Of a stretch of 64,000 nt of DNA, positions 1 to 64,000 are shown piece by piece. Under the pieces are notes generated by a model, which saw only the letters and a program-made list of their open reading frames with translations, ran no database searches and had not been told where the DNA came from. The translations under genes and the position numbers were made by a program. How positions within the stretch are numbered: position 1 is the first letter of the stretch; every line of letters starts with the position of its first letter. The DNA comes from Ruegeria arenilitoris (GTDB lineage Bacteria > Pseudomonadota > Alphaproteobacteria > Rhodobacterales > Rhodobacteraceae). The stretch is from contig NZ_WPZQ01000004.1 of assembly GCF_013030265.1 (NCBI RefSeq), positions 310,001-374,000 of the forward strand. Direction: 5' to 3'.

Positions 1-170
1 TGAACCACGTTTTCAGCGTCATCAACGGCTTCAATCAGGCAGGATTTCTTTTCGTTATCGACGAAGACCTTCCAGCCTTCGACTTCACCATAGCGTACAA
101 ATGTATCAGCCCAAGCGGCGGTCGAAGCCAAAAGACCAATTGCCGTTCCCAGTGTAAGAATGCGTTTCAA
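1..170 (-). CDS. Secreted protein of unknown function, N-terminal fragment
   Basis: The gene is cut by the left edge of the window; about 56 codons are visible. The best start is a TTG at 170-168, because an ATG a little upstream runs into a stop after five codons, whereas the TTG follows a GGAGACAAAGAG ribosome site. The product begins MKRILTLGTAIGLLASTAAWA, a typical Sec signal peptide with an AWA-type cleavage site, followed by a short mature part (DTFVRYGEVEGWKVFVDNEK...). It resembles small conserved periplasmic proteins of Rhodobacteraceae of unknown role. It is transcribed away from the sulfur transporter genes to its right and shares the intergenic region 171-364 with them. Confidence 0.6.
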   Translation of the reverse strand, partial: MKRILTLGTAIGLLASTAAWADTFVRYGEVEGWKVFVDNEKKSCLIEAVDDAENVV

Positions 171-287
171 CTCTTTGTCTCCATTTTAAAATTCTTGATG
201 GTGTGACGAGGGCGGAAGTCACCCTGTACAAGCGCAAGCTAGTGTTTGCGTAAGTCACAATCAATGCTCAGAACATTTGAATGCGAC

Positions 288-301
288 TTGATTTAAATCA
301 T
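288..301. promoter_or_regulatory. Possible FNR-type box
   Basis: TTGATTTAAATCAT matches the FNR/FnrL consensus TTGAT-N4-ATCAA at 9 of 10 positions and directly abuts the first ATTC-N8-GAAT site. This is a single-site match by eye, so it could be chance in an AT-rich promoter region. Confidence 0.25.
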
Positions 302-315
302 TCACAAAGTTGAAT
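300..315. promoter_or_regulatory. SqrR/BigR-type operator 1 (ATTC-N8-GAAT)
   Basis: ATTCACAAAGTTGAAT is an exact ATTC-N8-GAAT dyad. This is the pattern described for the persulfide-responsive ArsR-family repressor SqrR (BigR family) in Rhodobacter. It lies 50-65 bases upstream of the YeeE/YedE pair, a class of gene commonly in the SqrR/BigR regulon. Confidence 0.55.
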
Positions 316-324
316 GTATTATGT

Positions 325-340
325 ATTCCGTATTTAGAAT
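325..340. promoter_or_regulatory. SqrR/BigR-type operator 2 (ATTC-N8-GAAT)
   Basis: ATTCCGTATTTAGAAT is a second exact ATTC-N8-GAAT dyad, 25 bases centre to centre from the first and 25 bases before the GTG start of the transporter gene. It probably overlaps the core promoter (TTGAAT at 310-315 and -10-like TATTTA or TAGAAT at 331-340), so a bound repressor would block transcription. Confidence 0.55.
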
Positions 341-364
341 GTAATAGCGCGAAGGAATCAAACC

Positions 365-916
365 GTGCCACTCAACTGGAAATTAGGCGGCGTTCTGCTG
401 GGCCTTGTCTTTTTTATGGCGGTCCTGCTGGTCAAGCCAATTGGTGTGTCAACGCAGTTCGTCATTCTCGACGGCATTGTGGCTGACGCCGTCAACCCGA
501 GCCTCGTGACCGCAACGGACCAGGGATACACTTCGACAAATGCCTATCTGGCCAAATCTGATGGCAAGTATGCCAAAGCTGTCTCAAACCCGTTGAACTA
601 TTCCTTCGTGTTTGTGGTGGCCATGATGCTGGGTGGGTTTTTGTCTGCAATGTTTCGCGGCGGCATTGAAGCTTCCGATCGCAGCATTCCAGCGCTTTGG
701 AGGGCTAACTTCGGCGACTGTGCAAAGAAGCGATACGCAGCAGCTTTTCTTGGTGGTTTTATTGTCCTGTATGGTGCGCGGTTGGCAGGCGGGTGCACCT
801 CAGGCCACATGATGTCCGGCATGATGCAGACAGCTGTCAGCGGCTACATTTTCGCTGCCGGTGCTTTTGTCGCAGCGATCCCGGTATCTCTGATCATGTT
901 CAAAAAGGAGGCCTGA
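365..916 (+). CDS. YeeE/YedE family sulfur transporter, first half-size protein (PmpA-like)
   Basis: This 183-residue integral membrane protein belongs to the YeeE/YedE (DUF395) family, whose characterised members import thiosulfate or related sulfur compounds through conserved cysteines. The signature GARLAGGCTSGHMMSG is present with the key cysteine at residue 144. Hydrophobic segments lie near residues 7-25, 78-96, 122-140 and 155-175. The start is GTG, preceded by GAAGGA. Full-length family members are about twice this size; here the second half is the next gene, three bases downstream, so the pair probably forms one transporter. Two ATTC-N8-GAAT operators upstream suggest control by reactive sulfur species. 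The transported substrate is inferred. Confidence 0.85.
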   Translation: MPLNWKLGGVLLGLVFFMAVLLVKPIGVSTQFVILDGIVADAVNPSLVTATDQGYTSTNAYLAKSDGKYAKAVSNPLNYSFVFVVAMMLGGFLSAMFRGGIEASDRSIPALWRANFGDCAKKRYAAAFLGGFIVLYGARLAGGCTSGHMMSGMMQTAVSGYIFAAGAFVAAIPVSLIMFKKEA

Positions 917-919
917 TCC

Positions 920-1510
920 ATGACCTCGATCTTTCTTGCTTTGGTGATTGGTGCAGCCTTCGGCGCAGTGCTTGATCGTGTAGGGGCGTCCAACCCTACA
1001 ATCATCAACCGGATGCTGAATCTAACGAACATCAACCTTGCGAAGTCTATCCTGCTGGCCATCGGCACGGGTTCCATCCTTATGTTTGGTGGACAAATGC
1101 TCGGGCTGGTCGATGTGGGGCACATGTCTGTGAAAACAGCCTATGTAGGCGTGTTTATCGGTGGCCTCTTGCTGGGCGCAGGCTGGGCCGTTTCCGGATA
1201 TTGCCCGGGGACTGGTGTGGTTGCTGCAGCGTCAGGGCGCAAAGATGCATTGTTTTTTATTGCCGGAGGATTGCTGGGGGCTGCTGCTTACATGATGACC
1301 TACCCGGCCTGGAAAGCGTCTGGCCTGCTCGACAAGATTGCAGGCGGCAAAGTGACCCTGGGGACGGTCCCGGGTTCCGGATACGAGGGTCTGTCATTAT
1401 TGCCCGGCGATATCGTTGGCATCGTGATGGGATTGGCCTTCATCGCAATCGCGTTTGCTTTGCCAGAAAGGCTGATTGGACAAACGGTACAAGCGCAACC
1501 AGCGGAATAG
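920..1510 (+). CDS. YeeE/YedE family sulfur transporter, second half-size protein (PmpB-like)
   Basis: This 196-residue membrane protein is the partner of the preceding gene, separated by three bases and clearly in the same operon. It carries the second conserved YeeE motif, VSGYCPGTGVVAAASGRKDALFF, with the cysteine at residue 95. Such half-size pairs occur widely in proteobacteria and are thought to assemble into a thiosulfate- or sulfide-related permease. About five hydrophobic segments are visible. The ATG follows an AAGGAGG sequence inside the end of the upstream gene. A strong terminator follows at 1559-1595, closing a two-gene transcription unit. Confidence 0.85.
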   Translation: MTSIFLALVIGAAFGAVLDRVGASNPTIINRMLNLTNINLAKSILLAIGTGSILMFGGQMLGLVDVGHMSVKTAYVGVFIGGLLLGAGWAVSGYCPGTGVVAAASGRKDALFFIAGGLLGAAAYMMTYPAWKASGLLDKIAGGKVTLGTVPGSGYEGLSLLPGDIVGIVMGLAFIAIAFALPERLIGQTVQAQPAE

Positions 1511-1558
1511 ACCCAACGAAACATGCGAGGCGCAGTGAGATGGACACGCCCTCGCATC

Positions 1559-1595
1559 GCGGCCCGGCGTCCCGTGATACTGCCGGGCCGCTTTT
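1559..1595 (+). terminator. Rho-independent terminator of the YeeE operon
   Basis: A perfect 10-base-pair GC stem (GCGGCCCGGC with GCCGGGCCGC) and a 13-base loop are followed by TTTT. Confidence 0.85.
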
Positions 1596-1645
1596 CATTG
1601 CGCCAAACCTACCTATGTTGGTCCATGAAATTCCCGGAGGTTTTC

Positions 1646-2614
1646 ATGGATCGATTCGACAACAGCCCCGAGACAGCGTTGGATTGGTATCGCAATGGGA
1701 GTGGTGCCGCATTGGCCACGGTTGTTCAGACTTGGGGCAGTGCGCCACGACGTGTGGGATCGCAGCTGGTGATCAGTGGCGACGGCCGCATCGAAGGTTC
1801 TGTTTCGGGCGGTTGTGTCGAAGGTGCAGTTATTGTCGAAGCACTGGAGGCCATCGAAGAGGGCGAGGCGCGTCTGCTCGAATTCGGGGTCAGTGACGAA
1901 GACGCCTTTGCGGTAGGTTTGGCCTGTGGCGGAACGATCCGGGTGTTGGTTGAACCTGTGGGGTCGGTCCTTCCCGAACCGATGTTGGCCGAACTGGTTG
2001 CAGCACGCGCGCGGCGCGAGCCTTTGGCGTATGAGGTCAACGTGGAGACCGGGCAACGCGCATTGCGCCGAAATGCATATGCCGACCGACTGCGCATGGA
2101 CCGGTCTGGTTTTGAAGAGGATGGTCAGACATTTGTGGCCGTTCACAACCCGCCATTGCGTCTGATCGTAGTGGGCGCTGTTCACATCGCGCAAGCGCTT
2201 GTGCCAATGGCCCGGATAGCCGGATATGATCCGGCGATCGTGGACCCACGCGAGACATTTGCATCCAGTTCGAGATTTCCGGGCGAGACGATTCTGACAG
2301 ATTGGCCGGATGAAGCGGTCGCCAAACTGGGGCTGGACACGCGCACTGCAGTGGTTTTGCTGACCCACGATCCCAAGCTTGATGATCCTGCGTTGGAGGC
2401 CGCTCTTGAGGCGGACGTTTTCTACATTGGGGCGCTGGGTTCGACACGCACACATGCCAAGCGTGTTGAACGTATGAAGGAAACTGGCTTCAAGGTTGAA
2501 CAGATTGACCGGATTCATGGTCCGATTGGCTTGGATATTGGCGCAGCGGGACCATCGGAAATCGCAGTGGCCATTCTTGCACAAATGACAGCCGTGCTTC
2601 GGGGTAAAGCATGA
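1646..2614 (+). CDS. XdhC/CoxI family molybdenum hydroxylase maturation protein
   Basis: This 322-residue protein has the N-terminal XdhC_CoxI domain (GSAPRRVGSQLVIS followed by GSVSGGCVEG) and a C-terminal Rossmann-like XdhC domain (LIVVGAVHIAQALVPMA, with AALGSTRTHAKR-type sequence near the end, seen here as IGALGSTRTHAKR). Family members bind molybdenum cofactor and help sulfurate and insert it into xanthine dehydrogenase-type enzymes. The ATG at 1646 is chosen because GGAGG lies five bases before it; the reading frame stays open further upstream but has no ribosome site there. The stop overlaps the start of the next gene (ATGA). With coxS, coxL and coxM following, it most likely matures that enzyme. 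Confidence 0.88.
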   Translation: MDRFDNSPETALDWYRNGSGAALATVVQTWGSAPRRVGSQLVISGDGRIEGSVSGGCVEGAVIVEALEAIEEGEARLLEFGVSDEDAFAVGLACGGTIRVLVEPVGSVLPEPMLAELVAARARREPLAYEVNVETGQRALRRNAYADRLRMDRSGFEEDGQTFVAVHNPPLRLIVVGAVHIAQALVPMARIAGYDPAIVDPRETFASSSRFPGETILTDWPDEAVAKLGLDTRTAVVLLTHDPKLDDPALEAALEADVFYIGALGSTRTHAKRVERMKETGFKVEQIDRIHGPIGLDIGAAGPSEIAVAILAQMTAVLRGKA

Positions 2615-3612
2615 AGTTTGGTCCGGTACCGGTTTCTGAGGCTGCGGGCGCAATTCTTGCACATTCCGTCAAAGCCGGAGACCAAAAACTCCGCAAAGGG
2701 CTTGAACTGACAAACCAGCATATCAGCGTGTTGGAGAAGGCAGGCCATTCTGAGGTCATCGTCGCGAGGCTGGAGCCAGGTGATTGCCACGAAGATGAAG
2801 CAGCCCGAATGCTTGCTGCTGCATTGGCACCGGAACCAGCACAGGTGAACCTTCGCGTGACAGAGCCGTTTACCGGTCGTGTGAACCTTTTGGCCGATGG
2901 ACCGGGGGTTGTTGTACTGAATACCGCTGCACTGCAACGATTCAATCTGGTTAACCCGATGATCACCGTTGCTACTGTTCCGCAGTATCAACAAATGGGT
3001 GCGGGGGGGATGGTCGCGACAATCAAGGTCATTTCCTATGCTGTACCCGGTTCAGACGTCATGCATGCTGCGCGTTTGGCTCAGGATTCGATCCGATTGG
3101 CAGCGCCCGTTCACAGAACAGCAGGCCTGATCGTCACCGACATTCCGGGTGGACCACCGAACGAAAAGGGCATCGCTGCGATACGGGGGCGGGTAGAGGC
3201 CCTGGGTATGGACCTCAGCGATATCAAGATCGTTCCGCATCGTGTTGATGAATTGGCCGCTGCTGTATCTGACCTGCAGGGCGATGTCGCAATGATCCTG
3301 ACTGGATCCGCAACGTCGGATGAGAACGATGTCGCGCCAAGCGCGGTGAGGGCAGCCGGAGGGTTCGTGGATCGGTTTGGAATGCCGGTCGATCCCGGCA
3401 ATCTTTTGTTCATAGGGGCGCTGGAAAACAAACCGGTCATCGGTCTGCCGGGCTGTGCGCGATCACCGGCGCTGAATGGGGCTGATTGGGTGCTGTCCCG
3501 GGTCGCCTGCGGTATTGCGACCACAGGCGAAGACATCGCTGGCATGGGAGTCGGCGGTTTGCTCAAGGAAATTCCCACCAGACCTCAGCCGAGGGCTGGC
3601 AAAGGGAAGTGA
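2611..3612 (+). CDS. Molybdopterin-binding protein (MoeA/MogA-like domain)
   Basis: This 333-residue protein overlaps the xdhC-type gene by four bases. The C-terminal half (from about residue 165) is a MoCF_biosynth domain: LIVTDIPGG, DVAMILTGSATSDENDV, a glycine-rich VDPGNLLFIGALENKPVIGLPGCARSPALNGAD segment. The N-terminal part resembles the SAF-like region of this branch of MoeA-type proteins. Such proteins often sit beside XdhC/CoxI and CO-dehydrogenase-type genes and are thought to prepare or deliver the molybdenum cofactor, possibly including cytidylylation steps. It is not a canonical MoeA. The exact reaction is not known from sequence. Confidence 0.8.
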   Translation: MKFGPVPVSEAAGAILAHSVKAGDQKLRKGLELTNQHISVLEKAGHSEVIVARLEPGDCHEDEAARMLAAALAPEPAQVNLRVTEPFTGRVNLLADGPGVVVLNTAALQRFNLVNPMITVATVPQYQQMGAGGMVATIKVISYAVPGSDVMHAARLAQDSIRLAAPVHRTAGLIVTDIPGGPPNEKGIAAIRGRVEALGMDLSDIKIVPHRVDELAAAVSDLQGDVAMILTGSATSDENDVAPSAVRAAGGFVDRFGMPVDPGNLLFIGALENKPVIGLPGCARSPALNGADWVLSRVACGIATTGEDIAGMGVGGLLKEIPTRPQPRAGKGK

Positions 3613-3697
3613 CGTAGCGGCAGATTTGACCGCTGCGACTGCCACTATAGCTGGTGGAGATCATGAGACTGAAATGCCTCAAAAAACGGCAAATATT

Positions 3698-3713
3698 TTT
3701 GTTCTCAAACAAA
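3698..3713. promoter_or_regulatory. Inverted repeat in the coxS upstream region
   Basis: TTTGTT-N4-AACAAA lies in the 153-base gap before coxS, about 55 bases upstream of the start. It is placed where an operator could act on the coxSLM genes. No regulator is encoded next to it, so this is only a candidate. Confidence 0.25.
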
Positions 3714-3765
3714 TTTTCCCGTGTTTAACTCGACGTGAGGAAAAAATACCAAATGGGAGGAGCTT

Positions 3766-4251
3766 ATGACACAGGTCTCAATGACCGTGAACGGAAAGTC
3801 CGTGAGCGGTGATGTCGAGGGCCGGACTTTGCTGTCCAGCTTTCTACGTGAACACCTGTCGCTGACCGGAACGCATGTCGGATGCGATACTGCACAATGC
3901 GGCGCATGCGTGGTGCATGTGAATGGCGAGGCGGTAAAATCCTGCAACATGCTGGCGCTTGAAGCAAACGGCGCGGATGTGGGCACGATTGAAGGGCAGG
4001 CCAACGCGGATGGTTCGCTGAATGTGATCCAACAAGCGTTTCAGGATCATCATGGTTTGCAATGCGGTTTTTGCACACCGGGAATGGTGATGAGCGCAGC
4101 GGCCCTGCTGAAAGAGAATCCGCGCCCGACAGAATCCGAAATACGTAAGTATCTGGAGGGCAATCTGTGTCGCTGTACCGGATACCACAACATCGTCAAA
4201 GCGATCATGGCCGCATCCGGTCAGGACGTCAGCAGCATCGCTGCGGAATGA
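3766..4251 (+). CDS. coxS: CO-dehydrogenase-family small subunit, [2Fe-2S] protein
   Basis: At 161 residues this is the normal size for the iron-sulfur subunit of molybdenum hydroxylases. The plant-type [2Fe-2S] cluster is ligated by C40, C45, C48 and C60. The second cluster is ligated by C100, C103, C135 and C137 (QCGFCTPGM and LCRCTGY). It passes electrons from the molybdenum centre of the large subunit to FAD in the medium subunit. The ATG follows GGGAGGAG. The gene order S-L-M is the one usual for form II (BMS-type) enzymes; form I operons use M-S-L. Confidence 0.93.
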
Positions 4252-4330
4252 TGCCGCTGCGGGCGTGAGGAGGACGCCCGTGGGATGACATAGGGTGCAC
4301 CAGCATCCGTTTATGGGAGGAGAACAAGCA

Positions 4331-6691
4331 ATGCCCAAAGACAGTGGCATCGGAGCCAGTTCCAAGCGACGCGAAGACGTACGCTTTCTGACCGGAGCGG
4401 GCAATTACACCGACGACATCAACGTACATGGCCAGGCCTATGTACATTTTCTGCGGTCCGACATAGCGCATGGACGGATCAAAAGTATCGACACGTCTGC
4501 AGCTGAAGGCATGCCGGGCGTGGTCAAGGTTTTCACCGGCAAGGATTTCGAAGGTGTGGGCGGGATGCCCTGCGGTTGGGAAGTGACCGACAAGCACGGC
4601 GCACCCATGCAAGAGCCGCCGCACCCCATTTTGGCACAGGGCAAGGTGCGCCATGTGGGCGATCCGATTGCGGCCGTTGTGGCAGACAGCCTCGAACAGG
4701 CCCGTGATGCGGCCGAGGCGATCGATCTGGATATCGAAGAACTGCCGGCTGTCATGAACATGAAGGCCGCTGCTCAGGATGGGTCGACGCTGGTTCATGA
4801 CGATCTGAAGAACAACATCTGCTATGACTGGCAATTGGGTGAGACGGACGACGCCAAGGTCGATGAGGTCTTTGCCAACGCAGCCCACGTAACGACTCTG
4901 GATCTGGTCAACAACCGCCTCGTCGCCAACCCGATGGAGCCGCGCGTGGCGGTCGGTGAGTATAAGCGTGGTACGGACGAATACACGCTCTTCACCACTT
5001 CGCAAAACCCGCATGTGATCCGATTGCTGATGTGCGCTTTTGTTCTGGGCCTGCCCGAACATAAAGTGCGCGTGGTGGCCCCGGACGTGGGCGGCGGTTT
5101 TGGCACAAAGATCTTCCACTATGCGGAAGAGGCGTTCTGCACCTTTGCCGCCAAGGCCTGTAATCGGCCGGTTAAGTGGACCTCAAGCAGGTCCGAAGCG
5201 TTTATGTCCGATGCCCATGGCCGCGACCATGTCAGCAAGATCGAACTGGCGCTGGATGCAGACAACAACTTCATCGGCCTGCGCACCAACACCTATGCGA
5301 ACCTTGGTGCGTATCTGTCGACCTTCTCCAGCTCGGTTCCGACCTGGCTGCACGGTACCTTGATGGCAGGTAACTACAAGACACCGGTCATTCAGGTGAA
5401 TGTGAAGGCGATGTTTACCAACACGGTGCCGGTGGACGCTTATCGCGGCGCAGGCCGTCCCGAAGCGACTTATCAGCTGGAACGTGTCGTCGATAAGGCA
5501 GCACGAGAGTTGGGCGTCGATCCGATTGCCCTGCGCCGTCAGAACTTTGTCACCCAGTTCCCCTATGACACGCCGGTTGCGCTGACCTATGACACCGGGG
5601 ACTATAACGGGACGATGGACAAGCTTGAAGCCGCTGCCGATCTGGCAGGCTTTGCCGCGCGTCGGGCGAAAAGCGAGGCGAATGGCAAGCTGCGTGGCCT
5701 TGGCATCAACTGCTATATCGAGGCCTGCGGCATCGCACCTTCGAACATCGTCGGTATGCTGGGGGCCCGCGCAGGTCTCTATGATGCCGCAACCGTTCGG
5801 GTAAATGCCACCGGTTCGATCAGCGTCATGGTCGGTGCGCACAGCCACGGGCAGGGGCATGAGACGGCCTTCCCGCAGGTTGTGGCTGACATGATCGGTA
5901 TCGACGAGTCGATGGTCGAGATCGTGCATGGCGATACCTCGAAAATCCCGTTTGGCATGGGTACCTATGGCTCGCGTTCGCTGGCGGTCTGTGGCTCGGC
6001 AATGGTCAAAGCGACTGAAAAGGTGATCGAGAAGGCCAAGAAGATCGCGGCCCACCTGTTGGAAGCCTCCGAGGCGGATATCGAGCTGAAGGACGGTCAG
6101 TTCAGCGTCGCAGGCACCGACAAATCGGTGGCTTGGGGCGATGTGACCCTGACAGCCTATGTGCCGCACAACTATCCGCTGGAGGTTGAACCCGGGCTGG
6201 AGGAGACCGCGTTTTACGACCCGGCGAACTTTACCTTCCCGGCAGGTGCTTATGCCTGTGAGGTCGAGGTTGACCCCGAGACCGGTCAGGTGACCATCGA
6301 GGCCTTCACCGCCGCCGATGACTTTGGCAACATCATCAACCCGATGATTGTTGACGGTCAGGTGCATGGCGGTATCGGTCAGGGCATCGGACAGGCGCTG
6401 CTTGAAAACTGTGCCTATGATGAAAACGGTCAGCTGCTGAGCGCATCCTTCATGGACTATGCAATGCCGCGTGCCGATGATCTGCCGTTTTATGAGGTTG
6501 ATCATTCCAGCCAGACCCCATGCACCCACAATCCGCTGGGTGTGAAAGGGTGTGGTGAGGCAGGAGCCATCGGTTCTCCGCCTGCAGTGGTCAATGCTGT
6601 TATCGATGCGTTGAACTCGGGTGGAAAGGCTGTCGATCACATCGATATGCCTGTCAGCCCATCGCGTGTCTGGGCGGCAATGAACAGTTGA
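4331..6691 (+). CDS. coxL: CO-dehydrogenase-family large subunit, form II (molybdenum-binding)
   Basis: This 786-residue subunit binds the molybdenum cofactor and performs the hydroxylation. Domain order is the aldehyde oxidase/xanthine dehydrogenase a/b hammerhead (residues about 20-135) followed by the molybdopterin-binding domain. The diagnostic loop at residues 370-376 is AYRGAGR, the form II signature, not the AYXCSFR loop of true form I CO dehydrogenases with the Cu-binding cysteine. The catalytic glutamate is E743 in GCGEAG. The frame is open a further 12 codons upstream, but the ATG at 4331 follows GGGAGGAG. Form II enzymes have been reported with weak or no CO oxidation, so another substrate is quite possible. 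Confidence 0.92.
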
Positions 6692-6788
6692 ATGGAGAGG
6701 GTGGACCGGGGGCTTTGCCTCCCGAACCTCCGAAGTATCTATAGCCAGATGAAGAACGGATCTGCGTTCTTCGGAAAGGAAAAGCGAA

Positions 6789-7580
6789 ATGTATAGTTTC
6801 GAGTTCGAAAAACCCTCGACCATCGCGGACGCCGTTGCCGCGCTTGGGGCCGAGGATGCTCAGGCATTGGGAGGTGGACAGACACTCATCCCGACGCTGA
6901 AGCAAAGATTGGCCGCACCAACAACTTTGGTCAGCCTAAGCAGTATCCCCGAGATGCAGGGTGTTTGTGTCGAAGATGACGGCTCACTTGCTATTGGCGG
7001 GGCAACGACACATGCAACGGTCGCTGCAGAGACAGCAGACAAATATGCAGCGCTGTCCGATCTTGCCGGTCATATCGGTGATCCCGCTGTACGTAATCGG
7101 GGTACTATCGGCGGCTCACTTGCCAACAACGACCCGGCGGCCTGCTATCCGGCAGCGGCATTGGGGTCGGGCGCAACAATCATCACCAACAACCGCAGTG
7201 TGTCAGCAGATGATTTCTTTCAGGGCATGTTCACAACTGCACTGGATGAGGGTGAGATCATCACGACCGTCCACTTCCCGATTCCGCAAGCAGCGAGCTA
7301 TCAGAAGTTCCTGCAACCGGCGTCCCGATTTGCACTAGTTGGTGTTTTCCTCGCTCGATTTGCCGATGGGGTGCGTGTAGCGGTGACTGGTGCCAGCGAA
7401 GATGGCGTGTTCCGCTGGTCAGAAGCAGAAGAGGCGTTGAACAAAGAGTTTCGACCAGATGCGCTGATGGATCTGAAGATCAATCCGATGAACATGATCG
7501 GGGATTTGCATGGCAGCAAGGAATACCGTGCGCATCTTGTTGGCGTCATGACCAAACGTGCTGTTGAAGCCTGCATCTGA
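6789..7580 (+). CDS. coxM: CO-dehydrogenase-family medium subunit, FAD-binding
   Basis: This 263-residue subunit carries FAD and hands electrons to the quinone pool. The two FAD-contact motifs are visible: LGGGQTLIP near residue 28 (family consensus AGGQSL) and TIGGSLANNDPAA near residue 112. The C-terminal CO_deh_flav_C domain follows (YQKFLQPASRFALVGVFLAR). It is 97 bases after coxL, preceded by GGAAAGG, and closed by a strong terminator, so it is the last gene of the coxSLM unit. Length is slightly short for the family, whose members usually have 270-290 residues. Confidence 0.92.
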   Translation: MYSFEFEKPSTIADAVAALGAEDAQALGGGQTLIPTLKQRLAAPTTLVSLSSIPEMQGVCVEDDGSLAIGGATTHATVAAETADKYAALSDLAGHIGDPAVRNRGTIGGSLANNDPAACYPAAALGSGATIITNNRSVSADDFFQGMFTTALDEGEIITTVHFPIPQAASYQKFLQPASRFALVGVFLARFADGVRVAVTGASEDGVFRWSEAEEALNKEFRPDALMDLKINPMNMIGDLHGSKEYRAHLVGVMTKRAVEACI

Positions 7581-7600
7581 ACGGTTGAACAAATCGATCC

Positions 7601-7631
7601 AAAGCCCCGGAGTTTTCTTCGGGGCTTTTAT
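7601..7631 (+). terminator. Terminator after coxM
   Basis: The stem AAAGCCCCG with CGGGGCTTT and a ten-base loop is followed by TTTA. The convergent gene on the minus strand ends inside it, and its A-rich left arm could make it work in both directions. Confidence 0.85.
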
Positions 7632-8527
7632 TTTCGCCTGATCTTGGGGCGCGGTGCTGCGCGCCAATACGCACCGGTATCTTCCCGAGCCGTCTGATAC
7701 TCTTCAACACGCTGACGCGCAGCATCGCCGTTGGCTTCGAAAAGATGTCCTAACAGGCACTCCAGAACGGCCATGGCGCCGGAAAAGCTGGAGAAATGAT
7801 GTTGAGAGCGGGTGCTGATTTTCAGCACGACGTCAGGCTCAAGCCCAGGTGCGACTACATCGCTATCGGACAACATTATGATCTTTGCACCCCGATCACG
7901 GGCGAAACGCATCGATTGAATGGTATCAGCGGAATAGGGATGGACCGTTATGGCAAAGAGGCAATCATTCTGATCTGCCTTAAGCAAATCGTCGATCGCT
8001 GACCCCATATGCCGTGGGATCAATTGAAGCCCCGGATGCGCCATGCGACCGGCATAGTGAAAGTAATAGGCTAAGGCGTAGCTGGCGCGGGTCGCGGTTA
8101 CAAAGCATCGGTCGGCAGAAGTGATCAATTCAACGGCCTGCTTTACTCTGTCGGGTTCAGACAGACGAAGCGAACGCGTGACGACGTTCAGTTCGTTCCG
8201 GGCAAATACTGCTTGCGATGCGGCAAATGAATCACCGCCCTGCATTCTTGATAGCCAGTCTTGTCCAAGCAGGAGCTCGCGGTCGGTTACAAGATCCTGC
8301 CGAAAGGGGTGGCGGAAGGCTTCGAACCCTTCAAACCCCAGATAATGCGCCAGCCGCACTATAACATTTGTGCTGACGCCAATCTTATCTGCACTTACCC
8401 GTATTGGGTCGATCCCGAAATCAGCAGGATGATCTATTATGTACTTGGTCGCCGCCTGAAGTTGCGCAGGCATCTGGTCGATTTCGCGGCGAAGCCGGTC
8501 GATCAGTTGGGTCGTTGTCTGTGTCAT
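7628..8527 (-). CDS. RpiR/MurR family transcriptional regulator (HTH plus SIS domain)
   Basis: This 299-residue regulator has an N-terminal HTH_6 domain (residues about 1-80, with PADFGIDPIRVSADKIGVSTNVIVRLAHYLGFEGFEAFR) and a C-terminal SIS sugar-phosphate-isomerase fold (CFVTATRASYALAYYFHYAGRM and CLFAITVHPYSADTIQSMRFARDRGAKIIMLSD). Family members sense phosphosugars or related metabolites. The ATG at 8527 begins MTQTTTQLIDRL; no clear ribosome site precedes it, so an upstream alternative is not excluded. It is divergent from the BKACE/aminotransferase genes and is their most likely regulator. Two dyads lie in the shared promoter region. Ligand unknown. Confidence 0.85.
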   Translation of the reverse strand: MTQTTTQLIDRLRREIDQMPAQLQAATKYIIDHPADFGIDPIRVSADKIGVSTNVIVRLAHYLGFEGFEAFRHPFRQDLVTDRELLLGQDWLSRMQGGDSFAASQAVFARNELNVVTRSLRLSEPDRVKQAVELITSADRCFVTATRASYALAYYFHYAGRMAHPGLQLIPRHMGSAIDDLLKADQNDCLFAITVHPYSADTIQSMRFARDRGAKIIMLSDSDVVAPGLEPDVVLKISTRSQHHFSSFSGAMAVLECLLGHLFEANGDAARQRVEEYQTAREDTGAYWRAAPRPKIRRK

Positions 8528-8536
8528 AAAGAGAAA

Positions 8537-8550
8537 AAAACATATGTTTT
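8537..8550. promoter_or_regulatory. Perfect palindrome, candidate RpiR operator
   Basis: AAAACATATGTTTT is a perfect 14-base palindrome ten bases upstream of the regulator start, in the divergent promoter region. It suits autoregulation. Confidence 0.4.
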
Positions 8551-8561
8551 GAAATAAGCAA

Positions 8562-8581
8562 GTTGAAAACGTTCTCTCAAC
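8562..8581. promoter_or_regulatory. Inverted repeat GTTGA-N10-TCAAC
   Basis: This second dyad lies between the divergent RpiR and BKACE genes, 35 bases before the BKACE start. It may be a further operator or part of the BKACE promoter. Confidence 0.35.
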
Positions 8582-8615
8582 AGATACATCGGCTTTGATC
8601 CATGGAGGCGGAGCT

Positions 8616-9401
8616 ATGTCTGGCATCAAACAACAACACGAAGATTCAAGCAGCGGAGTGGTTTTGCCGTATATCCTGGTTGCTCCGAACGGAGCGCGAA
8701 GAGGCCATGATGATCACGCTGGTCTTCCTGTAACTCTGGATGAAATCGTCGATACAGCTCGTGCGTGTTCCGAGGTTGGGGCAAATGGATTGCATTTGCA
8801 TGTGCGCGATGACCTGGGTGCACATTCACTGGATGCAGAACGGTACCGCGAGACAATCGCCGAGGTGCAGCGGGCGGTTCCCTCGATGGATATCCAGATC
8901 ACTACCGAAGCTGCCGGTGTTTTTGATGTTCCGGCTCAATTCGAATGCCTGAAGAAAGTGCAACCCAGTTGGGCCTCGATCTCGATACGTGAGATTGCGC
9001 GAATGCCCGAAATGGCTGAAAGCGTTTACGCGTTGTGCGCGGATCAGGGTACGCGCGTTCAGCATATTCTGTATGACGCTGCTGATGCAGAGTTGTTGAG
9101 CGAGTGGCAACGCATCGGAACTGTTCGTGCCGATCAGGTCGACCGTCTGTTGGTGCTGGGACGTTATTCCACAGATCAGGAATCGACGCCCGAAGATCTC
9201 GATCGTTTTCCGACGCATCAAGACCCATGGATGATCTGCGCGTTTGGATCGCAGGAACATGATTGTCTGCAAGCGGCTGCGCTCCGCGGTGCGGATGTAA
9301 GAGTTGGATTTGAGAACAGCCTGACCAACCCAGAGGGTAAACCCTGGACGGATAACGCGGCATCGGTCGCAGCGCTGGTCAATCGTTTGAAAGGAATTTG
9401 A
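8616..9401 (+). CDS. BKACE (beta-keto acid cleavage enzyme) family protein
   Basis: This 261-residue protein belongs to the BKACE (formerly DUF849) family, zinc-dependent TIM barrels that condense a beta-keto acid with acetyl-CoA to give acetoacetate and a new CoA ester; the founder is the 3-keto-5-aminohexanoate cleavage enzyme. Visible motifs are VAPNGARRG near the N-terminus, the zinc-ligand segment HLHVRD (about residues 56-61), and GFENSLTNPEGKPWTDN near the end. The ATG at 8616 follows GGAGGCGGAG. An aminotransferase gene follows after one base. Substrates in the family include dehydrocarnitine, 3-keto-5-aminohexanoate and beta-ketoglutarate; which applies here cannot be read off the sequence. 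Confidence 0.85.
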   Translation: MSGIKQQHEDSSSGVVLPYILVAPNGARRGHDDHAGLPVTLDEIVDTARACSEVGANGLHLHVRDDLGAHSLDAERYRETIAEVQRAVPSMDIQITTEAAGVFDVPAQFECLKKVQPSWASISIREIARMPEMAESVYALCADQGTRVQHILYDAADAELLSEWQRIGTVRADQVDRLLVLGRYSTDQESTPEDLDRFPTHQDPWMICAFGSQEHDCLQAAALRGADVRVGFENSLTNPEGKPWTDNAASVAALVNRLKGI

Positions 9402-9402
9402 A

Positions 9403-10725
9403 ATGAGCCACGTATTTCCACGCCATACAAAATCGGTGCTTCCTGTCGCAGCGGGTGGAGATGGATGTTACCTGATTGACAATCAGGGCAAACGGTATCT
9501 GGATTGTGGTGATGCCGCAGTTTCCTGTCTTGGACACTCCAACCCTGCGGTGATCAAGGCGGTTCAGGATCAGGTTGAACAAATTGCCTTTGCGCATACC
9601 GGGTTCATGACCTCGGAACCGGCCGAAGAGCTGGCGGACTTGCTGATTGAACATGCGCCCGGTGACCTGGACCGAGTGTATTTTGTTTCGGGCGGCTCAG
9701 AAGCAACCGAAGCGGCGATCAAACTGGCCCGTCAGTACTATCTCGAGATCGGTCAGCCTGAACGCCGTCATGTTATCGCTCGGAGACAGAGCTATCATGG
9801 GAATACACTGGGTGCTTTGTCGGCTGGCGGCAATGCATGGCGACGTGCGCAGTTCGCGCCTATGCTGATCGACATGACCCATATCTCGGCTTGCTACGAG
9901 TATGCTGAAAAGCCTGAAGATGAGAGCAGCTTTGACTATGGCCAGCGGATCGCCAATGAGCTGGAGGCTGAAATTCTGCGTCTGGGTCCTGACACCGTGA
10001 TGGCCTTTATGGCCGAGCCGGTGGTTGGAGCAACTCTTGGTGCTGTCCCTGCGGTGGACGGTTATTTCAAACGGATCCGCGAAATCTGTGATCAGTATGG
10101 GGTGTTGCTGATCCTTGATGAGGTCATGTGTGGTATGGGTCGGATAGGACATCTGTTTGCCTGTGATCACGACGGGGTGGCGCCGGATATCCTGTGTATT
10201 GCCAAGGGATTGGGGGCTGGTTATCAGCCGATCGGTGCGATGATGTGCACAGGTAAAATCTATGATGCGATCCGTGATGGTTCGGGCTTTTTTCAGCACG
10301 GGCACACCTATATCGGTCACCCGGTTGCAACAGCTGCCGCTCTGGCCGTGGTTCGCGAACTGACCGGGCGCGAACTACCTGCGCGTGCTGGTGTGATGGG
10401 CGAAAAGCTACAATCCGCGCTGGAGGCCGCTTTCGGCCAACATCCCAACATCGGCGATATTCGCGGCAGGGGTTTGTTCCGTGGGATTGAGATTGTAGCC
10501 GACCGTGAAACACGTGCCCCGTTTGACCCCGCGCTAGGGATTGCCGGAAAGATCAAAAAGGCAGCCTTGGCCGAAGGTTTGATTTGCTATCCGATGTCCG
10601 GGACGCGCGATGGTAAGATCGGCGATCACGTTTTGCTTGCGCCGCCATTCATCATCGAGGATGCGCAGATCGACGAGCTTGTCAGCAAGCTATCGAAGGC
10701 AATCGACGTTTCGCTGCCAGCTTAA
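9403..10725 (+). CDS. Class III (omega-amino acid) pyridoxal-phosphate aminotransferase
   Basis: This 440-residue enzyme has the class III aminotransferase fold. The cofactor phosphate loop is GGSEATEAAIKLARQYY, the cofactor-ring aspartate lies in LILDEVMCGMGRIG, and the Schiff-base lysine lies in CIAKGLGAGYQP. These enzymes remove terminal amino groups from omega-amino acids, amines or diamines. It starts one base after the BKACE gene, so the two are translated together; a plausible route is transamination to a keto compound that the BKACE enzyme cleaves. That link is inferred from order only. The convergent oxygenase gene ends 13 bases away. Confidence 0.88.
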   Translation: MSHVFPRHTKSVLPVAAGGDGCYLIDNQGKRYLDCGDAAVSCLGHSNPAVIKAVQDQVEQIAFAHTGFMTSEPAEELADLLIEHAPGDLDRVYFVSGGSEATEAAIKLARQYYLEIGQPERRHVIARRQSYHGNTLGALSAGGNAWRRAQFAPMLIDMTHISACYEYAEKPEDESSFDYGQRIANELEAEILRLGPDTVMAFMAEPVVGATLGAVPAVDGYFKRIREICDQYGVLLILDEVMCGMGRIGHLFACDHDGVAPDILCIAKGLGAGYQPIGAMMCTGKIYDAIRDGSGFFQHGHTYIGHPVATAAALAVVRELTGRELPARAGVMGEKLQSALEAAFGQHPNIGDIRGRGLFRGIEIVADRETRAPFDPALGIAGKIKKAALAEGLICYPMSGTRDGKIGDHVLLAPPFIIEDAQIDELVSKLSKAIDVSLPA

Positions 10726-10738
10726 GAGAACAATAAAA

Positions 10739-11848
10739 TCAGAGGGCGGTGTCGCCCATGGCCCTCTGATAATGCTCATTGAATGCCATGATCGGATGCT
10801 CAGACTGAGATGAGCATGCATCGTCAACCACAAGTGCACCGTAACCTAACGCTCCGCTTTCGAGCCCACGCTGCACCGAATCCACGATCGGGCCGTCTTC
10901 GGCAAAGGTGGTAGTGCGATGCTGTAGAATGATCTCGCGCTCGACGTCGTTTGGTTCGGACGCGGGCAGCCACCAGTCAACCTCGATCTTTGTCCTGTTC
11001 ACGCCAAGCGGTTTCCAGCGGTAGGTGTTCACGATGCCGCCGGGATAAACTTGAAGTGCGAACAGAGGAAAGAACCACCAGGTTAGAAACTTGTCGGTGC
11101 GCGCCTCGGGGTCGGCGACATAGCTGTAGGATTTTTGCGAGTCCGGTCGGGCAGGGCTGGCGTGTCGAATGCCATAGTCAAAGCCACGGGTCCGGTATTG
11201 GTCAGGATCGACAACGCCGGAAGTCAGCGTCTTGTGAACCACCGCGCAGTGGTAGCATTCGTTGAAATTCTCGGCGACCACCTTCCAGTTGGCCTGTGCA
11301 AGCCGTTCCGTCCGGTCCGCGCGTTTGTAGCTGGCAAGATTGGGGGCATAGTCCGAAATCTCGCTTAGGGCGCTTTGAGCCAGATCTGCCATCGGTCGCG
11401 CTTCGGGGTCGAGGTTTACCAGAATCAATCCAAAGAACATTTCAACCAGAACCGGTCGCAGCTTGTACTGGCTTTTGTCGAACCCCGGAAAGGCCGTAGC
11501 GTTTGGGGCGGCGCGCAGCTGACCCGTCGTGTCGTAGGTCCACGCGTGATAGGGGCAGGTCATCTTCTTGGTGCAGCCCTTGCCGTTCAGCAATTCGTGG
11601 CCGCGATGCACGCAGACATTGTAGAAGGCGCGGACTTTGCCATCCTGCCCGCGAATGACAATCACAGAAACACCGCTGATATCTTCAACGACATAGTCTC
11701 CAAAGTTCGGAATATCTGTTGCGTGCCCAACCAATTGCCACGCTCGCTTGAAGATCAGGTCGCGTTCTTGGGTGAATATGCCTTCGTCACAATACGCCCG
11801 GGCAGGAAGCGATTGGTACACGCCGCCGGAAAAAGACATCTCACCCAT
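10739..11848 (-). CDS. Rieske non-heme iron oxygenase, alpha subunit
   Basis: This 369-residue oxygenase has an N-terminal Rieske [2Fe-2S] domain (CVHRGHELL then CPYHAW: the C-x-H ... C-x2-H ligand set) and a C-terminal catalytic domain with the mononuclear iron motif in ENFNECYHCAVVHKTL. Its shape and size fit the group acting on quaternary amines and similar small molecules (glycine betaine, stachydrine, carnitine) better than large aromatic dioxygenases, but the substrate is not proven. The ATG at 11848 follows AAGGAGG. No reductase gene is adjacent, though fpr is nearby at 12793-13656. It converges on the aminotransferase. Confidence 0.85.
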   Translation of the reverse strand: MGEMSFSGGVYQSLPARAYCDEGIFTQERDLIFKRAWQLVGHATDIPNFGDYVVEDISGVSVIVIRGQDGKVRAFYNVCVHRGHELLNGKGCTKKMTCPYHAWTYDTTGQLRAAPNATAFPGFDKSQYKLRPVLVEMFFGLILVNLDPEARPMADLAQSALSEISDYAPNLASYKRADRTERLAQANWKVVAENFNECYHCAVVHKTLTSGVVDPDQYRTRGFDYGIRHASPARPDSQKSYSYVADPEARTDKFLTWWFFPLFALQVYPGGIVNTYRWKPLGVNRTKIEVDWWLPASEPNDVEREIILQHRTTTFAEDGPIVDSVQRGLESGALGYGALVVDDACSSQSEHPIMAFNEHYQRAMGDTAL

Positions 11849-12031
11849 AGCCGCCTCCTTTGTCTGGTCGCACCAGATTGAGGCAAAAGAGGATTCTGAG
11901 CTTTTCACTTTGCGCCAATCAATCGTCGAAATCAGAGTGCCTGAAATCGACACTCCGTCGGTTTCAGACTTTCTGAATTTGTTGATTGGCTGCTGGCGTT
12001 ACAAATCGCGCCAATTGAATTTCCGGTGAAC

Positions 12032-12064
12032 AAAAAACCCTGCCAGAGTGTCTCTGACAGGGTT
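12032..12064 (-). terminator. Rho-independent terminator of infC
   Basis: Read on the minus strand, AACCCTGTCAGAG and CTCTGGCAGGGTT form a 13-pair stem (one G-U) with a three-base loop followed by TTTT. Confidence 0.9.
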
Positions 12065-12086
12065 CGAAACTGGATATCCGCAGTAA

Positions 12087-12635
12087 TTACTTTTGCGGAA
12101 GAGGGCCAATCATCATGATCATCTGACGACCTTCCATCTTCGGCATGTTTTCAACTTTGCCGATTTCCTTGATATCTTCAGCTACGCGTTCCAGCAGTTC
12201 TCGGCCCAGATTCTGGTGTGCCATCTCACGTCCGCGGAAACGCAGGGTCACTTTGACCTTGTCGCCGTTTTCGAGAAACTTAACCACGTTGCGCATTTTG
12301 ACGTCATAGTCATGCGTGTCGGTGTTGGGCCGGAACTTGACCTCTTTCACCTCGATGATTTTCTGCTTCTTACGGGCTTCGCTTTCGCGCTTCTGCTGCT
12401 CATATTTGAACTTGCCGAAGTCCATGATCTTGCAGACCGGCGGGTTCGCGTTGGGCGAGATCTCGACCAGATCAAGTCCGGCATCTGCAGCCATCTGTAT
12501 GGCTTTGGCGGGATGAACCACTCCGACATTTTCGCCTTCGGCACCAATCAGTCGAATTTCGGGGGCACGGATCTTGTCATTGACGCGAGGGCCGGTGTCT
12601 CTTTGCGGCGGCGCGTTGTGAGGTCTGCGGGCTAT
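12087..12635 (-). CDS. infC: Translation initiation factor IF-3
   Basis: IF-3 binds the 30S subunit, blocks premature 50S joining and proofreads the start codon. The product is 182 residues, the usual length, with the N-domain ([24 protein letters not shown]), the linker ([16 protein letters not shown]) and the C-domain ([26 protein letters not shown]). The conserved N-terminus is in frame only back to an ATA codon at 12635-12633, which gives (M)[18 protein letters not shown] and has AAAGGA eight bases upstream. No ATG, GTG or TTG fits. Non-AUG starts are typical of infC and allow IF-3 to repress its own translation. Confidence 0.93.
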
Positions 12636-12756
12636 GGGTTCATTCCTTTGATGATTGCAGAATTTCGAGCCCGGAATTTAGACTGCCCCGGGCGGTGTTT
12701 CAAGCGCCATAAACGCGGAAACAGCTGATTTTCGCGGGTTTCACGATAGTTAGTAG

Positions 12757-12785
12757 ACCGGTCAGAGATCGATTCTCTGACCGGT
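12757..12785 (-). terminator. Stem-loop downstream of fpr
   Basis: A perfect 11-pair stem (ACCGGTCAGAG with CTCTGACCGGT) with a seven-base loop lies just after the fpr stop. There is no clear U-tract, so it may be a weak terminator or an mRNA-stabilising hairpin. Confidence 0.5.
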
Positions 12786-12792
12786 AAGCAAT

Positions 12793-13656
12793 TTAACCCA
12801 CAAAGGCTTTTTCGATAACGAACTCTTTGGGATCCGAATTTGCGCCTTCGCGCAGGCCGAATTCCTCAAGGATCGCCTTGATATCGTGGTTGAACGCGAG
12901 GCTGCCACAGACCATTGCGCGATCCGTCTCCGCCTGAATGCCACCTTCGATGCCCAGATCTGCAAAGACAGTACCGTCTTTCAGCAATTCGGTGATGCGG
13001 CCCATCTTGGGGCTCTCTTCCCGTGTGGTGGTCGGGTAGTAACGGATCTTGTCGGCAAAGCCTTCGCCCATCAGTTCAGCCAGCATCTCGTCCTGACGGA
13101 TGTTTTCAATCAGCTGACGACCGTATTCCAGTTCAGCGACCTCTCGGCAGGTATGGGTGATGATGATCTCGTCGTAGTCCTCGTAGGTCTGCGGCTCGCG
13201 CAGAAGCGAAGCAAACGGCGCAAATCCAGTACCGGTCGCAAAGAACCACAGACGCTTACCTGGCAGAAGCGCGTCGTGCACCAGTGTGCCAACAGGCTTG
13301 GGCCGCAGGATGATCTGATCACCCGGCTTGATGTGCTGCAGTTTCGAAGTCAGCGGGCCATCCTGAACCTTGATCGAATAGAACTCCAGTTCTTCGTCCC
13401 AAGACGGCGAGGCGATGGAGTAGGCCCGCAGCAGCGGCTTGCCGTTGTCGCCCAGCAGGCCGATCATCACGAATTCGCCCGAGCGGAACCGCAGCGAGGC
13501 AGGGCGTGAGACCTTGAACGAGAACAAGCTGTCGGTCCAGTGCTTCACATCAAGTACGGTTTGTGCGTCCGGAAGGACAGGGGCCTTTACGGCAGTTGCT
13601 TCGGTCACGGATTTCATCTCTGTCATCGTTTCACTATCGGTCTGCTTAACCGACAT
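12793..13656 (-). CDS. fpr: Ferredoxin/flavodoxin-NADP+ reductase
   Basis: This 287-residue flavoprotein moves electrons between NADPH and ferredoxin or flavodoxin. The FAD motif is LLRAYSIASPSW and the NADP motif is FFATGTGFAPFASLL; the bacterial-type C-terminal end (VEKAFVG-like, here VIEKAFVG) is present. It can supply reduced ferredoxin to the nearby sulfite reductase and perhaps the Rieske oxygenase. The first ATG has GGAG directly against it, which is poor spacing, so the ATG ten codons later (MTEMKSV) is an alternative start. A terminator separates it from the cys operon upstream, so it is likely its own unit. Confidence 0.9.
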   Translation of the reverse strand: MSVKQTDSETMTEMKSVTEATAVKAPVLPDAQTVLDVKHWTDSLFSFKVSRPASLRFRSGEFVMIGLLGDNGKPLLRAYSIASPSWDEELEFYSIKVQDGPLTSKLQHIKPGDQIILRPKPVGTLVHDALLPGKRLWFFATGTGFAPFASLLREPQTYEDYDEIIITHTCREVAELEYGRQLIENIRQDEMLAELMGEGFADKIRYYPTTTREESPKMGRITELLKDGTVFADLGIEGGIQAETDRAMVCGSLAFNHDIKAILEEFGLREGANSDPKEFVIEKAFVG

Positions 13657-13684
13657 CTCCGTTTAATCTTTGATCCAAGTCAGG

Positions 13685-13705
13685 AAAAGGGGGCAAGTTG
13701 CCCCC
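13685..13705 (-). terminator. Terminator of the cys operon
   Basis: On the minus strand the stem GGGGGC with GCCCCC and an AACTT loop is followed by TTTTCC. It lies 30 bases after the DUF934 gene. Confidence 0.85.
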
Positions 13706-13734
13706 ATTTCGTCACAAGCTGGCGATTGGCGGGA

Positions 13735-14142
13735 TTATCCGCGCAGGCGGGCCTGATAGTTATGGCTTTGCCAATCAGAACGGGCAAGCCACTGATCCTC
13801 GGGCTGGCGGGTGGCCAGAGCGTTGTCGATTTCAACCTCGTCGAATCCGCTACGGCGCGCCATTGCATATTGGTCAGCCAGGACGTGACCTTTGGCGCGT
13901 AGACGGCCTGTGTAGCCTTTCAGGCGCAACACGCGTGCGATTGTGAACCCACGTCCGTCTGCTGAAGACGGAAAGTCCACACGTACCATTTTAGCGCTGC
14001 CCAGTCGGTCGATCAGCTCATCGGGGTCGGTATCAGATGCCACGTCCAGCGCAACGACGTCGTTTGCGGCGTCTTCCAACGTGACGTAGCCATCGGTCCA
14101 ATCATCAGGCGAAAAGCCTTCATCAGTTACGATTACGTTCAT
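13735..14142 (-). CDS. DUF934 family protein of sulfate assimilation
   Basis: This 135-residue soluble protein belongs to DUF934, a family found almost only next to cysH and cysI in proteobacteria. Conserved segments visible are VALDVASDTDPDELIDRLGSAKMVRVDFPSSADGRGFTIARVLR and LRAKGHVLADQYAMARRSGFDEVEI. It is assumed to support sulfite reductase or the APS reductase step, but no reaction is established. The ATG at 14142 follows GGAGAGA and overlaps the cysH stop by four bases. It is the last gene of the operon. Confidence 0.85.
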   Translation of the reverse strand: MNVIVTDEGFSPDDWTDGYVTLEDAANDVVALDVASDTDPDELIDRLGSAKMVRVDFPSSADGRGFTIARVLRLKGYTGRLRAKGHVLADQYAMARRSGFDEVEIDNALATRQPEDQWLARSDWQSHNYQARLRG

Positions 14143-14900
14143 TGTATCTCTCCTGCGCGTACCATCTTGCCGTCGACAAAATGGATGCCGCATTCTTCCT
14201 TGTTCTGATCACGCCAGCGTCCGGCGCGGGGGTCTTCACCTTCTTTGACTGGCGAAGTGCAGGGGGCACAGCCGATCGAAGGGTATCCTTTGGCCACCAG
14301 CGGGTGCCGGGGCAGGCGGTTTTCGTCCATATAGGCGCGAACATCTTCTGGCGCCCAATGGGCCAACGGGTTGACCTTGATGCGTCCGGTGCCGTCCTCG
14401 ACCTCAAAGAACTCAAGTTCGGCACGGGTGCCGGACTGAAATCGCTTGCGTCCTGAGATCCAGCCACAATACCCGCTCAGCGCCCGTTGCAGAGGAAACG
14501 TCTTGCGCAAGTTGCAGCAAGCGTCGGTATCGCGCAGGTGCAGTGCACCGTAGGGATCATCACGCTCAACATCTTCGTCATCAGCCCGGATGATTTTGAC
14601 GTTGGTCAGACCCAAACGTTCACTGACTTCCTGCTGATACTCCAATGTTTCGGTGAACAGCATCTGCGTGTCGATGAACAGGACAGGCGTGGCTTTGTCG
14701 ACCACTGCCGCCATATGCAGCAACACAACCGATTCCGCACCAAAGCTGGAGACCAGAGCAAGCTCTTCGATTTCCTGCAACGCGCCATGCATAACGTCAT
14801 GGGCACTGTGGTGGCGGAACTGGGCGTTCAGCGCGTCGACCTTTTCGGTAAGTTCCGCGCGGTCTGCACCCAGTTCCGTCTGGATCAGGTCAAGCGGCAT
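14139..14900 (-). CDS. cysH: Adenylyl-sulfate (APS) reductase, thioredoxin-dependent
   Basis: This 253-residue enzyme reduces activated sulfate to sulfite. The P-loop-like region is LVSSFGAESVVLLHM. The cysteine pairs DACCNLRK and GCAPC that bind a [4Fe-4S] cluster are present, which marks the APS-using type; PAPS reductases lack them. The expected C-terminal catalytic cysteine is in KEECGIHF. The start at 14900 (MPLDLIQTEL) overlaps the end of cysI by 11 bases, indicating translational coupling; the frame continues upstream without sign of a better start. Confidence 0.92.
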   Translation of the reverse strand: MPLDLIQTELGADRAELTEKVDALNAQFRHHSAHDVMHGALQEIEELALVSSFGAESVVLLHMAAVVDKATPVLFIDTQMLFTETLEYQQEVSERLGLTNVKIIRADDEDVERDDPYGALHLRDTDACCNLRKTFPLQRALSGYCGWISGRKRFQSGTRAELEFFEVEDGTGRIKVNPLAHWAPEDVRAYMDENRLPRHPLVAKGYPSIGCAPCTSPVKEGEDPRAGRWRDQNKEECGIHFVDGKMVRAGEIQ

Positions 14901-16554
14901 TGGCCTGCGCCTCGGGGTAAAGCGCCGCTTTGAACGGTGCCATGCCAACGCGGCGGTAGGTCTGCAAGAACGTCTCCTCTGCGCTGTCACGCTGGTTCAG
15001 ATAGGCGTCGACGATACGTTCCACGGCAGGCACGATCTCGTCGTAAGCAAAGCCAGGACCGGTGCGATCACCAACAGCAGCGGTCTCTGTTGCGTCTCCA
15101 CCCAGAGTGATCTGATAGTTCTCGACGCCTGCGCGATCCAGGCCAAGGATTCCGATGTGACCCACGTGGTGGTGACCACATGCGTTGATGCAGCCTGAAA
15201 TCTTGATCTTCAGGTGACCGATGTCATGCTCAAGCTTCAGCTCGTCAAAGCGGGTCGCAATCTCTTGCGCAACCGGGATCGAACGGGCGGTCGCCAGCGC
15301 GCAGTAGTCCATGCCAGGGCAGGCGATGATGTCGCTGATCAGGCCGATATTGGCTGTGGCCAGCTCATACTCTTTCAGCTTCGCGTGGATCGCAGGCAGG
15401 TCCGACTTGTGGACATGCGGCAGAATCACGTTCTGCTCATGGCTGATGCGCAGCTCGTCATAGGCGAACTCTTCGGCCAGGTCGGCCATCACGCGCATCT
15501 GCTCGGCAGTCGCATCACCCGGCGTCTGGCCGTGCTTCTTGATCGAGATCGTGACGATCGCATGGTCCGCGTTCTTGTGCGGCGCGATGTTGGTGTCGAC
15601 CCACGAACGGAAGACCGGATCGTTGGTATAGGCGCTTTCGAACGACGCAACCGAACCTTCACGGAAGGCCGGAGGCGCAAAGTGGCCTTTGATCTCATCC
15701 AGCAGAGCCATATCGGCGCCCTTGAACTGCGGGCGAACTTGCAGGAATCGCTCATTCACCTTGGCGCGGATGGCGTCAATGCCATGCTCATGCACGGTGA
15801 TTTTGATGCGCGCTTTGTATTTGTTGTCGCGGCGGCCGATCTGGTTCCACACGGAAACAGTGGCTTCCAGATAAGCCAGCAGGTCGTCAAAGGCGACGAA
15901 TTCGGACAGTTCCTTGCCGATCATCGGGGTACGGCCCAGACCACCGCCCACGATAACGCGCGCACCCAGAACGCCGTCATGCTCGACCAATTGCAGGCCG
16001 ATGTCATGCGCTTTGATCACGGCACGGTCGTTTTCCGAACCGGTGATGGCGATCTTGAACTTACGCGGCATGAACTGGAATTCCGGATGGTCGGTGGACC
16101 ACTGACGCAGAAGTTCAGCGTATGGGCGCGGGTCAGCGACTTCGTCCGCGGCGGCACCGGCGAAATGGTCGGCAGTCACGTTGCGGATGGTGTTGCCCGA
16201 GGTCTGGATGGCGTGCATGCCAACCTCAGCCAGCGCGTCCAGCATGTCTGGCACGTCGTTCAGTTTCGGCCAGTTGTACTGGATGTTCTGGCGCGTGGTG
16301 AAATGGCCATAGCCCTTGTCCCACTTCTCGGCCAGCAGAGCCAATTGGCGCATCTGTGCGCTGGAAAGGGTGCCGTACGGGATCGCAACACGCAGCATGT
16401 AGGCGTGCAACTGCAGGTACAGACCGTTCATCAGACGCAGAGGTTTGAATTCGTCTTCGGTCAGCGAGCCGTCAATGCGGCGCTCGACCTGAGCACGGAA
16501 TTGGGCGTTACGCTCTGCCAGAAAATCTTTGTCAAACTCGGAGTAGCGATACAT
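14890..16554 (-). CDS. cysI: Assimilatory sulfite reductase, siroheme [4Fe-4S] subunit
   Basis: This 554-residue protein belongs to the nitrite/sulfite reductase family and reduces sulfite to sulfide with six electrons. The two ferredoxin-like repeats and the siroheme/[4Fe-4S] cysteines are visible: CPGMDYCALATARS and ISGCINACGHHHVGHIG. FTTRQNIQYNWPKL is the conserved N-terminal repeat motif. Its place between the siroheme gene cobA and cysH shows a role in sulfate assimilation, not nitrite reduction. Electron donor is probably ferredoxin or an NADPH reductase; no cysJ is adjacent, while fpr lies downstream. Confidence 0.92.
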   Translation of the reverse strand: MYRYSEFDKDFLAERNAQFRAQVERRIDGSLTEDEFKPLRLMNGLYLQLHAYMLRVAIPYGTLSSAQMRQLALLAEKWDKGYGHFTTRQNIQYNWPKLNDVPDMLDALAEVGMHAIQTSGNTIRNVTADHFAGAAADEVADPRPYAELLRQWSTDHPEFQFMPRKFKIAITGSENDRAVIKAHDIGLQLVEHDGVLGARVIVGGGLGRTPMIGKELSEFVAFDDLLAYLEATVSVWNQIGRRDNKYKARIKITVHEHGIDAIRAKVNERFLQVRPQFKGADMALLDEIKGHFAPPAFREGSVASFESAYTNDPVFRSWVDTNIAPHKNADHAIVTISIKKHGQTPGDATAEQMRVMADLAEEFAYDELRISHEQNVILPHVHKSDLPAIHAKLKEYELATANIGLISDIIACPGMDYCALATARSIPVAQEIATRFDELKLEHDIGHLKIKISGCINACGHHHVGHIGILGLDRAGVENYQITLGGDATETAAVGDRTGPGFAYDEIVPAVERIVDAYLNQRDSAEETFLQTYRRVGMAPFKAALYPEAQANAA

Positions 16555-16575
16555 GTCTAGCTGTCCTTTTTTGCA

Positions 16576-16591
16576 GCCCCGGATCCGGGGC
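16576..16591. repeat. GC-rich palindrome between DUF2849 and cysI
   Basis: GCCCCGGATCCGGGGC is a perfect 16-base palindrome in the 63-base gap inside the cys operon. As mRNA it would form a hairpin that could act as a processing or stability element upstream of cysI. Confidence 0.4.
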
Positions 16592-16617
16592 CATATAGGG
16601 GAGAGAGGGGCCTGAGG

Positions 16618-16932
16618 TCAGACCCGGGGCTGCTGGGAAGATTCCTGTTTGCCGTGGGCATAGTTGGACGGACCAGTTCGGCGGAAGTCCTCCCGAAAAT
16701 GGGTGGGTTCCGGGCCGTTCTCACCAGCTACGGCGTCAGCCAGATAGGCACCCACGATCTTGCTGACCTGACGCTCGGCATCCAGCAGGCGCACCTGCGC
16801 ATGTGCCTCGTCAGTGATCAGCTCTGCTTCGCTCAGGTCACGAGACCAGCGATCATCTTCGGTCAGATAAATCACGTCGCCTTCCAGCAAGTCATTTGCG
16901 GTGACGACTTTGGGGGTAAAAGCGCGGGCCAT
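16618..16932 (-). CDS. DUF2849 family protein of sulfate assimilation
   Basis: This 104-residue protein (MARAFTPKVVTANDLLEGDVIYL...) matches the DUF2849 pattern, a small alphaproteobacterial family encoded beside cysI. It begins where cobA ends (one-base overlap), so it is in the same operon. The family's role is unknown; association with sulfite reductase is by gene neighbourhood only. Confidence 0.8.
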   Translation of the reverse strand: MARAFTPKVVTANDLLEGDVIYLTEDDRWSRDLSEAELITDEAHAQVRLLDAERQVSKIVGAYLADAVAGENGPEPTHFREDFRRTGPSNYAHGKQESSQQPRV

Positions 16933-17708
16933 CAGGCAAGCTCCTTGTTGAATTCAGTTGCGGCTTTGGCCGCGTCGCGCGGGGCAAGGCCGTAAAATGT
17001 AAGGGCAGGGCCATCGAGTTCGGCAGCTGCCAGATCGGTGGGCAATTGGTCGAGTGTTGTCGCCACAACGCGCTGGTCCGGGCGTGAGGCATTTTCGACC
17101 AGTGTCACAGGCGTGGCTCGATCAGCGCCGTGCATGATCAGACGACCCTGAATGAAACGGGCGGATTTTTTACTCATGTAGATTGCGGCCACAGAACCGG
17201 GGCGCGCCAGCGCCGTCCAGTCGTGATCTGCAAATCCCTTCATGTCATGGCCAGTCAGGAACCGGACCGAGGAGTTGCGCCCGCGCCGTGTCAGGCTTTG
17301 ACCAATTCCGGCGACTGCGGCTGATGCAGCAGTAATGCCGGGTACGATGTTCCACGAAACGCCTGCTGCGTCGAGCGCATCGATTTCTTCGTCCAGTCGT
17401 CCAAAGATAGTGGCATCACCTGATTTCAGGCGAACAACGCGCAGACCTTTAAGTGCGTATTCGACCAGAAGCGCATCAATGTCTTCCTGTTTCCAGGAAG
17501 GGCCGAAACCAGCTTTTCCTACATCGACCAGTTCAGCGGTTTGGCCTGCCAACAGCAGAATCTCATCGCTGATAAGACGATCATGCAACACGACATCCGC
17601 CGCCTCGAAAGCGGTCAGCGCTTTGAGGGTCAGCAATTCGGGATCACCGGGGCCTGCGCCGACGAAATCGACGTGACCTGCGTGCCCTTGTGTCTGCGTA
17701 ACCTGCAT
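16932..17708 (-). CDS. cobA: Uroporphyrinogen-III C-methyltransferase (siroheme pathway)
   Basis: This SUMT enzyme uses two S-adenosylmethionines to make precorrin-2, the precursor of siroheme needed by CysI. It is 258 residues, the single-domain type. Motifs include VDFVGAGPGDPELLTLKA, VVLHDRLIS, VRLKSGDATIFGR and VPGITAASAAVAGIG. The ATG at 17708 is preferred, with AAGG eight bases before it; a TTG 12 codons upstream is in frame but lacks a ribosome site. It is the first gene of the operon cobA-DUF2849-cysI-cysH-DUF934. The oxidase/chelatase half of CysG is not encoded here. Confidence 0.9.
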   Translation of the reverse strand: MQVTQTQGHAGHVDFVGAGPGDPELLTLKALTAFEAADVVLHDRLISDEILLLAGQTAELVDVGKAGFGPSWKQEDIDALLVEYALKGLRVVRLKSGDATIFGRLDEEIDALDAAGVSWNIVPGITAASAAVAGIGQSLTRRGRNSSVRFLTGHDMKGFADHDWTALARPGSVAAIYMSKKSARFIQGRLIMHGADRATPVTLVENASRPDQRVVATTLDQLPTDLAAAELDGPALTFYGLAPRDAAKAATEFNKELA

Positions 17709-17742
17709 TGGAGTGCCTTGGCGTTTGTTTGACTTGACCTGC

Positions 17743-17757
17743 AATATAGGAAATATT
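17743..17757. promoter_or_regulatory. Inverted repeat in the cobA-lrp divergent promoter
   Basis: AATAT-N5-ATATT lies 35 bases upstream of cobA and about 95 bases upstream of the divergent Lrp/AsnC gene. AT-rich dyads of this kind are typical Lrp-family sites. Confidence 0.35.
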
Positions 17758-17852
17758 CCCGGTCATGCGCCATATATCCGCACAAATAAGGACATACGTT
17801 CTGTATGCGGTGTAAAGCGGGACGCGAGTTTTGAATTGGAAGGAAAATTGGG

Positions 17853-18332
17853 ATGTCAGTGCGAATAGACGACACGGATCGGAAAATTCTGGCCGAGTTG
17901 CAGCGCGACGCCAGTCAGTCGTTGGATGAGATTGCGGCCAGAGTTGGCAGTTCCAAGACGCCGGTCTGGAATCGAATTCGCAAGTTGAAGGGGGCCGGTG
18001 TCATCGGTCAGCAGACCGTGCTTTTGGATGCAGAGGCGCTGGGTTTTGAGGCGACGTTCTTTGTTCTGATCAGAACTTCTGAACACGAAGCGGAGTGGCA
18101 ACGGCGTTTCTTGAAAGCGCTGCGTGACCGACCCGAAGTTCAGGAGGCACACAGGCTTGCCGGTGACATTGATTACATCCTGAAAGTACGTGTGAAGAAC
18201 GCCCGTGCTTATGACGCATTCTACCAGACACTGATCTCAGAAGTGCGCGTGCACAATGTGACGGCATTGCTTTCCATGGAAGAAATCAAATCCACTACGA
18301 TGCTGCCCTTGAATGCGCTGACCGAATCCTGA
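17853..18332 (+). CDS. Lrp/AsnC family transcriptional regulator
   Basis: This 159-residue regulator has the N-terminal HTH (DDTDRKILAELQRDASQSLDEIAARVGSSKTPVWNRIRKLKGAGVI) and the C-terminal RAM ligand-binding domain (EVQEAHRLAGDIDYILKVRV). The start follows GGAAGGA. It is divergent from the sulfate assimilation operon across a 144-base gap, and this arrangement makes it a strong candidate for controlling cysteine biosynthesis, perhaps sensing cysteine or another amino acid. Ligand is inferred, not shown. Confidence 0.88.
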   Translation: MSVRIDDTDRKILAELQRDASQSLDEIAARVGSSKTPVWNRIRKLKGAGVIGQQTVLLDAEALGFEATFFVLIRTSEHEAEWQRRFLKALRDRPEVQEAHRLAGDIDYILKVRVKNARAYDAFYQTLISEVRVHNVTALLSMEEIKSTTMLPLNALTES

Positions 18333-18375
18333 ACCCCGATCCGCAGACAATCAAAACATCAGGGGATATCTGAAG

Positions 18376-19554
18376 TCAGATCTGAACCATCAGTTTTGTC
18401 AGCCCATGAAAGTGATAGCTGTTGGAATACTCAGGTGCCTCGGCCAAGCGAAGGCCAGGGCAACGCTCAAACAGGATTGGCAGCGCAATACGCATCTCTA
18501 GACGGGCGAGTGGTGCGCCGACGCAAAAGTGAAGACCACCGCCAAAGCTGGTGTTGGTCTTTATCGAGCGTGTCGGATCAAATTTATCCGGATCGTTCCA
18601 GATCGAAGGATCGCGATTTGCAGCGCCCAATAACAAGGCGACCTGATCACCGCGAGAGAACCGGTGCCCGTAAAGTTCCACATCCTCATATGCATAGCGC
18701 GTGAACATATGAAGCGGTGGGTCAATTCTCAGGATTTCCTCAATGGTGTTATCGATCGTGTCTGGCATCAAAGACTCTGCACCCGCCCCGGTTTCCAGCA
18801 GCGTTTTGACACCATTTCCCAACGAGTGGACCGTTGCCTCATGTCCGGCATTGAGCAGCAGGATGCAGGTTGCAATCAGTTCATCACGCGAGAGCTTCTC
18901 ACCATCTTCTTCGGCTGCAATCAGGCGAGTTATCAGATCATCGCGCGGTTCGGTTCGACGTTTCCCGATGTACTCATCAAGGAAATCCGTGAATTCCTGT
19001 GAGGACTGCGCTGCTACATCCTCGGTCTGGCCCGTTCTGCTAGCCTGATACATTGCCACCATGTCATGCGACCACCGCAGCAGATGCGGAGACATCTCTT
19101 CCGGCACACCCAGCAATCGACAGATGGTGATGACCGGAACTTGTATGCAATAAGCGTCCAGCAGGTCGAATGGTTCTTGTGGGAACGTGTCGATCAATTC
19201 GTGGCAAAGATCTTCGATTCCGGGCGCAAGGGCCGCTATTGCCCGTGAAGTAAATGCCCGAAGTACCAATGAGCGCAACCTTGTATGGCGGGGCGGCTCA
19301 GCCTCCAGCAAAGAGTGCTTTTCGACCAGTAACCAAGGGGCGAGGTGAGCGGGACCTTCAACCTCCAGTTCCGCTGGAACCTCACGTCCAAACCTGCGAT
19401 CCCGAAACAGAGACTGAACCGCCTCGTGCGAAACGGCCGCGGGCATTTCGTATTCATCCCAATAGACAAGATCGCCATAGCCGCGGGCCCGGTCGTAGAA
19501 CGGGTAGGGGTTCTGCACAAATTCAGGATCAGTCGGGGATTGGGAGAGTGTCTT
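18376..19554 (-). CDS. Cytochrome P450
   Basis: This heme monooxygenase of about 392 residues is a bacterial class I type. The heme ligand motif is FGGGLHFCVGAPLARLEM, the K-helix ExxR is EEILR, and the I-helix oxygen-binding segment is LLLNAGHEATVHSLGNG (AGHEAT instead of the commonest AGxET). The substrate cannot be predicted. No ferredoxin or reductase gene is adjacent. Start is uncertain: ATG codons at 19554 and 19575 are in frame, none with a strong ribosome site. The 5' end lies only 50 bases from the divergent dctB start. Confidence 0.88.
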   Translation of the reverse strand, partial: KTLSQSPTDPEFVQNPYPFYDRARGYGDLVYWDEYEMPAAVSHEAVQSLFRDRRFGREVPAELEVEGPAHLAPWLLVEKHSLLEAEPPRHTRLRSLVLRAFTSRAIAALAPGIEDLCHELIDTFPQEPFDLLDAYCIQVPVITICRLLGVPEEMSPHLLRWSHDMVAMYQASRTGQTEDVAAQSSQEFTDFLDEYIGKRRTEPRDDLITRLIAAEEDGEKLSRDELIATCILLLNAGHEATVHSLGNGVKTLLETGAGAESLMPDTIDNTIEEILRIDPPLHMFTRYAYEDVELYGHRFSRGDQVALLLGAANRDPSIWNDPDKFDPTRSIKTNTSFGGGLHFCVGAPLARLEMRIALPILFERCPGLRLAEAPEYSNSYHFHGLTKLMVQI

Positions 19555-19604
19555 CATGCGGCGCAGACTTGCCATGGGGCGCAGCGAATGCAAGACCCTA
19601 TGTC

Positions 19605-21338
19605 ATGCACAGGTTTTGGATCATTGTCGGGTACTTGTTCGCCGTCGCACTGTTATCAGCGATGGTCTGGTCCTATGGCTACCGTCAAGCGCTCACTCAA
19701 CTCAGCGAAAAGGCCGAGGCGGATCTTGCGCTGGCATCGGACGGGTTGAGTTCCCAGCTGCAGGTGTATCAGGAACTTGCGGTCCTGATGTCGGATCATC
19801 CGGCCCTTAAACAGCTTGATAATCCAGCGGATAAATTTGCCGCACGGGAGTTGTTGCTTGAAGTGGCTGACAAAACCGCGGCCATCGACGTCATCTATGC
19901 CGATCGTGATGGGCAGGTTCTGGCCGCCGCTCATGATGTTGTTCAGGGAAATGTGAAGGGCCAACCTGCATTCGAGCGTGCAATGCACGGGGCATTGGGA
20001 AGCTCGCATGGTGTGCTCTCGGGTATTGGAAACCGCATATTCTCATATGCTGCGCCTGCTTTTGGTCCTGATGGTCAGGTCGTCGGTTCCGTTATGATCA
20101 TCGCAGACATCGAAGACGTCGAACGTACGTGGCGCGGCAGTACTGAGGCTGTGTTCTTCATTGACCGAAGCGGCCTGGTGTTCATTTCCAACCGATCCGA
20201 GCTTTTGTTCTGGCAGAGATTTGACGGGCAGGTAGGGATCACGCCGCCACATGCAGAAGCGGGGAGCTTCGCCTCGAGCAGGATTGGGCCGCACGAGATT
20301 TGGAGCATTGGGTGGGGACCGTACCTGCCGGTACGCGCATTGCACCTGACCCGTGATTTGCCAGTGATCGGGATGACAGGTGAAGTGCTGATGGATATCG
20401 CGCCCGCACGGCGATTGGCCGCACTGCAGGCAGCTGCCGTGGCAGCGATCTTTCTGGCATTCGGTGCGCTGCTTTTCCTTGCGACCGAGCGGAGGCGTAC
20501 TCTTGCGGATGCCAATGCAGTTTTGGAGAGCCGCGTTGCGCAGAGAACGCGAGCTTTGACAGCAGCAAACGTCGCACTCAGGCGTGAAGTGGCCGAGCGT
20601 CAGGAAGCGGAAGCCGCGCTGAAGCGAGCGCAGGCTGATCTTGTGCAAGCAGGTAAGTTAAATGCACTGGGCCAGATGTCGGCGGGTATCAGTCACGAGC
20701 TAAACCAACCGCTTATGGCCATTCAGCAATTCGCTGACAACGGCGCTGCATTTCTAACGCGAGGAAAGAGTGAAAAAGCCACCGAGAATCTGGGGCGAAT
20801 TTCGGAAATGGCCGCCCGTATGGCGCGGATCATCAAAAACCTTCGCGCATTTGCGCGCAATGAAAGCGAACCAATGGGCAAGGTGGATCTGGTGCAGGTT
20901 ATCAGAACCGCAGTGGAGCTCACCGAGCCCCGTTTGCATGCTGATGGGGTCACACTGGACTGGCGCCCCAATACCAAGCCCGTCTACGCTTGGGGCGGGG
21001 AGGTGAGGTTGGTGCAGGTATTCGTGAACCTGATCAACAATGCGGCTGACGCGATGAGTAATCAGGAAGAGCGTCTTATTCGCATCGCCATAGACAACGG
21101 AGAACGGCTGGCGGTCACTGTTCGGGACATTGGTCCAGGTATCGAAGAGCCAGAGAAGCTTTTTGAGCCATTCTATACCACCAAGGCGGTAGGTTCTTCC
21201 GAAGGAATGGGGCTTGGCTTGTCGATTTCCTATGGCCTTGTCCAAAGCTTTGGCGGAAACATTCGTGGTACGAATGCAAGTTCCGGCGCGATTTTCACGG
21301 TCGAGCTTGAATATTTCAAAGAGGACAAGGCCGCATGA
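19605..21338 (+). CDS. dctB: C4-dicarboxylate sensor histidine kinase
   Basis: This 577-residue membrane kinase has a first transmembrane segment at about residues 4-22, a periplasmic double-PAS-type sensor domain, and a second segment at about 265-285. A coiled linker (LESRVAQRTRALTAANVALRREVAERQEAEAAL) leads to a HisKA domain with phosphoacceptor H364 (GISHELNQPL), then an HATPase domain with N box INNAADAM and G boxes DIGPGIEEPE and GMGLGLSISYG. Sensor layout and gene context (dctD, dctP, dctQ, dctM following) identify it as a DctB-type sensor of malate, succinate or fumarate. It overlaps dctD by four bases. Confidence 0.9.
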   Translation: MHRFWIIVGYLFAVALLSAMVWSYGYRQALTQLSEKAEADLALASDGLSSQLQVYQELAVLMSDHPALKQLDNPADKFAARELLLEVADKTAAIDVIYADRDGQVLAAAHDVVQGNVKGQPAFERAMHGALGSSHGVLSGIGNRIFSYAAPAFGPDGQVVGSVMIIADIEDVERTWRGSTEAVFFIDRSGLVFISNRSELLFWQRFDGQVGITPPHAEAGSFASSRIGPHEIWSIGWGPYLPVRALHLTRDLPVIGMTGEVLMDIAPARRLAALQAAAVAAIFLAFGALLFLATERRRTLADANAVLESRVAQRTRALTAANVALRREVAERQEAEAALKRAQADLVQAGKLNALGQMSAGISHELNQPLMAIQQFADNGAAFLTRGKSEKATENLGRISEMAARMARIIKNLRAFARNESEPMGKVDLVQVIRTAVELTEPRLHADGVTLDWRPNTKPVYAWGGEVRLVQVFVNLINNAADAMSNQEERLIRIAIDNGERLAVTVRDIGPGIEEPEKLFEPFYTTKAVGSSEGMGLGLSISYGLVQSFGGNIRGTNASSGAIFTVELEYFKEDKAA

Positions 21339-22564
21339 TCAAAAAGGTGCTTTTGGTCGACGATGATGCGGCAGTTCGAGAAGCATTGTCGCAAACTCTG
21401 GAGCTTGCAGATTATCACCCTGTTGCTGCAGGTTCATTCGTAGCAGCCAAGGATCACATCCGCCCGGATTTTGCCGGCGTAGTTGTCTCGGACATCAGGA
21501 TGCCGGGGCGGGATGGGTTTCACCTGCTATCTTATACCCGAGAGATCGATCCGGATCTGCCAGTCATCCTTCTGACGGGTGAAGGGGATATCCCGATGGC
21601 CGTTCAGGCAATGGGACAGGGTGCTTTTGACTTTCTGGAAAAGCCCTGTGCCGCAGCAGATCTCTTGGCAGTGTTGGAACGCGCGTTTGCCAGCCGAACC
21701 GCGATTCTGGAGCAGCGCGCGTTGAAAAGTGAGCTGGAGCGCGGAGATCCTGCTGCGCGTTTGCTATTTGGACTGTCTGCTCAGGCCGAAGCACTTCGAG
21801 ATCGAGTTAGAAGCGTCGCGCCAACAGGCGCAGAGGTTCTTGTGACAGGGCCACCGGGCAGCGGCATTTCCAAGGTTGCCGAAGTGGTGCACCTGATGTC
21901 TCCGCGTGGACAAGGCCCGTTTGTCAAACGCCCAGCAGCAGGATTGTTGGCCGAAGACCTCCTGCGCGTTTGCGAAGATGCAGCGGGTGGCTCTTTGTTT
22001 CTTGATGAAGTTTCCGCAATGCCGGAAGCCACGCAATATGCAGCGCTGGAATTGATAGAGCAGGGTGCCGGGGTAAGGATTGTCGCCGGTACGACCGCAG
22101 ATCTGGCAGAACTGTCATCGCAGGGCGGGTTCCTCGCCGACCTTTTTTATCGTCTTGATGTCATGCGCGTGCGCATCCCGTCATTGGCGGAACGTCCCGA
22201 AGACATACCGGTGATCTTTCGCCATTACGTGGCTCAGGCCGCTGAACAAGCTGGCATCGCAGAACCCGAGGTCAGTTCTGAACACATGGCATCCCTCATG
22301 GCGAGTGATTGGCCGGGCAATGCAAGATCACTGATGTCGGCAGCAATGCGGTTTGTGCTGGGAATGCCTGAGGAGGTTACCCAAGCTGCTGATCTGGGGC
22401 TGAACGAACAGATGGCACGGGTTGAACGTTCTCTTCTGATTGCGGCGCTTGGGCGTCACAATGGTAAGGCGTCTGAGGCTGCCAAAGCGCTGAAACTGCC
22501 GCGTAAGACCTTTTACGACAAATTAGCGCGTTACCAGATTCGGCCGGAAGACTATCGCCGGTAA
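21335..22564 (+). CDS. dctD: C4-dicarboxylate response regulator, NtrC-like with degenerate AAA+ domain
   Basis: This 409-residue regulator has a receiver domain (phospho-acceptor D53 in SDIRMPGRDG, K in LEKPCA), an AAA+ domain and a C-terminal Fis-type HTH (HNGKASEAAKALKLPRKTFYDKLARYQI). The AAA+ domain is unusual. Walker A reads GPPGSGIS at residues 172-179, so the lysine is missing, and the GAFTGA loop that touches sigma-54 is absent; the region between FVKRPAAG and GSLFLDEVS is shortened. It therefore probably activates or represses with sigma-70, as known for Rhodobacter NtrC, which also lacks GAFTGA. It follows dctB with overlapping ends and precedes dctPQM. Confidence 0.88.
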   Translation: MIKKVLLVDDDAAVREALSQTLELADYHPVAAGSFVAAKDHIRPDFAGVVVSDIRMPGRDGFHLLSYTREIDPDLPVILLTGEGDIPMAVQAMGQGAFDFLEKPCAAADLLAVLERAFASRTAILEQRALKSELERGDPAARLLFGLSAQAEALRDRVRSVAPTGAEVLVTGPPGSGISKVAEVVHLMSPRGQGPFVKRPAAGLLAEDLLRVCEDAAGGSLFLDEVSAMPEATQYAALELIEQGAGVRIVAGTTADLAELSSQGGFLADLFYRLDVMRVRIPSLAERPEDIPVIFRHYVAQAAEQAGIAEPEVSSEHMASLMASDWPGNARSLMSAAMRFVLGMPEEVTQAADLGLNEQMARVERSLLIAALGRHNGKASEAAKALKLPRKTFYDKLARYQIRPEDYRR

Positions 22565-22682
22565 CCGCACTGTTCCTATATCCTTAATACATATTTTCAT
22601 AAGGTTAGGTGGGGTAAGCTACCCGACCTGCGTTTGGAGCAATGAAAAATTCACGGTTCGATTCGCGGATGTGATTCGAGGT

Positions 22683-22700
22683 TGTGCGAAATTCCGCACA
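22683..22700. promoter_or_regulatory. DctD-type operator dyad 1
   Basis: TGTGCG-N6-CGCACA, flanked by T and A so that TTGTGCG pairs with CGCACAA. It lies about 240 bases upstream of dctP, in the gap between dctD and dctP. Confidence 0.6.
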
Positions 22701-22714
22701 AATCTTGATTGTGG

Positions 22715-22732
22715 TGTGCGGGATTTCGCACA
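22715..22732. promoter_or_regulatory. DctD-type operator dyad 2
   Basis: The same TGTGCG-N6-CGCACA dyad, 32 bases centre to centre from the first, close to three helical turns. Such paired sites are expected for a dimeric NtrC-family activator. The rest of the 22565-22923 gap shows no sigma-54 -24/-12 sequence by eye. Confidence 0.6.
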
Positions 22733-22923
22733 TGCCTACAGCGCTATCAGTCTTTCCCGTTCGGGTGCATCCCCTAGTGCATTGATAAATAACAACTTAA
22801 ATCAAGTTCGACATAGTTGAATCAAAAAGTTGAGCGATAACTCCCGATTCGTTTCACTTCGCGTCATGCGACGCTGATCCAGTGTCCAAAAGAAGTTTCA
22901 AGGAAGTCCGGGAGGAAAAACGA

Positions 22924-23925
22924 ATGAAGTTCCTGACAACGGCTGCAACCGCACTTGCGCTGTCTGTAACTGCAACGGCGGGCATGGCGGCCTGTGATGA
23001 CGGTGAGATTGTCGTCAAGTTTGCGCATGTTACCAACACTGACAAACACCCCAAAGGTATCGCTGCTTCGCTGCTGGAACAGCGCGTCAACGATGAGATG
23101 AACGGCGTGATGTGCATGGAGGTCTATCCGAACTCCACACTTTATAACGACGACAAAGTCCTCGAAGCGATGCTGCAGGGCGACGTACAACTGGCGGCGC
23201 CTTCGCTGTCCAAGTTCGAGAAATTCACCAAGCAATTCCGTCTGTTCGATCTGCCCTTCATGTTCAAGAACATCGAAGCTGTTGATGCGTTCCAGGCATC
23301 GGCAGATGGTCAGGCGATGAAAGACAGCATGCAGCGCCGCGGCCTGCAAGGTCTGGCTTTCTGGCACAACGGCATGAAGCAGATGTCGGCCAACAAGCCT
23401 CTGGTTGACCCCTCGGATGCGGATGGCCTGAAATTCCGCGTTCAGTCTTCGGATGTTCTGGTTGCTCAGATGGAAGCCATCGGCGGTAGCCCCCAGAAAA
23501 TGGCGTTCTCGGAAGTTTACGGCGCGCTGCAGCAGGGCGTTGTGGACGGGCAGGAGAACACCTGGTCGAACATCTACGGCAAGAAGTTCTTCGAAGTGCA
23601 GGACGGCATTACGGAAACCAACCACGGCATCATCGATTATCTGGTCGTGACATCTGTGGACTGGCTGGACAGCCTGGATCCAGAAGTGCGTGATCAGTTC
23701 CTGACAATCCTTTCTGAAGTCACGGAACAGCGGAACAAAGAAGCCTTTGCCGTGAACGAAGCCGCCAAGGCATCGATCACCGACACGGGTGCCATCATCC
23801 GCGAGCTGAACCCAGAACAGCGTCAGGCGTGGGTCGATGCGATGAAGCCTGTCTGGGACAAATTTGCCGATGATGTAGGTCAGGACAAGATTGACGCTGC
23901 ACAGGCAATCAACGCCGGGTTCTAA
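22924..23925 (+). CDS. dctP: TRAP transporter C4-dicarboxylate-binding periplasmic protein
   Basis: This 333-residue solute receptor has a Sec signal peptide (MKFLTTAATALALSVTATAGMA, cleaved near residue 22). Family motifs include VKFAHVTNTDKHPKG, LPFMFKN, GLKFRVQSSDV and the region GALQQGVVDGQENTWSNIYGKKF, with the conserved arginine R in KFRVQ that grips the substrate carboxylate. The ATG at 22924 follows GGGAGGAAAA; 14 further codons upstream are open but have no ribosome site. With dctQ and dctM it takes up malate, succinate or fumarate using an ion gradient. Two DctD-like dyads lie upstream. Confidence 0.93.
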   Translation: MKFLTTAATALALSVTATAGMAACDDGEIVVKFAHVTNTDKHPKGIAASLLEQRVNDEMNGVMCMEVYPNSTLYNDDKVLEAMLQGDVQLAAPSLSKFEKFTKQFRLFDLPFMFKNIEAVDAFQASADGQAMKDSMQRRGLQGLAFWHNGMKQMSANKPLVDPSDADGLKFRVQSSDVLVAQMEAIGGSPQKMAFSEVYGALQQGVVDGQENTWSNIYGKKFFEVQDGITETNHGIIDYLVVTSVDWLDSLDPEVRDQFLTILSEVTEQRNKEAFAVNEAAKASITDTGAIIRELNPEQRQAWVDAMKPVWDKFADDVGQDKIDAAQAINAGF

Positions 23926-23980
23926 TCCCGGTTCAAGACCGCGCCGTCCAGGGACTGGGGAGTTGTGGACGCGCAGGTCA

Positions 23981-24002
23981 GGCGGGCCGATACAGGCCCG
24001 CC
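23981..24002 (+). repeat. Intercistronic hairpin between dctP and dctQ
   Basis: GGCGGGCC and GGCCCGCC form an eight-pair GC stem with a six-base loop and no U-tract. It probably protects the dctP message or reduces readthrough, giving more binding protein than permease. Confidence 0.6.
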
Positions 24003-24040
24003 GCATTCCACTCTCATCATAAAAATATGGGGACAATGAG

Positions 24041-24718
24041 ATGTCTGGTGCGAAATCCGGCCCATCGGGGCTGGTCGACCAAATCGAAGAAACCCTGATC
24101 GCGTTGCTACTTGGCCTGATGACGGTCATCACATTTGCCAACGTGATTGCGCGGTTCGTCTTTAATTCCAACATTCTCTGGGCACTGGAACTGACCGTAT
24201 TCACCTTTGGGTGGCTTGTGCTGCTGGGGGCATCCTATGCGGTCAAGAAGCACGCTCATCTGGGTGTGGACGCAATCCTGAACATGCTGGCACCTGCGCC
24301 TCGCCGGATAATGGCGCTGGTGGCGGTTGCATGTTGTTTGGCATTTTCGCTTCTGATGCTCAAAGGAACTTATGACTATTGGGCGGTTTTCGCCGACCTG
24401 CCACCTACATCGGGCAGATGGTTCCCGACAGGGTTCGACACCGGCGCGCGCAGTCAGAGCTTTTATGAAGTCGATGACATTCCGATGATCGCTCCGCTGC
24501 GCTTTCTCGAAGACCTCATCAATTATGGGGAATACTACGAGAAACTGCCCAAAGTGATGCCTTATCTCGTTCTTCCCCTGTCGATGTTGTTGCTGGTCAT
24601 TCGTTTTGCGCAGGTCGCTGTTCAGATCTGGCGCGGAGAAACGGATCGCCTTGTCGCAAGCCATGAAGTTGAAGACGAGATCGAAGAGGTCCGGGCTCAG
24701 CAAGGAGAGCATGACTAA
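24041..24718 (+). CDS. dctQ: TRAP transporter small membrane subunit
   Basis: This 225-residue protein is the four-helix DctQ subunit. The conserved segment FNSNILWALELTVFTFGWLVLLGASYAVKKHAHLGVDAIL is visible. The region from about residue 115 to 170 is a longer loop than in minimal DctQ proteins and is typical of DctPQM systems for dicarboxylates. It joins the large subunit and is needed for transport. The stop overlaps the dctM start (TAATG). Confidence 0.9.
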   Translation: MSGAKSGPSGLVDQIEETLIALLLGLMTVITFANVIARFVFNSNILWALELTVFTFGWLVLLGASYAVKKHAHLGVDAILNMLAPAPRRIMALVAVACCLAFSLLMLKGTYDYWAVFADLPPTSGRWFPTGFDTGARSQSFYEVDDIPMIAPLRFLEDLINYGEYYEKLPKVMPYLVLPLSMLLLVIRFAQVAVQIWRGETDRLVASHEVEDEIEEVRAQQGEHD

Positions 24719-26094
24719 TGGACGTTGTAATTCTATTCTCCATGGTCATCGGCCTGCTGCTGATCGGTGTTCCGATCGCGGTTGCACTGGGTCTCAGCTC
24801 GACCCTGTTTCTGCTGATGTATTCCGACAGTTCACTGGCATCGGTCGCCGGTACTCTGTTTGAGGCGTTTGAGGGACACTTTACGCTGCTGGCTATCCCG
24901 TTCTTCATCCTGGCGTCGTCTTTCATGACGACCGGTGGTGTGGCCCGCAGGATCATCAGGTTCTCGATTGCCTGCGTGGGGCATTTGCCCGGTGGTCTGG
25001 CAATTGCGGGTGTGTTTGCCTGTATGCTGTTTGCTGCACTGTCCGGTTCGTCCCCGGCGACAGTTGTTGCCATCGGATCCATCGTGATCGCCGGGATGCG
25101 GCAGGTAGGTTATTCCAAGGAATTCGCTGCTGGCGTGATCTGTAACGCGGGCACACTCGGGATTCTGATCCCTCCGTCCATTGTGATGGTGGTCTATGCC
25201 GCTGCTGTCGAAGTTTCGGTTGGCCGGATGTTCCTGGCTGGTGTCATCCCGGGATTACTGGCTGGTCTTATGTTGATGGTCACCATCTACGTCATGGCCA
25301 AGGTCAAGGACCTGCCAAAGGGAGATTGGAAGGGCTGGGGTGAGATCTTTGTTTCGGCACGCGAGGCCGGCTGGGGCCTGTTCCTGATCGTGATCATTCT
25401 TGGCGGGATCTATGGGGGTATCTTTACCCCAACTGAGGCTGCTGCTGTTGCAGCGGTGTATGCATTCTTCATCGCAAGCTTCGTCTACAAGGACATGGGG
25501 CCGCTCAGCACAGCAGAAGGGACACAGAACCTTTCGCTGCTGAAGAAACCATATGCGCTGATCACTGCATTCTTCCATCCCGATACCAAACATACGCTGT
25601 TTGAAGCCGGAAAATTGACCGTGACGCTGTTGTTCGTCATCGCCAACGCGCTCATCCTCAAGCACGTTTTGACGGATGAACAGGTGCCGCAACATATCGC
25701 TGAGGCGATGTTGTCTGCAGGGCTTGGGCCGATCACGTTCCTGATTGTGGTCAACGTGATCCTGTTGATCGGTGGTCAGTTTATGGAGCCTTCAGGCCTG
25801 CTGGTCATCGTCGCACCGCTGGTTTTCCCGATCGCAATCGAACTGAATATTGATCCGATCCATCTGGGTATCATTATGGTGGTGAACATGGAGATCGGGA
25901 TGATCACACCTCCGGTTGGATTGAACTTGTTCGTGACCTCGGGCGTTGCCGGGATGCCAATGATGCGCGTCGTCAAGGCCGCGCTGCCCTTCCTGGCTGT
26001 ACTGTTCGTCTTCCTGATCATGGTCACCTACATCCCATGGCTTTCGACATTCTTGCCGAACACGTTCATGGGGCCGGAAATAGTGACAAACTAG
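24718..26094 (+). CDS. dctM: TRAP transporter large membrane subunit
   Basis: This 458-residue permease has about 12 membrane segments. DctM family motifs are visible: FFILASSFMTTGGVARRIIRF, LSGSSPATVVAIGSIVIAGM, GTLGILIPPSIVMVVYA, GIFTPTEAAAVAAVYAF and MEIGMITPPVGLNLFV. It forms the transport channel with DctQ and receives dicarboxylate from DctP. It ends the dctPQM operon, followed by a terminator. Confidence 0.93.
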   Translation: MDVVILFSMVIGLLLIGVPIAVALGLSSTLFLLMYSDSSLASVAGTLFEAFEGHFTLLAIPFFILASSFMTTGGVARRIIRFSIACVGHLPGGLAIAGVFACMLFAALSGSSPATVVAIGSIVIAGMRQVGYSKEFAAGVICNAGTLGILIPPSIVMVVYAAAVEVSVGRMFLAGVIPGLLAGLMLMVTIYVMAKVKDLPKGDWKGWGEIFVSAREAGWGLFLIVIILGGIYGGIFTPTEAAAVAAVYAFFIASFVYKDMGPLSTAEGTQNLSLLKKPYALITAFFHPDTKHTLFEAGKLTVTLLFVIANALILKHVLTDEQVPQHIAEAMLSAGLGPITFLIVVNVILLIGGQFMEPSGLLVIVAPLVFPIAIELNIDPIHLGIIMVVNMEIGMITPPVGLNLFVTSGVAGMPMMRVVKAALPFLAVLFVFLIMVTYIPWLSTFLPNTFMGPEIVTN

Positions 26095-26111
26095 GAAATC
26101 ACGTTCCGTAT

Positions 26112-26138
26112 TCAGGGCCGGTTTAAAACCGGCCCTGA
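26112..26138 (+). terminator. Terminator between dctM and the convergent glycosyltransferase
   Basis: A perfect stem TCAGGGCCGG with CCGGCCCTGA around a TTTAAAA loop, followed by CTGTTTG. It probably serves both convergent genes. Confidence 0.75.
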
Positions 26139-26150
26139 CTGTTTGAAAGA

Positions 26151-26960
26151 TCAGCTGCCATATTTTTGCAGATAATCGGCCACCCAGCCGATACCACCGT
26201 AGGCGTGCCGCCGCCCGATACTCCAATAGCCGATATCGTCATTCACCAGCTCATCGGGGTTTGGCCGGCCATGAAAGATCACGATCTTCGGCCGGTCTGG
26301 AAGTTTGCGATAGGTCTTAAAAATCAGGCCAAAAGGCCAATAGGGCACCAGATGGACAAGCCCGATGCACCAATTCTTGGGATAGCACTTGCGCTTGTAA
26401 GCCAGTTTGGACACGTAGTTCTGGTCATTCCCATATTCGTTATGATGCTTTGCTGCATCGAAATCATCGTACAAATGGAATTGCTCGGAAGGAACGAAAC
26501 CAACGACCGAGGAATTCCCCCGTGTAACCTGATTCATGAACCCCGGAACCAGATCCCAGAATGCAGCCGGGATCATGCGCCAGAGCAAACCGCGGAACTT
26601 GGGCATCAGGTACAGACCGCCCTTATCCCGAACTATTTTCAACAATGGTGTCAGATCGCCTGTCACCATGATGTCGAGATCCAGAAACAGCGCTGCATCA
26701 TATCCTTCGACGATACGTCTGTCGAACATGAGGACCTTTGGAAACTTGCCATATTCCCAATTGGACTGGGCCATCTGAGGGAAGTCGAGGGGGCGGCATT
26801 TGATCCCCGAATCCAGACCTTCGAAATTGTCGGTTATACAAATGAAGTCGTGATCGACCTGCAGATGATCGCTGACCGCACGATGGAGCATGTTGACATA
26901 TTCGTTGCCATACATCGTACCCCACTTCATGCAGACAACGCAGAACTTCTGACGCGACAT
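26151..26960 (-). CDS. Glycosyltransferase-like protein (GT-A fold)
   Basis: This 269-residue soluble protein has a GT-A nucleotide-sugar fold signature: an N-terminal KFCVVCMKWGTMYGNEYVNML strand-loop, and FLDLDIMVTGDLTPLL containing the D-x-D metal-binding motif (about residues 91-100). The C-terminal half has IGLVHLVPYWPFG and IVIFHGRPNPDEL. Similar proteins are common in Rhodobacteraceae, where they may modify lipopolysaccharide or capsule. The acceptor is unknown. It stands alone, convergent with dctM. Confidence 0.7.
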   Translation of the reverse strand: MSRQKFCVVCMKWGTMYGNEYVNMLHRAVSDHLQVDHDFICITDNFEGLDSGIKCRPLDFPQMAQSNWEYGKFPKVLMFDRRIVEGYDAALFLDLDIMVTGDLTPLLKIVRDKGGLYLMPKFRGLLWRMIPAAFWDLVPGFMNQVTRGNSSVVGFVPSEQFHLYDDFDAAKHHNEYGNDQNYVSKLAYKRKCYPKNWCIGLVHLVPYWPFGLIFKTYRKLPDRPKIVIFHGRPNPDELVNDDIGYWSIGRRHAYGGIGWVADYLQKYGS

Positions 26961-27200
26961 GCTCTGAGCCTCTTATGATCTCATTCTTCAAAACGGCCTG
27001 TTTTCCGCGCCTTGCGGGGTTCAGACTCAAACTTTTTGGGTGTCTAACATCAAAATATTGTGTTCGTCCAAGATTGATTGATGACGGCTACTTTGGGGCC
27101 CCAATGTTCCTTGGTATCAGGACGTAATAGTCTCGGGTTTCGCAAAGCTTTGTCGCTTGCTGACCTTGCAATTTCGGTTTCTGTTTATAACTGAAGAGCA

Positions 27201-27244
27201 GAGGACGACCTCCCCATCACGGGATATCATTCGGGACGACCCGA
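27201..27244 (+). promoter_or_regulatory. Guanidine-II (mini-ykkC) riboswitch
   Basis: Two short hairpins share the conserved ACGA loop (family consensus ACGR): GAGG-ACGA-CCTC at 27201-27212 and TCGGG-ACGA-CCCGA at 27231-27244, separated by 18 bases. The second ends eight bases before the GAGG ribosome site of the Gdx gene. This is the defining layout of guanidine-II riboswitches, which bind one guanidinium in each loop and free the ribosome site. A -10-like TATAAC lies at 27186-27191. Confidence 0.9.
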
Positions 27245-27263
27245 GCTGATTTGAGGTCTCTTC

Positions 27264-27575
27264 ATGCCTTGGATTTATCTTCTTTTTGCAGGTCTGCTCG
27301 AAATCGTTTGGGCTGTAGCCATGAAGCAGTCGGCGGGTTTCACACGTTTGTGGCCCACCGCTATCATGGGTGTTTCAATGGTGGGGTCTTTTGGCTTATT
27401 GGCTTTGTCGATGCGCACGCTGCCGCTTGGGACGGCCTATGTGATCTGGACCGGGATCGGCGCGGTTGGTGCATTCCTCGTGGGTGTGATGCTTTTGGGT
27501 GAAGCGTTGACGCCAATGCGCATTTTGGCGGCTGTCTTGATCGTGGTGGGGTTGATCACGATGAAGCTGGCCTGA
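27264..27575 (+). CDS. gdx: Guanidinium exporter of the SMR family (Gdx, formerly SugE)
   Basis: This 103-residue, four-helix small multidrug resistance protein carries the central glutamate E13 (LFAGLLEIVWAVAMK) and the Gdx-subtype signature GTAYVIWTGIGAVGAF. Gdx proteins form antiparallel dimers that exchange guanidinium for protons and detoxify guanidine. The upstream guanidine-II riboswitch confirms the subtype. The ribosome site is GAGG at 27253-27256. A stable hairpin (27588-27621) follows before the next gene, a cytosine-deaminase-like enzyme. Confidence 0.93.
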   Translation: MPWIYLLFAGLLEIVWAVAMKQSAGFTRLWPTAIMGVSMVGSFGLLALSMRTLPLGTAYVIWTGIGAVGAFLVGVMLLGEALTPMRILAAVLIVVGLITMKLA

Positions 27576-27587
27576 TGTCTGATGCAA

Positions 27588-27621
27588 CCTGCCGTTGACC
27601 GCTGAGCGGGTATTCGGCAGG
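27588..27621 (+). repeat. Hairpin after gdx
   Basis: CCTGCCG and CGGCAGG pair over 34 bases with an inner CGC/GCG helix. No U-tract follows, so it may slow but not stop transcription into the deaminase gene. Confidence 0.45.
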
Positions 27622-27653
27622 CTGCACTGAAAGCCATTGGAGCCGTACCACTC

Positions 27654-28100
27654 ATGCTGAACGAAACTGACGCACAAATGCTGCGAATTGCCTATGAAGA
27701 AGCCAAAGCTGGTTTTGACGAAGGTGGTTGCCCGATCGGTTCTGTTCTTGCGCGTGCAGGGCAGGTGGTTGCGCAGGGCCGCAATCAACGTGTGCAGAAG
27801 GGCGATCCTATCGCTCATGGTGAGATGGATGCCCTGCGCAAGGCCGGGCGGCAAAAAAGCTATCGCGACACCGTGCTTTATACTTCGCTGTCACCTTGCA
27901 TGATGTGCGCAGGTACCATCGTTCAGTTTGGTATTCCGCGAGTAGTCATCGGTGACACTGTGAATTTCGGGGGCAATGAAGAGTTTCTGCGTCAGCGCGG
28001 GGTTGAGGTCATCCTGGCGGAAGATCCTGATTGCATTGCCTTGATGCGGCGCTTCATCGACGAGAAGCCCGAGTTATGGGCAGAAGATATAGCTGAATAA
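27654..28100 (+). CDS. Cytosine deaminase-type nucleobase deaminase (yeast Fcy1-like)
   Basis: This 148-residue enzyme is of the zinc-dependent CDA/dCMP/TadA fold: HGEMDAL holds the zinc histidine and proton-shuttle glutamate, and SLSPCMMCAG holds the two zinc cysteines. Several segments recall yeast cytosine deaminase Fcy1 strongly: YEEAKAGFDEGGCPIG, IPRVVIGDTVNFGG and a C-terminal FIDEKPELWAEDIAE. It would convert cytosine to uracil; a TadA role is unlikely because the tRNA-binding pattern is absent. It follows gdx by 78 bases on the same strand and may share the guanidine riboswitch transcript. A related amidine or guanidine-derived substrate is a possibility, inferred only from position. 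Confidence 0.85.
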   Translation: MLNETDAQMLRIAYEEAKAGFDEGGCPIGSVLARAGQVVAQGRNQRVQKGDPIAHGEMDALRKAGRQKSYRDTVLYTSLSPCMMCAGTIVQFGIPRVVIGDTVNFGGNEEFLRQRGVEVILAEDPDCIALMRRFIDEKPELWAEDIAE

Positions 28101-28122
28101 GGCCGTTCGATCCTTGAAGCGG

Positions 28123-28872
28123 TTACGCGCCTTCGAGTGCGCGAATGATGCCCGAGAAATCCTCTGCCTTCAGGCTCGCACCACCAACCAGTGCGCCATC
28201 AACATTTGATACACCAAAGATCTCGGCCGCGTTGGAGGGTTTAACCGAGCCACCGTAGAGAAGCCGGACAGAGCGACCCACGCCCTCACCAAAGCGGCGC
28301 TCCAATCGCGCACGCATGAAGTCGTGAACCTCACCGATTTCTTCCAGCGTAGGAACTTTGCCGGTGCCGATTGCCCAGATCGGCTCGTAAGCCACCACGA
28401 GGTTTTCGCCAGTCGACTGATCCGGAATTGAACCGGACATCTGACCGCCGATAATATCCAGCGTGTTCGCCGCCTCACGTTGCTCAAGGCTTTCCCCAAC
28501 GCAAATAATTGTAGTCAGGCCTGCATCCATTGCCGTGCGTGCTTTGGCCCGAACATCTTCGTTTTGCTCACCGTGATCTTCACGACGTTCAGAGTGACCG
28601 AGAATGACCGAGTTGGCACCTGTATCTTTCAACATTTCAGCACTTAGATCGCCTGTATGCGCACCAGAGGTGGCTGCGTGACAATCCTGTCCGCCGACAG
28701 CGATTCCAGTATGGTGAACCGTTTGAGAGGCCCGGTGCAGCAAAGTGGCCGGAGGGCAGATCAGGATGTCTACGGACGGATCCGGAAATGTATGAGCCAG
28801 TGATTCCAACTCGGCCAGCGCAGGTCCGGTGCCGTTCATCTTCCAGTTGCCTGCCGCCAGTTTGCGCCGCAT
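28123..28872 (-). CDS. tpiA: Triosephosphate isomerase
   Basis: This 249-residue TIM-barrel enzyme interconverts dihydroxyacetone phosphate and glyceraldehyde 3-phosphate. All active-site pieces are present: K11 in AGNWKMNG, the histidine in ILGHSERR, and the glutamate in VAYEPIWAIGTG, followed by the phosphate loop in LLYGGSVKPSNA and GALVGGASL. Length is standard. It is a stand-alone gene, convergent with the deaminase gene. Confidence 0.96.
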   Translation of the reverse strand: MRRKLAAGNWKMNGTGPALAELESLAHTFPDPSVDILICPPATLLHRASQTVHHTGIAVGGQDCHAATSGAHTGDLSAEMLKDTGANSVILGHSERREDHGEQNEDVRAKARTAMDAGLTTIICVGESLEQREAANTLDIIGGQMSGSIPDQSTGENLVVAYEPIWAIGTGKVPTLEEIGEVHDFMRARLERRFGEGVGRSVRLLYGGSVKPSNAAEIFGVSNVDGALVGGASLKAEDFSGIIRALEGA

Positions 28873-28996
28873 GTCGGTATCTCCCTGATCTTTTTAATGT
28901 CTTTAAGCCAGTTAACATCGTGCGCGGGTGCTGACAATTCCGCTTGCGAAAGGAATGTCTAAACGGCAGTTTGCCCGCGCAAAAGGTAAGAGCAGA

Positions 28997-29911
28997 ATGA
29001 TCGATAATCTTGACCTCAAAAAACTGGATTTGCGCGATCCGGTAGAACTGAACCGATTGGCAACTGCAGTAAGCGAAGTTGGTTTTCTGACCATTAAAAA
29101 TACCGGGCTGGATGCCGAAAGGATCGGTCAGCTAATTGATGCCTATCGAAATTTTTTCCGCATGCCAGAAACGTTCAAACGAAGCGTAGATATGGCACGC
29201 ACCGGGGCGAACCGAGGGTGGGGTGCGCCACAATCTGAACAGGTCGATCCAAATGCAAACCCCGACTACAAAGAGGTGTTCGATTGTGGGTACGAGTTAC
29301 CCCCAGGCAATCGCTATACCGGCAGTGGTTTGAGCGTCTATGCACCTAATCTCTGGCCAGATGGTCTGTCGGAGTTTCGGGAGACTGTTCAAAGCTATTA
29401 TGCCGATGCATGTGGTGTTGCGATGCGAGTTCTCCGGGCGATCGCTGTTTCTCTGGGGCGTGACGCGGCAAGCTTCGATACCGCTTTTGACACTCCGATG
29501 GCTTTGTTGCGTGGCAACTTTTATCCGGAACGCCCTGATTGGGCAGGAGAAAAAGACTTTGGGATTGCTGCACATACAGACTATGGCTGCCTGACATTAT
29601 TGGCGACCGACGGAAACTCTGGCCTCGAAGTTCAAATGCCAAATGGCACATGGGAAGGCGTGAATGCCGCGCCGGGAACTTTTGTGATCAACTTTGGTGA
29701 GATGCTTGAGTTCTGGACGGCCGGGCAGGTCAAGGCAACGTTACATCGGGTCAGGGGCGGGCAGGAAGAACGCATATCTGTGCCGCTGTTCTTTAACCCA
29801 TCTTATGACACCAACGTAGCCCCACCGGGTTCCGACAGGTCGATCAGCGCCGGAGAACACCTGACCCGCCGGTTCAATGAAACCTATGTCCATCTGCAGG
29901 AAAACGCTTAG
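28997..29911 (+). CDS. 2-oxoglutarate/Fe(II) oxygenase, isopenicillin-N-synthase-like
   Basis: This 304-residue enzyme has an N-terminal DIOX_N domain and the 2OG-FeII_Oxy core. The iron ligands are H and D in AAHTDYG and H in TLHRV; the arginine of the RxS motif that binds 2-oxoglutarate is in ERISVPLF. Relatives include gibberellin and flavonoid oxidases and bacterial enzymes of unknown substrate. The start at 28997 (MIDNLDLKKL) follows AAGG; the frame is open 23 codons further upstream. It converges on the IscA-like gene, overlapping its stop region by four bases. Confidence 0.82.
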   Translation: MIDNLDLKKLDLRDPVELNRLATAVSEVGFLTIKNTGLDAERIGQLIDAYRNFFRMPETFKRSVDMARTGANRGWGAPQSEQVDPNANPDYKEVFDCGYELPPGNRYTGSGLSVYAPNLWPDGLSEFRETVQSYYADACGVAMRVLRAIAVSLGRDAASFDTAFDTPMALLRGNFYPERPDWAGEKDFGIAAHTDYGCLTLLATDGNSGLEVQMPNGTWEGVNAAPGTFVINFGEMLEFWTAGQVKATLHRVRGGQEERISVPLFFNPSYDTNVAPPGSDRSISAGEHLTRRFNETYVHLQENA

Positions 29912-30273
29912 CGCTGAACAGCCAGGTTTTCGTCGAATTTGATGGATTCACCGCAGCCACATGCGTCGACGACATTCGGATTCTTGAACTTGAACCCGGA
30001 CTCCAGCAGGGAAACCTCGTAGTCGATTTCGGTCCCGAACAGGAACATTTGCGCCATCGGGGCAATCATGACCTTTGCGCCATCCTGTTCGACCACTTCG
30101 TCGTTCGGATCGGCCTCATCTACGTAGTCCATGGTGTATTCCATGCCTGCGCATCCGCCCTTCTTGACGCCAATGCGCAACCCGGCATGCCCACCTGATG
30201 TCATCAGGCGAACAATCTGCTCTGCAGCCTTTGGCGTTATGGTCACGGCTTGTTTGCCGGGAATGCCGAACAT
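29908..30273 (-). CDS. HesB/IscA-type iron-sulfur carrier (SufA/ErpA-like)
   Basis: This 121-residue A-type carrier receives Fe-S clusters and passes them to target enzymes. The three cluster cysteines are in GGCAGMEY and CGCGESI. The start at 30273 (MFGIPGKQAV) follows GGAG with six-base spacing. Rhodobacteraceae use SUF as main Fe-S system, and a SufT-like gene is nearby at 31122. The main suf operon is not in this window. Confidence 0.88.
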   Translation of the reverse strand: MFGIPGKQAVTITPKAAEQIVRLMTSGGHAGLRIGVKKGGCAGMEYTMDYVDEADPNDEVVEQDGAKVMIAPMAQMFLFGTEIDYEVSLLESGFKFKNPNVVDACGCGESIKFDENLAVQR

Positions 30274-30483
30274 AGTGGTCTCCGTTGTCGCGCGTTGTAT
30301 CCAATTTAAGTCTGACACCGGTCGGGCTCAAGAGAGAGCATTCAAGTTGGCTTAACTTTCTTAGTATGTGATCGAATTCCTTTTCTTGCATCAACGTCAC
30401 GTGTCACATTAGCGTGGCTTTAAGCTTCTTTCGTGGAGGCGATATTTTGAAGGCAGTTTGTCGAAGAAGAGGCGGTTTTAGAG

Positions 30484-30822
30484 ATGGAACAAAAAGTAGT
30501 GACACAGGTGGCGCGTGCATTGGCAGGACTGTCGTGCCTGGCATTGATTGGAATGGCCAGCACCGCATCGGCAACAGGTGCCGAGAAGACCCATCCCGTC
30601 AATTGCGCCACGGCAGAAGGTGACCTGCGTGCGATCGCAGCGGAAAAGAAACATGCTGAGGATCAGCAGGCTGAAAGCGTTTTTGCGATTACGCCTGCCG
30701 GTGCATTGCTGGGATTGGTTTCCGGTACTGAAAACAAGAGACTGGAAATGTTATCAGGGGATTACGTCAAAAAGCTCGACGAACGTTCTGCTGAAATCAA
30801 GGAGACTTGCGGGATAAAATGA
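30484..30822 (+). CDS. Small secreted protein of unknown function
   Basis: This 112-residue protein has an N-terminal hydrophobic signal segment (LAGLSCLALIGMASTASA), cleaved near residue 31. The mature part is small, helical and charged with two cysteines (NCATAEGDL near its start and ETCGIK at the end), which could form a disulfide in the periplasm. The cysteine in the signal region does not fit a lipobox well. A GAGG-containing stretch precedes the start. Not recognised. Confidence 0.6.
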   Translation: MEQKVVTQVARALAGLSCLALIGMASTASATGAEKTHPVNCATAEGDLRAIAAEKKHAEDQQAESVFAITPAGALLGLVSGTENKRLEMLSGDYVKKLDERSAEIKETCGIK

Positions 30823-30847
30823 TATCGCGCGACTGCTGGCTAGGGTC

Positions 30848-31050
30848 AAAAAAAGGACCGCTCTCGGGCAAGAGCGGTCCTGAATTCCGGGCTCGCCTTC
30901 CAGGGGGATAGCAAGCGGTCACTGAGCCCACGCACCAAATAAACTCTGCTTACGTATCAACGACATGTGCGTCAGGACCGATTGCCCGTCGCGGACGAGA
31001 TACTTGCTCAGGCGGTGCAGTTAAGTTGTCCGATTTCTATGTGACAGAAA
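30848..31050 (-). ncRNA. Candidate minus-strand small RNA with strong terminator
   Basis: The 299-base gap between two genes contains a perfect 11-pair hairpin (AGGACCGCTCT with AGAGCGGTCCT, 30854-30881). Its A-tract on the left becomes eight T residues on the minus strand, making a strong terminator for leftward transcription. No minus-strand gene lies between it and the sufT gene's own hairpin at 31059-31082. The sequence between has further pairing, such as GGGCTC with GAGCCC and ACGCAC with GTGCGT. Together this suggests an independent small RNA of up to about 200 bases. It does not match SRP, tmRNA or 6S RNA as far as I can tell. The 5' end is a guess. Confidence 0.45.
30854..30881 (-). 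terminator. Terminator on the minus strand
   Basis: Eleven-pair stem, six-base loop (TGCCCG on the minus strand), then a run of eight T. On the plus strand there is no T-tract, so it is not a good terminator for the 30484 gene. Confidence 0.8.
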
Positions 31051-31058
31051 TCCCAAGA

Positions 31059-31082
31059 AACGGTAACGCACAGATTACCGTT
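31059..31082 (-). terminator. Hairpin terminator after sufT, probably bidirectional
   Basis: AACGGTAA and TTACCGTT form an eight-pair stem with an eight-base loop; TTTT follows on the plus strand and TTCTT on the minus strand. Confidence 0.6.
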
Positions 31083-31121
31083 TTATGACAAGGGCCTGTT
31101 TTTTGTGGATAAATGCGTATC

Positions 31122-31484
31122 CTACATGAAGCCAAGCTCGAGGCGGGCTTCGTCCGACATCATTTCCATTCCCCAGGGTGGTTCCCAGGTCAGTTCAACG
31201 TCGACTTCCTTTACACCTGCTACTGGCTCGATCGCCTCGACGATCCAACCGGGCATGTCGCCCGCAACCGGACAACCCGGAGCGGTTAGCGTCATGATGA
31301 CTTTGACGGCATTATCTTCGGCAATATCAATCGTATAGATCAAACCCAGATCATAGATGTTTACCGGAATTTCCGGGTCAAACACTGTTCTGCAAGCCTC
31401 GACCACTGGATCATACAGTGGGTGTTCCACGGATGAAGGCGCAATCAGCGGCGTACCTTCAAGATGTTCACTTGGGTGGGTCAT
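31122..31484 (-). CDS. sufT: SufT/DUF59 family Fe-S assembly protein
   Basis: This 120-residue MIP18-type protein contains the DUF59 core (VFDPEIPVNIYDLGLIYTIDI, then LTAPGCPVAGDMPGWI with the conserved TxxGCP cysteine) and the C-terminal VELTWEPPWGMEMMSDEARLELG. Family members take part in Fe-S cluster maturation. The start at 31484 follows GAGG. It is monocistronic here; the nearby IscA-type gene has a related role. Confidence 0.88.
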   Translation of the reverse strand: MTHPSEHLEGTPLIAPSSVEHPLYDPVVEACRTVFDPEIPVNIYDLGLIYTIDIAEDNAVKVIMTLTAPGCPVAGDMPGWIVEAIEPVAGVKEVDVELTWEPPWGMEMMSDEARLELGFM

Positions 31485-31580
31485 TGAAGCCTCGGGTCTG
31501 TTACCTGAGAATTTATATAGGGAAAGCCTTAGGCAGCGTCCAGAGGGGCAATGGCGCCCGAAACCGGGCGCCAAAGCAAT

Positions 31581-31862
31581 TTAGTCGTTAATGTCGTGGT
31601 TGAAGGTTTTCACCTGTCCATGCGGTAGGGCGAACATGCGGCGCAATACCAACCACGCGACCAGCGACAGCACTGCGAAGATCAACAGCAAAATCGGGAG
31701 CGATGGTGTAACCCCAGGGATGATCAGCAGTATCCCTGTGATGGCCGCCCCGATTGCAAAGCCCAAAAAGATGAACCCGGGCAGAATGACCTCAAGAATA
31801 CCGACTGCGAGAGCTCCGGCCAACCAGAGCCACCAGGTTAGCCAGAAGGGATCAGCCATCAT
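31581..31862 (-). CDS. NfeD-like short membrane protein
   Basis: This 93-residue protein has two or three hydrophobic segments (about residues 7-25, 27-47, 50-72) with the NfeD pattern LEVILPGFIFLGFAIGAAITGILL. It overlaps the end of the SPFH gene by four bases. Short NfeD proteins pair with stomatin-like proteins in membrane quality control. It corresponds to the NfeD1b/YbbK-partner type without the protease or OB domain. Confidence 0.85.
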   Translation of the reverse strand: MMADPFWLTWWLWLAGALAVGILEVILPGFIFLGFAIGAAITGILLIIPGVTPSLPILLLIFAVLSLVAWLVLRRMFALPHGQVKTFNHDIND

Positions 31863-32749
31863 TTGCCTCCTTTCAGCATTTTGAAGGCGTCACCAAACGC
31901 TTCAAGTGCATTCGCAGGAACAACGATGGTTTGTTTGCCGGTGCCGTTACCCAATGCGTTCAGCGATTCAACCTGTTTCAATGCTACCTGATATTGCGCA
32001 GCCTCGATGCCATTATCCTGAATGGCCTTGGCCACAACACCGGTTGCATAAGCTTCGGCTTCGGCCTGAATACGGCGGGCCTTGGCGGTTTGTTCGGCCG
32101 CATAAAGCTCGGCATCGGCATGAAGCTCGACTGCGCGTTTCTGACCTTCTGCTTCGGTAACCTGCGCACGACGGGCACGTTCTGCATTCAGCTGCTGTAG
32201 CATTGCGTCACGAGTTGCCTGGTCCAGGTTCACGTCCAGAATCTCGGCACGGGTGACTTCGATCCCCCAGTCATCGACTGCGGTTTCCACGCTTTCTTGA
32301 ATGCGGGTAATCAACTGCGCACGGTTCGACTGAACTTCGTCGAGGTCCATCTTACCAATTTCGGCACGTACAATACCTGCCACGGTGGTCGCGATAGCGC
32401 CGTCTACGTCACGAATGCGGTAAACTGTCTTTTCCGGCTCAAGAATGCGGTAGAAGACCGATGTATCGATCTGTACCAGAACGTTGTCCTTGGTGATTGC
32501 GTCCTGTGTAGCATTCGGCAACTGGCGTTCCAGAATGGATATCTTGTGACGCGCAACATCCAGAAATGGAACAATAAAGTTAATGCCCGGGCCAAGCACC
32601 GAATGCAGTCGCCCGAACCGTTCGACCACATATTTTTCGGATTGCGGAACGATTTTGATGCCTTTCAGGACGACAATGATGATCAGCACTGCCGCCAGAA
32701 GGTAAATTATGTTTGATGTGAGCAGTCCGATAATCTGGTCTTCTGTCAT
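31859..32749 (-). CDS. SPFH/stomatin-like membrane protein (QmcA type)
   Basis: This 296-residue protein has one N-terminal membrane anchor (about residues 11-30) and an SPFH/Band 7 domain (VPQSEKYVVERFGRLHSVLGPGINFIVPFLDVARHKISILERQLP), then a long helical region rich in alanine and charged residues (RARRAQVTEAEGQKRAVELHADAE). Such proteins form large ring-like assemblies in membrane microdomains with NfeD partners and influence membrane protein turnover. It is the first gene of the two-gene operon. Confidence 0.92.
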   Translation of the reverse strand: MTEDQIIGLLTSNIIYLLAAVLIIIVVLKGIKIVPQSEKYVVERFGRLHSVLGPGINFIVPFLDVARHKISILERQLPNATQDAITKDNVLVQIDTSVFYRILEPEKTVYRIRDVDGAIATTVAGIVRAEIGKMDLDEVQSNRAQLITRIQESVETAVDDWGIEVTRAEILDVNLDQATRDAMLQQLNAERARRAQVTEAEGQKRAVELHADAELYAAEQTAKARRIQAEAEAYATGVVAKAIQDNGIEAAQYQVALKQVESLNALGNGTGKQTIVVPANALEAFGDAFKMLKGGK

Positions 32750-32924
32750 ATCTGTCCTCGTTTATTGTGTACGACGGTATACATCTGGGGATTGAGTCGT
32801 GAATTTTCAACTCTGGTATGGATGGAATGCGACCGGAATCATATGCGTGAAATCGGTAAAGTAGTGGGGAATTTGTTGTTTGTGACCGCTTTGCATCCCG
32901 ATCTGGTTGCGCTATCGGGGCGGG

Positions 32925-33836
32925 ATGAAACTGATTATCGACACTGATCCCGGCATCGACGATGCGATGGCCATCGCATATGCTGCTGCAGCTCCAGAAA
33001 TTGACCTGATTGGTCTGACCACTGTGTTCGGCAACACTCATGTCCATCAGTCCAGCAGAAACGCCCGTTTTCTGGCGGATAAACTGGGGCTGAGTATTCC
33101 CGTGGCCGAAGGGGCGTCCGTCGCTCGTCATGCTGAGAGTCATAGCCCGTCCGAGCATGTTCACGGACCCGAGGGCTTTGGCGATCTGACCGATATTCCG
33201 CAAGTAGGTGAGAACCACCACCTGAATGCCGCCGAATTCCTTGTTGAGATGGCGCAGCGGCACAAAGACGAGTTGGTTGTTTGCGCCGTTGGCCCCCTGA
33301 CCAATATCGCTGATGCGATGCAGCTGGATCCGGGGTTTGCCGGAAACATCCGTCGACTGGTCATCATGGGTGGAGCTGTTTATTGTCCGGGTAATATCAC
33401 GGCGCATGCCGAAGCGAACATCTATCATGATGCGAAAGCGGCTGATGAGGTCTTTTCCAACCCACCCGAAACGGTTCTGGTAGGCTTGGATGTAACGCTC
33501 AAAACCCTCTACGAGACCGCAGATTTTGAAGCGCTTGCTCAATCTTCGCCCGATATGGGTAGTTTTCTGCGAGATATATCGCGTTTTTATCTTCAGTTTT
33601 ATAGGGATATCGGCGGTCTCGAAGGTTGTGGCCTGCATGATTCAACGGCTGTCATCGCCTGCTCACACGAGCCCATGTTCGATACAGTGGAAACAGGCCT
33701 GCAGGTCGTCCTTGATGGGGAAGAGTTTGGAGCGACGCAACCTCATCCATCGCGCCCGCCAGTACGAGTCTGTAAAGACGTGGATGGGGCAGGCGTCGTT
33801 CGTCTTTTCACCGAGAGAGTGGCCTCGCTGCCCTGA
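32925..33836 (+). CDS. Inosine/uridine-preferring nucleoside hydrolase
   Basis: This 303-residue enzyme splits nucleosides into ribose and base. The N-terminal calcium-binding DTDPGIDDAMAI cluster is the family signature. The substrate-contact region VIMGGAVYCPGNITAHAEANIYHDAKAA and the C-terminal HDSTAV histidine-aspartate are also present. The start at 32925 follows GGGGCGGG. It precedes tgt by 63 bases and may be co-transcribed; both concern nucleobases, but the link may be chance. Confidence 0.92.
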   Translation: MKLIIDTDPGIDDAMAIAYAAAAPEIDLIGLTTVFGNTHVHQSSRNARFLADKLGLSIPVAEGASVARHAESHSPSEHVHGPEGFGDLTDIPQVGENHHLNAAEFLVEMAQRHKDELVVCAVGPLTNIADAMQLDPGFAGNIRRLVIMGGAVYCPGNITAHAEANIYHDAKAADEVFSNPPETVLVGLDVTLKTLYETADFEALAQSSPDMGSFLRDISRFYLQFYRDIGGLEGCGLHDSTAVIACSHEPMFDTVETGLQVVLDGEEFGATQPHPSRPPVRVCKDVDGAGVVRLFTERVASLP

Positions 33837-33899
33837 CGGGTTGCAATGGCTGTATAGATCGGGCAAAGCCTGCCCGGTTCAGCGACCCGAGGCGTGCAT

Positions 33900-35030
33900 A
33901 TGACACAGCAGTTTTCATTCGAACTGAAGGCCACAGACGGAAAGGCCCGTACCGGCGTGATTCAAACGCCAAGAGGCGAAGTGCGCACTCCGGCCTTTAT
34001 GCCAGTGGGGACCGCTGCCACGGTAAAGGCGATGATGCCTGAAAGCGTGCGAGCCACAGGGGCAGATATTCTGCTGGGCAACACCTATCATCTGATGTTG
34101 CGCCCAACGGCCGAACGGATCGACCGTCTTGGCGGGCTGCACAAATTCATGAATTGGGAACGCCCCATCCTGACGGACTCGGGCGGGTTTCAGGTCATGT
34201 CGCTGGCTGGCTTGCGAAAACTCACCGAAAAGGGCGTGACCTTCAAATCTCATATCGATGGGTCAAAGCATGAATTGACGCCCGAACGCTCAATGGAAAT
34301 TCAGCGGCTTTTGGGCTCGGACATTGTAATGTGTTTTGACGAATGTCCGGCGCTGCCTGCAGATCGTGAACGCATCGCTGAATCCATGCGTTTGTCGATG
34401 CGGTGGGCTGAGCGGTCGCGCGAAGCATTTGGTGATCGACCGGGTCATGCACTGTTTGGAATCATGCAGGGCGGTCTTGAAAGCGATTTACGCGAAGAAA
34501 GCGCTGAAGCCCTGAAAAGCATCGGTTTTGAAGGATACGCGGTTGGGGGCTTGGCTGTGGGCGAAGGGCAGGAAGCCATGTTCTCGTGTCTCGATTATGC
34601 ACCCGGTTTCCTGCCGGAAGATAAGCCACGATATCTGATGGGGGTCGGTAAACCCGACGATATCGTGGGCGCTGTTGCGCGCGGTATCGATATGATGGAT
34701 TGTGTGCTGCCGTCCCGATCTGGCCGTACCGGACAGGTCTTTACCCGCCGCGGTGTGGTCAATATCAAGAATGCCCGTCACGCCGATGACCCGCGTCCCT
34801 TGGATGAGGCTTGTTCTTGCCCGGCCTGCTCAAATTACTCGCGCGCCTATCTGCATCACGTCTTTCGGGCGAATGAGATGATTTCGGGCATGCTGCTGAC
34901 GTGGCACAACCTGCACTATTTCCAAGAGATAATGCAGGGAATGCGCGATGCGATCGCGGCGGGCACATTTGACAGCTGGCGGTCAGATTTCCACGCGCAG
35001 CGAGAGCAGGGCGATATCGAGCCGATTTAA
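33900..35030 (+). CDS. tgt: Queuine tRNA-ribosyltransferase
   Basis: This 376-residue TIM-barrel enzyme swaps guanine 34 for preQ1 in tRNAs for Asp, Asn, His and Tyr. The general acid/base aspartate is in [12 protein letters not shown], the nucleophile aspartate lies in the [17 protein letters not shown] region, and the zinc ligands are [20 protein letters not shown] ([16 protein letters not shown]). The ATG at 33900 follows GAGG with seven-base spacing; a GTG six bases earlier is less likely. No other queuosine gene is in the window. Confidence 0.95.
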
Positions 35031-35135
35031 GGCGCATATGGCGGGTACTTCATTAATTTCGGTGGATATATCCATTGCATGCCTTGCAGTCCCTGAGACC
35101 TCGGGTCATTCTGAATCACGACACACGGCGGTGAG

Positions 35136-35164
35136 GTTGAAATGGGCCACTAAGTGCCCCACCT
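35136..35164 (+). promoter_or_regulatory. Heat-shock (RpoH-type) promoter of lon
   Basis: GTTGAAA, 14 bases, then CCCCACCT compares well with the sigma-32 consensus CTTGAAA-N(11-16)-CCCCATNT. It lies 80 bases upstream of the lon start. Lon is a classical heat-shock gene. Confidence 0.55.
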
Positions 35165-35243
35165 TTATCGTCCAAGACAGGAGATGGCCAAAGGTTGCCT
35201 GAATCAGGGACCGGTGCCGTCTTGCCAATGATAAGGATTGAGC

Positions 35244-37652
35244 ATGCAAGAGCCTCTGAATTCCTCTTACCCAGTACTGCCGCTGCGCGATATCGTGGTT
35301 TTCCCGCATATGATCGTGCCGCTTTTCGTCGGTCGCGATAAATCGGTCCGCGCGCTGGAAGAGGTCATGCAGGATGACAAGCAGATTCTGTTGTCCAGTC
35401 AGATTGACCCCGGTGTTGATGACCCTGAAATCGACGGCATCTATCGTTCGGGCGTACTGGCCAATGTACTGCAACTGCTGAAATTGCCCGATGGCACCGT
35501 AAAGGTGCTGGTCGAAGGGCAAGCACGTGTGCAGATCACCGAGTTTCTCGAAAATGACGACTTCTTTGAAGCGCGCGCCGAGTACCTGACAGAAATCCCC
35601 GGCGACGTGACCACGACGCAGGCGCTGTTGCGCACTGTCGCGGATGAGTTCGAGCGCTATGCCAAAGTGCGTAAGAACATCCCCGAAGAAGCGCTGACCG
35701 CTGTTGGTGAAACCACCGAACCTGCCAAGCTGGCAGACTTGGTGTCAGGTCACTTGGGCATTGAAGTCGAGCAAAAGCAGGAACTGCTGGAAACTCTCAG
35801 CGTCAGCGAGCGGCTTGAGAAAGTCTATGGCCTGATGCAGGGCGAAATGTCGGTTCTGCAAGTCGAGAAAAAGATCAAGACCCGCGTCAAATCCCAGATG
35901 GAGAAGACGCAGCGCGAATACTATCTGAATGAGCAAATGAAGGCCATTCAGAAGGAACTTGGCGATGGCGAGGATGGCAGCAATGAAGTTGCCGAGCTGG
36001 AAGCCAAGATCGCCGAGACCAAGCTGTCGAAAGAAGCGCGCGAAAAAGCGGAAGGCGAGCTGAAGAAGCTCAAGAACATGTCACCCATGTCGGCCGAAGC
36101 GACCGTTGTGCGCAACTATCTGGACTGGATACTGTCGCTGCCTTGGGGCACCAAATCCCGAGTCAAAAAGGATCTGGGTCGTGCGCAGGACATTCTGGAC
36201 GCCGATCACTACGGTCTCGAGAAGGTCAAAGAGCGGATCGTTGAGTACCTCGCGGTACAGCAGCGTTCGAAAAAGCTGAAAGGCCCGATCCTGTGCCTTG
36301 TCGGCCCTCCGGGCGTAGGTAAGACCTCGCTGGGTAAATCCGTTGCCAAGGCCACGGGACGCGAGTTCATTCGCATCTCGCTGGGTGGTGTACGCGATGA
36401 ATCCGAGATCCGCGGTCACCGTCGGACCTATATCGGTTCGATGCCAGGTAAGATCATCCAGGCGCTGAAAAAAGCGAAAACCACTAACCCGCTCATCCTG
36501 CTCGACGAGATCGACAAGATGGGGCAGGACTTCCGTGGTGACCCCGCTTCGGCGATGCTGGAAGTGTTGGACCCGGAACAGAACAGCACGTTCATGGATC
36601 ACTACCTTGAGGTCGAATATGACCTGTCCAACGTGATGTTCCTGACCACGTCGAACAGCTACAACATGCCTGGGCCTCTGCTGGACCGGATGGAGATCAT
36701 CCCGCTGGCTGGTTACACCGAAGAGGAAAAGAGCGAGATCGCCAAACAGCACCTGATCGACAAGCAGGTCAAAAACCATGGTCTGAAGGCCAAGGAATTT
36801 GAACTGACCGATGAAGCGCTGCAGAAGATCATCCGCACCTATACCCGCGAGGCGGGCGTGCGGAACCTCGAACGTGAAATCGCCAAAGTGGCGCGGAAAT
36901 CGTTGACCAAGATCATCAAGAAAGAGGCGGAAGAGGTCACTGTGACGCCCGACAATCTGGGTGATTTCCTTGGCGTGCCGAAGTTCCGTTATGGTCTTGC
37001 CGAGCAGGACGATCAGGTTGGTGTTGTTACCGGTCTGGCGTGGACCTCCGTTGGTGGTGACCTGCTGCACATCGAGGCGCTGAAACTGCCGGGTAAGGGT
37101 CGGATGAAGACCACCGGTAAGCTGGGCGATGTGATGAAGGAATCCATCGATGCGGCATCGTCCTATGTGCGGTCAATCTCGCCTCAGATCGGGGTGAAGC
37201 CGCCAAAGTTCGACTCGCTGGATATCCACGTGCACGTGCCGGATGGGGCGACGCCCAAGGACGGGCCTTCGGCCGGTTTGGCAATGGTGACTTCGATCGT
37301 TTCGGTGCTGACCGGTATTCCGGTGCGCAAGGATATCGCCATGACGGGCGAGGTTTCGCTGCGTGGTAATGCAATGCCGATCGGTGGCTTGAAAGAGAAG
37401 CTGTTGGCGGCTCTGCGTGGTGGCATCAAGACTGTTCTGATCCCGGAAGAGAACGAGAAAGACCTCGCGGATATTCCGGACAACGTGAAGGAAGGGCTTG
37501 AGATTATTCCCGTCAAACACGTTTCAGAAGTTCTGGAGCGTGCGTTGATCCGCAAGCCTGAGCCGGTTGAATGGGACGAAGCGGCAGAGGAAGCAGCTGC
37601 GGCTGCAGCCAAAGCCACTGAAAGCGCCGGACCCTCTGCGACTGCGCACTAA
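35244..37652 (+). CDS. lon: ATP-dependent Lon protease
   Basis: This 802-residue protein is full length. It has an N-terminal LAN substrate domain (YPVLPLRDIVVFPHMIVPLFVGR), an AAA+ module with Walker A GPPGVGKT at residues 354-361 and Walker B LILLDEIDKM, and a C-terminal protease domain with catalytic S676 (PKDGPSAG) and K719 (GGLKEKLLAA). It degrades misfolded and regulatory proteins in the cytoplasm. The ATG at 35244 follows AAGGA. The C-terminal tail is alanine-rich. An RpoH-like promoter lies upstream and a strong terminator follows. Confidence 0.97.
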   Translation: MQEPLNSSYPVLPLRDIVVFPHMIVPLFVGRDKSVRALEEVMQDDKQILLSSQIDPGVDDPEIDGIYRSGVLANVLQLLKLPDGTVKVLVEGQARVQITEFLENDDFFEARAEYLTEIPGDVTTTQALLRTVADEFERYAKVRKNIPEEALTAVGETTEPAKLADLVSGHLGIEVEQKQELLETLSVSERLEKVYGLMQGEMSVLQVEKKIKTRVKSQMEKTQREYYLNEQMKAIQKELGDGEDGSNEVAELEAKIAETKLSKEAREKAEGELKKLKNMSPMSAEATVVRNYLDWILSLPWGTKSRVKKDLGRAQDILDADHYGLEKVKERIVEYLAVQQRSKKLKGPILCLVGPPGVGKTSLGKSVAKATGREFIRISLGGVRDESEIRGHRRTYIGSMPGKIIQALKKAKTTNPLILLDEIDKMGQDFRGDPASAMLEVLDPEQNSTFMDHYLEVEYDLSNVMFLTTSNSYNMPGPLLDRMEIIPLAGYTEEEKSEIAKQHLIDKQVKNHGLKAKEFELTDEALQKIIRTYTREAGVRNLEREIAKVARKSLTKIIKKEAEEVTVTPDNLGDFLGVPKFRYGLAEQDDQVGVVTGLAWTSVGGDLLHIEALKLPGKGRMKTTGKLGDVMKESIDAASSYVRSISPQIGVKPPKFDSLDIHVHVPDGATPKDGPSAGLAMVTSIVSVLTGIPVRKDIAMTGEVSLRGNAMPIGGLKEKLLAALRGGIKTVLIPEENEKDLADIPDNVKEGLEIIPVKHVSEVLERALIRKPEPVEWDEAAEEAAAAAAKATESAGPSATAH

Positions 37653-37671
37653 TAGCGAAAGCCAAATCAGA

Positions 37672-37700
37672 AAAGGCGGGGATAGACCCCGCCTTTTTTT
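37672..37700 (+). terminator. Rho-independent terminator of lon
   Basis: AAAGGCGGGG and CCCCGCCTTT form a ten-pair stem with an ATAGA loop and seven T. It also faces the convergent permease gene. Confidence 0.92.
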
Positions 37701-37707
37701 GTTGTGA

Positions 37708-39294
37708 TCAGAACCCAATGACAGGTTTGGTCGGATCCAGTACTTCTTCTTCTGCGATATATCTCTGGAACTTACGGGCAGACAACGCGGATCGAACTGC
37801 CAGCGTAAAGATAACGATCGAGAACATCACGCACAGCACGATGTCCCATCCAAATGGGATTTGTTGCAGCGAGCCTTCACCGAACTGACCTAAGTAGGAA
37901 ATCAGGCCGATGCCTGCGAAGTAGGGCACCAGCCAGAGCGCTTCAGTTACATCCATTTCATCAAGGCGACCGTGAAACCTGATCAGCAGAAGCACCATTC
38001 CGATGATCAGCGCAATTCCCAGTCTCCAGACCGTGTCCCAACCGCTCCAGTAGACAATTAGTGTGGCGATTGCGAAAGCTGCCATACCGACCAGTTTCAC
38101 CGCCGGCACCCGTACCGATCGTGGGTGATCGGGAAGCAGGTTGCGCAGGCAAACGACAGCGATTGGCCCGACTGCAAACGACAGAACGATTGCTGCACCG
38201 TTTAGGGCAATGACGGTGGTAAAGGGTACGGTGAGCAGAAAGAGGATGCCGATCAGAAAATTCAGCGCCAATGCCCAGAGTGGTACGCCGAAGGATGACA
38301 GCATCTGCAGCCTTTTTGGCAGGAAGCCATTCTGGGACAAAGCCAACGCAATGCGTGCGTTAGAACCCGTCGCAACCAATCCGTTGCCAAACGGTCCTAT
38401 CACAGATCCAATGTTGAGAAGGCTGAGAAACCAGAGAATGCCGACGGACATTATAATTCCATCCAGGGGTCCCTGAGCACCAAAATCCAGCTTTGCCCAG
38501 CCATTGCTGAGCATCGAGGGGTCCAGCGCGCCGATGAACGCGATCTGAAGGCCCAGATAGATCGCGGCACATAGGATAATTGACAGAACGAGAGCGGCAG
38601 GGATGGCGAATTTGGGGTTCTTCACTTCACCAGCCATGTCCACTACGTGACGAAACCCGATGAATGAAAAGATCACGCCCCCGGTCGATACCGCGGCCAT
38701 GATCCCTTTTACACCGTATGGGGCGAACCCTCCGGGTGTTGTAAAATTCTCAACGTTGAAACGGTTGGCGATTAGCAATGCTGAAAGAAGAATTGGAATG
38801 GCTACTTTCGCCCAGGTAAGCACTGCATTCACATGAGCAAAGAACTTAACTCCCAGAGCGTTGATTGCGACGAAGAAGAGCATGAAGAATAATGCAACGG
38901 CGATCCCTGCACCGGTCAGATCGCCCGAATCTGCGGCGTGCAACCAAGGAGCATAGGGGGCGAGATACTTGAGCATCGCCTCTACTTCGATTGGCGCAGT
39001 TGTGTTGTAGCCGATCCAGGCGGTCCAGCCCATTGCCATCGAAACGATGTTTCCGTGCGAAAACTGAGGCACTCGGGCTATGCCGCCGGGTATCGGTAAC
39101 ATGGCAGAGATTTCGGCAAAGGTGATGGCCAGTATAAACATGGCTACCGCGCCGATGATCCATGACAGGATTGCAGCAGGACCAGCGTGTTGAACCGCCA
39201 GCAGTGGCCCGAACAGCCAACCGGAACCGATGATACCGCCGACGGAAATAAAGGTCAGACCAACAAGGCCAATATCCCTTTTCAGTTTGGCCAT
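37708..39294 (-). CDS. APC superfamily amino acid permease
   Basis: This 528-residue protein has about 12-14 membrane segments. The helix-1 substrate motif is SVGGIIGSGWLFGPL, which is the GxG signature of amino acid-polyamine-organocation transporters; FSFIGFRHVVDMAGEVKNP is the TM6 region. Substrate unknown. It stands alone, between lon and the tRNA-Val gene. The cytoplasmic tail EEEVLDPTKPVIGF is conserved-looking but uninformative. Confidence 0.88.
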   Translation of the reverse strand: MAKLKRDIGLVGLTFISVGGIIGSGWLFGPLLAVQHAGPAAILSWIIGAVAMFILAITFAEISAMLPIPGGIARVPQFSHGNIVSMAMGWTAWIGYNTTAPIEVEAMLKYLAPYAPWLHAADSGDLTGAGIAVALFFMLFFVAINALGVKFFAHVNAVLTWAKVAIPILLSALLIANRFNVENFTTPGGFAPYGVKGIMAAVSTGGVIFSFIGFRHVVDMAGEVKNPKFAIPAALVLSIILCAAIYLGLQIAFIGALDPSMLSNGWAKLDFGAQGPLDGIIMSVGILWFLSLLNIGSVIGPFGNGLVATGSNARIALALSQNGFLPKRLQMLSSFGVPLWALALNFLIGILFLLTVPFTTVIALNGAAIVLSFAVGPIAVVCLRNLLPDHPRSVRVPAVKLVGMAAFAIATLIVYWSGWDTVWRLGIALIIGMVLLLIRFHGRLDEMDVTEALWLVPYFAGIGLISYLGQFGEGSLQQIPFGWDIVLCVMFSIVIFTLAVRSALSARKFQRYIAEEEVLDPTKPVIGF

Positions 39295-39418
39295 GCGCTA
39301 CCTTCTGCTGCTATCCGGGTTCGCTAACGTCTGTTAGAATCAGGATAATCAGCCGATTTGCTTTCTGACAAGCTTTTCCGGCATTGAGTGACAGATATCA
39401 TAGAACTCAAAAGTTGGA

Positions 39419-39493
39419 TGGTGGGTGATAAGAGATTTGAACTCCTGACATCTTCGATGTGAACGAAGCGCTCTACCACTGAGCTAATCACCC
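39419..39493 (-). tRNA. tRNA-Val (CAC anticodon)
   Basis: The minus strand reads GGGTGATTAGCTCAGTGGTA at the 5' end. The acceptor pairs GGGTGAT with ATCACCC, the anticodon stem is CTTCG/CGAAG with loop TTCACAT (anticodon CAC, reads GUG), the T arm contains GTTCAAAT, and CCA is encoded. It is 75 bases long. Confidence 0.95.
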
Positions 39494-39548
39494 GCGCGCT
39501 TGGGTCTTGGTGCGGGTCATATGAAGTCGCAAGCGCGAACGTCACAAT

Positions 39549-39992
39549 TCAGCCCTTCACCACAGGGGTTCCACCAAAGAATCGGAACAGCGAGGTCAGC
39601 TCCTGATCCAATGCCTCACTTTCCACCGGAACCTTTACCGTCGATCCGTTTTGCTGAGGGATCAGGAAGTACAAATCCGCGTCGACACGATACCCCTGAG
39701 AGTTCTTTTCTGAGGACATGCGTCGAACGCTCTGGGGCAATTTTTGTGGGAAGCCATCGTAATTGAGAATCAGAAAAGCTGTGGCGTCAGGTGGCAAAGT
39801 TTCCCGACATTCGAATACACCAGCACTGACTTGTGCGAAGTTTTCTCCCGGCCCATCGCAGCTGACTTTGAAGGTGTCGAACAATCGTTTTGGATATTCG
39901 CCGAACTGGGCGCTGCGCGACGAAAAGGGTTGTTCCTGTGGTGAGCAGGCCACGAAAATGGCTAGAATGGGAAGTAGACGCAACGACAACAT
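39549..39992 (-). CDS. Small putative lipoprotein
   Basis: This 147-residue protein begins MLSLRLLPILAIFVACSPQEQP. The hydrophobic stretch ending in VAC-S is close to a lipobox, with the lipidated cysteine at residue 16. The mature part has two cysteines (KVSCDGPG and VFECRETL) about 20 residues apart that may pair. No domain recognised. The frame is open 28 codons further upstream, but that part is not signal-like. It lies between tRNA-Val and the nrdJ promoter region. Confidence 0.6.
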   Translation of the reverse strand: MLSLRLLPILAIFVACSPQEQPFSSRSAQFGEYPKRLFDTFKVSCDGPGENFAQVSAGVFECRETLPPDATAFLILNYDGFPQKLPQSVRRMSSEKNSQGYRVDADLYFLIPQQNGSTVKVPVESEALDQELTSLFRFFGGTPVVKG

Positions 39993-40271
39993 GCTCAACA
40001 CGAACTCCACTAAAATCTGCCTCTCATAACACCTTATGCCAGACTCATTCATTTCGCGACGATGATTCTCTGACAAGGTCGTTAACAGGGTGATGGATGA
40101 TGATTTCCCGGTAACTGTGCCGAGAAAAACAGCAAATCAATCTGAGCCCTCCGGTGAGTGGCAGATTTTTGCCAGATGCCAGCCTGTGGAGGAATCGGTG
40201 GAAGACCCTTGGGTATGCGGCTGCCAGATTTGGTCAACTAAAAAGATTTCAAAAATGACCAAAAAATGGCG

Positions 40272-40300
40272 TTGACCTACTATGGGTGTATACGTCAAAT
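40272..40300 (+). promoter_or_regulatory. Likely sigma-70 promoter of nrdJ
   Basis: TTGACC, 17 bases, TCAAAT. The first NrdR-like box covers the -10 element, as expected for repression. The 5' leader to the nrdJ start would be about 220 bases; I see no cobalamin riboswitch in it. The rest of the gap (39993-40271) shows nothing convincing. Confidence 0.45.
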
Positions 40301-40305
40301 TGTGG
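40290..40305. promoter_or_regulatory. NrdR-like box 1
   Basis: ATACGTCAAATTGTGG agrees with the NrdR consensus ACACWANATNTWGTGT at 9 of 14 defined positions. It is weaker than box 2 but sits exactly 31 bases before it, the spacing characteristic of tandem NrdR sites. Confidence 0.4.
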
Positions 40306-40320
40306 AGGCCGAATAGATTG

Positions 40321-40336
40321 CCACTAAATCTGGTAT
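40321..40336. promoter_or_regulatory. NrdR-like box 2
   Basis: CCACTAAATCTGGTAT agrees with the NrdR consensus at 11 of 14 defined positions. NrdR is the dATP/ATP-sensing repressor of ribonucleotide reductase genes. Confidence 0.5.
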
Positions 40337-40528
40337 AAAATCAGAGATGGCAGCGGGCGAGGGTCGGAAAGCACACCACACTAACGTGCAACCGTTTGGT
40401 CGGTTCCGCGCTGTGAGCAGCAGCGACCGGTCACCTATGCCCAGAATTTTGGCGGCAGGCGGCACCCTGCCTGAAGTGATTTGGTGCCAGTAACCGAAAT
40501 TGGGTTGATTGAAGCTAGGGCGGCGGAC

Positions 40529-43500
40529 ATGAAGATTGAAAGAAAATTTACCAAACCGGGGCGGGATGCATATGCAGAGCTCGATTTTGTGTCAGCCACC
40601 TCGGAAATCCGCAATCCCGACGGGACAATCGTATTTCGGCTGGACAACATTGAGGTGCCTTCCAGCTGGAGTCAGGTAGCCAGCGACGTCATCGCCCAGA
40701 AATACTTCCGCAAAGCGGGCGTTCCATCCAAGCTGAAAAAAGTAAAAGAGAAAGACGTCCCCGAATTCCTGTGGCGCTCGGTTCCGGCTGATGGCGCGGA
40801 CTTCGATGGTGAGACCTCTTCCAAGCAAGTGTTCGACCGTTTGGCGGGCGCTTGGGCTTACTGGGGCTGGAAAGGCGGCTATTTCTCGACCGAGGAAGAC
40901 GCGCGCGCCTATTTTGACGAGATGCGCTATATGCTGGCAACCCAGCGCGCTGCGCCGAACAGCCCGCAGTGGTTCAACACCGGTCTGCACTGGGCCTATG
41001 GAATCGACGGCCCCGCACAGGGGCACCACTATGTCGACTACAAGACCGGCAAGCTGACCAAATCGAAATCAGCTTACGAGCATCCGCAGCCGCACGCCTG
41101 CTTCATCCAGTCCGTCGATGATGATCTGGTGAACGAAGGCGGTATTATGGATCTGTGGGTGCGCGAGGCGCGCCTGTTCAAATATGGCTCGGGTACCGGG
41201 ACCAACTTCAGCCATCTGCGCGCAGAAGGCGAAGCGCTGTCGGGTGGCGGCAAGTCTTCGGGCCTCATGGGCTTTCTCAAGATCGGCGACCGCGCCGCTG
41301 GCGCGATCAAATCAGGCGGAACAACCCGTCGAGCAGCAAAGATGGTGATCGTCGATGCAGATCACCCGGACATCGAGCAATTCATCGAATGGAAGGTGAT
41401 CGAAGAGCAGAAGGTGGCCTCGATCGTTGCCGGATCAAAGATGCACGAGAAGATGCTGAACGGCATTTTCGAGGCCATCCGCAGCTGGGACGGCGCGCAG
41501 GATGATGCGTATGAACCCAATAAGAACGACAGCCTGAAGAAGGCAGTTCGCGAAGCCAAAAAGGTCGCGATCCCAGAGACTTACATCAAGCGTGTTCTCG
41601 ATTACGCCAGGCAGGGTCACGACAGTATCGAGTTCCCGACCTACGACACGGACTGGGACTCGGAAGCCTACAGCTCGGTCTCGGGCCAGAACTCGAACAA
41701 CTCGATTCGCGTAACCAACGCATTCCTGACCGCAGTTGAAAAAGACGCGGATTGGGAACTGATCAACCGGACAGATGGCAAGGTTGCTCGCACCGTCAAG
41801 GCGCGGGATCTTTGGGAAAAGGTCGGCCACGCCGCATGGGCCTGTGCCGATCCGGGCATCCAGTTCCACGACACTGTGAACGAATGGCACACTTGCCCCG
41901 CAGATGGTGAGATTCGCGGCTCGAACCCGTGCTCGGAATATATGTTCCTCGATGACACTGCCTGTAACCTTGCTTCGATGAACCTGCTGACCTTCCTCAA
42001 GGATGGTGAATTCCAGGCGGCGGATTACATGCACGCTTCGCGTCTGTGGACCCTGACACTGGAAATCTCGGTGACGATGGCGCAGTTCCCGTCGAAGGAA
42101 ATCGCGCAACTGTCTTATGACTTCCGCACACTGGGTCTGGGCTATGCCAATATCGGCGGTCTGCTGATGAACATGGGCTACAGCTATGACTCGGATGAGG
42201 GGCGTTCGATCTGCGGCGCACTGACCGCGATCATGACCGGTGTGGCCTATGCGACCTCGGCGGAGATTGCAGGCGAGCTTGGCCCGTTCAAAGGCTATGA
42301 GCGCAACGCGGACCACATGCTGCGCGTCATCCGCAACCACCGCCGCGCGTCACAAGGTGTGACCGAGGGCTATGAGAAACTGGCCGTGAAGCCGGTGCCT
42401 CTGGACCACGGCAACTGCCCGGACAAGCGTCTGATCGATCTGGCCATGTCCGCTTGGGACGAGGCGCTGAGCCTCGGCGAGAAAAACGGTTACCGCAATG
42501 CGCAGGCGACCGTGATCGCGCCGACCGGCACCATCGGTCTGGTGATGGATTGCGACACGACCGGGATCGAGCCGGACTTCGCTCTGGTAAAGTTCAAGAA
42601 ACTGGCTGGTGGCGGTTACTTCAAGATCATCAACCGCTCGGTGCCTTCGGCGCTGGAAAAGCTGGGGTATTCCTCGTCTCAGATTGAAGAGATCGTCGGC
42701 TACGCGGTTGGTCACGGTACTATCGGCAACGCGCCGGGGATCAACCACACCTCGTTGACCGGTCACGGCTTTGGCCCCAATGAACTGGCCAAAGTGGACG
42801 CCGCGCTGGAAAGCGCCTTTGATATCCGGTTCGTGTTCAACCAATGGACGCTGGGTGAGGACTTCTGCACCGGCGTTCTGGGCATCCCGGCGACCAAGCT
42901 GAATGACCCGACCTTCGACCTGCTGCGCCATCTTGGCTTTACCAAGGCGGATATCGACGCGGCGAACGATCATGTCTGCGGGACCATGACGCTGGAAGGC
43001 GCGCCGCACCTGAAGGAAGAGCACTATTCGATCTTCGACTGCGCCAACCCATGCGGCAAAAAAGGCAAGCGTTTCCTTGGGGTTGATAGCCACATCACCA
43101 TGATGGCAGCGGCGCAAAGCTTCATCTCGGGTGCGATCTCGAAAACGATCAACATGCCGAATGACGCGACCATCGAGGATTGCCAGAAAGCATACGAACT
43201 CAGCTGGTCGCTGGGTGTGAAGGCCAACGCGCTGTACCGTGACGGCTCGAAACTGTCGCAGCCGCTGGCCGCGGCGCTGGTCGAGGATGACGACGAAGCG
43301 GCGGAAGTGCTGGAAAGCGGTTCGACGCAGGAAAAGGCTGTCGTTCTGGCCGAGAAGGTAATCGAAAAGGTTGTGGTCAAGGAAATGATCCGCAGCCATC
43401 GCGAAAAACTGCCCCATCGCCGCAAGGGTTACACTCAGAAGGCGATTGTGGGTGGCCATAAGGTCTATCTGCGCACCGGCGAGTTCGAAGACGGCAAGTT

Positions 43501-44158
43501 GGGCGAGATCTTCATCGATATGCACAAGGAAGGTGCTGGCTTTCGTGCGATGATGAACAACTTTGCCATCGCTGTATCGGTCGGTCTGCAATACGGCGTG
43601 CCGCTGGAAGAGTTCGTCGACGCGTTCACCTTCACCAAGTTCGAACCGGCCGGGATGGTGCAGGGCAACGACTCGATCAAGAATGCGACGTCGATCCTGG
43701 ACTACATCTTCCGTGAACTCGCCGTGTCTTATCTGGACCGCACCGATCTGGCCCATGTGAAACCCGAAGGCGCAACCTTCGATGATCTGGGCCGAGGCGA
43801 GGAAGAGGGCGTTTCGAACGTCTCGGAGATCAGCGATAGTGCTGCGACCAAGTCTTTGGAAGTTCTGAAACAAATCAGCTCAACTGGGTATCTGCGCAAG
43901 CGCTTGCCTCAGGATTTGGTGGTCTTCAACGGCGGTCAGGCCGAAGTGAATGGCATGGCTGAAACTGCAGCGCAGTTTGAAGTTCAAAGCGAAACTGCCG
44001 TCGTATCCGAGGTGGCAACCGGAATGGATGCCCGCACCAAAGCCAAGATGCAGGGTTACGAGGGCGATCCATGTGGTGAATGCGGAAACTACACATTGGT
44101 GCGCAACGGTACCTGCATGAAATGCAACACCTGCGGCGCAACAAGCGGGTGTAGCTGA
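40529..44158 (+). CDS. nrdJ: Adenosylcobalamin-dependent (class II) ribonucleotide reductase
   Basis: This 1209-residue enzyme makes deoxyribonucleotides using a B12-derived radical, with or without oxygen. The barrel active-site regions are visible: [66 protein letters not shown] and [23 protein letters not shown]. The C-terminal end has the cysteine cluster [25 protein letters not shown], a zinc-binding redox tail. The ATG at 40529 ([11 protein letters not shown]) follows AGGGCGG; the open frame 16 codons upstream lacks a ribosome site. Two NrdR-like boxes lie upstream. The gene is about 60-65 percent GC, unlike the gene after it. Confidence 0.96.
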
Positions 44159-44178
44159 GGTGTGGATGTGAGGGTTTC

Positions 44179-45108
44179 ATGATGAGCAAATCAGTTGCAC
44201 GAATGCCCAAAAGGGCACAGGTATCGAACCCAGATCAGGGTGTCTTAGACCTCGCCGTTGAGTGCCAAATCGAAAGTGATGGAGTAGGAATGGGGGTCCT
44301 CAAGGACGGCACCCCTTTCTTAAATCAGCGTGGGCTTGCAAGACTGTGCGGGGTTCAAAACAAGTATATTGGCCTTATATCCTCGGGATGGGATAGCTCC
44401 GAACCCAGCGCTGCGGTTAAGCGAATTAAGGAAATCCTGTTTGAACAGGGTGTCGATTTCAGCACCGCAGCTCACGAGACTTTCTTCGGAAATGTTCGAG
44501 TTCTGGCATACCCAGATGAAATCTGCATGGCGACCTTGGAGTACTACGCCTTTGAGGCGAACTTACAGGGACAATCCATAGCTCTCGACAGCTATCGTCG
44601 CCTAAGCCGCTTTGGCCTAAAGCAGTACATCTACACCCGGACTGGGTATTCCAATCGTCAAGAAGAAGACATGTGGCGTATCTTCAAAGATCGCGTCAGT
44701 CTTACTTACGACGCTGTCCCTGAGGGTTTCTTTGGTGTGTTTAAAGAACTAGCAGACCTTATCGTCACATTGGGAATGAAAGGACTGCACATCGACGAGA
44801 AGTTTGTGCCGGACATTAGCGTTGGGCAAGCATGGTCGAAACACTGGAAAGAACGTGGTTTGGAAATGCGTTTCGGTGCACGTCGGAAATATGCCCATAA
44901 CTACCCCGATTACTTTCCACAGGCAGTTTCTAATCCGCAACTTGCGTCTTGCTACCCAGAAGATGCGCTCGGTGAATTCCGCCGTTGGTTCAGGCATGAC
45001 TACATCGGTGATGGGCGCTTCAAAAGATACCTTAGCAAAAAGGTTAAAGAGCGTGGCCTTCCAGAAGGCTACATCGAACGTGCGATGGTTGCGCTGAACA
45101 AGGAGTAG
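44179..45108 (+). CDS. Phage P63C/BstA-like protein (putative KilA-N-type N-terminus), unusual origin
   Basis: This 309-residue protein was not firmly identified. Its first half (VLKDGTPFLNQRGLARLCGVQNKYIG, then LAYPDEICMATLEYYAFEANLQG) has the layout of the phage-associated KilA-N/P63C group: a self-repressor-like LNQRGLARLCGV helix-turn-helix, a DEIC.A..EYYA helix and then TGYSNRQEEDMW. The second half (about 160-309) has FGVFKELADLIVTLGMKG and a tryptophan- and arginine-rich FRRWFRHDYIGDGRFKRYLSKK. BstA, a prophage abortive-infection protein, is one relative of this general shape. Counted lines of the gene are about 45-50 percent GC against about 65 percent in nrdJ, which suggests transfer. 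It starts 20 bases after nrdJ (GAGGG site) and is followed by a structured RNA candidate. Confidence 0.45.
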   Translation: MMSKSVARMPKRAQVSNPDQGVLDLAVECQIESDGVGMGVLKDGTPFLNQRGLARLCGVQNKYIGLISSGWDSSEPSAAVKRIKEILFEQGVDFSTAAHETFFGNVRVLAYPDEICMATLEYYAFEANLQGQSIALDSYRRLSRFGLKQYIYTRTGYSNRQEEDMWRIFKDRVSLTYDAVPEGFFGVFKELADLIVTLGMKGLHIDEKFVPDISVGQAWSKHWKERGLEMRFGARRKYAHNYPDYFPQAVSNPQLASCYPEDALGEFRRWFRHDYIGDGRFKRYLSKKVKERGLPEGYIERAMVALNKE

Positions 45109-45117
45109 CTGAGTTTA

Positions 45118-45412
45118 GCGCCCCGGCAACCCGGGGTGCAGGGGTCGGATAGCTGCCACAGGTACCGACCCCGACGAATACGGAGCAAGGCAAAGCCTGA
45201 GACTTACCAAAGGCGCCTTGTTCCACTCGGCCGACATGCCCGTGTTGGCCGGGAACAGGGTGGGGCGGAATATCAGTCCTTCCCACTCTCTCACGGGACG
45301 GGTGCGCTCGTCCCAGGCGACGTCCAGGCCGCAGGCAAAAAAACACCGGGCGGTCAACGAAATGAGCCTGGATGGCGAAACTGACAGGGGGCTTCGGCCC
45401 CCTTTCTTTTTG
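45118..45412 (+). ncRNA. Candidate structured RNA with terminator, unidentified
   Basis: This 295-base stretch, starting ten bases after the previous gene, is packed with hairpins. There is a nine-pair stem at 45118-45139 (CCCCGG/CCGGGG core), an eight-pair stem at 45141-45172 (GGGGTCGG/CCGACCCC), and a long helix at 45220-45256 (GTTCC, a three-base bulge, then 11 pairs CGGCCGACATG with CGTGTTGGCCG, closing with GGAAC). Another lies at 45295-45314 (GGGACG/CGTCCC). It ends with a perfect TTCG-loop terminator and U-tract. No plus-strand reading frame there is convincing. It resembles none of tmRNA, RNase P, SRP or 6S RNA by motif. It may be an independent RNA or a long 3' region of the phage-like gene. 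Confidence 0.5.
45386..45412 (+). terminator. Terminator of the structured RNA
   Basis: AGGGGGC and GCCCCCT pair around a TTCG loop, followed by TTCTTTTTG. Clearly oriented to the right. Confidence 0.92.
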
Positions 45413-45660
45413 CCAAGGTGAGTCGCCTGATTGAGCGGTGGCCCGCCAGATCGCGCTTTGGTCGTAGGGGGAGATTTGCCGAATCGTGATTCTGCGATTT
45501 GGGCCAGCAAGAGGCCGCACTGCAGTCAGCAGTAAACGGGCGGGCTTTGGCGCGAATCACAGGATATACTCACCTAGCGATGACAGCGGTCTCTTAAAGG
45601 GTGTTTCTGGTGCCTGTCCGGATGGACTACCACTCAAAACCCCTACGAGGAGATATCACG

Positions 45661-45906
45661 ATGAAACCGCAGAAAATGGCCGTACTCGCCGCAGTTGCAG
45701 TTGGATTTCCGGCCCTTGCCCTGGCACAGTCGAGTGCAGACGCCAACGGAGACGGCGTTCTGACCATCGAAGAAGTGCAAGCTGTTCTGCCAGATATGGA
45801 TGCTGATGGCTTCTCGACATTGGATACCAATGGCGACGGTGCGCTTGATCAGGCTGAGATAGCGGCCGCTCAGGAGGCAGGCCTGCTGCCAGCAACAAAC
45901 GGCTAA
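45661..45906 (+). CDS. Small secreted EF-hand calcium-binding protein
   Basis: This 81-residue protein has a signal peptide (MKPQKMAVLAAVAVGFPALALA) and two EF-hand calcium loops, DANGDGVLTIEE at about 28-39 and DTNGDGALDQAE at about 56-67. The ATG at 45661 follows GAGGAG. It is likely periplasmic or secreted, perhaps as a calcium sensor or buffer; no partner is obvious. A terminator follows. Between the structured RNA and this gene (45413-45660) I see nothing else. Confidence 0.8.
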   Translation: MKPQKMAVLAAVAVGFPALALAQSSADANGDGVLTIEEVQAVLPDMDADGFSTLDTNGDGALDQAEIAAAQEAGLLPATNG

Positions 45907-45921
45907 ATACAGGCTTAGGCA

Positions 45922-45953
45922 AGGCGGCCCGATTCTTTCGGGCCGCCTGTTTT
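45922..45953 (+). terminator. Terminator after the EF-hand gene
   Basis: AGGCGGCCCGA and TCGGGCCGCCT form an 11-pair stem with a five-base loop and a GTTTT tail. It separates the convergent mttB-like gene. Confidence 0.88.
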
Positions 45954-45960
45954 CAATGGG

Positions 45961-47505
45961 TTATTGCGGCAAGTGAATGTTGAACTTGCTCCGAAGCTCT
46001 GCATCCAGCAGCGGGTCAAATCGCGCCTGCGACGGCGTCGCAAGGATCTCTTCCTTGCGAGCAATTGCTTTTTCAATAAGATCCGGCTTGCCCAGTTCAG
46101 ACCACTCTTTCGGCGATGTCCGGTCGCCGAGTGTCGGATACACATAATCCACCTGCATACGGCCAAGAGTGGCATCAGTGCCCAGATAATGACCGGGTCC
46201 GCCAAGGCACACTTCGGCGATTTGATCCAGCGCCAGAGTGTCGTCGTTTACTTCGATTCCCCGAACACAACGAAGTGCCTGACCAATCAGATCGTCGCTG
46301 AGAATGAGGCTTTCGAAACAGAATCCCAGCAGGGATGAATGCATACCGGCCGCTTCATAGACCATGTTCAGACCTGACAGACCGGCCATGACGTTCGAAC
46401 ACATCTGTTCCCAGCCAGCCTGCATATCGGGGAGTTTTGCATCGGATGCGCCTGCAGCTGCACCGCCTGGCAGTCCGTAGAACTTATGCATCTGAGCGCA
46501 CCCTGCACTCAAAAGCGCTTGTTCACCGGAACCTACCGACATCGCTCCGGTACGCAAATCCAGACCAAAGGGCCAAGTGCCAAAAATCGCGGGGGCACCG
46601 GGTTTTACGGCATTTACATAAACCAAACCAGCCAGGCATTCCGCGGTTGCCTGAGTGATTGCTCCGGCGATTGTAGACGGCGCGGTTGCACCCGCCATAC
46701 CTGCGGAAAGCAGCAGAACAGGCATACCGGCCTTGATGCATTCCTCCATAACTTCGCAGCTTTCAGTTGCGAATTTCATTGGTGGAACGACAAAGCAGTT
46801 GGAGTTCGACACAAATGGACGTTCGCGCCACTTGTCTTCACCGCCAGCGATCATGTGCAGCATTTCCACCGCCGGAGCGACATAGCTGGGATCGGTGAAC
46901 GATGTACCAATATGTTTGAATGTACCCGAACAGCAAGCATAGATGGTGTTCAGATCCATCTCGCGGTTGTCCAGAATGTCACGGCAAACCATCGGACGCT
47001 GAACGAAATGGATATTGTCCAGACTATCGCAGATACGGGATGCGTCATGCAGGTCCTGAACCGTTGAATCACGGTACTCGCGACCATGCACATCGACCAT
47101 GTGTACTGCAGCGCCGGCGGTTCCATAGTGGACGCGGTTGCCCGAAAGCTCGAGGTCAGTTTTGCCATCACGGCTATAAAGCGTGACCGAACGGTTTGCT
47201 TTGGCCAGCATGTCCTCGACCAATGCGCGCGGGAAGCGGATACGTCCGTCATCCCCGAGAATACAGCCTGCGCCGACCAGATAGTCGATGCCGCTTTGCG
47301 GTGCATCGGCAAGGCCGATCGTCTCAAGTGCTGTCAGGGCGGCGTTGTGTATACGCTCCATATCCTGCTGGCTGAGAGGTTTGTATGTGCCACCTTCCAT
47401 GCCTGGGCGTACAGGGCGCAGGTGGTCGGGCAGGGCGGCGGCACGCGCTGCACGACGGGCAGAGCGTCCGCCGCTACGAGAAGAGCTACGGGATTGATCG
47501 TTCAT
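45961..47505 (-). CDS. MttB family corrinoid methyltransferase, non-pyrrolysine type
   Basis: This 514-residue TIM-barrel protein belongs to the trimethylamine methyltransferase (MttB/COG5598) family. Recognisable segments are GGTYKPLSQQDMERIHNAAL, YGTAGAAVHMVD, MPVLLLSAGMAGATAPSTIAGAITQATAECLAGLVYVN and LGGPGHYLGTDATLGRMQVDYVYP. The frame has no in-frame stop codon, so it uses no pyrrolysine. Such homologues demethylate glycine betaine, proline betaine, carnitine or similar quaternary amines onto a corrinoid protein. No corrinoid protein or tetrahydrofolate methyltransferase gene is adjacent. The N-terminus (RSSSRSGGRSARRAARAA) is arginine- and serine-rich, unusual but often seen in Rhodobacteraceae members. 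Confidence 0.88.
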   Translation of the reverse strand: MNDQSRSSSRSGGRSARRAARAAALPDHLRPVRPGMEGGTYKPLSQQDMERIHNAALTALETIGLADAPQSGIDYLVGAGCILGDDGRIRFPRALVEDMLAKANRSVTLYSRDGKTDLELSGNRVHYGTAGAAVHMVDVHGREYRDSTVQDLHDASRICDSLDNIHFVQRPMVCRDILDNREMDLNTIYACCSGTFKHIGTSFTDPSYVAPAVEMLHMIAGGEDKWRERPFVSNSNCFVVPPMKFATESCEVMEECIKAGMPVLLLSAGMAGATAPSTIAGAITQATAECLAGLVYVNAVKPGAPAIFGTWPFGLDLRTGAMSVGSGEQALLSAGCAQMHKFYGLPGGAAAGASDAKLPDMQAGWEQMCSNVMAGLSGLNMVYEAAGMHSSLLGFCFESLILSDDLIGQALRCVRGIEVNDDTLALDQIAEVCLGGPGHYLGTDATLGRMQVDYVYPTLGDRTSPKEWSELGKPDLIEKAIARKEEILATPSQARFDPLLDAELRSKFNIHLPQ

Positions 47506-47824
47506 GTGAGTGTTCCGAATGTTATTGAGCTAGTTTGGGATTGGCTATCTCAATAGGATTACGGCCGACCACGTGCCGCACGCCCGCGATCTGCGCCGAT
47601 TGTACGGCTTACCAGACGGATTTTCCAATATTCGCCGCGCATTCCGGCCCTCGGTTATTCACAGGTTGTGTATGGCACCGCATACCGACGCGATCTATCC
47701 TGTTTACGACCTGTTTTTGAGAAACCTGATTTAAGATCGGATCAGCGAAAGCGACCAAGCTAGCGTAACTAAAATGAATACCTGAAGTTTTTTTCCCGTT
47801 TTGAGAGAAATCTGTTAAACTATC

Positions 47825-47837
47825 TTCACTTAGTGAA
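47825..47837. promoter_or_regulatory. Palindrome TTCAC-N3-GTGAA before the porin-like gene
   Basis: A short dyad in the 439-base gap between the mttB-like gene and the beta-barrel gene, about 110 bases upstream of the latter. It could be an operator. The rest of 47506-47944 is AT-rich promoter DNA without other structure that I could recognise. Confidence 0.3.
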
Positions 47838-47944
47838 AGTGAATTGTGAATTGAATTGAGGGTTTAAGCCCCCATATCCGTGCCAAAGCGGTAGTCGCAC
47901 TTAGGGCCTCAGACGGTTCTGATGCGAAGTACTTGGAGAGGCGT

Positions 47945-48460
47945 ATGAAACGATTGACGGCCATGATTGCTGCGTTGCTGCTTGTCGGCACCGCACCCGC
48001 TTTTGCCGAAGATTGGACGGGCGCCTATGCGGGATTCAGCTTTGGCTACACAGATGCCGATGGCCCGAACGGATCCAGCGGAAACGACACCACCTTTGGC
48101 CCTCACATCGGGTACGATTACGATTTTGGTGATTTCGTTCTGGGTGGCGAACTTGAATATGATCCATTGAACCTGAGCTTGGGTTCTGAGGGCAGCTTGG
48201 ACGGCGTCACGCGCCTGAAGCTGCGTGGCGGGTATGATTTCGGTCCTGCGCTTGGTTATGTCGTGGTTGGTGCCGCTCGTGCGGATACATCGAATGACAG
48301 TGATACCGCAGCAGTCTATGGTATCGGCGTCGCATATCCCATTGGCGAGAACTTTGTGATCAGCGGTGAAGCTCTGAGACAGAACTTCAGCGATGTGACC
48401 CGCTCAAATGGTGATCTCGACGCAAACACCTTTAACTTGCGCACGACATTCCGGTTCTGA
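47945..48460 (+). CDS. Outer-membrane beta-barrel protein (Omp25/opacity-like)
   Basis: This 171-residue protein has a signal peptide (MKRLTAMIAALLLVGTAPAFA) and a small eight-strand barrel pattern with alternating hydrophobic residues: DWTGAYAGFSFGY, FGPHIGYDYDFGDFVLGGELEYD, VTRLKLRGGYDFG and a C-terminal NLRTTFRF ending in phenylalanine, the outer membrane signature. The ATG at 47945 follows GGAGAGG. Such proteins resemble OmpA-like or Omp25 family members of alphaproteobacteria. Function beyond the surface position is not known. Confidence 0.82.
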   Translation: MKRLTAMIAALLLVGTAPAFAEDWTGAYAGFSFGYTDADGPNGSSGNDTTFGPHIGYDYDFGDFVLGGELEYDPLNLSLGSEGSLDGVTRLKLRGGYDFGPALGYVVVGAARADTSNDSDTAAVYGIGVAYPIGENFVISGEALRQNFSDVTRSNGDLDANTFNLRTTFRF

Positions 48461-48466
48461 CCACGT

Positions 48467-49654
48467 CTATTCGGCGGCGTGCTGACCTGCGAGCTCGGAT
48501 GCAAAATCACACACAGTCTGTAGCGCAGCAGCAAACCTGTCATCGTCAATTGTCATCGCAACGCGAATATGTCCCGCTGCGGCGGTGCCAAAGCTCTCGC
48601 CTGGCATGACCGCGATGGCGTGGGTATCGAGCAGAGCATTTGCGAACGCCTCGCCGCTCATTCCGGTCGCTCTTATATCCAGCATCAGGTACATCGCACC
48701 CTGCGCAGGAACGAGGCCTACTGTGTTTTGTCCACCCAGAACCTGCATGGCCAAAGAGCGTCTGCGGCGGAACGGCGCTGCGACCTCTTCCTCCAGACCG
48801 TCACCCGTTGTCAAAGCATAGCTCGCGGCATCCTGGATAAAGCCCGGAACCCCATAAGTGGTGTGTGTGGCCAAGTTGATCAGATGCTGAACAACTTCTT
48901 CCGGACCCACAATCCAGCCGCAACGAGAGCCGGTCATCGCATGAGATTTGGACATGGATCCGACAACCAGCGTACGCTCGGCCATGCCGGGCAGGGCGCG
49001 TGGTGACAGGTGCTCACCTTCCCAGACCTGCGTATCGTAGACCTCGTCCGAGATCAGCCAGAGATCGCGTCGCTGGCAGAGATCAGCAATTTCGTTCAGC
49101 GTTTCGCGGGAATACACAACACCTGTTGGGTTGTTCGGTGTGTTGATCAGAAGCGAAACAGCGCCCTCAACGTGTGGCTCAATCAAATCGGCACGTGGCT
49201 GAAATGCATCTTCAGCGCGGGTTTGCACCGCTTTTGCAATCGCGCCCGCTCCACGAATGGTGCCGGGGTAGGTCGCATAATAGGGGTCAAGATAAAGGCC
49301 CACATCACCCGGATCACAAACTGCTGTATGAGCCGCGAACAGTGCAGACTGGCCACCCGGCGTGATCAGCACGTTGTGTCGCGTCGTGGGTACCCCGGTA
49401 CGGTTTTGTATCCGAGCGGCGACTGTGTCGCGCAGCAGATCTGTGCCGGGAACCATGGCATATCCAGTATGCCCGTCGCGGGCAGAGCGATCCATTTCAG
49501 CCAGAATCGTCGCATCGGTGCGAATGTCATGTTCACCAATCGTCAGCTCAGTCACGGCATGACCTTCTGCGATCATCCGGCGCGCACGATAAAACACATC
49601 CCAGCCGTCAGATCCGCCGCCGGTCAAATGCGTGATACGATGCGACAGTTTCAT
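48467..49654 (-). CDS. Class I/II pyridoxal-phosphate aminotransferase
   Basis: This 395-residue enzyme is of fold type I. The motif NNPTGVVYSRETLNEIADLC, the cofactor aspartate in DLWLISDEVYD, the Schiff-base lysine in VGSMSKSHAMTGSRCGWIVG, and the C-terminal arginine in GHIRVAMTI are present. Related enzymes transaminate aromatic or branched amino acids or arginine with pyruvate. The ATG at 49654 follows AAGGGAGG. It converges on the barrel gene and lies 59 bases downstream of the YjbR-like gene on the same strand. Confidence 0.88.
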   Translation of the reverse strand: MKLSHRITHLTGGGSDGWDVFYRARRMIAEGHAVTELTIGEHDIRTDATILAEMDRSARDGHTGYAMVPGTDLLRDTVAARIQNRTGVPTTRHNVLITPGGQSALFAAHTAVCDPGDVGLYLDPYYATYPGTIRGAGAIAKAVQTRAEDAFQPRADLIEPHVEGAVSLLINTPNNPTGVVYSRETLNEIADLCQRRDLWLISDEVYDTQVWEGEHLSPRALPGMAERTLVVGSMSKSHAMTGSRCGWIVGPEEVVQHLINLATHTTYGVPGFIQDAASYALTTGDGLEEEVAAPFRRRRSLAMQVLGGQNTVGLVPAQGAMYLMLDIRATGMSGEAFANALLDTHAIAVMPGESFGTAAAGHIRVAMTIDDDRFAAALQTVCDFASELAGQHAAE

Positions 49655-49713
49655 TGCGCGCCTCCCTTGCAGCAATTCAGGCCGAATGGGACAGAGCGCC
49701 GGTGATTTGTCAA

Positions 49714-50058
49714 TCAACTTCGCGCCGGTAGTGTCGCCTGCAATTTTTTCGTGAGCGAGGCGCGTACGATATCATAAGACGCGGTCAGCCGGTGGCGCAT
49801 CTCCTCGGCTTCGGTATCCCATGGCAGCCGAATCCAGCTGCGATGAAAATAGGGGGCTTTGGTGCCGACGCCCGCGTCGATCAGCATTTGAGCCGTTTCG
49901 ATATCCGGCGTCTTTACAGAAACCCCATCCCCCACTGATCCGACGCAGGCAAACATCTTGCCGCCCACTTTCCACGCATCATGCCCGCCACCCCAGGGGT
50001 CGGACAGTTCGGCCCCAGGCAGGTCTTCGCAAATGGAATTCACGTACTCTCGGCTCAT
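49714..50058 (-). CDS. MmcQ/YjbR family protein
   Basis: This 114-residue protein fits the YjbR/CyaY-like double-wing family: MSREYVNSICEDLPGAELSDPWGGGHDAWKVGGKMFACVG, VSVKTPD, and APYFHRSWIRLPW. Some members bind DNA, but function is unknown. It is upstream of the aminotransferase on the same strand. Confidence 0.85.
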   Translation of the reverse strand: MSREYVNSICEDLPGAELSDPWGGGHDAWKVGGKMFACVGSVGDGVSVKTPDIETAQMLIDAGVGTKAPYFHRSWIRLPWDTEAEEMRHRLTASYDIVRASLTKKLQATLPARS

Positions 50059-50274
50059 GAAAGACAGGTTGCCGGTGCAATCAACGAAACTCAAGGCTTG
50101 GCTCAGGCAAAATCACGTGATATCCGCACACCATGAACCCGATGACCTGCATCATTATCTGCTGCATTACCTGCTGATTAATCAAGCGGGCCGGTTTCTT
50201 TCGTTTTCATCCCTGAGACAAGTTGCTAAGCCCGCGCCAACGCGAGAAGCTATGCTGTTCTTAGGAGCCGACCG

Positions 50275-51678
50275 ATGACGACGATCAAACTGCACAACAC
50301 ACGGACGCGGACGAAAGAGGATTTCGTGCCGGTCGATCCAGCAAATGTGCGGATGTATGTCTGTGGGCCTACCGTCTATGACCGGGCACATCTGGGAAAC
50401 GCCCGACCAGTCGTTGTATTCGACGTGCTCTATCGGTTGCTGCGTCACGTATATGGCACAGATCACGTGACCTATGTGCGCAATTTCACGGACGTGGACG
50501 ACAAGATCAACGCCACGGCGCTGTCGCGTAAACAGGCCGGTGCGGAAGGGTCGCTGGAGCAGCTGGTGCAGGAGCGTTCAGACGAAACCATCGGCTGGTA
50601 TCTGCATGATATGGGTGCATTGGGCGCGATGGAGCCCAATGAGATGCCACGCGCGACCGAATACATCGCGCAGATGATTGCAATGATCGAAGATCTGATC
50701 GCGAAAGGTCATGCTTACGCTGCGGATGGCCATGTCCTGTTTGCCGTAGACACATGGAAAAAAGACTATGGCAAGCTGTCAGGCCGTTCTGTTGATGACA
50801 TGATCGCAGGCGCTCGGGTCGAGGTAGCGCCTTACAAGAAGAATCCGATGGACTTCGTACTGTGGAAGCCCTCGACTGACGATCTGCCGGGTTGGGACAG
50901 CCCGTGGGGTCGTGGACGTCCGGGTTGGCATATCGAATGCTCGGCCATGAGTTATGAGCTGCTGGGAGCGAGCTTTGACATCCATGGCGGTGGCAACGAC
51001 CTGATGTTCCCACATCATGAGAACGAGATCGCCCAGAGCTGCTGCGCACACCCCGAGGGGGAGTTCGCTCGGTACTGGCTACACAACGAGATGCTGCAGG
51101 TAGAAGGCAAGAAGATGTCCAAATCACTGGGCAACTTCTTCACCGTGCATGATTTGCTGGAACAAGGTGTGTCCGGCGAAGTTATCCGGTTTGTGTTCCT
51201 TCAAACTCATTATCGCAAGCCAATGGATTGGACAGAGAAGAAACGAAACGATGCCCAAAAGGAGCTTGGGAAATGGCATCGCATGAAGGGAGACAACGAG
51301 CCCGGAGAAGTGCCACCTCAGATATTGGAGGCCCTCGGTGACGATCTAAATACGCCTAAAGCAATATCTGAACTTCGGAAACTGGCCGACAATGGTGATA
51401 TTCCGGGTTTGCTCGCGGGGATGGAAATCATGGGGCTGAAAACCGTCAGCAGCGAAATGCTTGACCTCATCCGGGATAGCGAGCGTGAGCTACTTGATGA
51501 ATTGCGCCTGAACTTTGCCAATGCACGGGAAGTTGCAAAGCAGACTAAGGACTTCTCAGAAGTAGACAGGCTCAAAAATGCGCTCATCGCGGCTGGTGTG
51601 GAAGTGCGGATGAGCAAAGAGGGCGTCGAGTTGGTGCCCGGATCGGGCTTTGATGCGGCAAAGTTGGAGAATGTCTGA
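50275..51678 (+). CDS. cysS: Cysteinyl-tRNA synthetase
   Basis: This 467-residue class I synthetase charges tRNA-Cys. The signature HLGNA (HIGH-like) is at about residue 40, the zinc-binding cysteines are in [10 protein letters not shown] and HIECSAM, and KMSKS is at about residue 280. The C-terminal anticodon-binding half (from about 51240) is slightly lower in GC (50-53 percent in counted lines) than the catalytic half (up to 65 percent) but is in frame and normal in length. The start follows a GGAG-containing TTAGGAGCCG stretch. It precedes cimA by 71 bases. Confidence 0.95.
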
Positions 51679-51749
51679 TGGCTGATCCAAATCATTCCTG
51701 TTGCGACAAGCAGGCGTAATTGATGACTGAGGGCCAGCGGGAGCAAGCA

Positions 51750-53384
51750 ATGACTAAAGAACGCCTCTACCTCTACGACACCACCTTGCGTGACGGACAA
51801 CAGACGCAGGGTGTGCAGTTCTCGACTGTGGAAAAGGTCCAGATTACGCAGGCTCTGGATGAATTGGGGGTTGATTACATCGAAGGCGGCTGGCCCGGCG
51901 CAAACCCCACGGACAGTGCGTTTTTCGATGCGGCCCCTAAAACCTCAGCCACGCTGACCGCATTTGGTATGACCAAACGATCAGGCCGGTCAGCAGACAA
52001 TGATGATGTTCTGGCAGCTGTGATGAATGCCGGAACGCAGGCGGTGTGTCTGGTGGGCAAATCGCACGACTACCACGTGACCCAAGCGCTTGGCATTACG
52101 CTTGAGGAAAACACGGAAAACGTTCGGGCATCGGTCGCACATATTGTGGCGCAAGGGCGCGAGGCGCTGTTTGATGCCGAACATTTCTTTGATGGCTACA
52201 AGGACAACCCGGCCTATGCGACCGAAGTATGTCAGGCTGCGTTGGAGGCTGGCGCAAGGTGGGTGGTGCTGTGCGATACCAATGGCGGTGCGCTACCTGC
52301 AGAAGTGGGCAAGATTGTCTCTGAACTGATCGCTGCAGGTTTGCCAGGAGATCGGTTGGGCATTCACACCCACAACGATACCGAAAATGCGGTCGCCTGC
52401 TCTTTGGCTGCCGTTGATGCAGGGGCGCGTCAGATTCAGGGAACATTGAATGGGTTAGGCGAGCGTTGCGGTAATGCCAATCTGACCGCTTTGATCCCGA
52501 CATTGTTGCTCAAAGAACCGTACGCATCACAGTTTGACATCGGGGTCAGCCGTGAAGCGCTGGTTGGTCTGACTCGGACCAGCCGGATGCTGGATGATAT
52601 TCTGAACCGGGTGCCCAGTAAGCAATCTGCTTATGTAGGAGCATCGGCCTTTGCCCACAAAGCGGGCCTGCATGCCAGTGCAATCCTCAAGGATCCGACG
52701 ACGTATGAGCATGTTGATCCGGCCACTGTCGGCAATTCGCGCATCATCCCGATGTCCAATCAGGCAGGGCAGTCAAACCTGCGCCGTCGTCTGAGCGAAG
52801 CGGGCCTGACTGTCGAAGCGGGTGATCCTGCGCTGGGACGTATTCTGGAACGGATCAAGCAGCGCGAAGCCGAAGGCTATTCCTACGATACCGCTCAGGC
52901 CAGTTTCGAGCTGCTGGCGCGAGATGAACTGGGGCAGTTGCCACAGTTCTTCGAGGTCAAACGCTACAAAGTCACTGTCGAACGGCGCAAGAACAAGTAC
53001 AACAAGATGGTCAGCCTGTCCGAGGCCGTTGTTGTGGTCAAAGTTGACGGAGAAAAGAAACTGTCCGTCAGCGAGTCTCTTGACGATTCCGGCGGTGACC
53101 GTGGTCCGGTAAACGCGCTGTCCAAGGCGCTGGCCAAAGATCTGGGGCAGTACTCTCCGATATTGGATGATATGCATCTGGTCGACTTCAAAGTGCGCAT
53201 AACTCAGGGTGGTACCGAGGCGGTCACGCGGGTCATAATCGACAGCGAAGACGGGCAGGGCCGGCGTTGGTCGACTGTCGGCGTCAGTGCGAACATAGTG
53301 GATGCCTCGTTTGAGGCACTGCTTGAGGCGATCCAGTGGAAGTTGGTGCGCGACTGCAAAACACAGTCGGCGGCTGCGGAGTGA
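51750..53384 (+). CDS. cimA: (R)-citramalate synthase
   Basis: This 544-residue enzyme condenses pyruvate and acetyl-CoA into citramalate, starting threonine-independent isoleucine synthesis. The HMGL-like barrel begins with YDTTLRDGQQTQGVQFS and has IHTHNDTENAVACSLAAVDAGARQIQGTLNGLGERCGNANL for metal and substrate. The C-terminal LeuA_dimer allosteric domain (about residues 400-540) is complete. The conserved residue pattern distinguishes it from 2-isopropylmalate synthase by its length and DTTLRDGQQTQGVQF. The ATG at 51750 follows GGGAGC. Confidence 0.93.
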   Translation: MTKERLYLYDTTLRDGQQTQGVQFSTVEKVQITQALDELGVDYIEGGWPGANPTDSAFFDAAPKTSATLTAFGMTKRSGRSADNDDVLAAVMNAGTQAVCLVGKSHDYHVTQALGITLEENTENVRASVAHIVAQGREALFDAEHFFDGYKDNPAYATEVCQAALEAGARWVVLCDTNGGALPAEVGKIVSELIAAGLPGDRLGIHTHNDTENAVACSLAAVDAGARQIQGTLNGLGERCGNANLTALIPTLLLKEPYASQFDIGVSREALVGLTRTSRMLDDILNRVPSKQSAYVGASAFAHKAGLHASAILKDPTTYEHVDPATVGNSRIIPMSNQAGQSNLRRRLSEAGLTVEAGDPALGRILERIKQREAEGYSYDTAQASFELLARDELGQLPQFFEVKRYKVTVERRKNKYNKMVSLSEAVVVVKVDGEKKLSVSESLDDSGGDRGPVNALSKALAKDLGQYSPILDDMHLVDFKVRITQGGTEAVTRVIIDSEDGQGRRWSTVGVSANIVDASFEALLEAIQWKLVRDCKTQSAAAE

Positions 53385-53386
53385 CT

Positions 53387-54163
53387 GTGAAGTTCGATGA
53401 TGATGTAAAGGCCTGCGCGGGGCTTGTTCATCGCGCTGATCCCGACCGTTTTATGGCTGCGATGGCTGCCCCGGTTGCTGCGCGATCGGTTTTGTTTCCT
53501 TTGTATGCGATGAATGTCGAAGTTGCGCGCGCTCCCTGGGTCACTCAGGAGCCCATGATCGCAGAAATGCGGCTGCAATGGTGGCGCGATGCACTGCAGG
53601 AAGTTGCCGAGGGGCCGACCGTGCGCAGGCACGAAGTAGTCACACCATTGTCGCGTGTGCTGTCCCCCCACTTGGCGGCGCAGTTGGATGAATATGTGGC
53701 CGTAAGGCGTTGGGATATTTATCGAGATCCGTTCGAAGACGAGGAGCATTTCGACAGCTATATCGATCACAGTGCCGGAACGTTGATGGTTGTCTCGGCA
53801 CAAGCCCTTGGTGCTGCCGATGAAACGGTTCTGCGTGACTTTGGATACGGTGTTGGTGTCGCCAACTGGTTTCGGGCGATCCCTGATCTCGAGGCGCGAG
53901 GTCGGATACCTTTGCTCGATGGCACCCCGGATGGGGTTCGCATGTTGGCGCAAAAAGCATTGCAACGATTGATGAACGCTCAATCCAACCGAGCGGCAGT
54001 TTCAAAGGATGCTTGCCCGGCACTTTACGCGGGCTGGCAGGCCGAATGGGTGTTGAAGAAAGTGATCGCACAGCCTGAGCGGGTTGGCCAAGGTGCGCTT
54101 GGTCAGGGAGAAATTCGCCGCCGCTTGTCTCTGATGACAAAGGCGGCGACGGGACGCTGGTAG
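53387..54163 (+). CDS. Squalene/phytoene synthase family protein
   Basis: This 258-residue protein starts at GTG 53387, three bases after the cimA stop, with GGAG five bases before it. The family motifs are weak but visible: LYAMNVEVARAPWVTQEPMIAEMRLQWWRDALQEV and the HSAGTLMVVSAQALG and NWFRAIPDLEARGRIPL regions. It lacks the clear DxxxD diphosphate-binding pairs of true phytoene synthases, so it is likely the NDUFAF6-like branch, which has been linked to respiratory complex I assembly in eukaryotes. Function in bacteria is unknown. Confidence 0.72.
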   Translation: MKFDDDVKACAGLVHRADPDRFMAAMAAPVAARSVLFPLYAMNVEVARAPWVTQEPMIAEMRLQWWRDALQEVAEGPTVRRHEVVTPLSRVLSPHLAAQLDEYVAVRRWDIYRDPFEDEEHFDSYIDHSAGTLMVVSAQALGAADETVLRDFGYGVGVANWFRAIPDLEARGRIPLLDGTPDGVRMLAQKALQRLMNAQSNRAAVSKDACPALYAGWQAEWVLKKVIAQPERVGQGALGQGEIRRRLSLMTKAATGRW

Positions 54164-54754
54164 TTATTCCCAGCCACCTTCACGAAGTTCGGCCGAGATT
54201 TTGAGTTTTACCGAGTCAGATGTGCCGGGGGCGAACATACCAACACCATAATCGCTGCGCAGCAACAGCCCTGTTGCTTCAACACCGACCCAATCACCTT
54301 GATAATAATCGAAAAAGCCGCCTAGCGGATGGGTGCCCATGAACTTGAGTTCGATATCCAAAGCTGCAGGTTTGGTCTGATCCTTGATCGTCAGGTCACC
54401 GATCATGCGCAATGTGTCTGCACCCGTCTGCACGGCTGAGGTCGAGACAAATCGGATCTCCGGAAAATCCTCGATCGCGAAGAAGTCGTTGCTTTTGAGG
54501 TGATCGTTGAGCGGCCCCCAGCCAGTTTCGAGGCTTGAGGCATCAATGGTGATGTCGGCGCTGGTTGCAGCAACGTTTTCTGGATCAAATTCTACAGTAC
54601 CAGAAAGGGCGGTCCATTCGCCGGATTGCTCGGTCAGCCCGGCGTGATTGTAGTAGAAGCGGACTTCGGTATGGCTTTGGTCGAAGTGGTAGGTTTCTGC
54701 AACGGCGGGTGAGGCCATCGCGAGTGTTAGAGTGGTTGCGCGCAAAAAGTTCAT
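54164..54754 (-). CDS. YceI family periplasmic lipid-binding protein
   Basis: This 196-residue lipocalin-like protein has a signal peptide (MNFLRATTLTLAMASPAVA) and a YceI domain: YHFDQSHTEVRFYYNHAGL, TVEFDPENVAATSADITIDASSLETG, and FPEIRFVSTS. YceI proteins bind isoprenoid-like lipids, or may carry them in the periplasm. It is divergent from a MarR-type gene across 93 bases, where a dyad lies. Confidence 0.9.
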   Translation of the reverse strand: MNFLRATTLTLAMASPAVAETYHFDQSHTEVRFYYNHAGLTEQSGEWTALSGTVEFDPENVAATSADITIDASSLETGWGPLNDHLKSNDFFAIEDFPEIRFVSTSAVQTGADTLRMIGDLTIKDQTKPAALDIELKFMGTHPLGGFFDYYQGDWVGVEATGLLLRSDYGVGMFAPGTSDSVKLKISAELREGGWE

Positions 54755-54788
54755 GGTGTTTCTCAGATTTGCTGTGGTTGATAAATAA

Positions 54789-54804
54789 AGATGTAAATGC
54801 ATCT
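54789..54804. promoter_or_regulatory. Candidate MarR operator
   Basis: AGATG-N6-CATCT is a dyad in the middle of the short divergent promoter between YceI and MarR genes. Confidence 0.45.
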
Positions 54805-54847
54805 ATAATGATGCGCAAAGCAAAAATACAAAGCTCGCGGAGGCGTG

Positions 54848-55264
54848 ATGAGCGGATTTGAGAAGAGAGAAGCAGCCTGGATCGCACTGAACCGGACGCG
54901 CACGCGGATATTTGCAAGGGCAGAACAGGCACTGGTGGCGGCGGGATATCCGCGCCTGCATTGGTATGACGTCTTGTGGGAGCTCGAGCGAAAGCCGGAA
55001 GGTTTGAGACCCAAACAGCTGGAAGAGCAGTTGCTATTTGATCAATCCAGTTTTTCCAGACAGGTCGCGCGTATGGCGGAAGAGGGCTTGCTGACACGAC
55101 ACGCTGTCTCAGGTGACGGTCGTGGCCGCATTTTGCGGATAACCGGGAAAGGCCGGAAGTTGCGTCAGCAGATGTGGGAAATCTACCGGATACACATCGA
55201 CGAAGGCATTGCTGAAGCTCAGCAAAGCAAAGCGTTCAAAGCAATAACCGAGCTTGGTGATTAA
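54848..55264 (+). CDS. MarR family transcriptional regulator
   Basis: This 138-residue protein has a winged-helix domain: LRPKQLEEQLLFDQSSFSRQVARMAEEGLLTRHAVSGDGRGRILRITGKGRKL. The ATG follows GGAGGC. It overlaps by four bases the convergent MFS gene and is divergent from YceI, so it may control YceI and itself through the dyad at 54789-54804. Ligand unknown; MarR proteins often sense phenolics or oxidants. Confidence 0.88.
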   Translation: MSGFEKREAAWIALNRTRTRIFARAEQALVAAGYPRLHWYDVLWELERKPEGLRPKQLEEQLLFDQSSFSRQVARMAEEGLLTRHAVSGDGRGRILRITGKGRKLRQQMWEIYRIHIDEGIAEAQQSKAFKAITELGD

Positions 55265-56487
55265 ACTGTTCGCGGGCGCATTGTCAGCCACAATAGCGCG
55301 CCACCTGCCAGTGTGAGCAACGGAATCATCGCCAGATTCACAGCTGTCCAGCCTTCGATCGGCGAACCGCCAGAGCAGTTCATCAATCCGCCCGAGGCGA
55401 GTGAGGCCAGTGTCACGCCGCCAAACACCAGAAGGTCATTTAGGCCTTGCATCCGACCACGTTCATGAACTTCGTGCGATGCCGCCAGCATGCTGGTTGC
55501 GCCGATAAAACCGAAGTTCCAACCAACTCCCAATAAGATCAGCGCGACGAAGAAGTTTCCGAGATCCACACCCTGCAAGGCCACAACACCTGCACCTGCC
55601 AGAATGGCGAGGCCAAGCGCTACAATCTTTTCAACACCAAAACGCGCGATTAGGTGCCCGGTGAAGAAGCTTGGTACATACATTGCCAGAACATGACTTG
55701 TGACAACATCGGCGGCGTCATTCGCTGTATAGCCACACCCGACCACAGCCAGCGGCGTCGAAGTCATGACAAGGTTCATCAAAGCGTAAGAGACCATTGC
55801 GCAGATGATAGCGACAGCGATGCGTGGTGTTTTCAACAGTTCCAACCGTGTTCGCCCTTTGGGCGTATCCGCTGTTGGGCGGGGTGGCGTTGGAATATCC
55901 AGGAAAAAGAATAGCGCCGATCCAATAACGTTAACGGCGATTACGGCGATATAGGTGCCGAGAAACGGGATTACATAGGACTCAGCGGTCAGTTTGACGA
56001 TCTGCGGACCGATGATTGCCGCTGCCAATCCACCCGCCATGACATACGAAATCGCTTTGGGCCGGAACTCATCCGAAGCGGTGTCGGCGGCTGCAAAACG
56101 ATAGAACCCATGGGCACTCATGTAGATGCCGGTCAGCAGGCTTCCCAACAGGAATATCGGAAATGACCCAAGGTACAGGCCATAAGCACCTACGACACCA
56201 CCACAGGCACCAGCGGTCGCACCAACTAGGAATCCGACGCGACGCCCCCATCGTTGCATGATCGCCGAAATCGGTGTCGCTGCCAGCATCGACCCCAGGA
56301 CGATGAGCGAGATTGGCAGGGTTGCAAGGCAGGGATTTGACGCCAGAGACTGCCCTGCCAGTCCACCCACGATAAAGATCATCGGCATCTGAGCGCCGAG
56401 GATAGATTGCGCAGCTACCAAAACGGCGACGTTGCGTTTGGCCTGTCTGTTGTTGGGCGGAGTGGTGGCGGTCATTGTCATGGGCAT
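55261..56487 (-). CDS. MFS transporter
   Basis: This 408-residue protein has 12 predicted membrane segments and the loop-2/3 signature region QRWGRRVGFLVGATAGACGG. Central cytoplasmic loop near residues 195-215 (TPPRPTADTPKGRTRLELLK). It is a drug or solute exporter of undefined substrate. It ends against the MarR gene, which might regulate it. The start is one of three nearby ATGs, at 56487, 56481 and 56475, without a clear choice. Confidence 0.88.
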   Translation of the reverse strand: MPMTMTATTPPNNRQAKRNVAVLVAAQSILGAQMPMIFIVGGLAGQSLASNPCLATLPISLIVLGSMLAATPISAIMQRWGRRVGFLVGATAGACGGVVGAYGLYLGSFPIFLLGSLLTGIYMSAHGFYRFAAADTASDEFRPKAISYVMAGGLAAAIIGPQIVKLTAESYVIPFLGTYIAVIAVNVIGSALFFFLDIPTPPRPTADTPKGRTRLELLKTPRIAVAIICAMVSYALMNLVMTSTPLAVVGCGYTANDAADVVTSHVLAMYVPSFFTGHLIARFGVEKIVALGLAILAGAGVVALQGVDLGNFFVALILLGVGWNFGFIGATSMLAASHEVHERGRMQGLNDLLVFGGVTLASLASGGLMNCSGGSPIEGWTAVNLAMIPLLTLAGGALLWLTMRPRTV

Positions 56488-56577
56488 ATGCGTATCGGCG
56501 AAAGCCGTTACTTACAAGCGGGTTGCATATGCGGCAAAGCCGCCTAACGTGCGGCGTGTATCTAAGGTGGAGAACTC

Positions 56578-57210
56578 ATGGCCGTCGGTCGCATTATAGA
56601 AACGCCAGAATGCGTGGAAGAAGGGGCTGAGTGGCTGGCAACGGCCTGTCCGCGTATGGCTTATGCGATGCAAAAAACGGGGCCGTTGCCTCTGCGGCGT
56701 CGGCCAGACGGATTCTCTCAGTTACTGAGTGCGATAGTAAGTCAGCAGGTCAGTGTTGCCTCGGCCAATGCCATCTGGAAACGCCTTAAGGACGCAAAGC
56801 TGACGGGTCCGCGCAAGATCATGTGGTCAACCGATGATGATTTGCGGGCTGTGGGTTTGAGCAGGCAGAAAATCCGGTATGCCCGTGCGTTGGCCGAAGC
56901 CCGTATTGACTACACAGCGTTGAGGGATGCGTCCGATGAGGAAGTCGTTGCAGTCCTGACCGAAGTGCCCGGCATCGGTGTTTGGACCGCCGAGATTTAC
57001 GCCATGTTCTCTCTGGGGCGTGCGGACGTGATCGCGCCGGGTGATTTGGCCCTGCAGGAGGCCGCACGTATCCTCTATGACCTGCCGAAACGTCCGACGG
57101 ACAAGGAATTGCGGTTGATGGCCGAAGCCTGGTCACCCTGGCGTTCGGTTGCGGCGCGGGTTTTGTGGGCCTATTACCGGGTGGCCAAAGAACGAGAAGG
57201 GATCAGATGA
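56578..57210 (+). CDS. DNA-3-methyladenine glycosylase II (AlkA-type HhH-GPD)
   Basis: This 210-residue repair enzyme removes alkylated purines. The helix-hairpin-helix motif TEVPGIGVWTAEIYAMFSLGR is followed by the catalytic aspartate in IAPGDLALQEAARILYDL. SPWRSVAARVLWAYYR is the typical C-terminal end. The N-terminal AlkA wing domain is absent, which is common in alphaproteobacteria. The last four bases overlap the following hydrolase gene (ATGA). Confidence 0.9.
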   Translation: MAVGRIIETPECVEEGAEWLATACPRMAYAMQKTGPLPLRRRPDGFSQLLSAIVSQQVSVASANAIWKRLKDAKLTGPRKIMWSTDDDLRAVGLSRQKIRYARALAEARIDYTALRDASDEEVVAVLTEVPGIGVWTAEIYAMFSLGRADVIAPGDLALQEAARILYDLPKRPTDKELRLMAEAWSPWRSVAARVLWAYYRVAKEREGIR

Positions 57211-57872
57211 CACGGGTTTTGAATGCGCTCCGAAAAGAGCCGGTTTCGGGCGACACGCGCTCGGTCGTGGTGTTCGTGCACGGATATGGTGCCAACGGGG
57301 CCGACTTGCTGGGTCTTGCCGATCCGCTGGGCGAGCATCTGCCGGACACATTATTCGTGGCACCTGATGCCCCGGAACAAATCCCCGGTATGCCCAATGG
57401 GTACCAGTGGTTTCCGATCCCCTGGATCGATGGTTCGTCCGAGGAAGAAGCGCGCCGTGGCATGGAAATGGCGGTTGAGGATTTCAACGCTTTCCTCGAT
57501 GCCTTGATGGTGGACGAGGATGTGTTGCCAGAGCAGGTGGTTCTGTTCGGATTCTCACAAGGCACAATGATGAGCCTGCATGTTGCTCCTCGCCGGGAAG
57601 ATCCGGTGGCTGGTATCGTCGCTTTCTCGGGCCGATTGCTGGAGCCCGACTTGCTGCCTGACGAGACTGTCAGCCGGATGCCAGTTCTTCTGGTGCATGG
57701 TGACGCAGATGATGTTGTGCCGCCCCAGTCTTTGCCTGAAGCCGCTGAGGCATTACAAAGCGCTGGGTTTCAGGAAGTTTACGCTCACGTAATGAAAGGC
57801 ACAGGCCATGGGATTGCACCGGACGGTCTGAGCGTGGCGTTGGCCTTCATGCGCGATAAATTGAGCCTTTAG
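57207..57872 (+). CDS. Alpha/beta-hydrolase carboxylesterase (phospholipase/carboxylesterase type)
   Basis: This 221-residue serine hydrolase has the catalytic triad S in LFGFSQGTMMS, D in HGDADDVVPP and H in GTGHGIAP. The N-terminal VVVFVHGYGANGADLLGLADPL and FVAPDAPEQIP shape matches the carboxylesterase/AbHD2-type family. It overlaps alkA by four bases (57207-57210), so it is translationally coupled. A further open stretch upstream is inside alkA and not used. Confidence 0.9.
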   Translation: MTRVLNALRKEPVSGDTRSVVVFVHGYGANGADLLGLADPLGEHLPDTLFVAPDAPEQIPGMPNGYQWFPIPWIDGSSEEEARRGMEMAVEDFNAFLDALMVDEDVLPEQVVLFGFSQGTMMSLHVAPRREDPVAGIVAFSGRLLEPDLLPDETVSRMPVLLVHGDADDVVPPQSLPEAAEALQSAGFQEVYAHVMKGTGHGIAPDGLSVALAFMRDKLSL

Positions 57873-57874
57873 CA

Positions 57875-58363
57875 ATGATCGCCGTTCGCCCGATGATGCG
57901 AGAGGATGTGGCAGACGCCTGCCGCATTCTCAATCAGATCATCGCGATCGGCGGTACGACCGCGTTTGAAATCCCATTTTCTGAGCCACTGTTCACGCAG
58001 AGCTATCTTGATGGAACAGATAAGATCTGTTGTCATGTTGCCCTTGATGATCAGGGTGAAGTTGCTGGTTTTCAATGGCTTGGGGCGCATGATGCGCTGC
58101 CTGATGACTGCGCGGATATAGCAACCTTCACGCGACGCGATCCGGTTCTGAAAGGCGCGGGTCGTGCATTGTTTTCCGAGACCTCAAAAGTGGCTTCAGC
58201 GCTAGGATTTTCCGCGATCAATGCCACTATCCGGGCCGATAATGTATCGGGCTTAAGCTACTACGATAAGATCGGATTTCAGGACTACTCGGTTGCATAT
58301 GGTGTGCCGCTGCGCGACGGAAAGCCAGTGAACCGGATATCCAAGCGTTTCACCTTGCGTTAG
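57875..58363 (+). CDS. GNAT family N-acetyltransferase
   Basis: This 162-residue protein carries the acetyl-CoA binding core: the segment KGAGRALFSETSKVASALGFSAINATIRADNVSGLSYYDKIGFQDYSV resembles the Q/RxxGxG/A loop (KGAGRA) and the typical NxxSxxYYxKxGF pattern. It starts two bases after the hydrolase stop, so it is in the alkA-hydrolase operon. The acetyl acceptor is unknown. Confidence 0.87.
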   Translation: MIAVRPMMREDVADACRILNQIIAIGGTTAFEIPFSEPLFTQSYLDGTDKICCHVALDDQGEVAGFQWLGAHDALPDDCADIATFTRRDPVLKGAGRALFSETSKVASALGFSAINATIRADNVSGLSYYDKIGFQDYSVAYGVPLRDGKPVNRISKRFTLR

Positions 58364-58785
58364 TCCCAGAGATGACCCTCGGCAAACTCGACTGAATTCC
58401 CTGCCGGGTCACGAATATACAGTGATTTCGCCCCGCCGGGCCACTCGAACTCTGCATCGACCGGGATGTTCCAGTTGAGCAGATGCTTACGCATTGCATC
58501 AATTTCATCCCTAGTCAGAACCAGACAAACATGTCCGGCTCCACGCGCACCATGTGGAGGAACAGGCAGTTCTGGGTTGTTTGGCGGTTGCTCGGTTTGT
58601 TCCGGGTTGAACAATAACAAGACAGCGCCGCCGACGCGGTAAAAGACGTGACGATCCTCAACACGCTGAATGCGTGTCAGCCCCAGTATCTCACCATAAA
58701 ACCGTTCAGCTGCATCCAGATCATCGACATACAACGCAGCCTCCAGAATGGCGGAGGGGGTAGGTATCTCCGGCGTCACTTTCAT
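58360..58785 (-). CDS. VOC/glyoxalase superfamily protein
   Basis: This 141-residue protein has two betaalphabetabetabeta repeats of the vicinal-oxygen-chelate fold: LEAALYVDDLDAAERFYGEILGL and GAGHVCLVLTRDEIDAMRKHL, with metal-ligand-like GHVCL and VEF. Family members isomerise or cleave small toxic compounds. The stop overlaps the acetyltransferase stop region by four bases; they converge. Confidence 0.85.
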   Translation of the reverse strand: MKVTPEIPTPSAILEAALYVDDLDAAERFYGEILGLTRIQRVEDRHVFYRVGGAVLLLFNPEQTEQPPNNPELPVPPHGARGAGHVCLVLTRDEIDAMRKHLLNWNIPVDAEFEWPGGAKSLYIRDPAGNSVEFAEGHLWD

Positions 58786-58816
58786 AAAATTAGTTTAGCG
58801 GAAATAAGGGCTTCTG

Positions 58817-59422
58817 TCACCGGCGAGGGCGGCGATCCCTTTTGCGCTGCGGTGCCGAGTTCAATGTGGGCATGGGCAGGCTGTCCCATTGGCCGGGTTC
58901 CAACCCCTCCAAAGTCCAATCGCCGATGCGTGCACGGATCAAACGAAGGGTAGGGTGTCCAACCGCTGCCGTCATTCGACGAACCTGACGGTTTCGACCT
59001 TCGCGCAAGGTCAGTTCAATCCAGCTGTCCGCAACAGTCTTTCGCTCACGAATTGGCGGGGTGCGTGGCCACAGATCTTCAGGTTCATCTATCGCACGTG
59101 CCCGGGCAGGGCGTGTTGGACCTTCCTTGAGTTCAACACCGTCTCGCAACGCCTTGAGGGCGGCAGCATCTGGAACACCTTCGACCTGAACCCAATAGGT
59201 CTTGGCCATCTTGTGTTTTGGGTCTGATATCTGGGCCTGCAGACGGCCATGGTCTGTCAGCAGCATCAGACCTTCGCTATCCCGATCCAATCGACCAGCC
59301 GGATAGACGCCGGGCAGGTCGATAAAATCCGATAATGTGCTACGCGGCGATTCCGAGTTCGCACGGTCCGTGAACTGCGGCAGCACATCAAAGGGTTTGT
59401 TGAATCGGATGAACCAGGACAT
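58817..59422 (-). CDS. rRNA large subunit pseudouridine synthase, RluE/RsuA type
   Basis: This 201-residue enzyme lacks an S4 domain, like RluE. The catalytic aspartate is in [21 protein letters not shown]; other conserved pieces are [27 protein letters not shown] and [29 protein letters not shown]. It forms pseudouridine in 23S rRNA (position 2457 in E. coli). The ATG at 59422 follows GGCGGGG. The basic C-terminal tail RKRDRRPRR may bind rRNA. Confidence 0.92.
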
Positions 59423-59634
59423 GCCCCGCCATAGCCTGAGCGACACACAGTGCGCAACCTGTGGATAACTGTCATGTCACTGTTACGGATTCGGCTTACC
59501 CAATCTTCGACATATTGTGGAAACTCAGGGCTTGTCAGAGTTTTAACACGATATATAGTCATAGTAAGACCGGGGCGGGTGCTCCCCGCTCTGGTGTCAC
59601 AAACGGGCAGCTGAGAGCGAGGAGCGATTCTGTG

Positions 59635-60222
59635 ATGGACGGAGACTTCAGGACCGAATTTGTCAGGGAACCCGGTGCACTAAAGCATCATCCGGCATTG
59701 GTTTTGAACGCCGATTACCGCCCCTTGTCATACTATCCGCTTTCGTTGTGGCCGTGGCAGGAGGCGATCAAAGCGGCATGGTTGGATAGGGTCGATATCG
59801 TCGCCGAATATGACGAAGTTGTCCGCAGTCCCAGTACCGAAATACGAATACCTTCGGTCGTTGTCCTTAAAGATTACGTAAAACCCAGAAAGCGCGTGGC
59901 CTTCACGCGCTTTAATTTATTTTTGAGGGATGAATTCCGTTGCCAGTACTGTGGCAGCCGTGGGGATCTGACCTTTGATCACGTCGTACCGCGTGCCGCA
60001 GGCGGGGTAACGAGCTGGCAGAATGTTGTGGCTGCGTGCAGCCCCTGCAACCTGAGAAAAGGCTCAAAATCGCTCCGGCAGGCGGGTATGACATTGCGCA
60101 AGCCGCCTCGGCAGCCGGATGCCGAGGCTTTACGCAATATCGGCCGTAAGTTTCCGCCAAACCACCTGCACGACAGTTGGATCGACTTCCTGTATTGGGA
60201 TGCGGAACTGGACGAAATCTAA
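59635..60222 (+). CDS. HNH endonuclease family protein
   Basis: This 195-residue protein ends in an HNH nuclease domain with zinc-like cysteines: CQYCGSRGDLTFDHVVPRAAGG, then WQNVVAACSPCNLRKG. The N-terminal half (LVLNADYRPLSYYPLSLWPWQEAIKAAWLDRVDIVAEYD) matches the widely distributed stand-alone HNH family found in many proteobacteria, whose biological job is unclear. The ATG at 59635 follows GAGGAG. The frame is open 58 codons upstream but that part lacks codon signal. Confidence 0.87.
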   Translation: MDGDFRTEFVREPGALKHHPALVLNADYRPLSYYPLSLWPWQEAIKAAWLDRVDIVAEYDEVVRSPSTEIRIPSVVVLKDYVKPRKRVAFTRFNLFLRDEFRCQYCGSRGDLTFDHVVPRAAGGVTSWQNVVAACSPCNLRKGSKSLRQAGMTLRKPPRQPDAEALRNIGRKFPPNHLHDSWIDFLYWDAELDEI

Positions 60223-60225
60223 GAC

Positions 60226-60690
60226 TTACCGGCTACGCCACGCAGCAATCCAGACCAGCACCAGACACGCAGATAGTACTGCGTTCCATCCGGCCATCGA
60301 CAGGCCAAATAACTCCCATGGGATGTCGTCACAGCGAACCAGCGGTGCCGACATGATCTGCTCCATCAGCTCTTCCGCAGACAACCCTCCGATGTCGCCG
60401 GAAGTACAGCTTGTCGGACCTTCCCACAATCCTCGCTCGACACCTGCATGATATACTCCAATCCCGGCTGTGACCGATGCAGCGAGCGCACCCAGCAGGG
60501 GCAGGAAGCGTTGTCCGGGAAGGGCCAGCGCCACAACGCCAATCAGAACAGCTGCGCCATGCGGATAGCGTTGCCAGATGCACATTTTGCATGGCGCCAT
60601 GCCACCAAGATGTTGAAATCCCCACGCTGCAAGCAACAGAGCGGCTGATCCGCCGGCTGCGAGGAATATGAGTGCGCGTTGTTTCGTCAT
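60226..60690 (-). CDS. Disulfide bond formation protein (DsbB family)
   Basis: This 154-residue inner-membrane protein has four hydrophobic segments. The first reactive cysteine pair is in APCKMCIWQRYPH, typical of DsbB, and the second pair of loop cysteines are C in TSCTSG and C in LVRCDDIPW. It reoxidises DsbA and passes electrons to quinone. It overlaps the DedA gene by four bases. Confidence 0.9.
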   Translation of the reverse strand: MTKQRALIFLAAGGSAALLLAAWGFQHLGGMAPCKMCIWQRYPHGAAVLIGVVALALPGQRFLPLLGALAASVTAGIGVYHAGVERGLWEGPTSCTSGDIGGLSAEELMEQIMSAPLVRCDDIPWELFGLSMAGWNAVLSACLVLVWIAAWRSR

Positions 60691-61265
60691 ATGTATTTCA
60701 CCAACAGGAATCCTCCGATCAGGAGGAAGATGAAGAGTGTAAAGACCAGCCCCAGACGTTTCTCAATGAAATCCCGGATAGGTTCGCCGAACCCCCACAG
60801 CAGACCGGCGACGATATAGAATCGCAACGCACGTGCCAGAATCGAGGTTGCGATGAAAGTCCCAAGCGGCATTCCGGTCCAGCCGGACATGATAGTGATG
60901 ACCTTGTAGGGGAACGGGGTGATCCCGGCGGTCAGCACTGCCCAGAACCCGAAATCATTGAATCGCTGGTTGAACTCTTCCATGGCATGACCTTTGCCCA
61001 TCGCCTCAAGGATCGGCTGGCCAAGACTCTCATAGAAGAATGCCCCGATCGCATATCCAAGCATGCCACCAAGTACTGAAGCCACCAATGCAACGGTGGC
61101 GATCAACCAGGCACGCGATGGGCGCGCAAGAATCATGGGAATCATCAGAACGTCAGGTGGAATCGGAAAGAACGAACTTTCGACAAATGCTACGATTGCC
61201 AGCGCCCAGAGGGCATGAGGGTGATCCGCCAGACGAATTGTCCAGTCATAAAGCGATCGCAACAT
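60687..61265 (-). CDS. DedA/SNARE-associated family membrane protein (YqaA type)
   Basis: This 192-residue protein contains the family core ESSFFPIPPDVLMIPMI and LGGMLGYAIGAFFYESLGQPI, and ITPFPYKVITIMSGWTGMPLGTFI. DedA-like proteins work in membrane lipid homeostasis and flipping. It is the first gene of a two-gene unit with dsbB. Confidence 0.92.
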   Translation of the reverse strand: MLRSLYDWTIRLADHPHALWALAIVAFVESSFFPIPPDVLMIPMILARPSRAWLIATVALVASVLGGMLGYAIGAFFYESLGQPILEAMGKGHAMEEFNQRFNDFGFWAVLTAGITPFPYKVITIMSGWTGMPLGTFIATSILARALRFYIVAGLLWGFGEPIRDFIEKRLGLVFTLFIFLLIGGFLLVKYI

Positions 61266-61410
61266 TATATACTATGGTCCCAAGATCAGTTGGGGTTAGG
61301 CAAATCACGCACCTGCCAACGCGTCAACCGCTCTTGGTTGAACGAACGGGAAATTGGATGGTTTTTGCCTCTGGACCTTCCCGTTTTGTGACGCTAATTC
61401 ATTGCGCGTG

Positions 61411-61496
61411 GCCCAAGTGGCGGAATGGTAGACGCAGGGGATTCAAAATCCCCCGCCTTCACGGGCGTGAGAGTTCGAGTCTCTCCTTGGGCACCA
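61411..61496 (+). tRNA. tRNA-Leu (CAA anticodon)
   Basis: The acceptor pairs GCCCAAG with CTTGGGC. The anticodon stem is GGGGA/TCCCC with loop TTCAAAA (anticodon CAA, reads UUG). A long variable arm (GCCTTCACGGGC), the T loop GTTCGAGTC and an encoded CCA are present. Length 86 bases. Confidence 0.96.
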
Positions 61497-61864
61497 CAAC
61501 CCCTACATCGAAGTAGAACTAATTGTTTAAGCGTTGCAGCAGGTCGCTCCTTTGCGCTGCTTGCGACTACATACATGCGCTTGGATATGAACAACCTATA
61601 GGTGTCACGAGATTTGCGGATGTGTTCGTCAGGCGGGGAAACTCTCGCAAATATCGTCATATCTGAGGCTTTGCGCCCTTGATCCGGGCGCTGGCCTTGA
61701 CAATCGATGTGTCTGAATGAAACGTCGAATATGTTGGGAGAGTTTGGAAAATTCAGTGAGTTGTACCCGTTGCAAGACGGGCAAGTTTGACTTATCGGCA
61801 CGGTCCCCGGACGGGGGCAATGCGCCTTTTCCGTCTGCCAAACATAAAAATTGGGAGTTCATAA

Positions 61865-62833
61865 ATGAAAAACAGCAGCAAGCTCAGCCTCGGCGCGGTC
61901 ATCACCGCTGCCTTCATGGCTCCGGCCGCTTATGCCGAAGAGTTCATCACCATTGGTACTGGTGGTGTAACGGGCGTTTACTACCCGACCGGTGGCGCTA
62001 TCTGCCGTCTGGTGAACAAAGGACGTAAAGAGCATGGCGTGCGCTGCTCGGTCGAATCGACCGGTGGTTCCGTCTACAACATCAACACCATCCGCGAAGG
62101 CGAGCTGGAGTTTGGTGTTGCTCAGTCCGATTGGCAGTACCATGCGTATAACGGCAGCTCGAAATTCGAAGAGGCTGGCCCCTTCGAAAACCTGCGCGCC
62201 GTATTCTCGGTACACCCTGAGCCGTTCACAGTTGTTGCTCGTGCCGATTCCGGCATCACCAACTTCGAAGACCTGAAGGGCAAGCGCGTCAACATCGGTA
62301 ACCCCGGTTCCGGTCAGCGCGGCACCATGGAAGTCCTGTTGGGCGAAATGGGCTGGACCACTGACGACTTCGAACTGGCGACGGAACTGAAGGCGGCTGA
62401 ACAGTCGGCGGCTCTGTGCGACAACCAGATCGACGCAATGGTTTACACCGTTGGTCACCCATCGGGTTCGATCCAGGAAGCCACTACCGCGTGTGACTCG
62501 GTTCTGGTGAACGTAAGCGGCGGCGCTGTCGACAAGCTGGTCAACGACAACTCGTTCTACCGTACCGCAACCATCCCCGGTGGCATGTATCGTGGTTCGG
62601 ACGGCGACACCTCGACCTTTGGTGTTGGCGCGACTTTCGTAACCTCGGCTGACGTGTCGGATGACGCGGTTTACGCAGTTGTAAGCTCGGTCTTCGAAAA
62701 CTTCGATGACTTCAAAAAGCTGCACCCCGCGTTTGCGAACCTGAAGCCCGAAGAAATGATCGCAGACGGCCTGTCGGCTCCGCTGCATCCGGGTGCTGAG
62801 AAGTACTACAAAGAAAAAGGCTGGATTCAGTAA
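61865..62833 (+). CDS. TAXI-type TRAP transporter solute-binding protein
   Basis: This 322-residue protein has a signal peptide ([24 protein letters not shown]). The TAXI family start motif [28 protein letters not shown] and [30 protein letters not shown] is present, as is [36 protein letters not shown] proteins bind glutamate or other small carboxylates in some bacteria; substrate here unknown. It is preceded by GGGAG and followed by a terminator, then by the fused permease. The 368-base gap 61497-61864 upstream holds tRNA-Leu's end and no gene that I can support. Confidence 0.92.
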
Positions 62834-62851
62834 TCCACCAGTGACTTTGGA

Positions 62852-62879
62852 ACGAGGCGCAGTTTTGCGCCTCGTTTTT
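62852..62879 (+). terminator. Terminator/attenuator between TAXI protein and permease
   Basis: ACGAGGCGCA and TGCGCCTCGT pair around GTTT and are followed by five T. It sits 65 bases before the permease start, so the permease would be transcribed only by readthrough, giving excess binding protein. Confidence 0.85.
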
Positions 62880-62943
62880 ACCGGCAGAACACCGGAACAA
62901 AAAAACCGCGCCGGAAACCGGCCGCAGGACGGGGAGAGATTTG

Positions 62944-64000
62944 ATGAGCGCTGATCAACAGGGCAATCGTCCGTTATCCGAAGAAGAACTGCAGGAACTG
63001 GTCGCATCCTCGGATGCGGGCGCACGTGATCCTGCTGGAAACGTAGGGCTGTTTTTGGCAATTGTCGCCGCAATCTGGTCTATTTTTCAGGTGGTTCTGG
63101 CGTCACCTTTATCCAATTACTTGTTGCCCGGAAGCGTCGTCAACAATGCCCGTCAGTTTCACCTTGCTTTTGCATTGTTCCTGGCTTTCGCGGCCTATCC
63201 TGCGCTGAAATCCAGTCCACGCAACTATATCCCGATTCAGGATTGGATCATGGGGATCATGGGCGCGGCAATCGCGCTGTATGGATATTTCTTCTACGAT
63301 AAGATCGTGAATGCGGGCGGTCTTGCGGATGATACCGACAAATGGGTTGCTCTGGCTGGATTGCTATTGCTGTTCGAGGCCGCGCGTCGCGCGCTTGGCC
63401 CGGCAATGGCGATCATCGCGACGATCTTCCTGGCTTACGTATTCTTTGGGTCTTCTGAATGGGTCCCCGAGGTTATCCGATGGAAAGGTGCGAGCCTTAA
63501 AAAGGCTATGAGCCACATGTGGATCACGTCCGAGGGCGTGTTTGGCATCGCCTTGGGTGTTTCCACCAAGTTCGTCTTCCTGTTCGTCCTGTTCGGCGCT
63601 TTGCTGGATAAAGCAGGGGCAGGGAACTACTTCATCAAGATGGCGTTTGGGGCGCTAGGCCACCTGCGCGGTGGACCGGCCAAAGCGGCCGTTGTTGGTT
63701 CTGCTGCGACTGGCCTGATCTCGGGCTCTTCGATCGCCAACGTTGTGACCACTGGTACGTTTACCATTCCGCTGATGAAGCGCGTTGGCTTCTCGAGCGA
63801 ACAGGCGGGATCGGTCGAGGTTGCCTCGTCGGTCAACGGTCAGATCATGCCGCCGGTTATGGGGGCTGCAGCCTTCCTGATGGTTGAATATGTCGGCATC
63901 TCTTATGTCGAGGTAATTACGCATGCCTTCTTGCCTGCGGCGATTTCGTACATCGCTCTGGTCTATATCGTTCACCTCGAGGCGGTTAAGCGGAACATGC
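62944..64000 (+). CDS. TRAP transporter fused permease (4TM-12TM), partial
   Basis: The gene runs past the right edge; about 352 codons are visible. It begins MSADQQGNRPLSEEELQELV at an ATG after GGGGAGAG. Membrane segments alternate throughout, first the DctQ-like part (VGLFLAIVAAIWSIFQVV, HLAFALFLAFAAYPAL, WIMGIMGAAIALYGYFFYD) and then the DctM-like part with FLFVLFGALLDKAGAGNYFI, GSAATGLISGSSIANVVTTG and VNGQIMPPVMGAAAFLMVEYVG. This is the fused-permease type typical of TAXI-TRAP systems. It pairs with the preceding solute-binding protein. Confidence 0.9.
   Translation, partial: MSADQQGNRPLSEEELQELVASSDAGARDPAGNVGLFLAIVAAIWSIFQVVLASPLSNYLLPGSVVNNARQFHLAFALFLAFAAYPALKSSPRNYIPIQDWIMGIMGAAIALYGYFFYDKIVNAGGLADDTDKWVALAGLLLLFEAARRALGPAMAIIATIFLAYVFFGSSEWVPEVIRWKGASLKKAMSHMWITSEGVFGIALGVSTKFVFLFVLFGALLDKAGAGNYFIKMAFGALGHLRGGPAKAAVVGSAATGLISGSSIANVVTTGTFTIPLMKRVGFSSEQAGSVEVASSVNGQIMPPVMGAAAFLMVEYVGISYVEVITHAFLPAAISYIALVYIVHLEAVKRNM

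Follow-up and report, generated by a model that had tools for sequence, protein, structure and literature searches.

Guanidine-II (mini-ykkC) riboswitches control gdx/sugE genes, and the class is described as a translational switch in the sections available to us of a 2025 review (PMC12186494). The Gdx subtype of SMR proteins carries residues E13, W16, S42 and W62, with W16 separating Gdx from Qac (PMC7695847, from the portion available), and a solved guanidinium exporter of this subtype is Gdx-Clo (6WK5/6WK8). In yeast cytosine deaminase, Fcy1 (1UAQ, 1P6O, 2O3K), the ligand-contact and pocket residues are N51, G63, D155, F114 and W152 (PMC11000218, likewise from the portion available). The locus described here brings a gdx gene and a bacterial relative of Fcy1 together on one strand of a Ruegeria genome. 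The window, meaning the whole stretch of DNA that was analysed, is 64,000 nucleotides long (C18:310001-374000 of the 4.62 Mb genome), and the features of the locus are as follows.

22882-26094, + strand: dctP-dctQ-dctM TRAP transporter genes (DctP and DctM by NCBIfam, DctQ by position)
27197-27244, + strand: guanidine-II riboswitch aptamer (RF01068; Rfam match and sequence reading)
27201-27212, + strand: aptamer hairpin 1, GAGG-ACGA-CCTC (sequence reading)
27231-27244, + strand: aptamer hairpin 2, TCGGG-ACGA-CCCGA (sequence reading)
27253-27257, + strand: gdx Shine-Dalgarno GAGGT (predicted to pair with the hairpin 1 3' arm ACCTC, 27208-27212)
27264-27575, + strand: gdx, guanidinium-exporter-type SMR protein, 103 aa (Pfam SMR, similarity to Gdx-Clo, residues)
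27595-27623, + strand: promoter-like element TTGACC-N17-CAGGCT, also written TTGAC-N16-GGCAG-NN-T (conservation; putative function)
27639-27642, + strand: possible deaminase ribosome site GGAG (sequence reading; putative)
27654-28100, + strand: Fcy1-like (yeast cytosine deaminase-like) zinc deaminase, 148 aa (homology and aligned residues)
28123-28872, - strand: convergent tpiA-like neighbour (name from its translation, by eye)

The dctPQM genes and the tpiA-like gene are the usual left and right borders of the locus in the genus. Elsewhere in the window, an Rfam PYLIS_3 match (46350-46448, - strand, 41.4 bits) lies inside a 514-aa ORF (45961-47505, - strand) that is presumed to be MttB-like; read with the standard code, this ORF has no stop inside it, and hence no in-frame TAG.

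The initial annotation had read two ACGA-loop hairpins, 18 bases apart and placed before the Gdx ribosome site, as a guanidine-II riboswitch, and this reading is borne out. In a whole-library Rfam scan of the 64 kb, RF01068 matches 27197-27244 (+) over its entire model (1-48/48) with 33.6 bits (gathering score 32; E 0.0058), and a scan of the 4.62 Mb genome matches it at this one place only (E 1e-4). The hairpins can also be read directly with their 18-nt linker, and both loops are kept as ACGA in all 14 aligned leaders of the genus, in line with the ACGR loop of RF01068. In minimum-energy folds of the leaders of gdx-deaminase loci in the genus, at least three of the five gdx Shine-Dalgarno bases are paired with the hairpin 1 3' arm in 14 cases out of 14. 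When both hairpins are forced, the Shine-Dalgarno bases are predicted to be fully free in only one of the 14, so its release in silico is plausible without being cleanly predicted. Judging from its sequence, the riboswitch is expected to respond to guanidine: binding of the ligand would raise gdx translation, and without it the hairpin 1 3' arm could pair with the Shine-Dalgarno. Upstream of the riboswitch, at 27140-27196, a CTTG motif is kept in the genus alignment and a TATCT-like block is present in most rows. This is probably the gdx promoter, and in most relatives a terminator-like hairpin precedes it.

The gdx start codon is an ATG at 27264, and the product of 27264-27575 matches Pfam SMR with an E-value of 1e-26. 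Its best solved relative is Gdx-Clo, at 94.8 bits compared with 52.2 bits for EmrE, and all four subtype residues (E13, W16, S42 and W62) are present. The Gdx identity proposed at the outset is thereby confirmed.

The following gene, which begins 78 nt past the gdx stop on the same strand, had been called a Fcy1-type deaminase, again correctly: among solved structures it is closest to yeast cytosine deaminase, matched nearly end to end (E about 3e-42). In the alignment, H55, C82, C85 and E57 of the window protein fall on H62, C91, C94 and E64 of the yeast enzyme, which we take to be its three zinc ligands and its catalytic glutamate. N44, G56, D145, F105 and W142 correspond to yeast N51, G63, D155, F114 and W152, and yeast F153 is replaced by A143. 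The substrate is thus probably cytosine or a closely similar pyrimidine. An amidine or guanidine substrate had also been suggested, and one could imagine the enzyme acting on a guanidine-derived or amidine compound as a functional partner of Gdx. Position is the one point in favour of such a partnership, which is highly improbable given that the pocket is that of a cytosine deaminase, with all of these contact residues, E64 and the zinc ligands kept (F153 being the single exception), and that close orthologues lie in unrelated operons. The closest orthologue outside the genus (G041, 89% identical) belongs to an ABC transporter/CE4 operon, a CE4 gene lies directly upstream in 37 of 80 loci (the best 80 of 501 named close relatives), where it is the commonest context, and another orthologue adjoins CTP synthase; gdx for its part persists without the deaminase. 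Reading the gene as a pyrimidine deaminase keeps a false hint of guanidine-derivative substrates off the Fcy1-like bacterial deaminases, whose commonest surveyed context is the CE4/ABC transporter operon.

These other contexts offer observations of their own. The deaminase often follows a gene of the CE4 polysaccharide-deacetylase family (L052, L053, L058, L060, L062 and L063, besides the 37 of 80 in L225-L304), and at L052 a family search finds ABC transporter genes as well as the CE4 gene. The nearest solved relative of the CE4 protein is 3RXZ, and PuuE allantoinase is also related. The combination is likely an uptake-and-hydrolysis operon for a cyclic nitrogen compound. At L056:5100-7222 the CTP synthase gene runs into the start codon of the deaminase, which places the latter directly in a pyrimidine context, and two orthologues among the best 80 of the 501 named close relatives follow an Amidohydro_3 protein. 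Neighbouring genes were called by simply taking the longest ORFs, which gives some of them wrong labels, and only those checked by family search or homology are used here.

The initial annotation had further suggested that the deaminase might belong to a guanidine regulon and had proposed a survey of deaminases next to guanidine riboswitches. Carried out across independent lineages, for the riboswitch or for gdx, this survey returns the association from the window's genus only. Among 394 genomes of the family, RF01068 occurs in 65 and the deaminase in 20, and the two lie side by side in just two, G000 and G043 of the same genus. In the other 392 genomes they co-occur in 3, where 2.9 are expected, and are never adjacent. 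Deaminase loci from other genera of the family, 18 in number and 9-14 kb long, all lack gdx, and so do 48 loci sampled from the deaminase matches of the class and phylum (1.5 kb flanks, shorter at contig ends). The gdx gene lies near the deaminase in nine of the best 80 of 501 named close relatives, all nine from the window's genus. Rfam scans at the gathering cut-off find no guanidine riboswitch at 19 family loci or at 40 of the 48 loci from the class and phylum; weak copies may escape such scans, since the known copy of G043 (30.9 bits, L035) falls below this cut-off. L217-L224 and L225-L304, which lay outside these scans, were searched for gdx and for the DNA element described below. The literature searched yielded no paper joining guanidine, Ruegeria and a riboswitch, and the available part of PMC7266159 does not mention any deaminase.

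Within the genus, gdx and the deaminase occur independently. Across 54 genomes, a deaminase match is found in 18, gdx in 45 (E 1e-20) and RF01068 in 41. Of the 18 genomes with the deaminase, 14 have gdx, as do 31 of the 36 without it (Fisher p 0.46). In those 14, gdx stands directly before the deaminase, which is decayed in one of them (G443, with two in-frame TGA codons); a decayed deaminase lies beside gdx in G428 too. The order with an intact deaminase is thus kept in 13 of 18 deaminase-bearing species, a count that speaks against treating the genes as separate units. G421 and G429 have dctM, the deaminase and tpiA at the same site without gdx, G403 carries its deaminase elsewhere, and in G437 the locus is cut by a contig end. 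A dctM tree of the 54 genomes, which leaves 23 of its 51 inner branches open, places the gdx-less G421 and G429 in one moderately supported group with the gdx-bearing G394, so that it fits gain and loss of gdx alike.

What the gaps between gdx and the deaminase have in common bears on how the deaminase is expressed. The 14 aligned gaps of the genus share little besides TTGAC and GGCAG, set 16 nt apart in 13 of them. Since the 16-nt spacers average 38% identity over the 14 loci, it would take more than recent common descent to account for the element. Written as TTGACN-N17-CAGNNT, it is spaced like a sigma-70-type promoter, and its -10 keeps only A2 and T6 of TATAAT. Among the best 80 of 501 named close relatives it has 18 occurrences, every one of them in the 160 nt upstream of the deaminase, and none elsewhere on either strand, and it precedes deaminases that lack gdx (G421/L245, eight of ten Leisingera loci, and L267); by eye it can be seen in L064 as well. 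L267 (JAHVJD010000002.1) is titled Nocardioides marinus and is probably a misnamed assembly, its contig being as long as that of G238:C2 of the window's family. The element is absent from G430 and from the gdx-less G429 in the gap alignment. We propose, on the strength of this conservation, that it is the deaminase's own promoter. Against this, CAGNNT is far from TATAAT, and a spacing test on other loci found no general enrichment of such -10-like hexamers at promoter spacing, the CAG..T peak at the right spacing stemming mainly from the deaminase loci themselves. An operator is possible instead; in either role, the element goes with the deaminase rather than with gdx. The initial annotation had held that a separate deaminase promoter, together with no response to guanidine, would speak against a guanidine regulon: the conserved promoter-like element is indeed there, and its activity as a promoter is what conservation suggests.

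Two further ideas about the gap were rejected. A genome-wide regulon marked by the element is not seen, the exact pattern occurring once in the genome against twice for the reversed control, with no general NA...T peak. A hairpin, CCTGCCG...CGGCAGG, considered as a terminator or RNA element, pairs in the window (z -1.4) and in three relatives, and the other gaps keep only TTGAC and GGCAG.

No conserved terminator lies between gdx and the deaminase in the genus gap alignment, and none appears in the scan of the window, so that read-through from gdx is possible. Both genes might then share one transcript in Ruegeria, on which guanidine would modestly raise deaminase expression by read-through (polarity relief), besides the gene's own promoter. 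The common strand, the gap of 63-80 nt without a conserved terminator and a gene order shared by 14 genomes of the genus all agree with such a transcript, but the promoter-like element within the gap, the lack of gene co-occurrence beyond the genus, and the 31 of 45 gdx carriers of the genus that have no deaminase match make it unlikely.

We think it probable that the locus is made of two separate units, set side by side between dctPQM and tpiA. The first would be the riboswitch with gdx. The second would be the Fcy1-like deaminase gene, probably of cytosine/pyrimidine type, with a promoter of its own in the gap. Read-through from gdx and such a promoter can coexist, and some read-through may reach the deaminase, though not as a conserved regulatory link. 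Because guanidine-II acts on translation start, a gene 78 nt past the gdx stop would not be switched directly. With a pair limited to one genus, genes that occur independently, and an element that is also found before gdx-less deaminases, there is no support for counting the deaminase in the guanidine regulon. More generally, a gene cannot be added to a regulon simply because it lies next to one under riboswitch control; here the comparison across genomes sets the two units apart and favours a promoter of its own for the second. It is conceivable, with a probability that we put well below that of the shared transcript, that the Ruegeria deaminase was drawn into the guanidine response when gdx was placed or kept in front of it, read-through adding guanidine-dependent expression. 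If so, guanidine stress would be linked to nitrogen salvage through a pyrimidine deaminase.

The riboswitch survey of the family also brought up a stronger and more interesting lead than the gdx-deaminase adjacency. Among its 70 RF01068 copies (riboswitch loci L002-L109), the commonest first gene encodes a PACE protein (PF05232), with 38 cases (e.g. L006:1501-2025, L024 and L093) against 27 for SMR proteins, which divide into 19 Gdx-like and 8 divergent ones. DUF1989 proteins, presumably carboxyguanidine-deiminase-like, follow three copies, and no recognised gene follows the last two. Seen from the other side, 24 of the 58 PF05232-bearing genomes among 248 searched have an RF01068 copy just upstream, as found by reading the coordinates together. 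PF05232 is named for the efflux of chlorhexidine, which is a bisbiguanide. The pairing suggests that guanidinium or guanidinyl compounds are natural PACE substrates. It was not found in the literature searched, and in the available sections of PMC12186494 "Pace" is an author's name.

Compared with known systems, the riboswitch and gdx of the window are a routine example of their kind. As in other guanidine-II (mini-ykkC) systems that control gdx/sugE, two ACGA-loop hairpins scoring above the Rfam gathering cut-off stand directly before an SMR gene, with a Shine-Dalgarno predicted to pair with hairpin 1; nothing notable sets the locus apart, although its bit score is barely above the cut-off. 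The match to Gdx-Clo spans residues 1-101 with the four subtype residues kept, whereas the protein reaches only 110.5 bits on the NCBIfam SugE equivalog NF008512, whose cut-off is 126. Like yeast Fcy1, from which it differs by an alanine in place of the lid phenylalanine, the deaminase combines a whole-length match with the zinc ligands, the catalytic glutamate, the ligand-contact residues and the tryptophan and aspartate of the C-terminal lid, a likeness known from sequence.

Follow-up and report, generated by a model that had tools for sequence, protein, structure and literature searches.

A conserved structured RNA of the Rhodobacteraceae and probable 3′ untranslated region of nrdJ, next to an insertion hotspot

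Introduction

In Rhodobacter sphaeroides, RNase E is documented to release small RNAs from untranslated regions (PMC8625941, PMC6238624). The 3′-UTR sRNAs of this organism (SorX, PcrX, CcsR1-4, UdsB/C/D/H) share with the RNA presented here the bacterial family and the location at an mRNA 3′ end. Several of them are released by RNase E, whereas for the present RNA, which follows the ribonucleotide reductase gene nrdJ, release is what we infer. In contrast to these sRNAs, the nrdJ RNA keeps the same position in most of the family and contains a covarying multi-helix core. The main text of the two R. sphaeroides papers does not name nrdJ.

Structured motifs located behind one gene, in a probable 3′ UTR, have also been described for the L17 downstream element and for HRC-28-1 (PMC2864571, PMC8632094). 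HRC-28-1 is a candidate structured 3′-UTR RNA comprising six stems and a terminator at its end (PMC2864571, PMC8632094). These elements have other host genes and occur in other taxa, and they are likened to the nrdJ RNA by description. A third system of interest is that of the phage-defence protein BstA, whose known immunity element, aba, is a short DNA element in the bstA locus overlapping the bstA start (PMC8585504). The locus studied here harbors a BstA homologue as well, but the RNA is unrelated to BstA whereas aba is DNA.

We analyse a window of 64,000 nucleotides from Ruegeria arenilitoris. A preliminary description of this window, made from the letters alone, had pointed to a highly structured, terminator-ended sequence directly behind a phage-type gene. 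In our assessment, positions 45109-45411 of the plus strand probably form the long structured 3′ UTR of the nrdJ transcription unit and represent a conserved RNA family of the Rhodobacteraceae. This degree of confidence refers mainly to the identity as nrdJ 3′-UTR RNA, and an explanation by action in cis only, discussed below, therefore overlaps with it.

Fold and architecture of the element

The plus strand between 45080 and 45420 folds with −172.3 kcal/mol, compared with −135.0 ± 6.4 kcal/mol for shuffled sequences (z −5.81; none of 100 shuffles was as good). The same test on the minus strand of the element region yields a z of only −1.80, and the RNA is therefore assigned to the plus strand, on which all parts described in this section lie. 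A perfect intrinsic terminator closes the element (45386-45411). It is composed of the hairpin AGGGGGCTTCGGCCCCCT (45386-45403) followed by the U-rich tail TTCTTTTT, which extends to 45411, and a terminator is retained at the equivalent place throughout the family Rhodobacteraceae. A minus-strand open reading frame across the element has no Pfam match, and reading frames are broken by indels and stops in the relatives examined. The strong structure, the terminator and the lack of a plausible open frame had all been recognised in the preliminary description.

The element (45109-45411) comprises variable 5′ hairpins, a 91-nucleotide core found family-wide and the terminator. Within the 5′ part, helix 1 (45118-45139) is formed by GCGCCCCGG and CCGGGGTGC, and three of its pairs have changed on both sides within the genus. 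Helix 2 (45141-45172), which pairs GGGGTCGG with CCGACCCC and is followed by a conserved CGACGAA, likewise has three such pairs, with exchanges that include GC/AU and CG/UA. Helix 5 (45182-45224; GGAGCAAGGC/GCCTTGTTCC) encloses the conserved loop segment GAGACTTACC and displays changes on both sides in eight of ten pairs. Helix 7 is a 12-pair hairpin (45226-45253), in which 45226-45237 pairs with 45242-45253 in relatives as well; four pairs show changes on both sides. A hairpin of 16 pairs had been proposed for 45220-45256: a hairpin does exist there, yet it has 12 pairs in relatives, and the outer GTTCC pairs upstream instead, with 45182-45191 in helix 5. Helix 8 (45257-45289; AGGGTGGGGCGGA/TCCTTCCCACTCT) is nearly invariant in the genus, nine of its 12 pairs being unvarying in 36 genomes. 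Over the whole element, 24 pairs carry changes on both sides among 36 Ruegeria sequences, against 10.6 in shuffled alignments (0 of 500 shuffles reached the observed value).

The family-wide core (45292-45382) ends with GCGAAACT. It contains a hairpin with a UGCG loop (45295-45314) and a stem (45318-45329/45366-45377) around the junction CGCAGGC...GRGCRGU, whose two segments, inside the core stem, are almost invariant. In an alignment of 62 family sequences, 98% of the cells at paired positions can pair, and 13 of 22 pairs show changes on both sides, versus 3.5 in shuffles (0 of 500); controls with slid partners gave only 1-5 such pairs. A covariance model named R1, built on this 91-nucleotide core, matches the source genome at G000:C18:355292-355382. 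Read at these two alignment depths, the covariation means that the RNA secondary structure is under selection; the hairpins of the preliminary description are thus conserved as well as covarying. Pairwise identity among Ruegeria species reaches 92% in the 3′ half of the RNA, 60% at the fourfold sites of nrdJ and 46% in the 100 nucleotides past the terminator. Judged from these substitution patterns, the 3′ half of the RNA is under purifying selection.

Comparison with known RNA families

At gathering scores, Rfam has no match on the element, and none of the known families (RNase P, tmRNA, 6S, SRP, riboswitches) was recovered. Permissive settings likewise gave no family, the scores of RAGATH-28 RNA (below) being at chance level. 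The earlier remark that typical motifs of housekeeping RNAs are absent thus holds. A housekeeping RNA was rejected on the lack of an Rfam match and on a 6S-like match elsewhere in the source genome (G000:C18:136613; 41.5 bits, just below the cut-off).

RAGATH-28 RNA (RF03052) aligns weakly over the full length of the core, with the 3′ GGAUGGCGAA segment, but has another helix layout. This identity was rejected: the score of 15.5-16.2 bits is at chance level and below the cut-off of 45.3, and 19 of 20 other cores gave no RAGATH-28 match.

A search of the literature revealed no nrdJ 3′-UTR RNA, with the proviso that supplementary tables of sRNA or motif papers may list it without a name, for example as one of the further motifs of the Rhodobacterales genome in PMC8632094. 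Absent from Rfam and from the literature searched, the RNA family of the Rhodobacteraceae is probably new.

Other parts of the window do contain Rfam matches. On the plus strand, 27197-27244 matches the Guanidine-II (mini-ykkC) riboswitch with 33.6 bits, just over the gathering score. A trimethylamine methyltransferase-type (mttB) gene is located on the minus strand at 45961-47505 and contains a PYLIS_3 match (41.4 bits); its frame is open, with no in-frame stop.

Distribution and linkage to nrdJ

The gene nrdJ (40529-44158, plus strand) encodes a class II (vitamin B12-dependent) ribonucleotide reductase (Pfam Ribonuc_red_2_N, 2.4e-41; Ribonuc_red_lgC, 4e-122) and ends with the stop codon TGA at 44156-44158. 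All 36 other Ruegeria genomes sampled contain the RNA in single copy, each time with nrdJ upstream. No gene separates the two in 31 of these congeners; in the other five, different small genes are found between them. The RNA also occurs in a strain of R. pomeroyi (L249). At greater distance, blastn with the 3′ half of the RNA gave matches in 175 of 298 family genomes (nearly one per genus). Among 149 genomes sampled from the order, the core covariance model recognised the RNA in 117, which represent 55 of 73 genera (~75%) and all belong to the Rhodobacteraceae. With strict filters, under which weak relatives may be missed, R1 yielded five matches in 385 genomes of the class, all in this family. 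Outside the Rhodobacteraceae, the RNA was not found in the genomes searched, and a pattern search of viral contigs also returned none.

A scan of GTDB genomes for the RNA pattern gave at least 120 loci. The 120 listed were chosen by the RNA pattern only, disregarding nrdJ, and they bear names of Rhodobacteraceae or Paracoccaceae, except for one record with the name Maritalea and a few alphaproteobacterial assemblies that are unplaced. The C-terminus of nrdJ lies directly upstream in 111 of them. As for the other nine, two do have nrdJ on the locus, with a match that stops before its last residues, and six are within 450 nucleotides of an edge of the retrieved sequence. The remaining locus, L198, is the one true exception among those listed, with a core that has no nrdJ upstream; this core is at 3929 on the reverse strand, behind a patatin-like gene. 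As far as this distribution tells, the position next to nrdJ is the ancestral one for the RNA. The converse dependence does not hold: among 20 family genomes in which blastn gave no match, nrdJ is present in 18 and the covariance model detects the RNA in only four, so nrdJ is present without a detectable RNA in many family genomes and therefore works without it.

Such constant proximity raises the question of how the RNA is transcribed. In many genera the core begins 8-11 nucleotides past the nrdJ stop, which leaves no intergenic room for a promoter. Identity at fourfold sites near the nrdJ end (0.65-0.66 in codons 4-33 from the end, against a mean of 0.60) is not raised, and a promoter search found no sigma-70-like promoter for the RNA. 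On the absence of a synonymous-site signal and of a promoter match, a promoter embedded in nrdJ was rejected. The same three observations speak against an independent non-coding RNA gene which would carry its own promoter inside the nrdJ end and whose place beside nrdJ would merely be inherited. This reading gains from the retention of the RNA away from nrdJ in L198 and as a second copy in the genome G754 (see below), and from the tolerance of inserted genes upstream; on balance we regard it as unlikely.

The bstA gene and its insertion

A bstA-like abortive-infection gene (44179-45108, plus strand) is located between nrdJ and the RNA. Its product matches PHROG 6287 (E 1.2e-87, residues 18-290) and PADLOC BstA (E 1.2e-109, residues 17-306) and is 42% identical to BstA of phage BTP1. 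By its full-length family match, the inserted gene, the phage-type gene of the preliminary description, is a BstA homologue. Two plus-strand copies of a 9-bp direct repeat, GTAGCTGAG, border it: the left copy (44151-44159) overlaps the nrdJ stop and the right copy (45105-45113) is at the bstA end. The insertion of 954 bp, the gap measured from the nrdJ end to the RNA start, spans equivalent points of these two copies, and relatives devoid of bstA possess a single repeat copy, GGGTGTAGCTGAGTTTAGCG. The repeat, the length of the insert and the single copy without bstA in relatives therefore identify bstA as a late insertion and the RNA as older. Between nrdJ and bstA, no terminator-like site was found on the plus strand. 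Given its position between the nrdJ stop and the RNA, bstA is therefore probably now part of the nrdJ-RNA transcript.

The preliminary description had also proposed that the RNA is a partner of the preceding protein, as a guard, antitoxin or immunity RNA. Adjacency is what would suggest this, and it holds in the source genome only. All 36 other Ruegeria genomes have the RNA and lack bstA at the nrdJ-RNA locus, so that the expected co-occurrence of RNA and phage-type gene is absent. Furthermore, bstA is rare, with ten of 298 family genomes; where the RNA is also present, bstA resides elsewhere in the genome, and in no other of the family genomes examined was it seen beside the RNA. In addition, the immunity element known for BstA consists of DNA and is part of the bstA locus (PMC8585504). 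A role as BstA partner is thus extremely improbable. The further suggestion of a long 3′ region was correct as to the 3′ region, the owner being nrdJ and not the phage-type gene.

The nrdJ-RNA junction as an insertion hotspot

At many loci, a single gene is found between the nrdJ stop and the RNA, with the RNA and its terminator intact downstream. The gap exceeds 310 nucleotides in 22 of the 111 listed loci with nrdJ upstream. Genes found at this junction elsewhere encode ImmA/IrrE-type peptidases (Pfam Peptidase_M78), DUF2188 proteins and a DUF3892-like protein. Others code for a 47-residue Ala/Lys-rich protein, GIY-YIG-like and Mrr_N-like proteins, and further products. The junction genes, many of which are of defence or toxin-antitoxin type, were seen at 44151-45113 of the window and at 17 loci (L003, L004, L009, L026, L034, L045, L062, L078, L080, L090, L143, L156, L163, L179, L230, L234 and L254).

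Some of these loci have features of their own. A second structured leader is located directly past the nrdJ stop in L004, L009, L026 and L003, and part of it in L048. It consists of a terminator-like hairpin and then ~150 nucleotides with CTGTGGATAAGGAGG at their end; the opposite strand of this segment contains a DnaA-box-like TTATCCACA. This leader precedes different small genes and, among 61 genomes, occurs solely at this site, in four Ruegeria. In G097 (L123 / L139), a second copy of the last 26 nrdJ codons lies ~0.6 kb downstream, past an ImmA/IrrE-like gene, and a long direct repeat flanks the insertion.

In G754 (L271, L272, L137, L138), a 37-kb Tn7-like island begins directly past nrdJ. 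It carries genes for TniB, TniQ, an rve-type transposase and a reverse transcriptase, and has imperfect inverted ends. Each island end has an RNA core nearby: one is situated ~0.34 kb past the nrdJ stop; a second, diverged core lies beyond tniQ. The island may be a Tn7-like element with the nrdJ 3′ end as its target. On this one case, the core copy near nrdJ would restore the 3′ UTR. A TniQ search for Tn7-like elements that target nrdJ gave relatives of 22-41% identity only, and no such element was recognised there. The simplest account of the hotspot would be an exchange of cassettes by recombination between conserved flanks, together with occasional transposon targeting of the nrdJ end.

The hairpins themselves could then be imagined as recombination signals, the RNA being an attachment site or the end of a mobile element. 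The hotspot just 5′ of the RNA, the direct repeat around bstA and, in one genome each, the Tn7-like island and the duplication of the nrdJ 3′ end are compatible with this idea. Against it, the RNA is present and intact in all congeners without inserts, and inserts spare the core and are placed at the nrdJ stop. In addition, covariation and a conserved transcription terminator indicate an RNA, as does the far better fold of the plus strand. We consider this explanation very unlikely. The attachment scar of the preliminary description is hence refuted for the RNA, while the junction just 5′ of it does attract insertions.

Proposed mode of action

Within the reading as nrdJ 3′ UTR, we infer that read-through from the nrdJ promoter is the most likely origin of the RNA, since an intergenic promoter often has no room, silent sites at the nrdJ end show no extra conservation and no promoter-like site was found. 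The RNA would act after transcription, either as a stable RNA that is released or as a 3′-UTR element that is bound. In the former scenario, an RNase E-type cleavage in unpaired linkers would leave a stable 3′-terminal RNA comprising the core, the terminator and the U-tail. This product could act as an sRNA or bind a cellular factor, and the output of the B12-dependent ribonucleotide reductase would thereby be tied to another target or to the nrdJ mRNA itself. The U-rich tail of the terminator would suit such a regulatory sRNA. We give a released, trans-acting RNA a little less than an even chance. Against the reading as nrdJ 3′ UTR, the L198 copy and the displaced G754 copy behind tniQ, both away from nrdJ, fit an independent RNA. 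Antisense autoregulation through the nrdJ start region was rejected, the core showing no signal of pairing with this region (mean z +0.08, 72 loci).

Alternatively, no RNA is released and the 3′ UTR acts in cis only, as a stability or termination element or as a factor-binding site which sets the half-life of the nrdJ mRNA. The RNA invariably closes the nrdJ unit and has a strong terminator, its core is conserved as a closed junction and not as an exposed seed, and the G754 island leaves a core copy beside nrdJ; all three agree with such a role. A terminator or a block to exonucleases, however, needs no family-wide invariant junction residues, and copies persist behind other genes (L138, L198). 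Action in cis only is a tenable but tentative explanation.

The invariant residues are located in a closed junction and not in an exposed seed. Such a location would suit a protein or ligand site no less than a classical antisense sRNA. A more specific proposal sees in the CGCAGGC...GRGCRGU junction a 3′-UTR domain that senses a ligand or a protein and would report cobalamin, nucleotide or replication state; this we hold to be speculative and rather improbable. If true, it would place a kind of sensor rarely seen in 3′ UTRs on the transcript of a B12-dependent reductase, and inserting mobile elements would have to spare the RNA or bring a substitute copy.

Significance for the Rhodobacteraceae

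The junction is a landing place for single genes of phage-defence type (BstA, ImmA/IrrE peptidases and others) and therefore offers a simple address at which to look for new defence candidates in the Rhodobacteraceae. The RNA itself is kept in single copy across most of a large, ecologically dominant family and is more conserved than the silent sites of nrdJ. It may thus serve as a directly testable handle on the post-transcriptional control of B12-dependent DNA-precursor synthesis.
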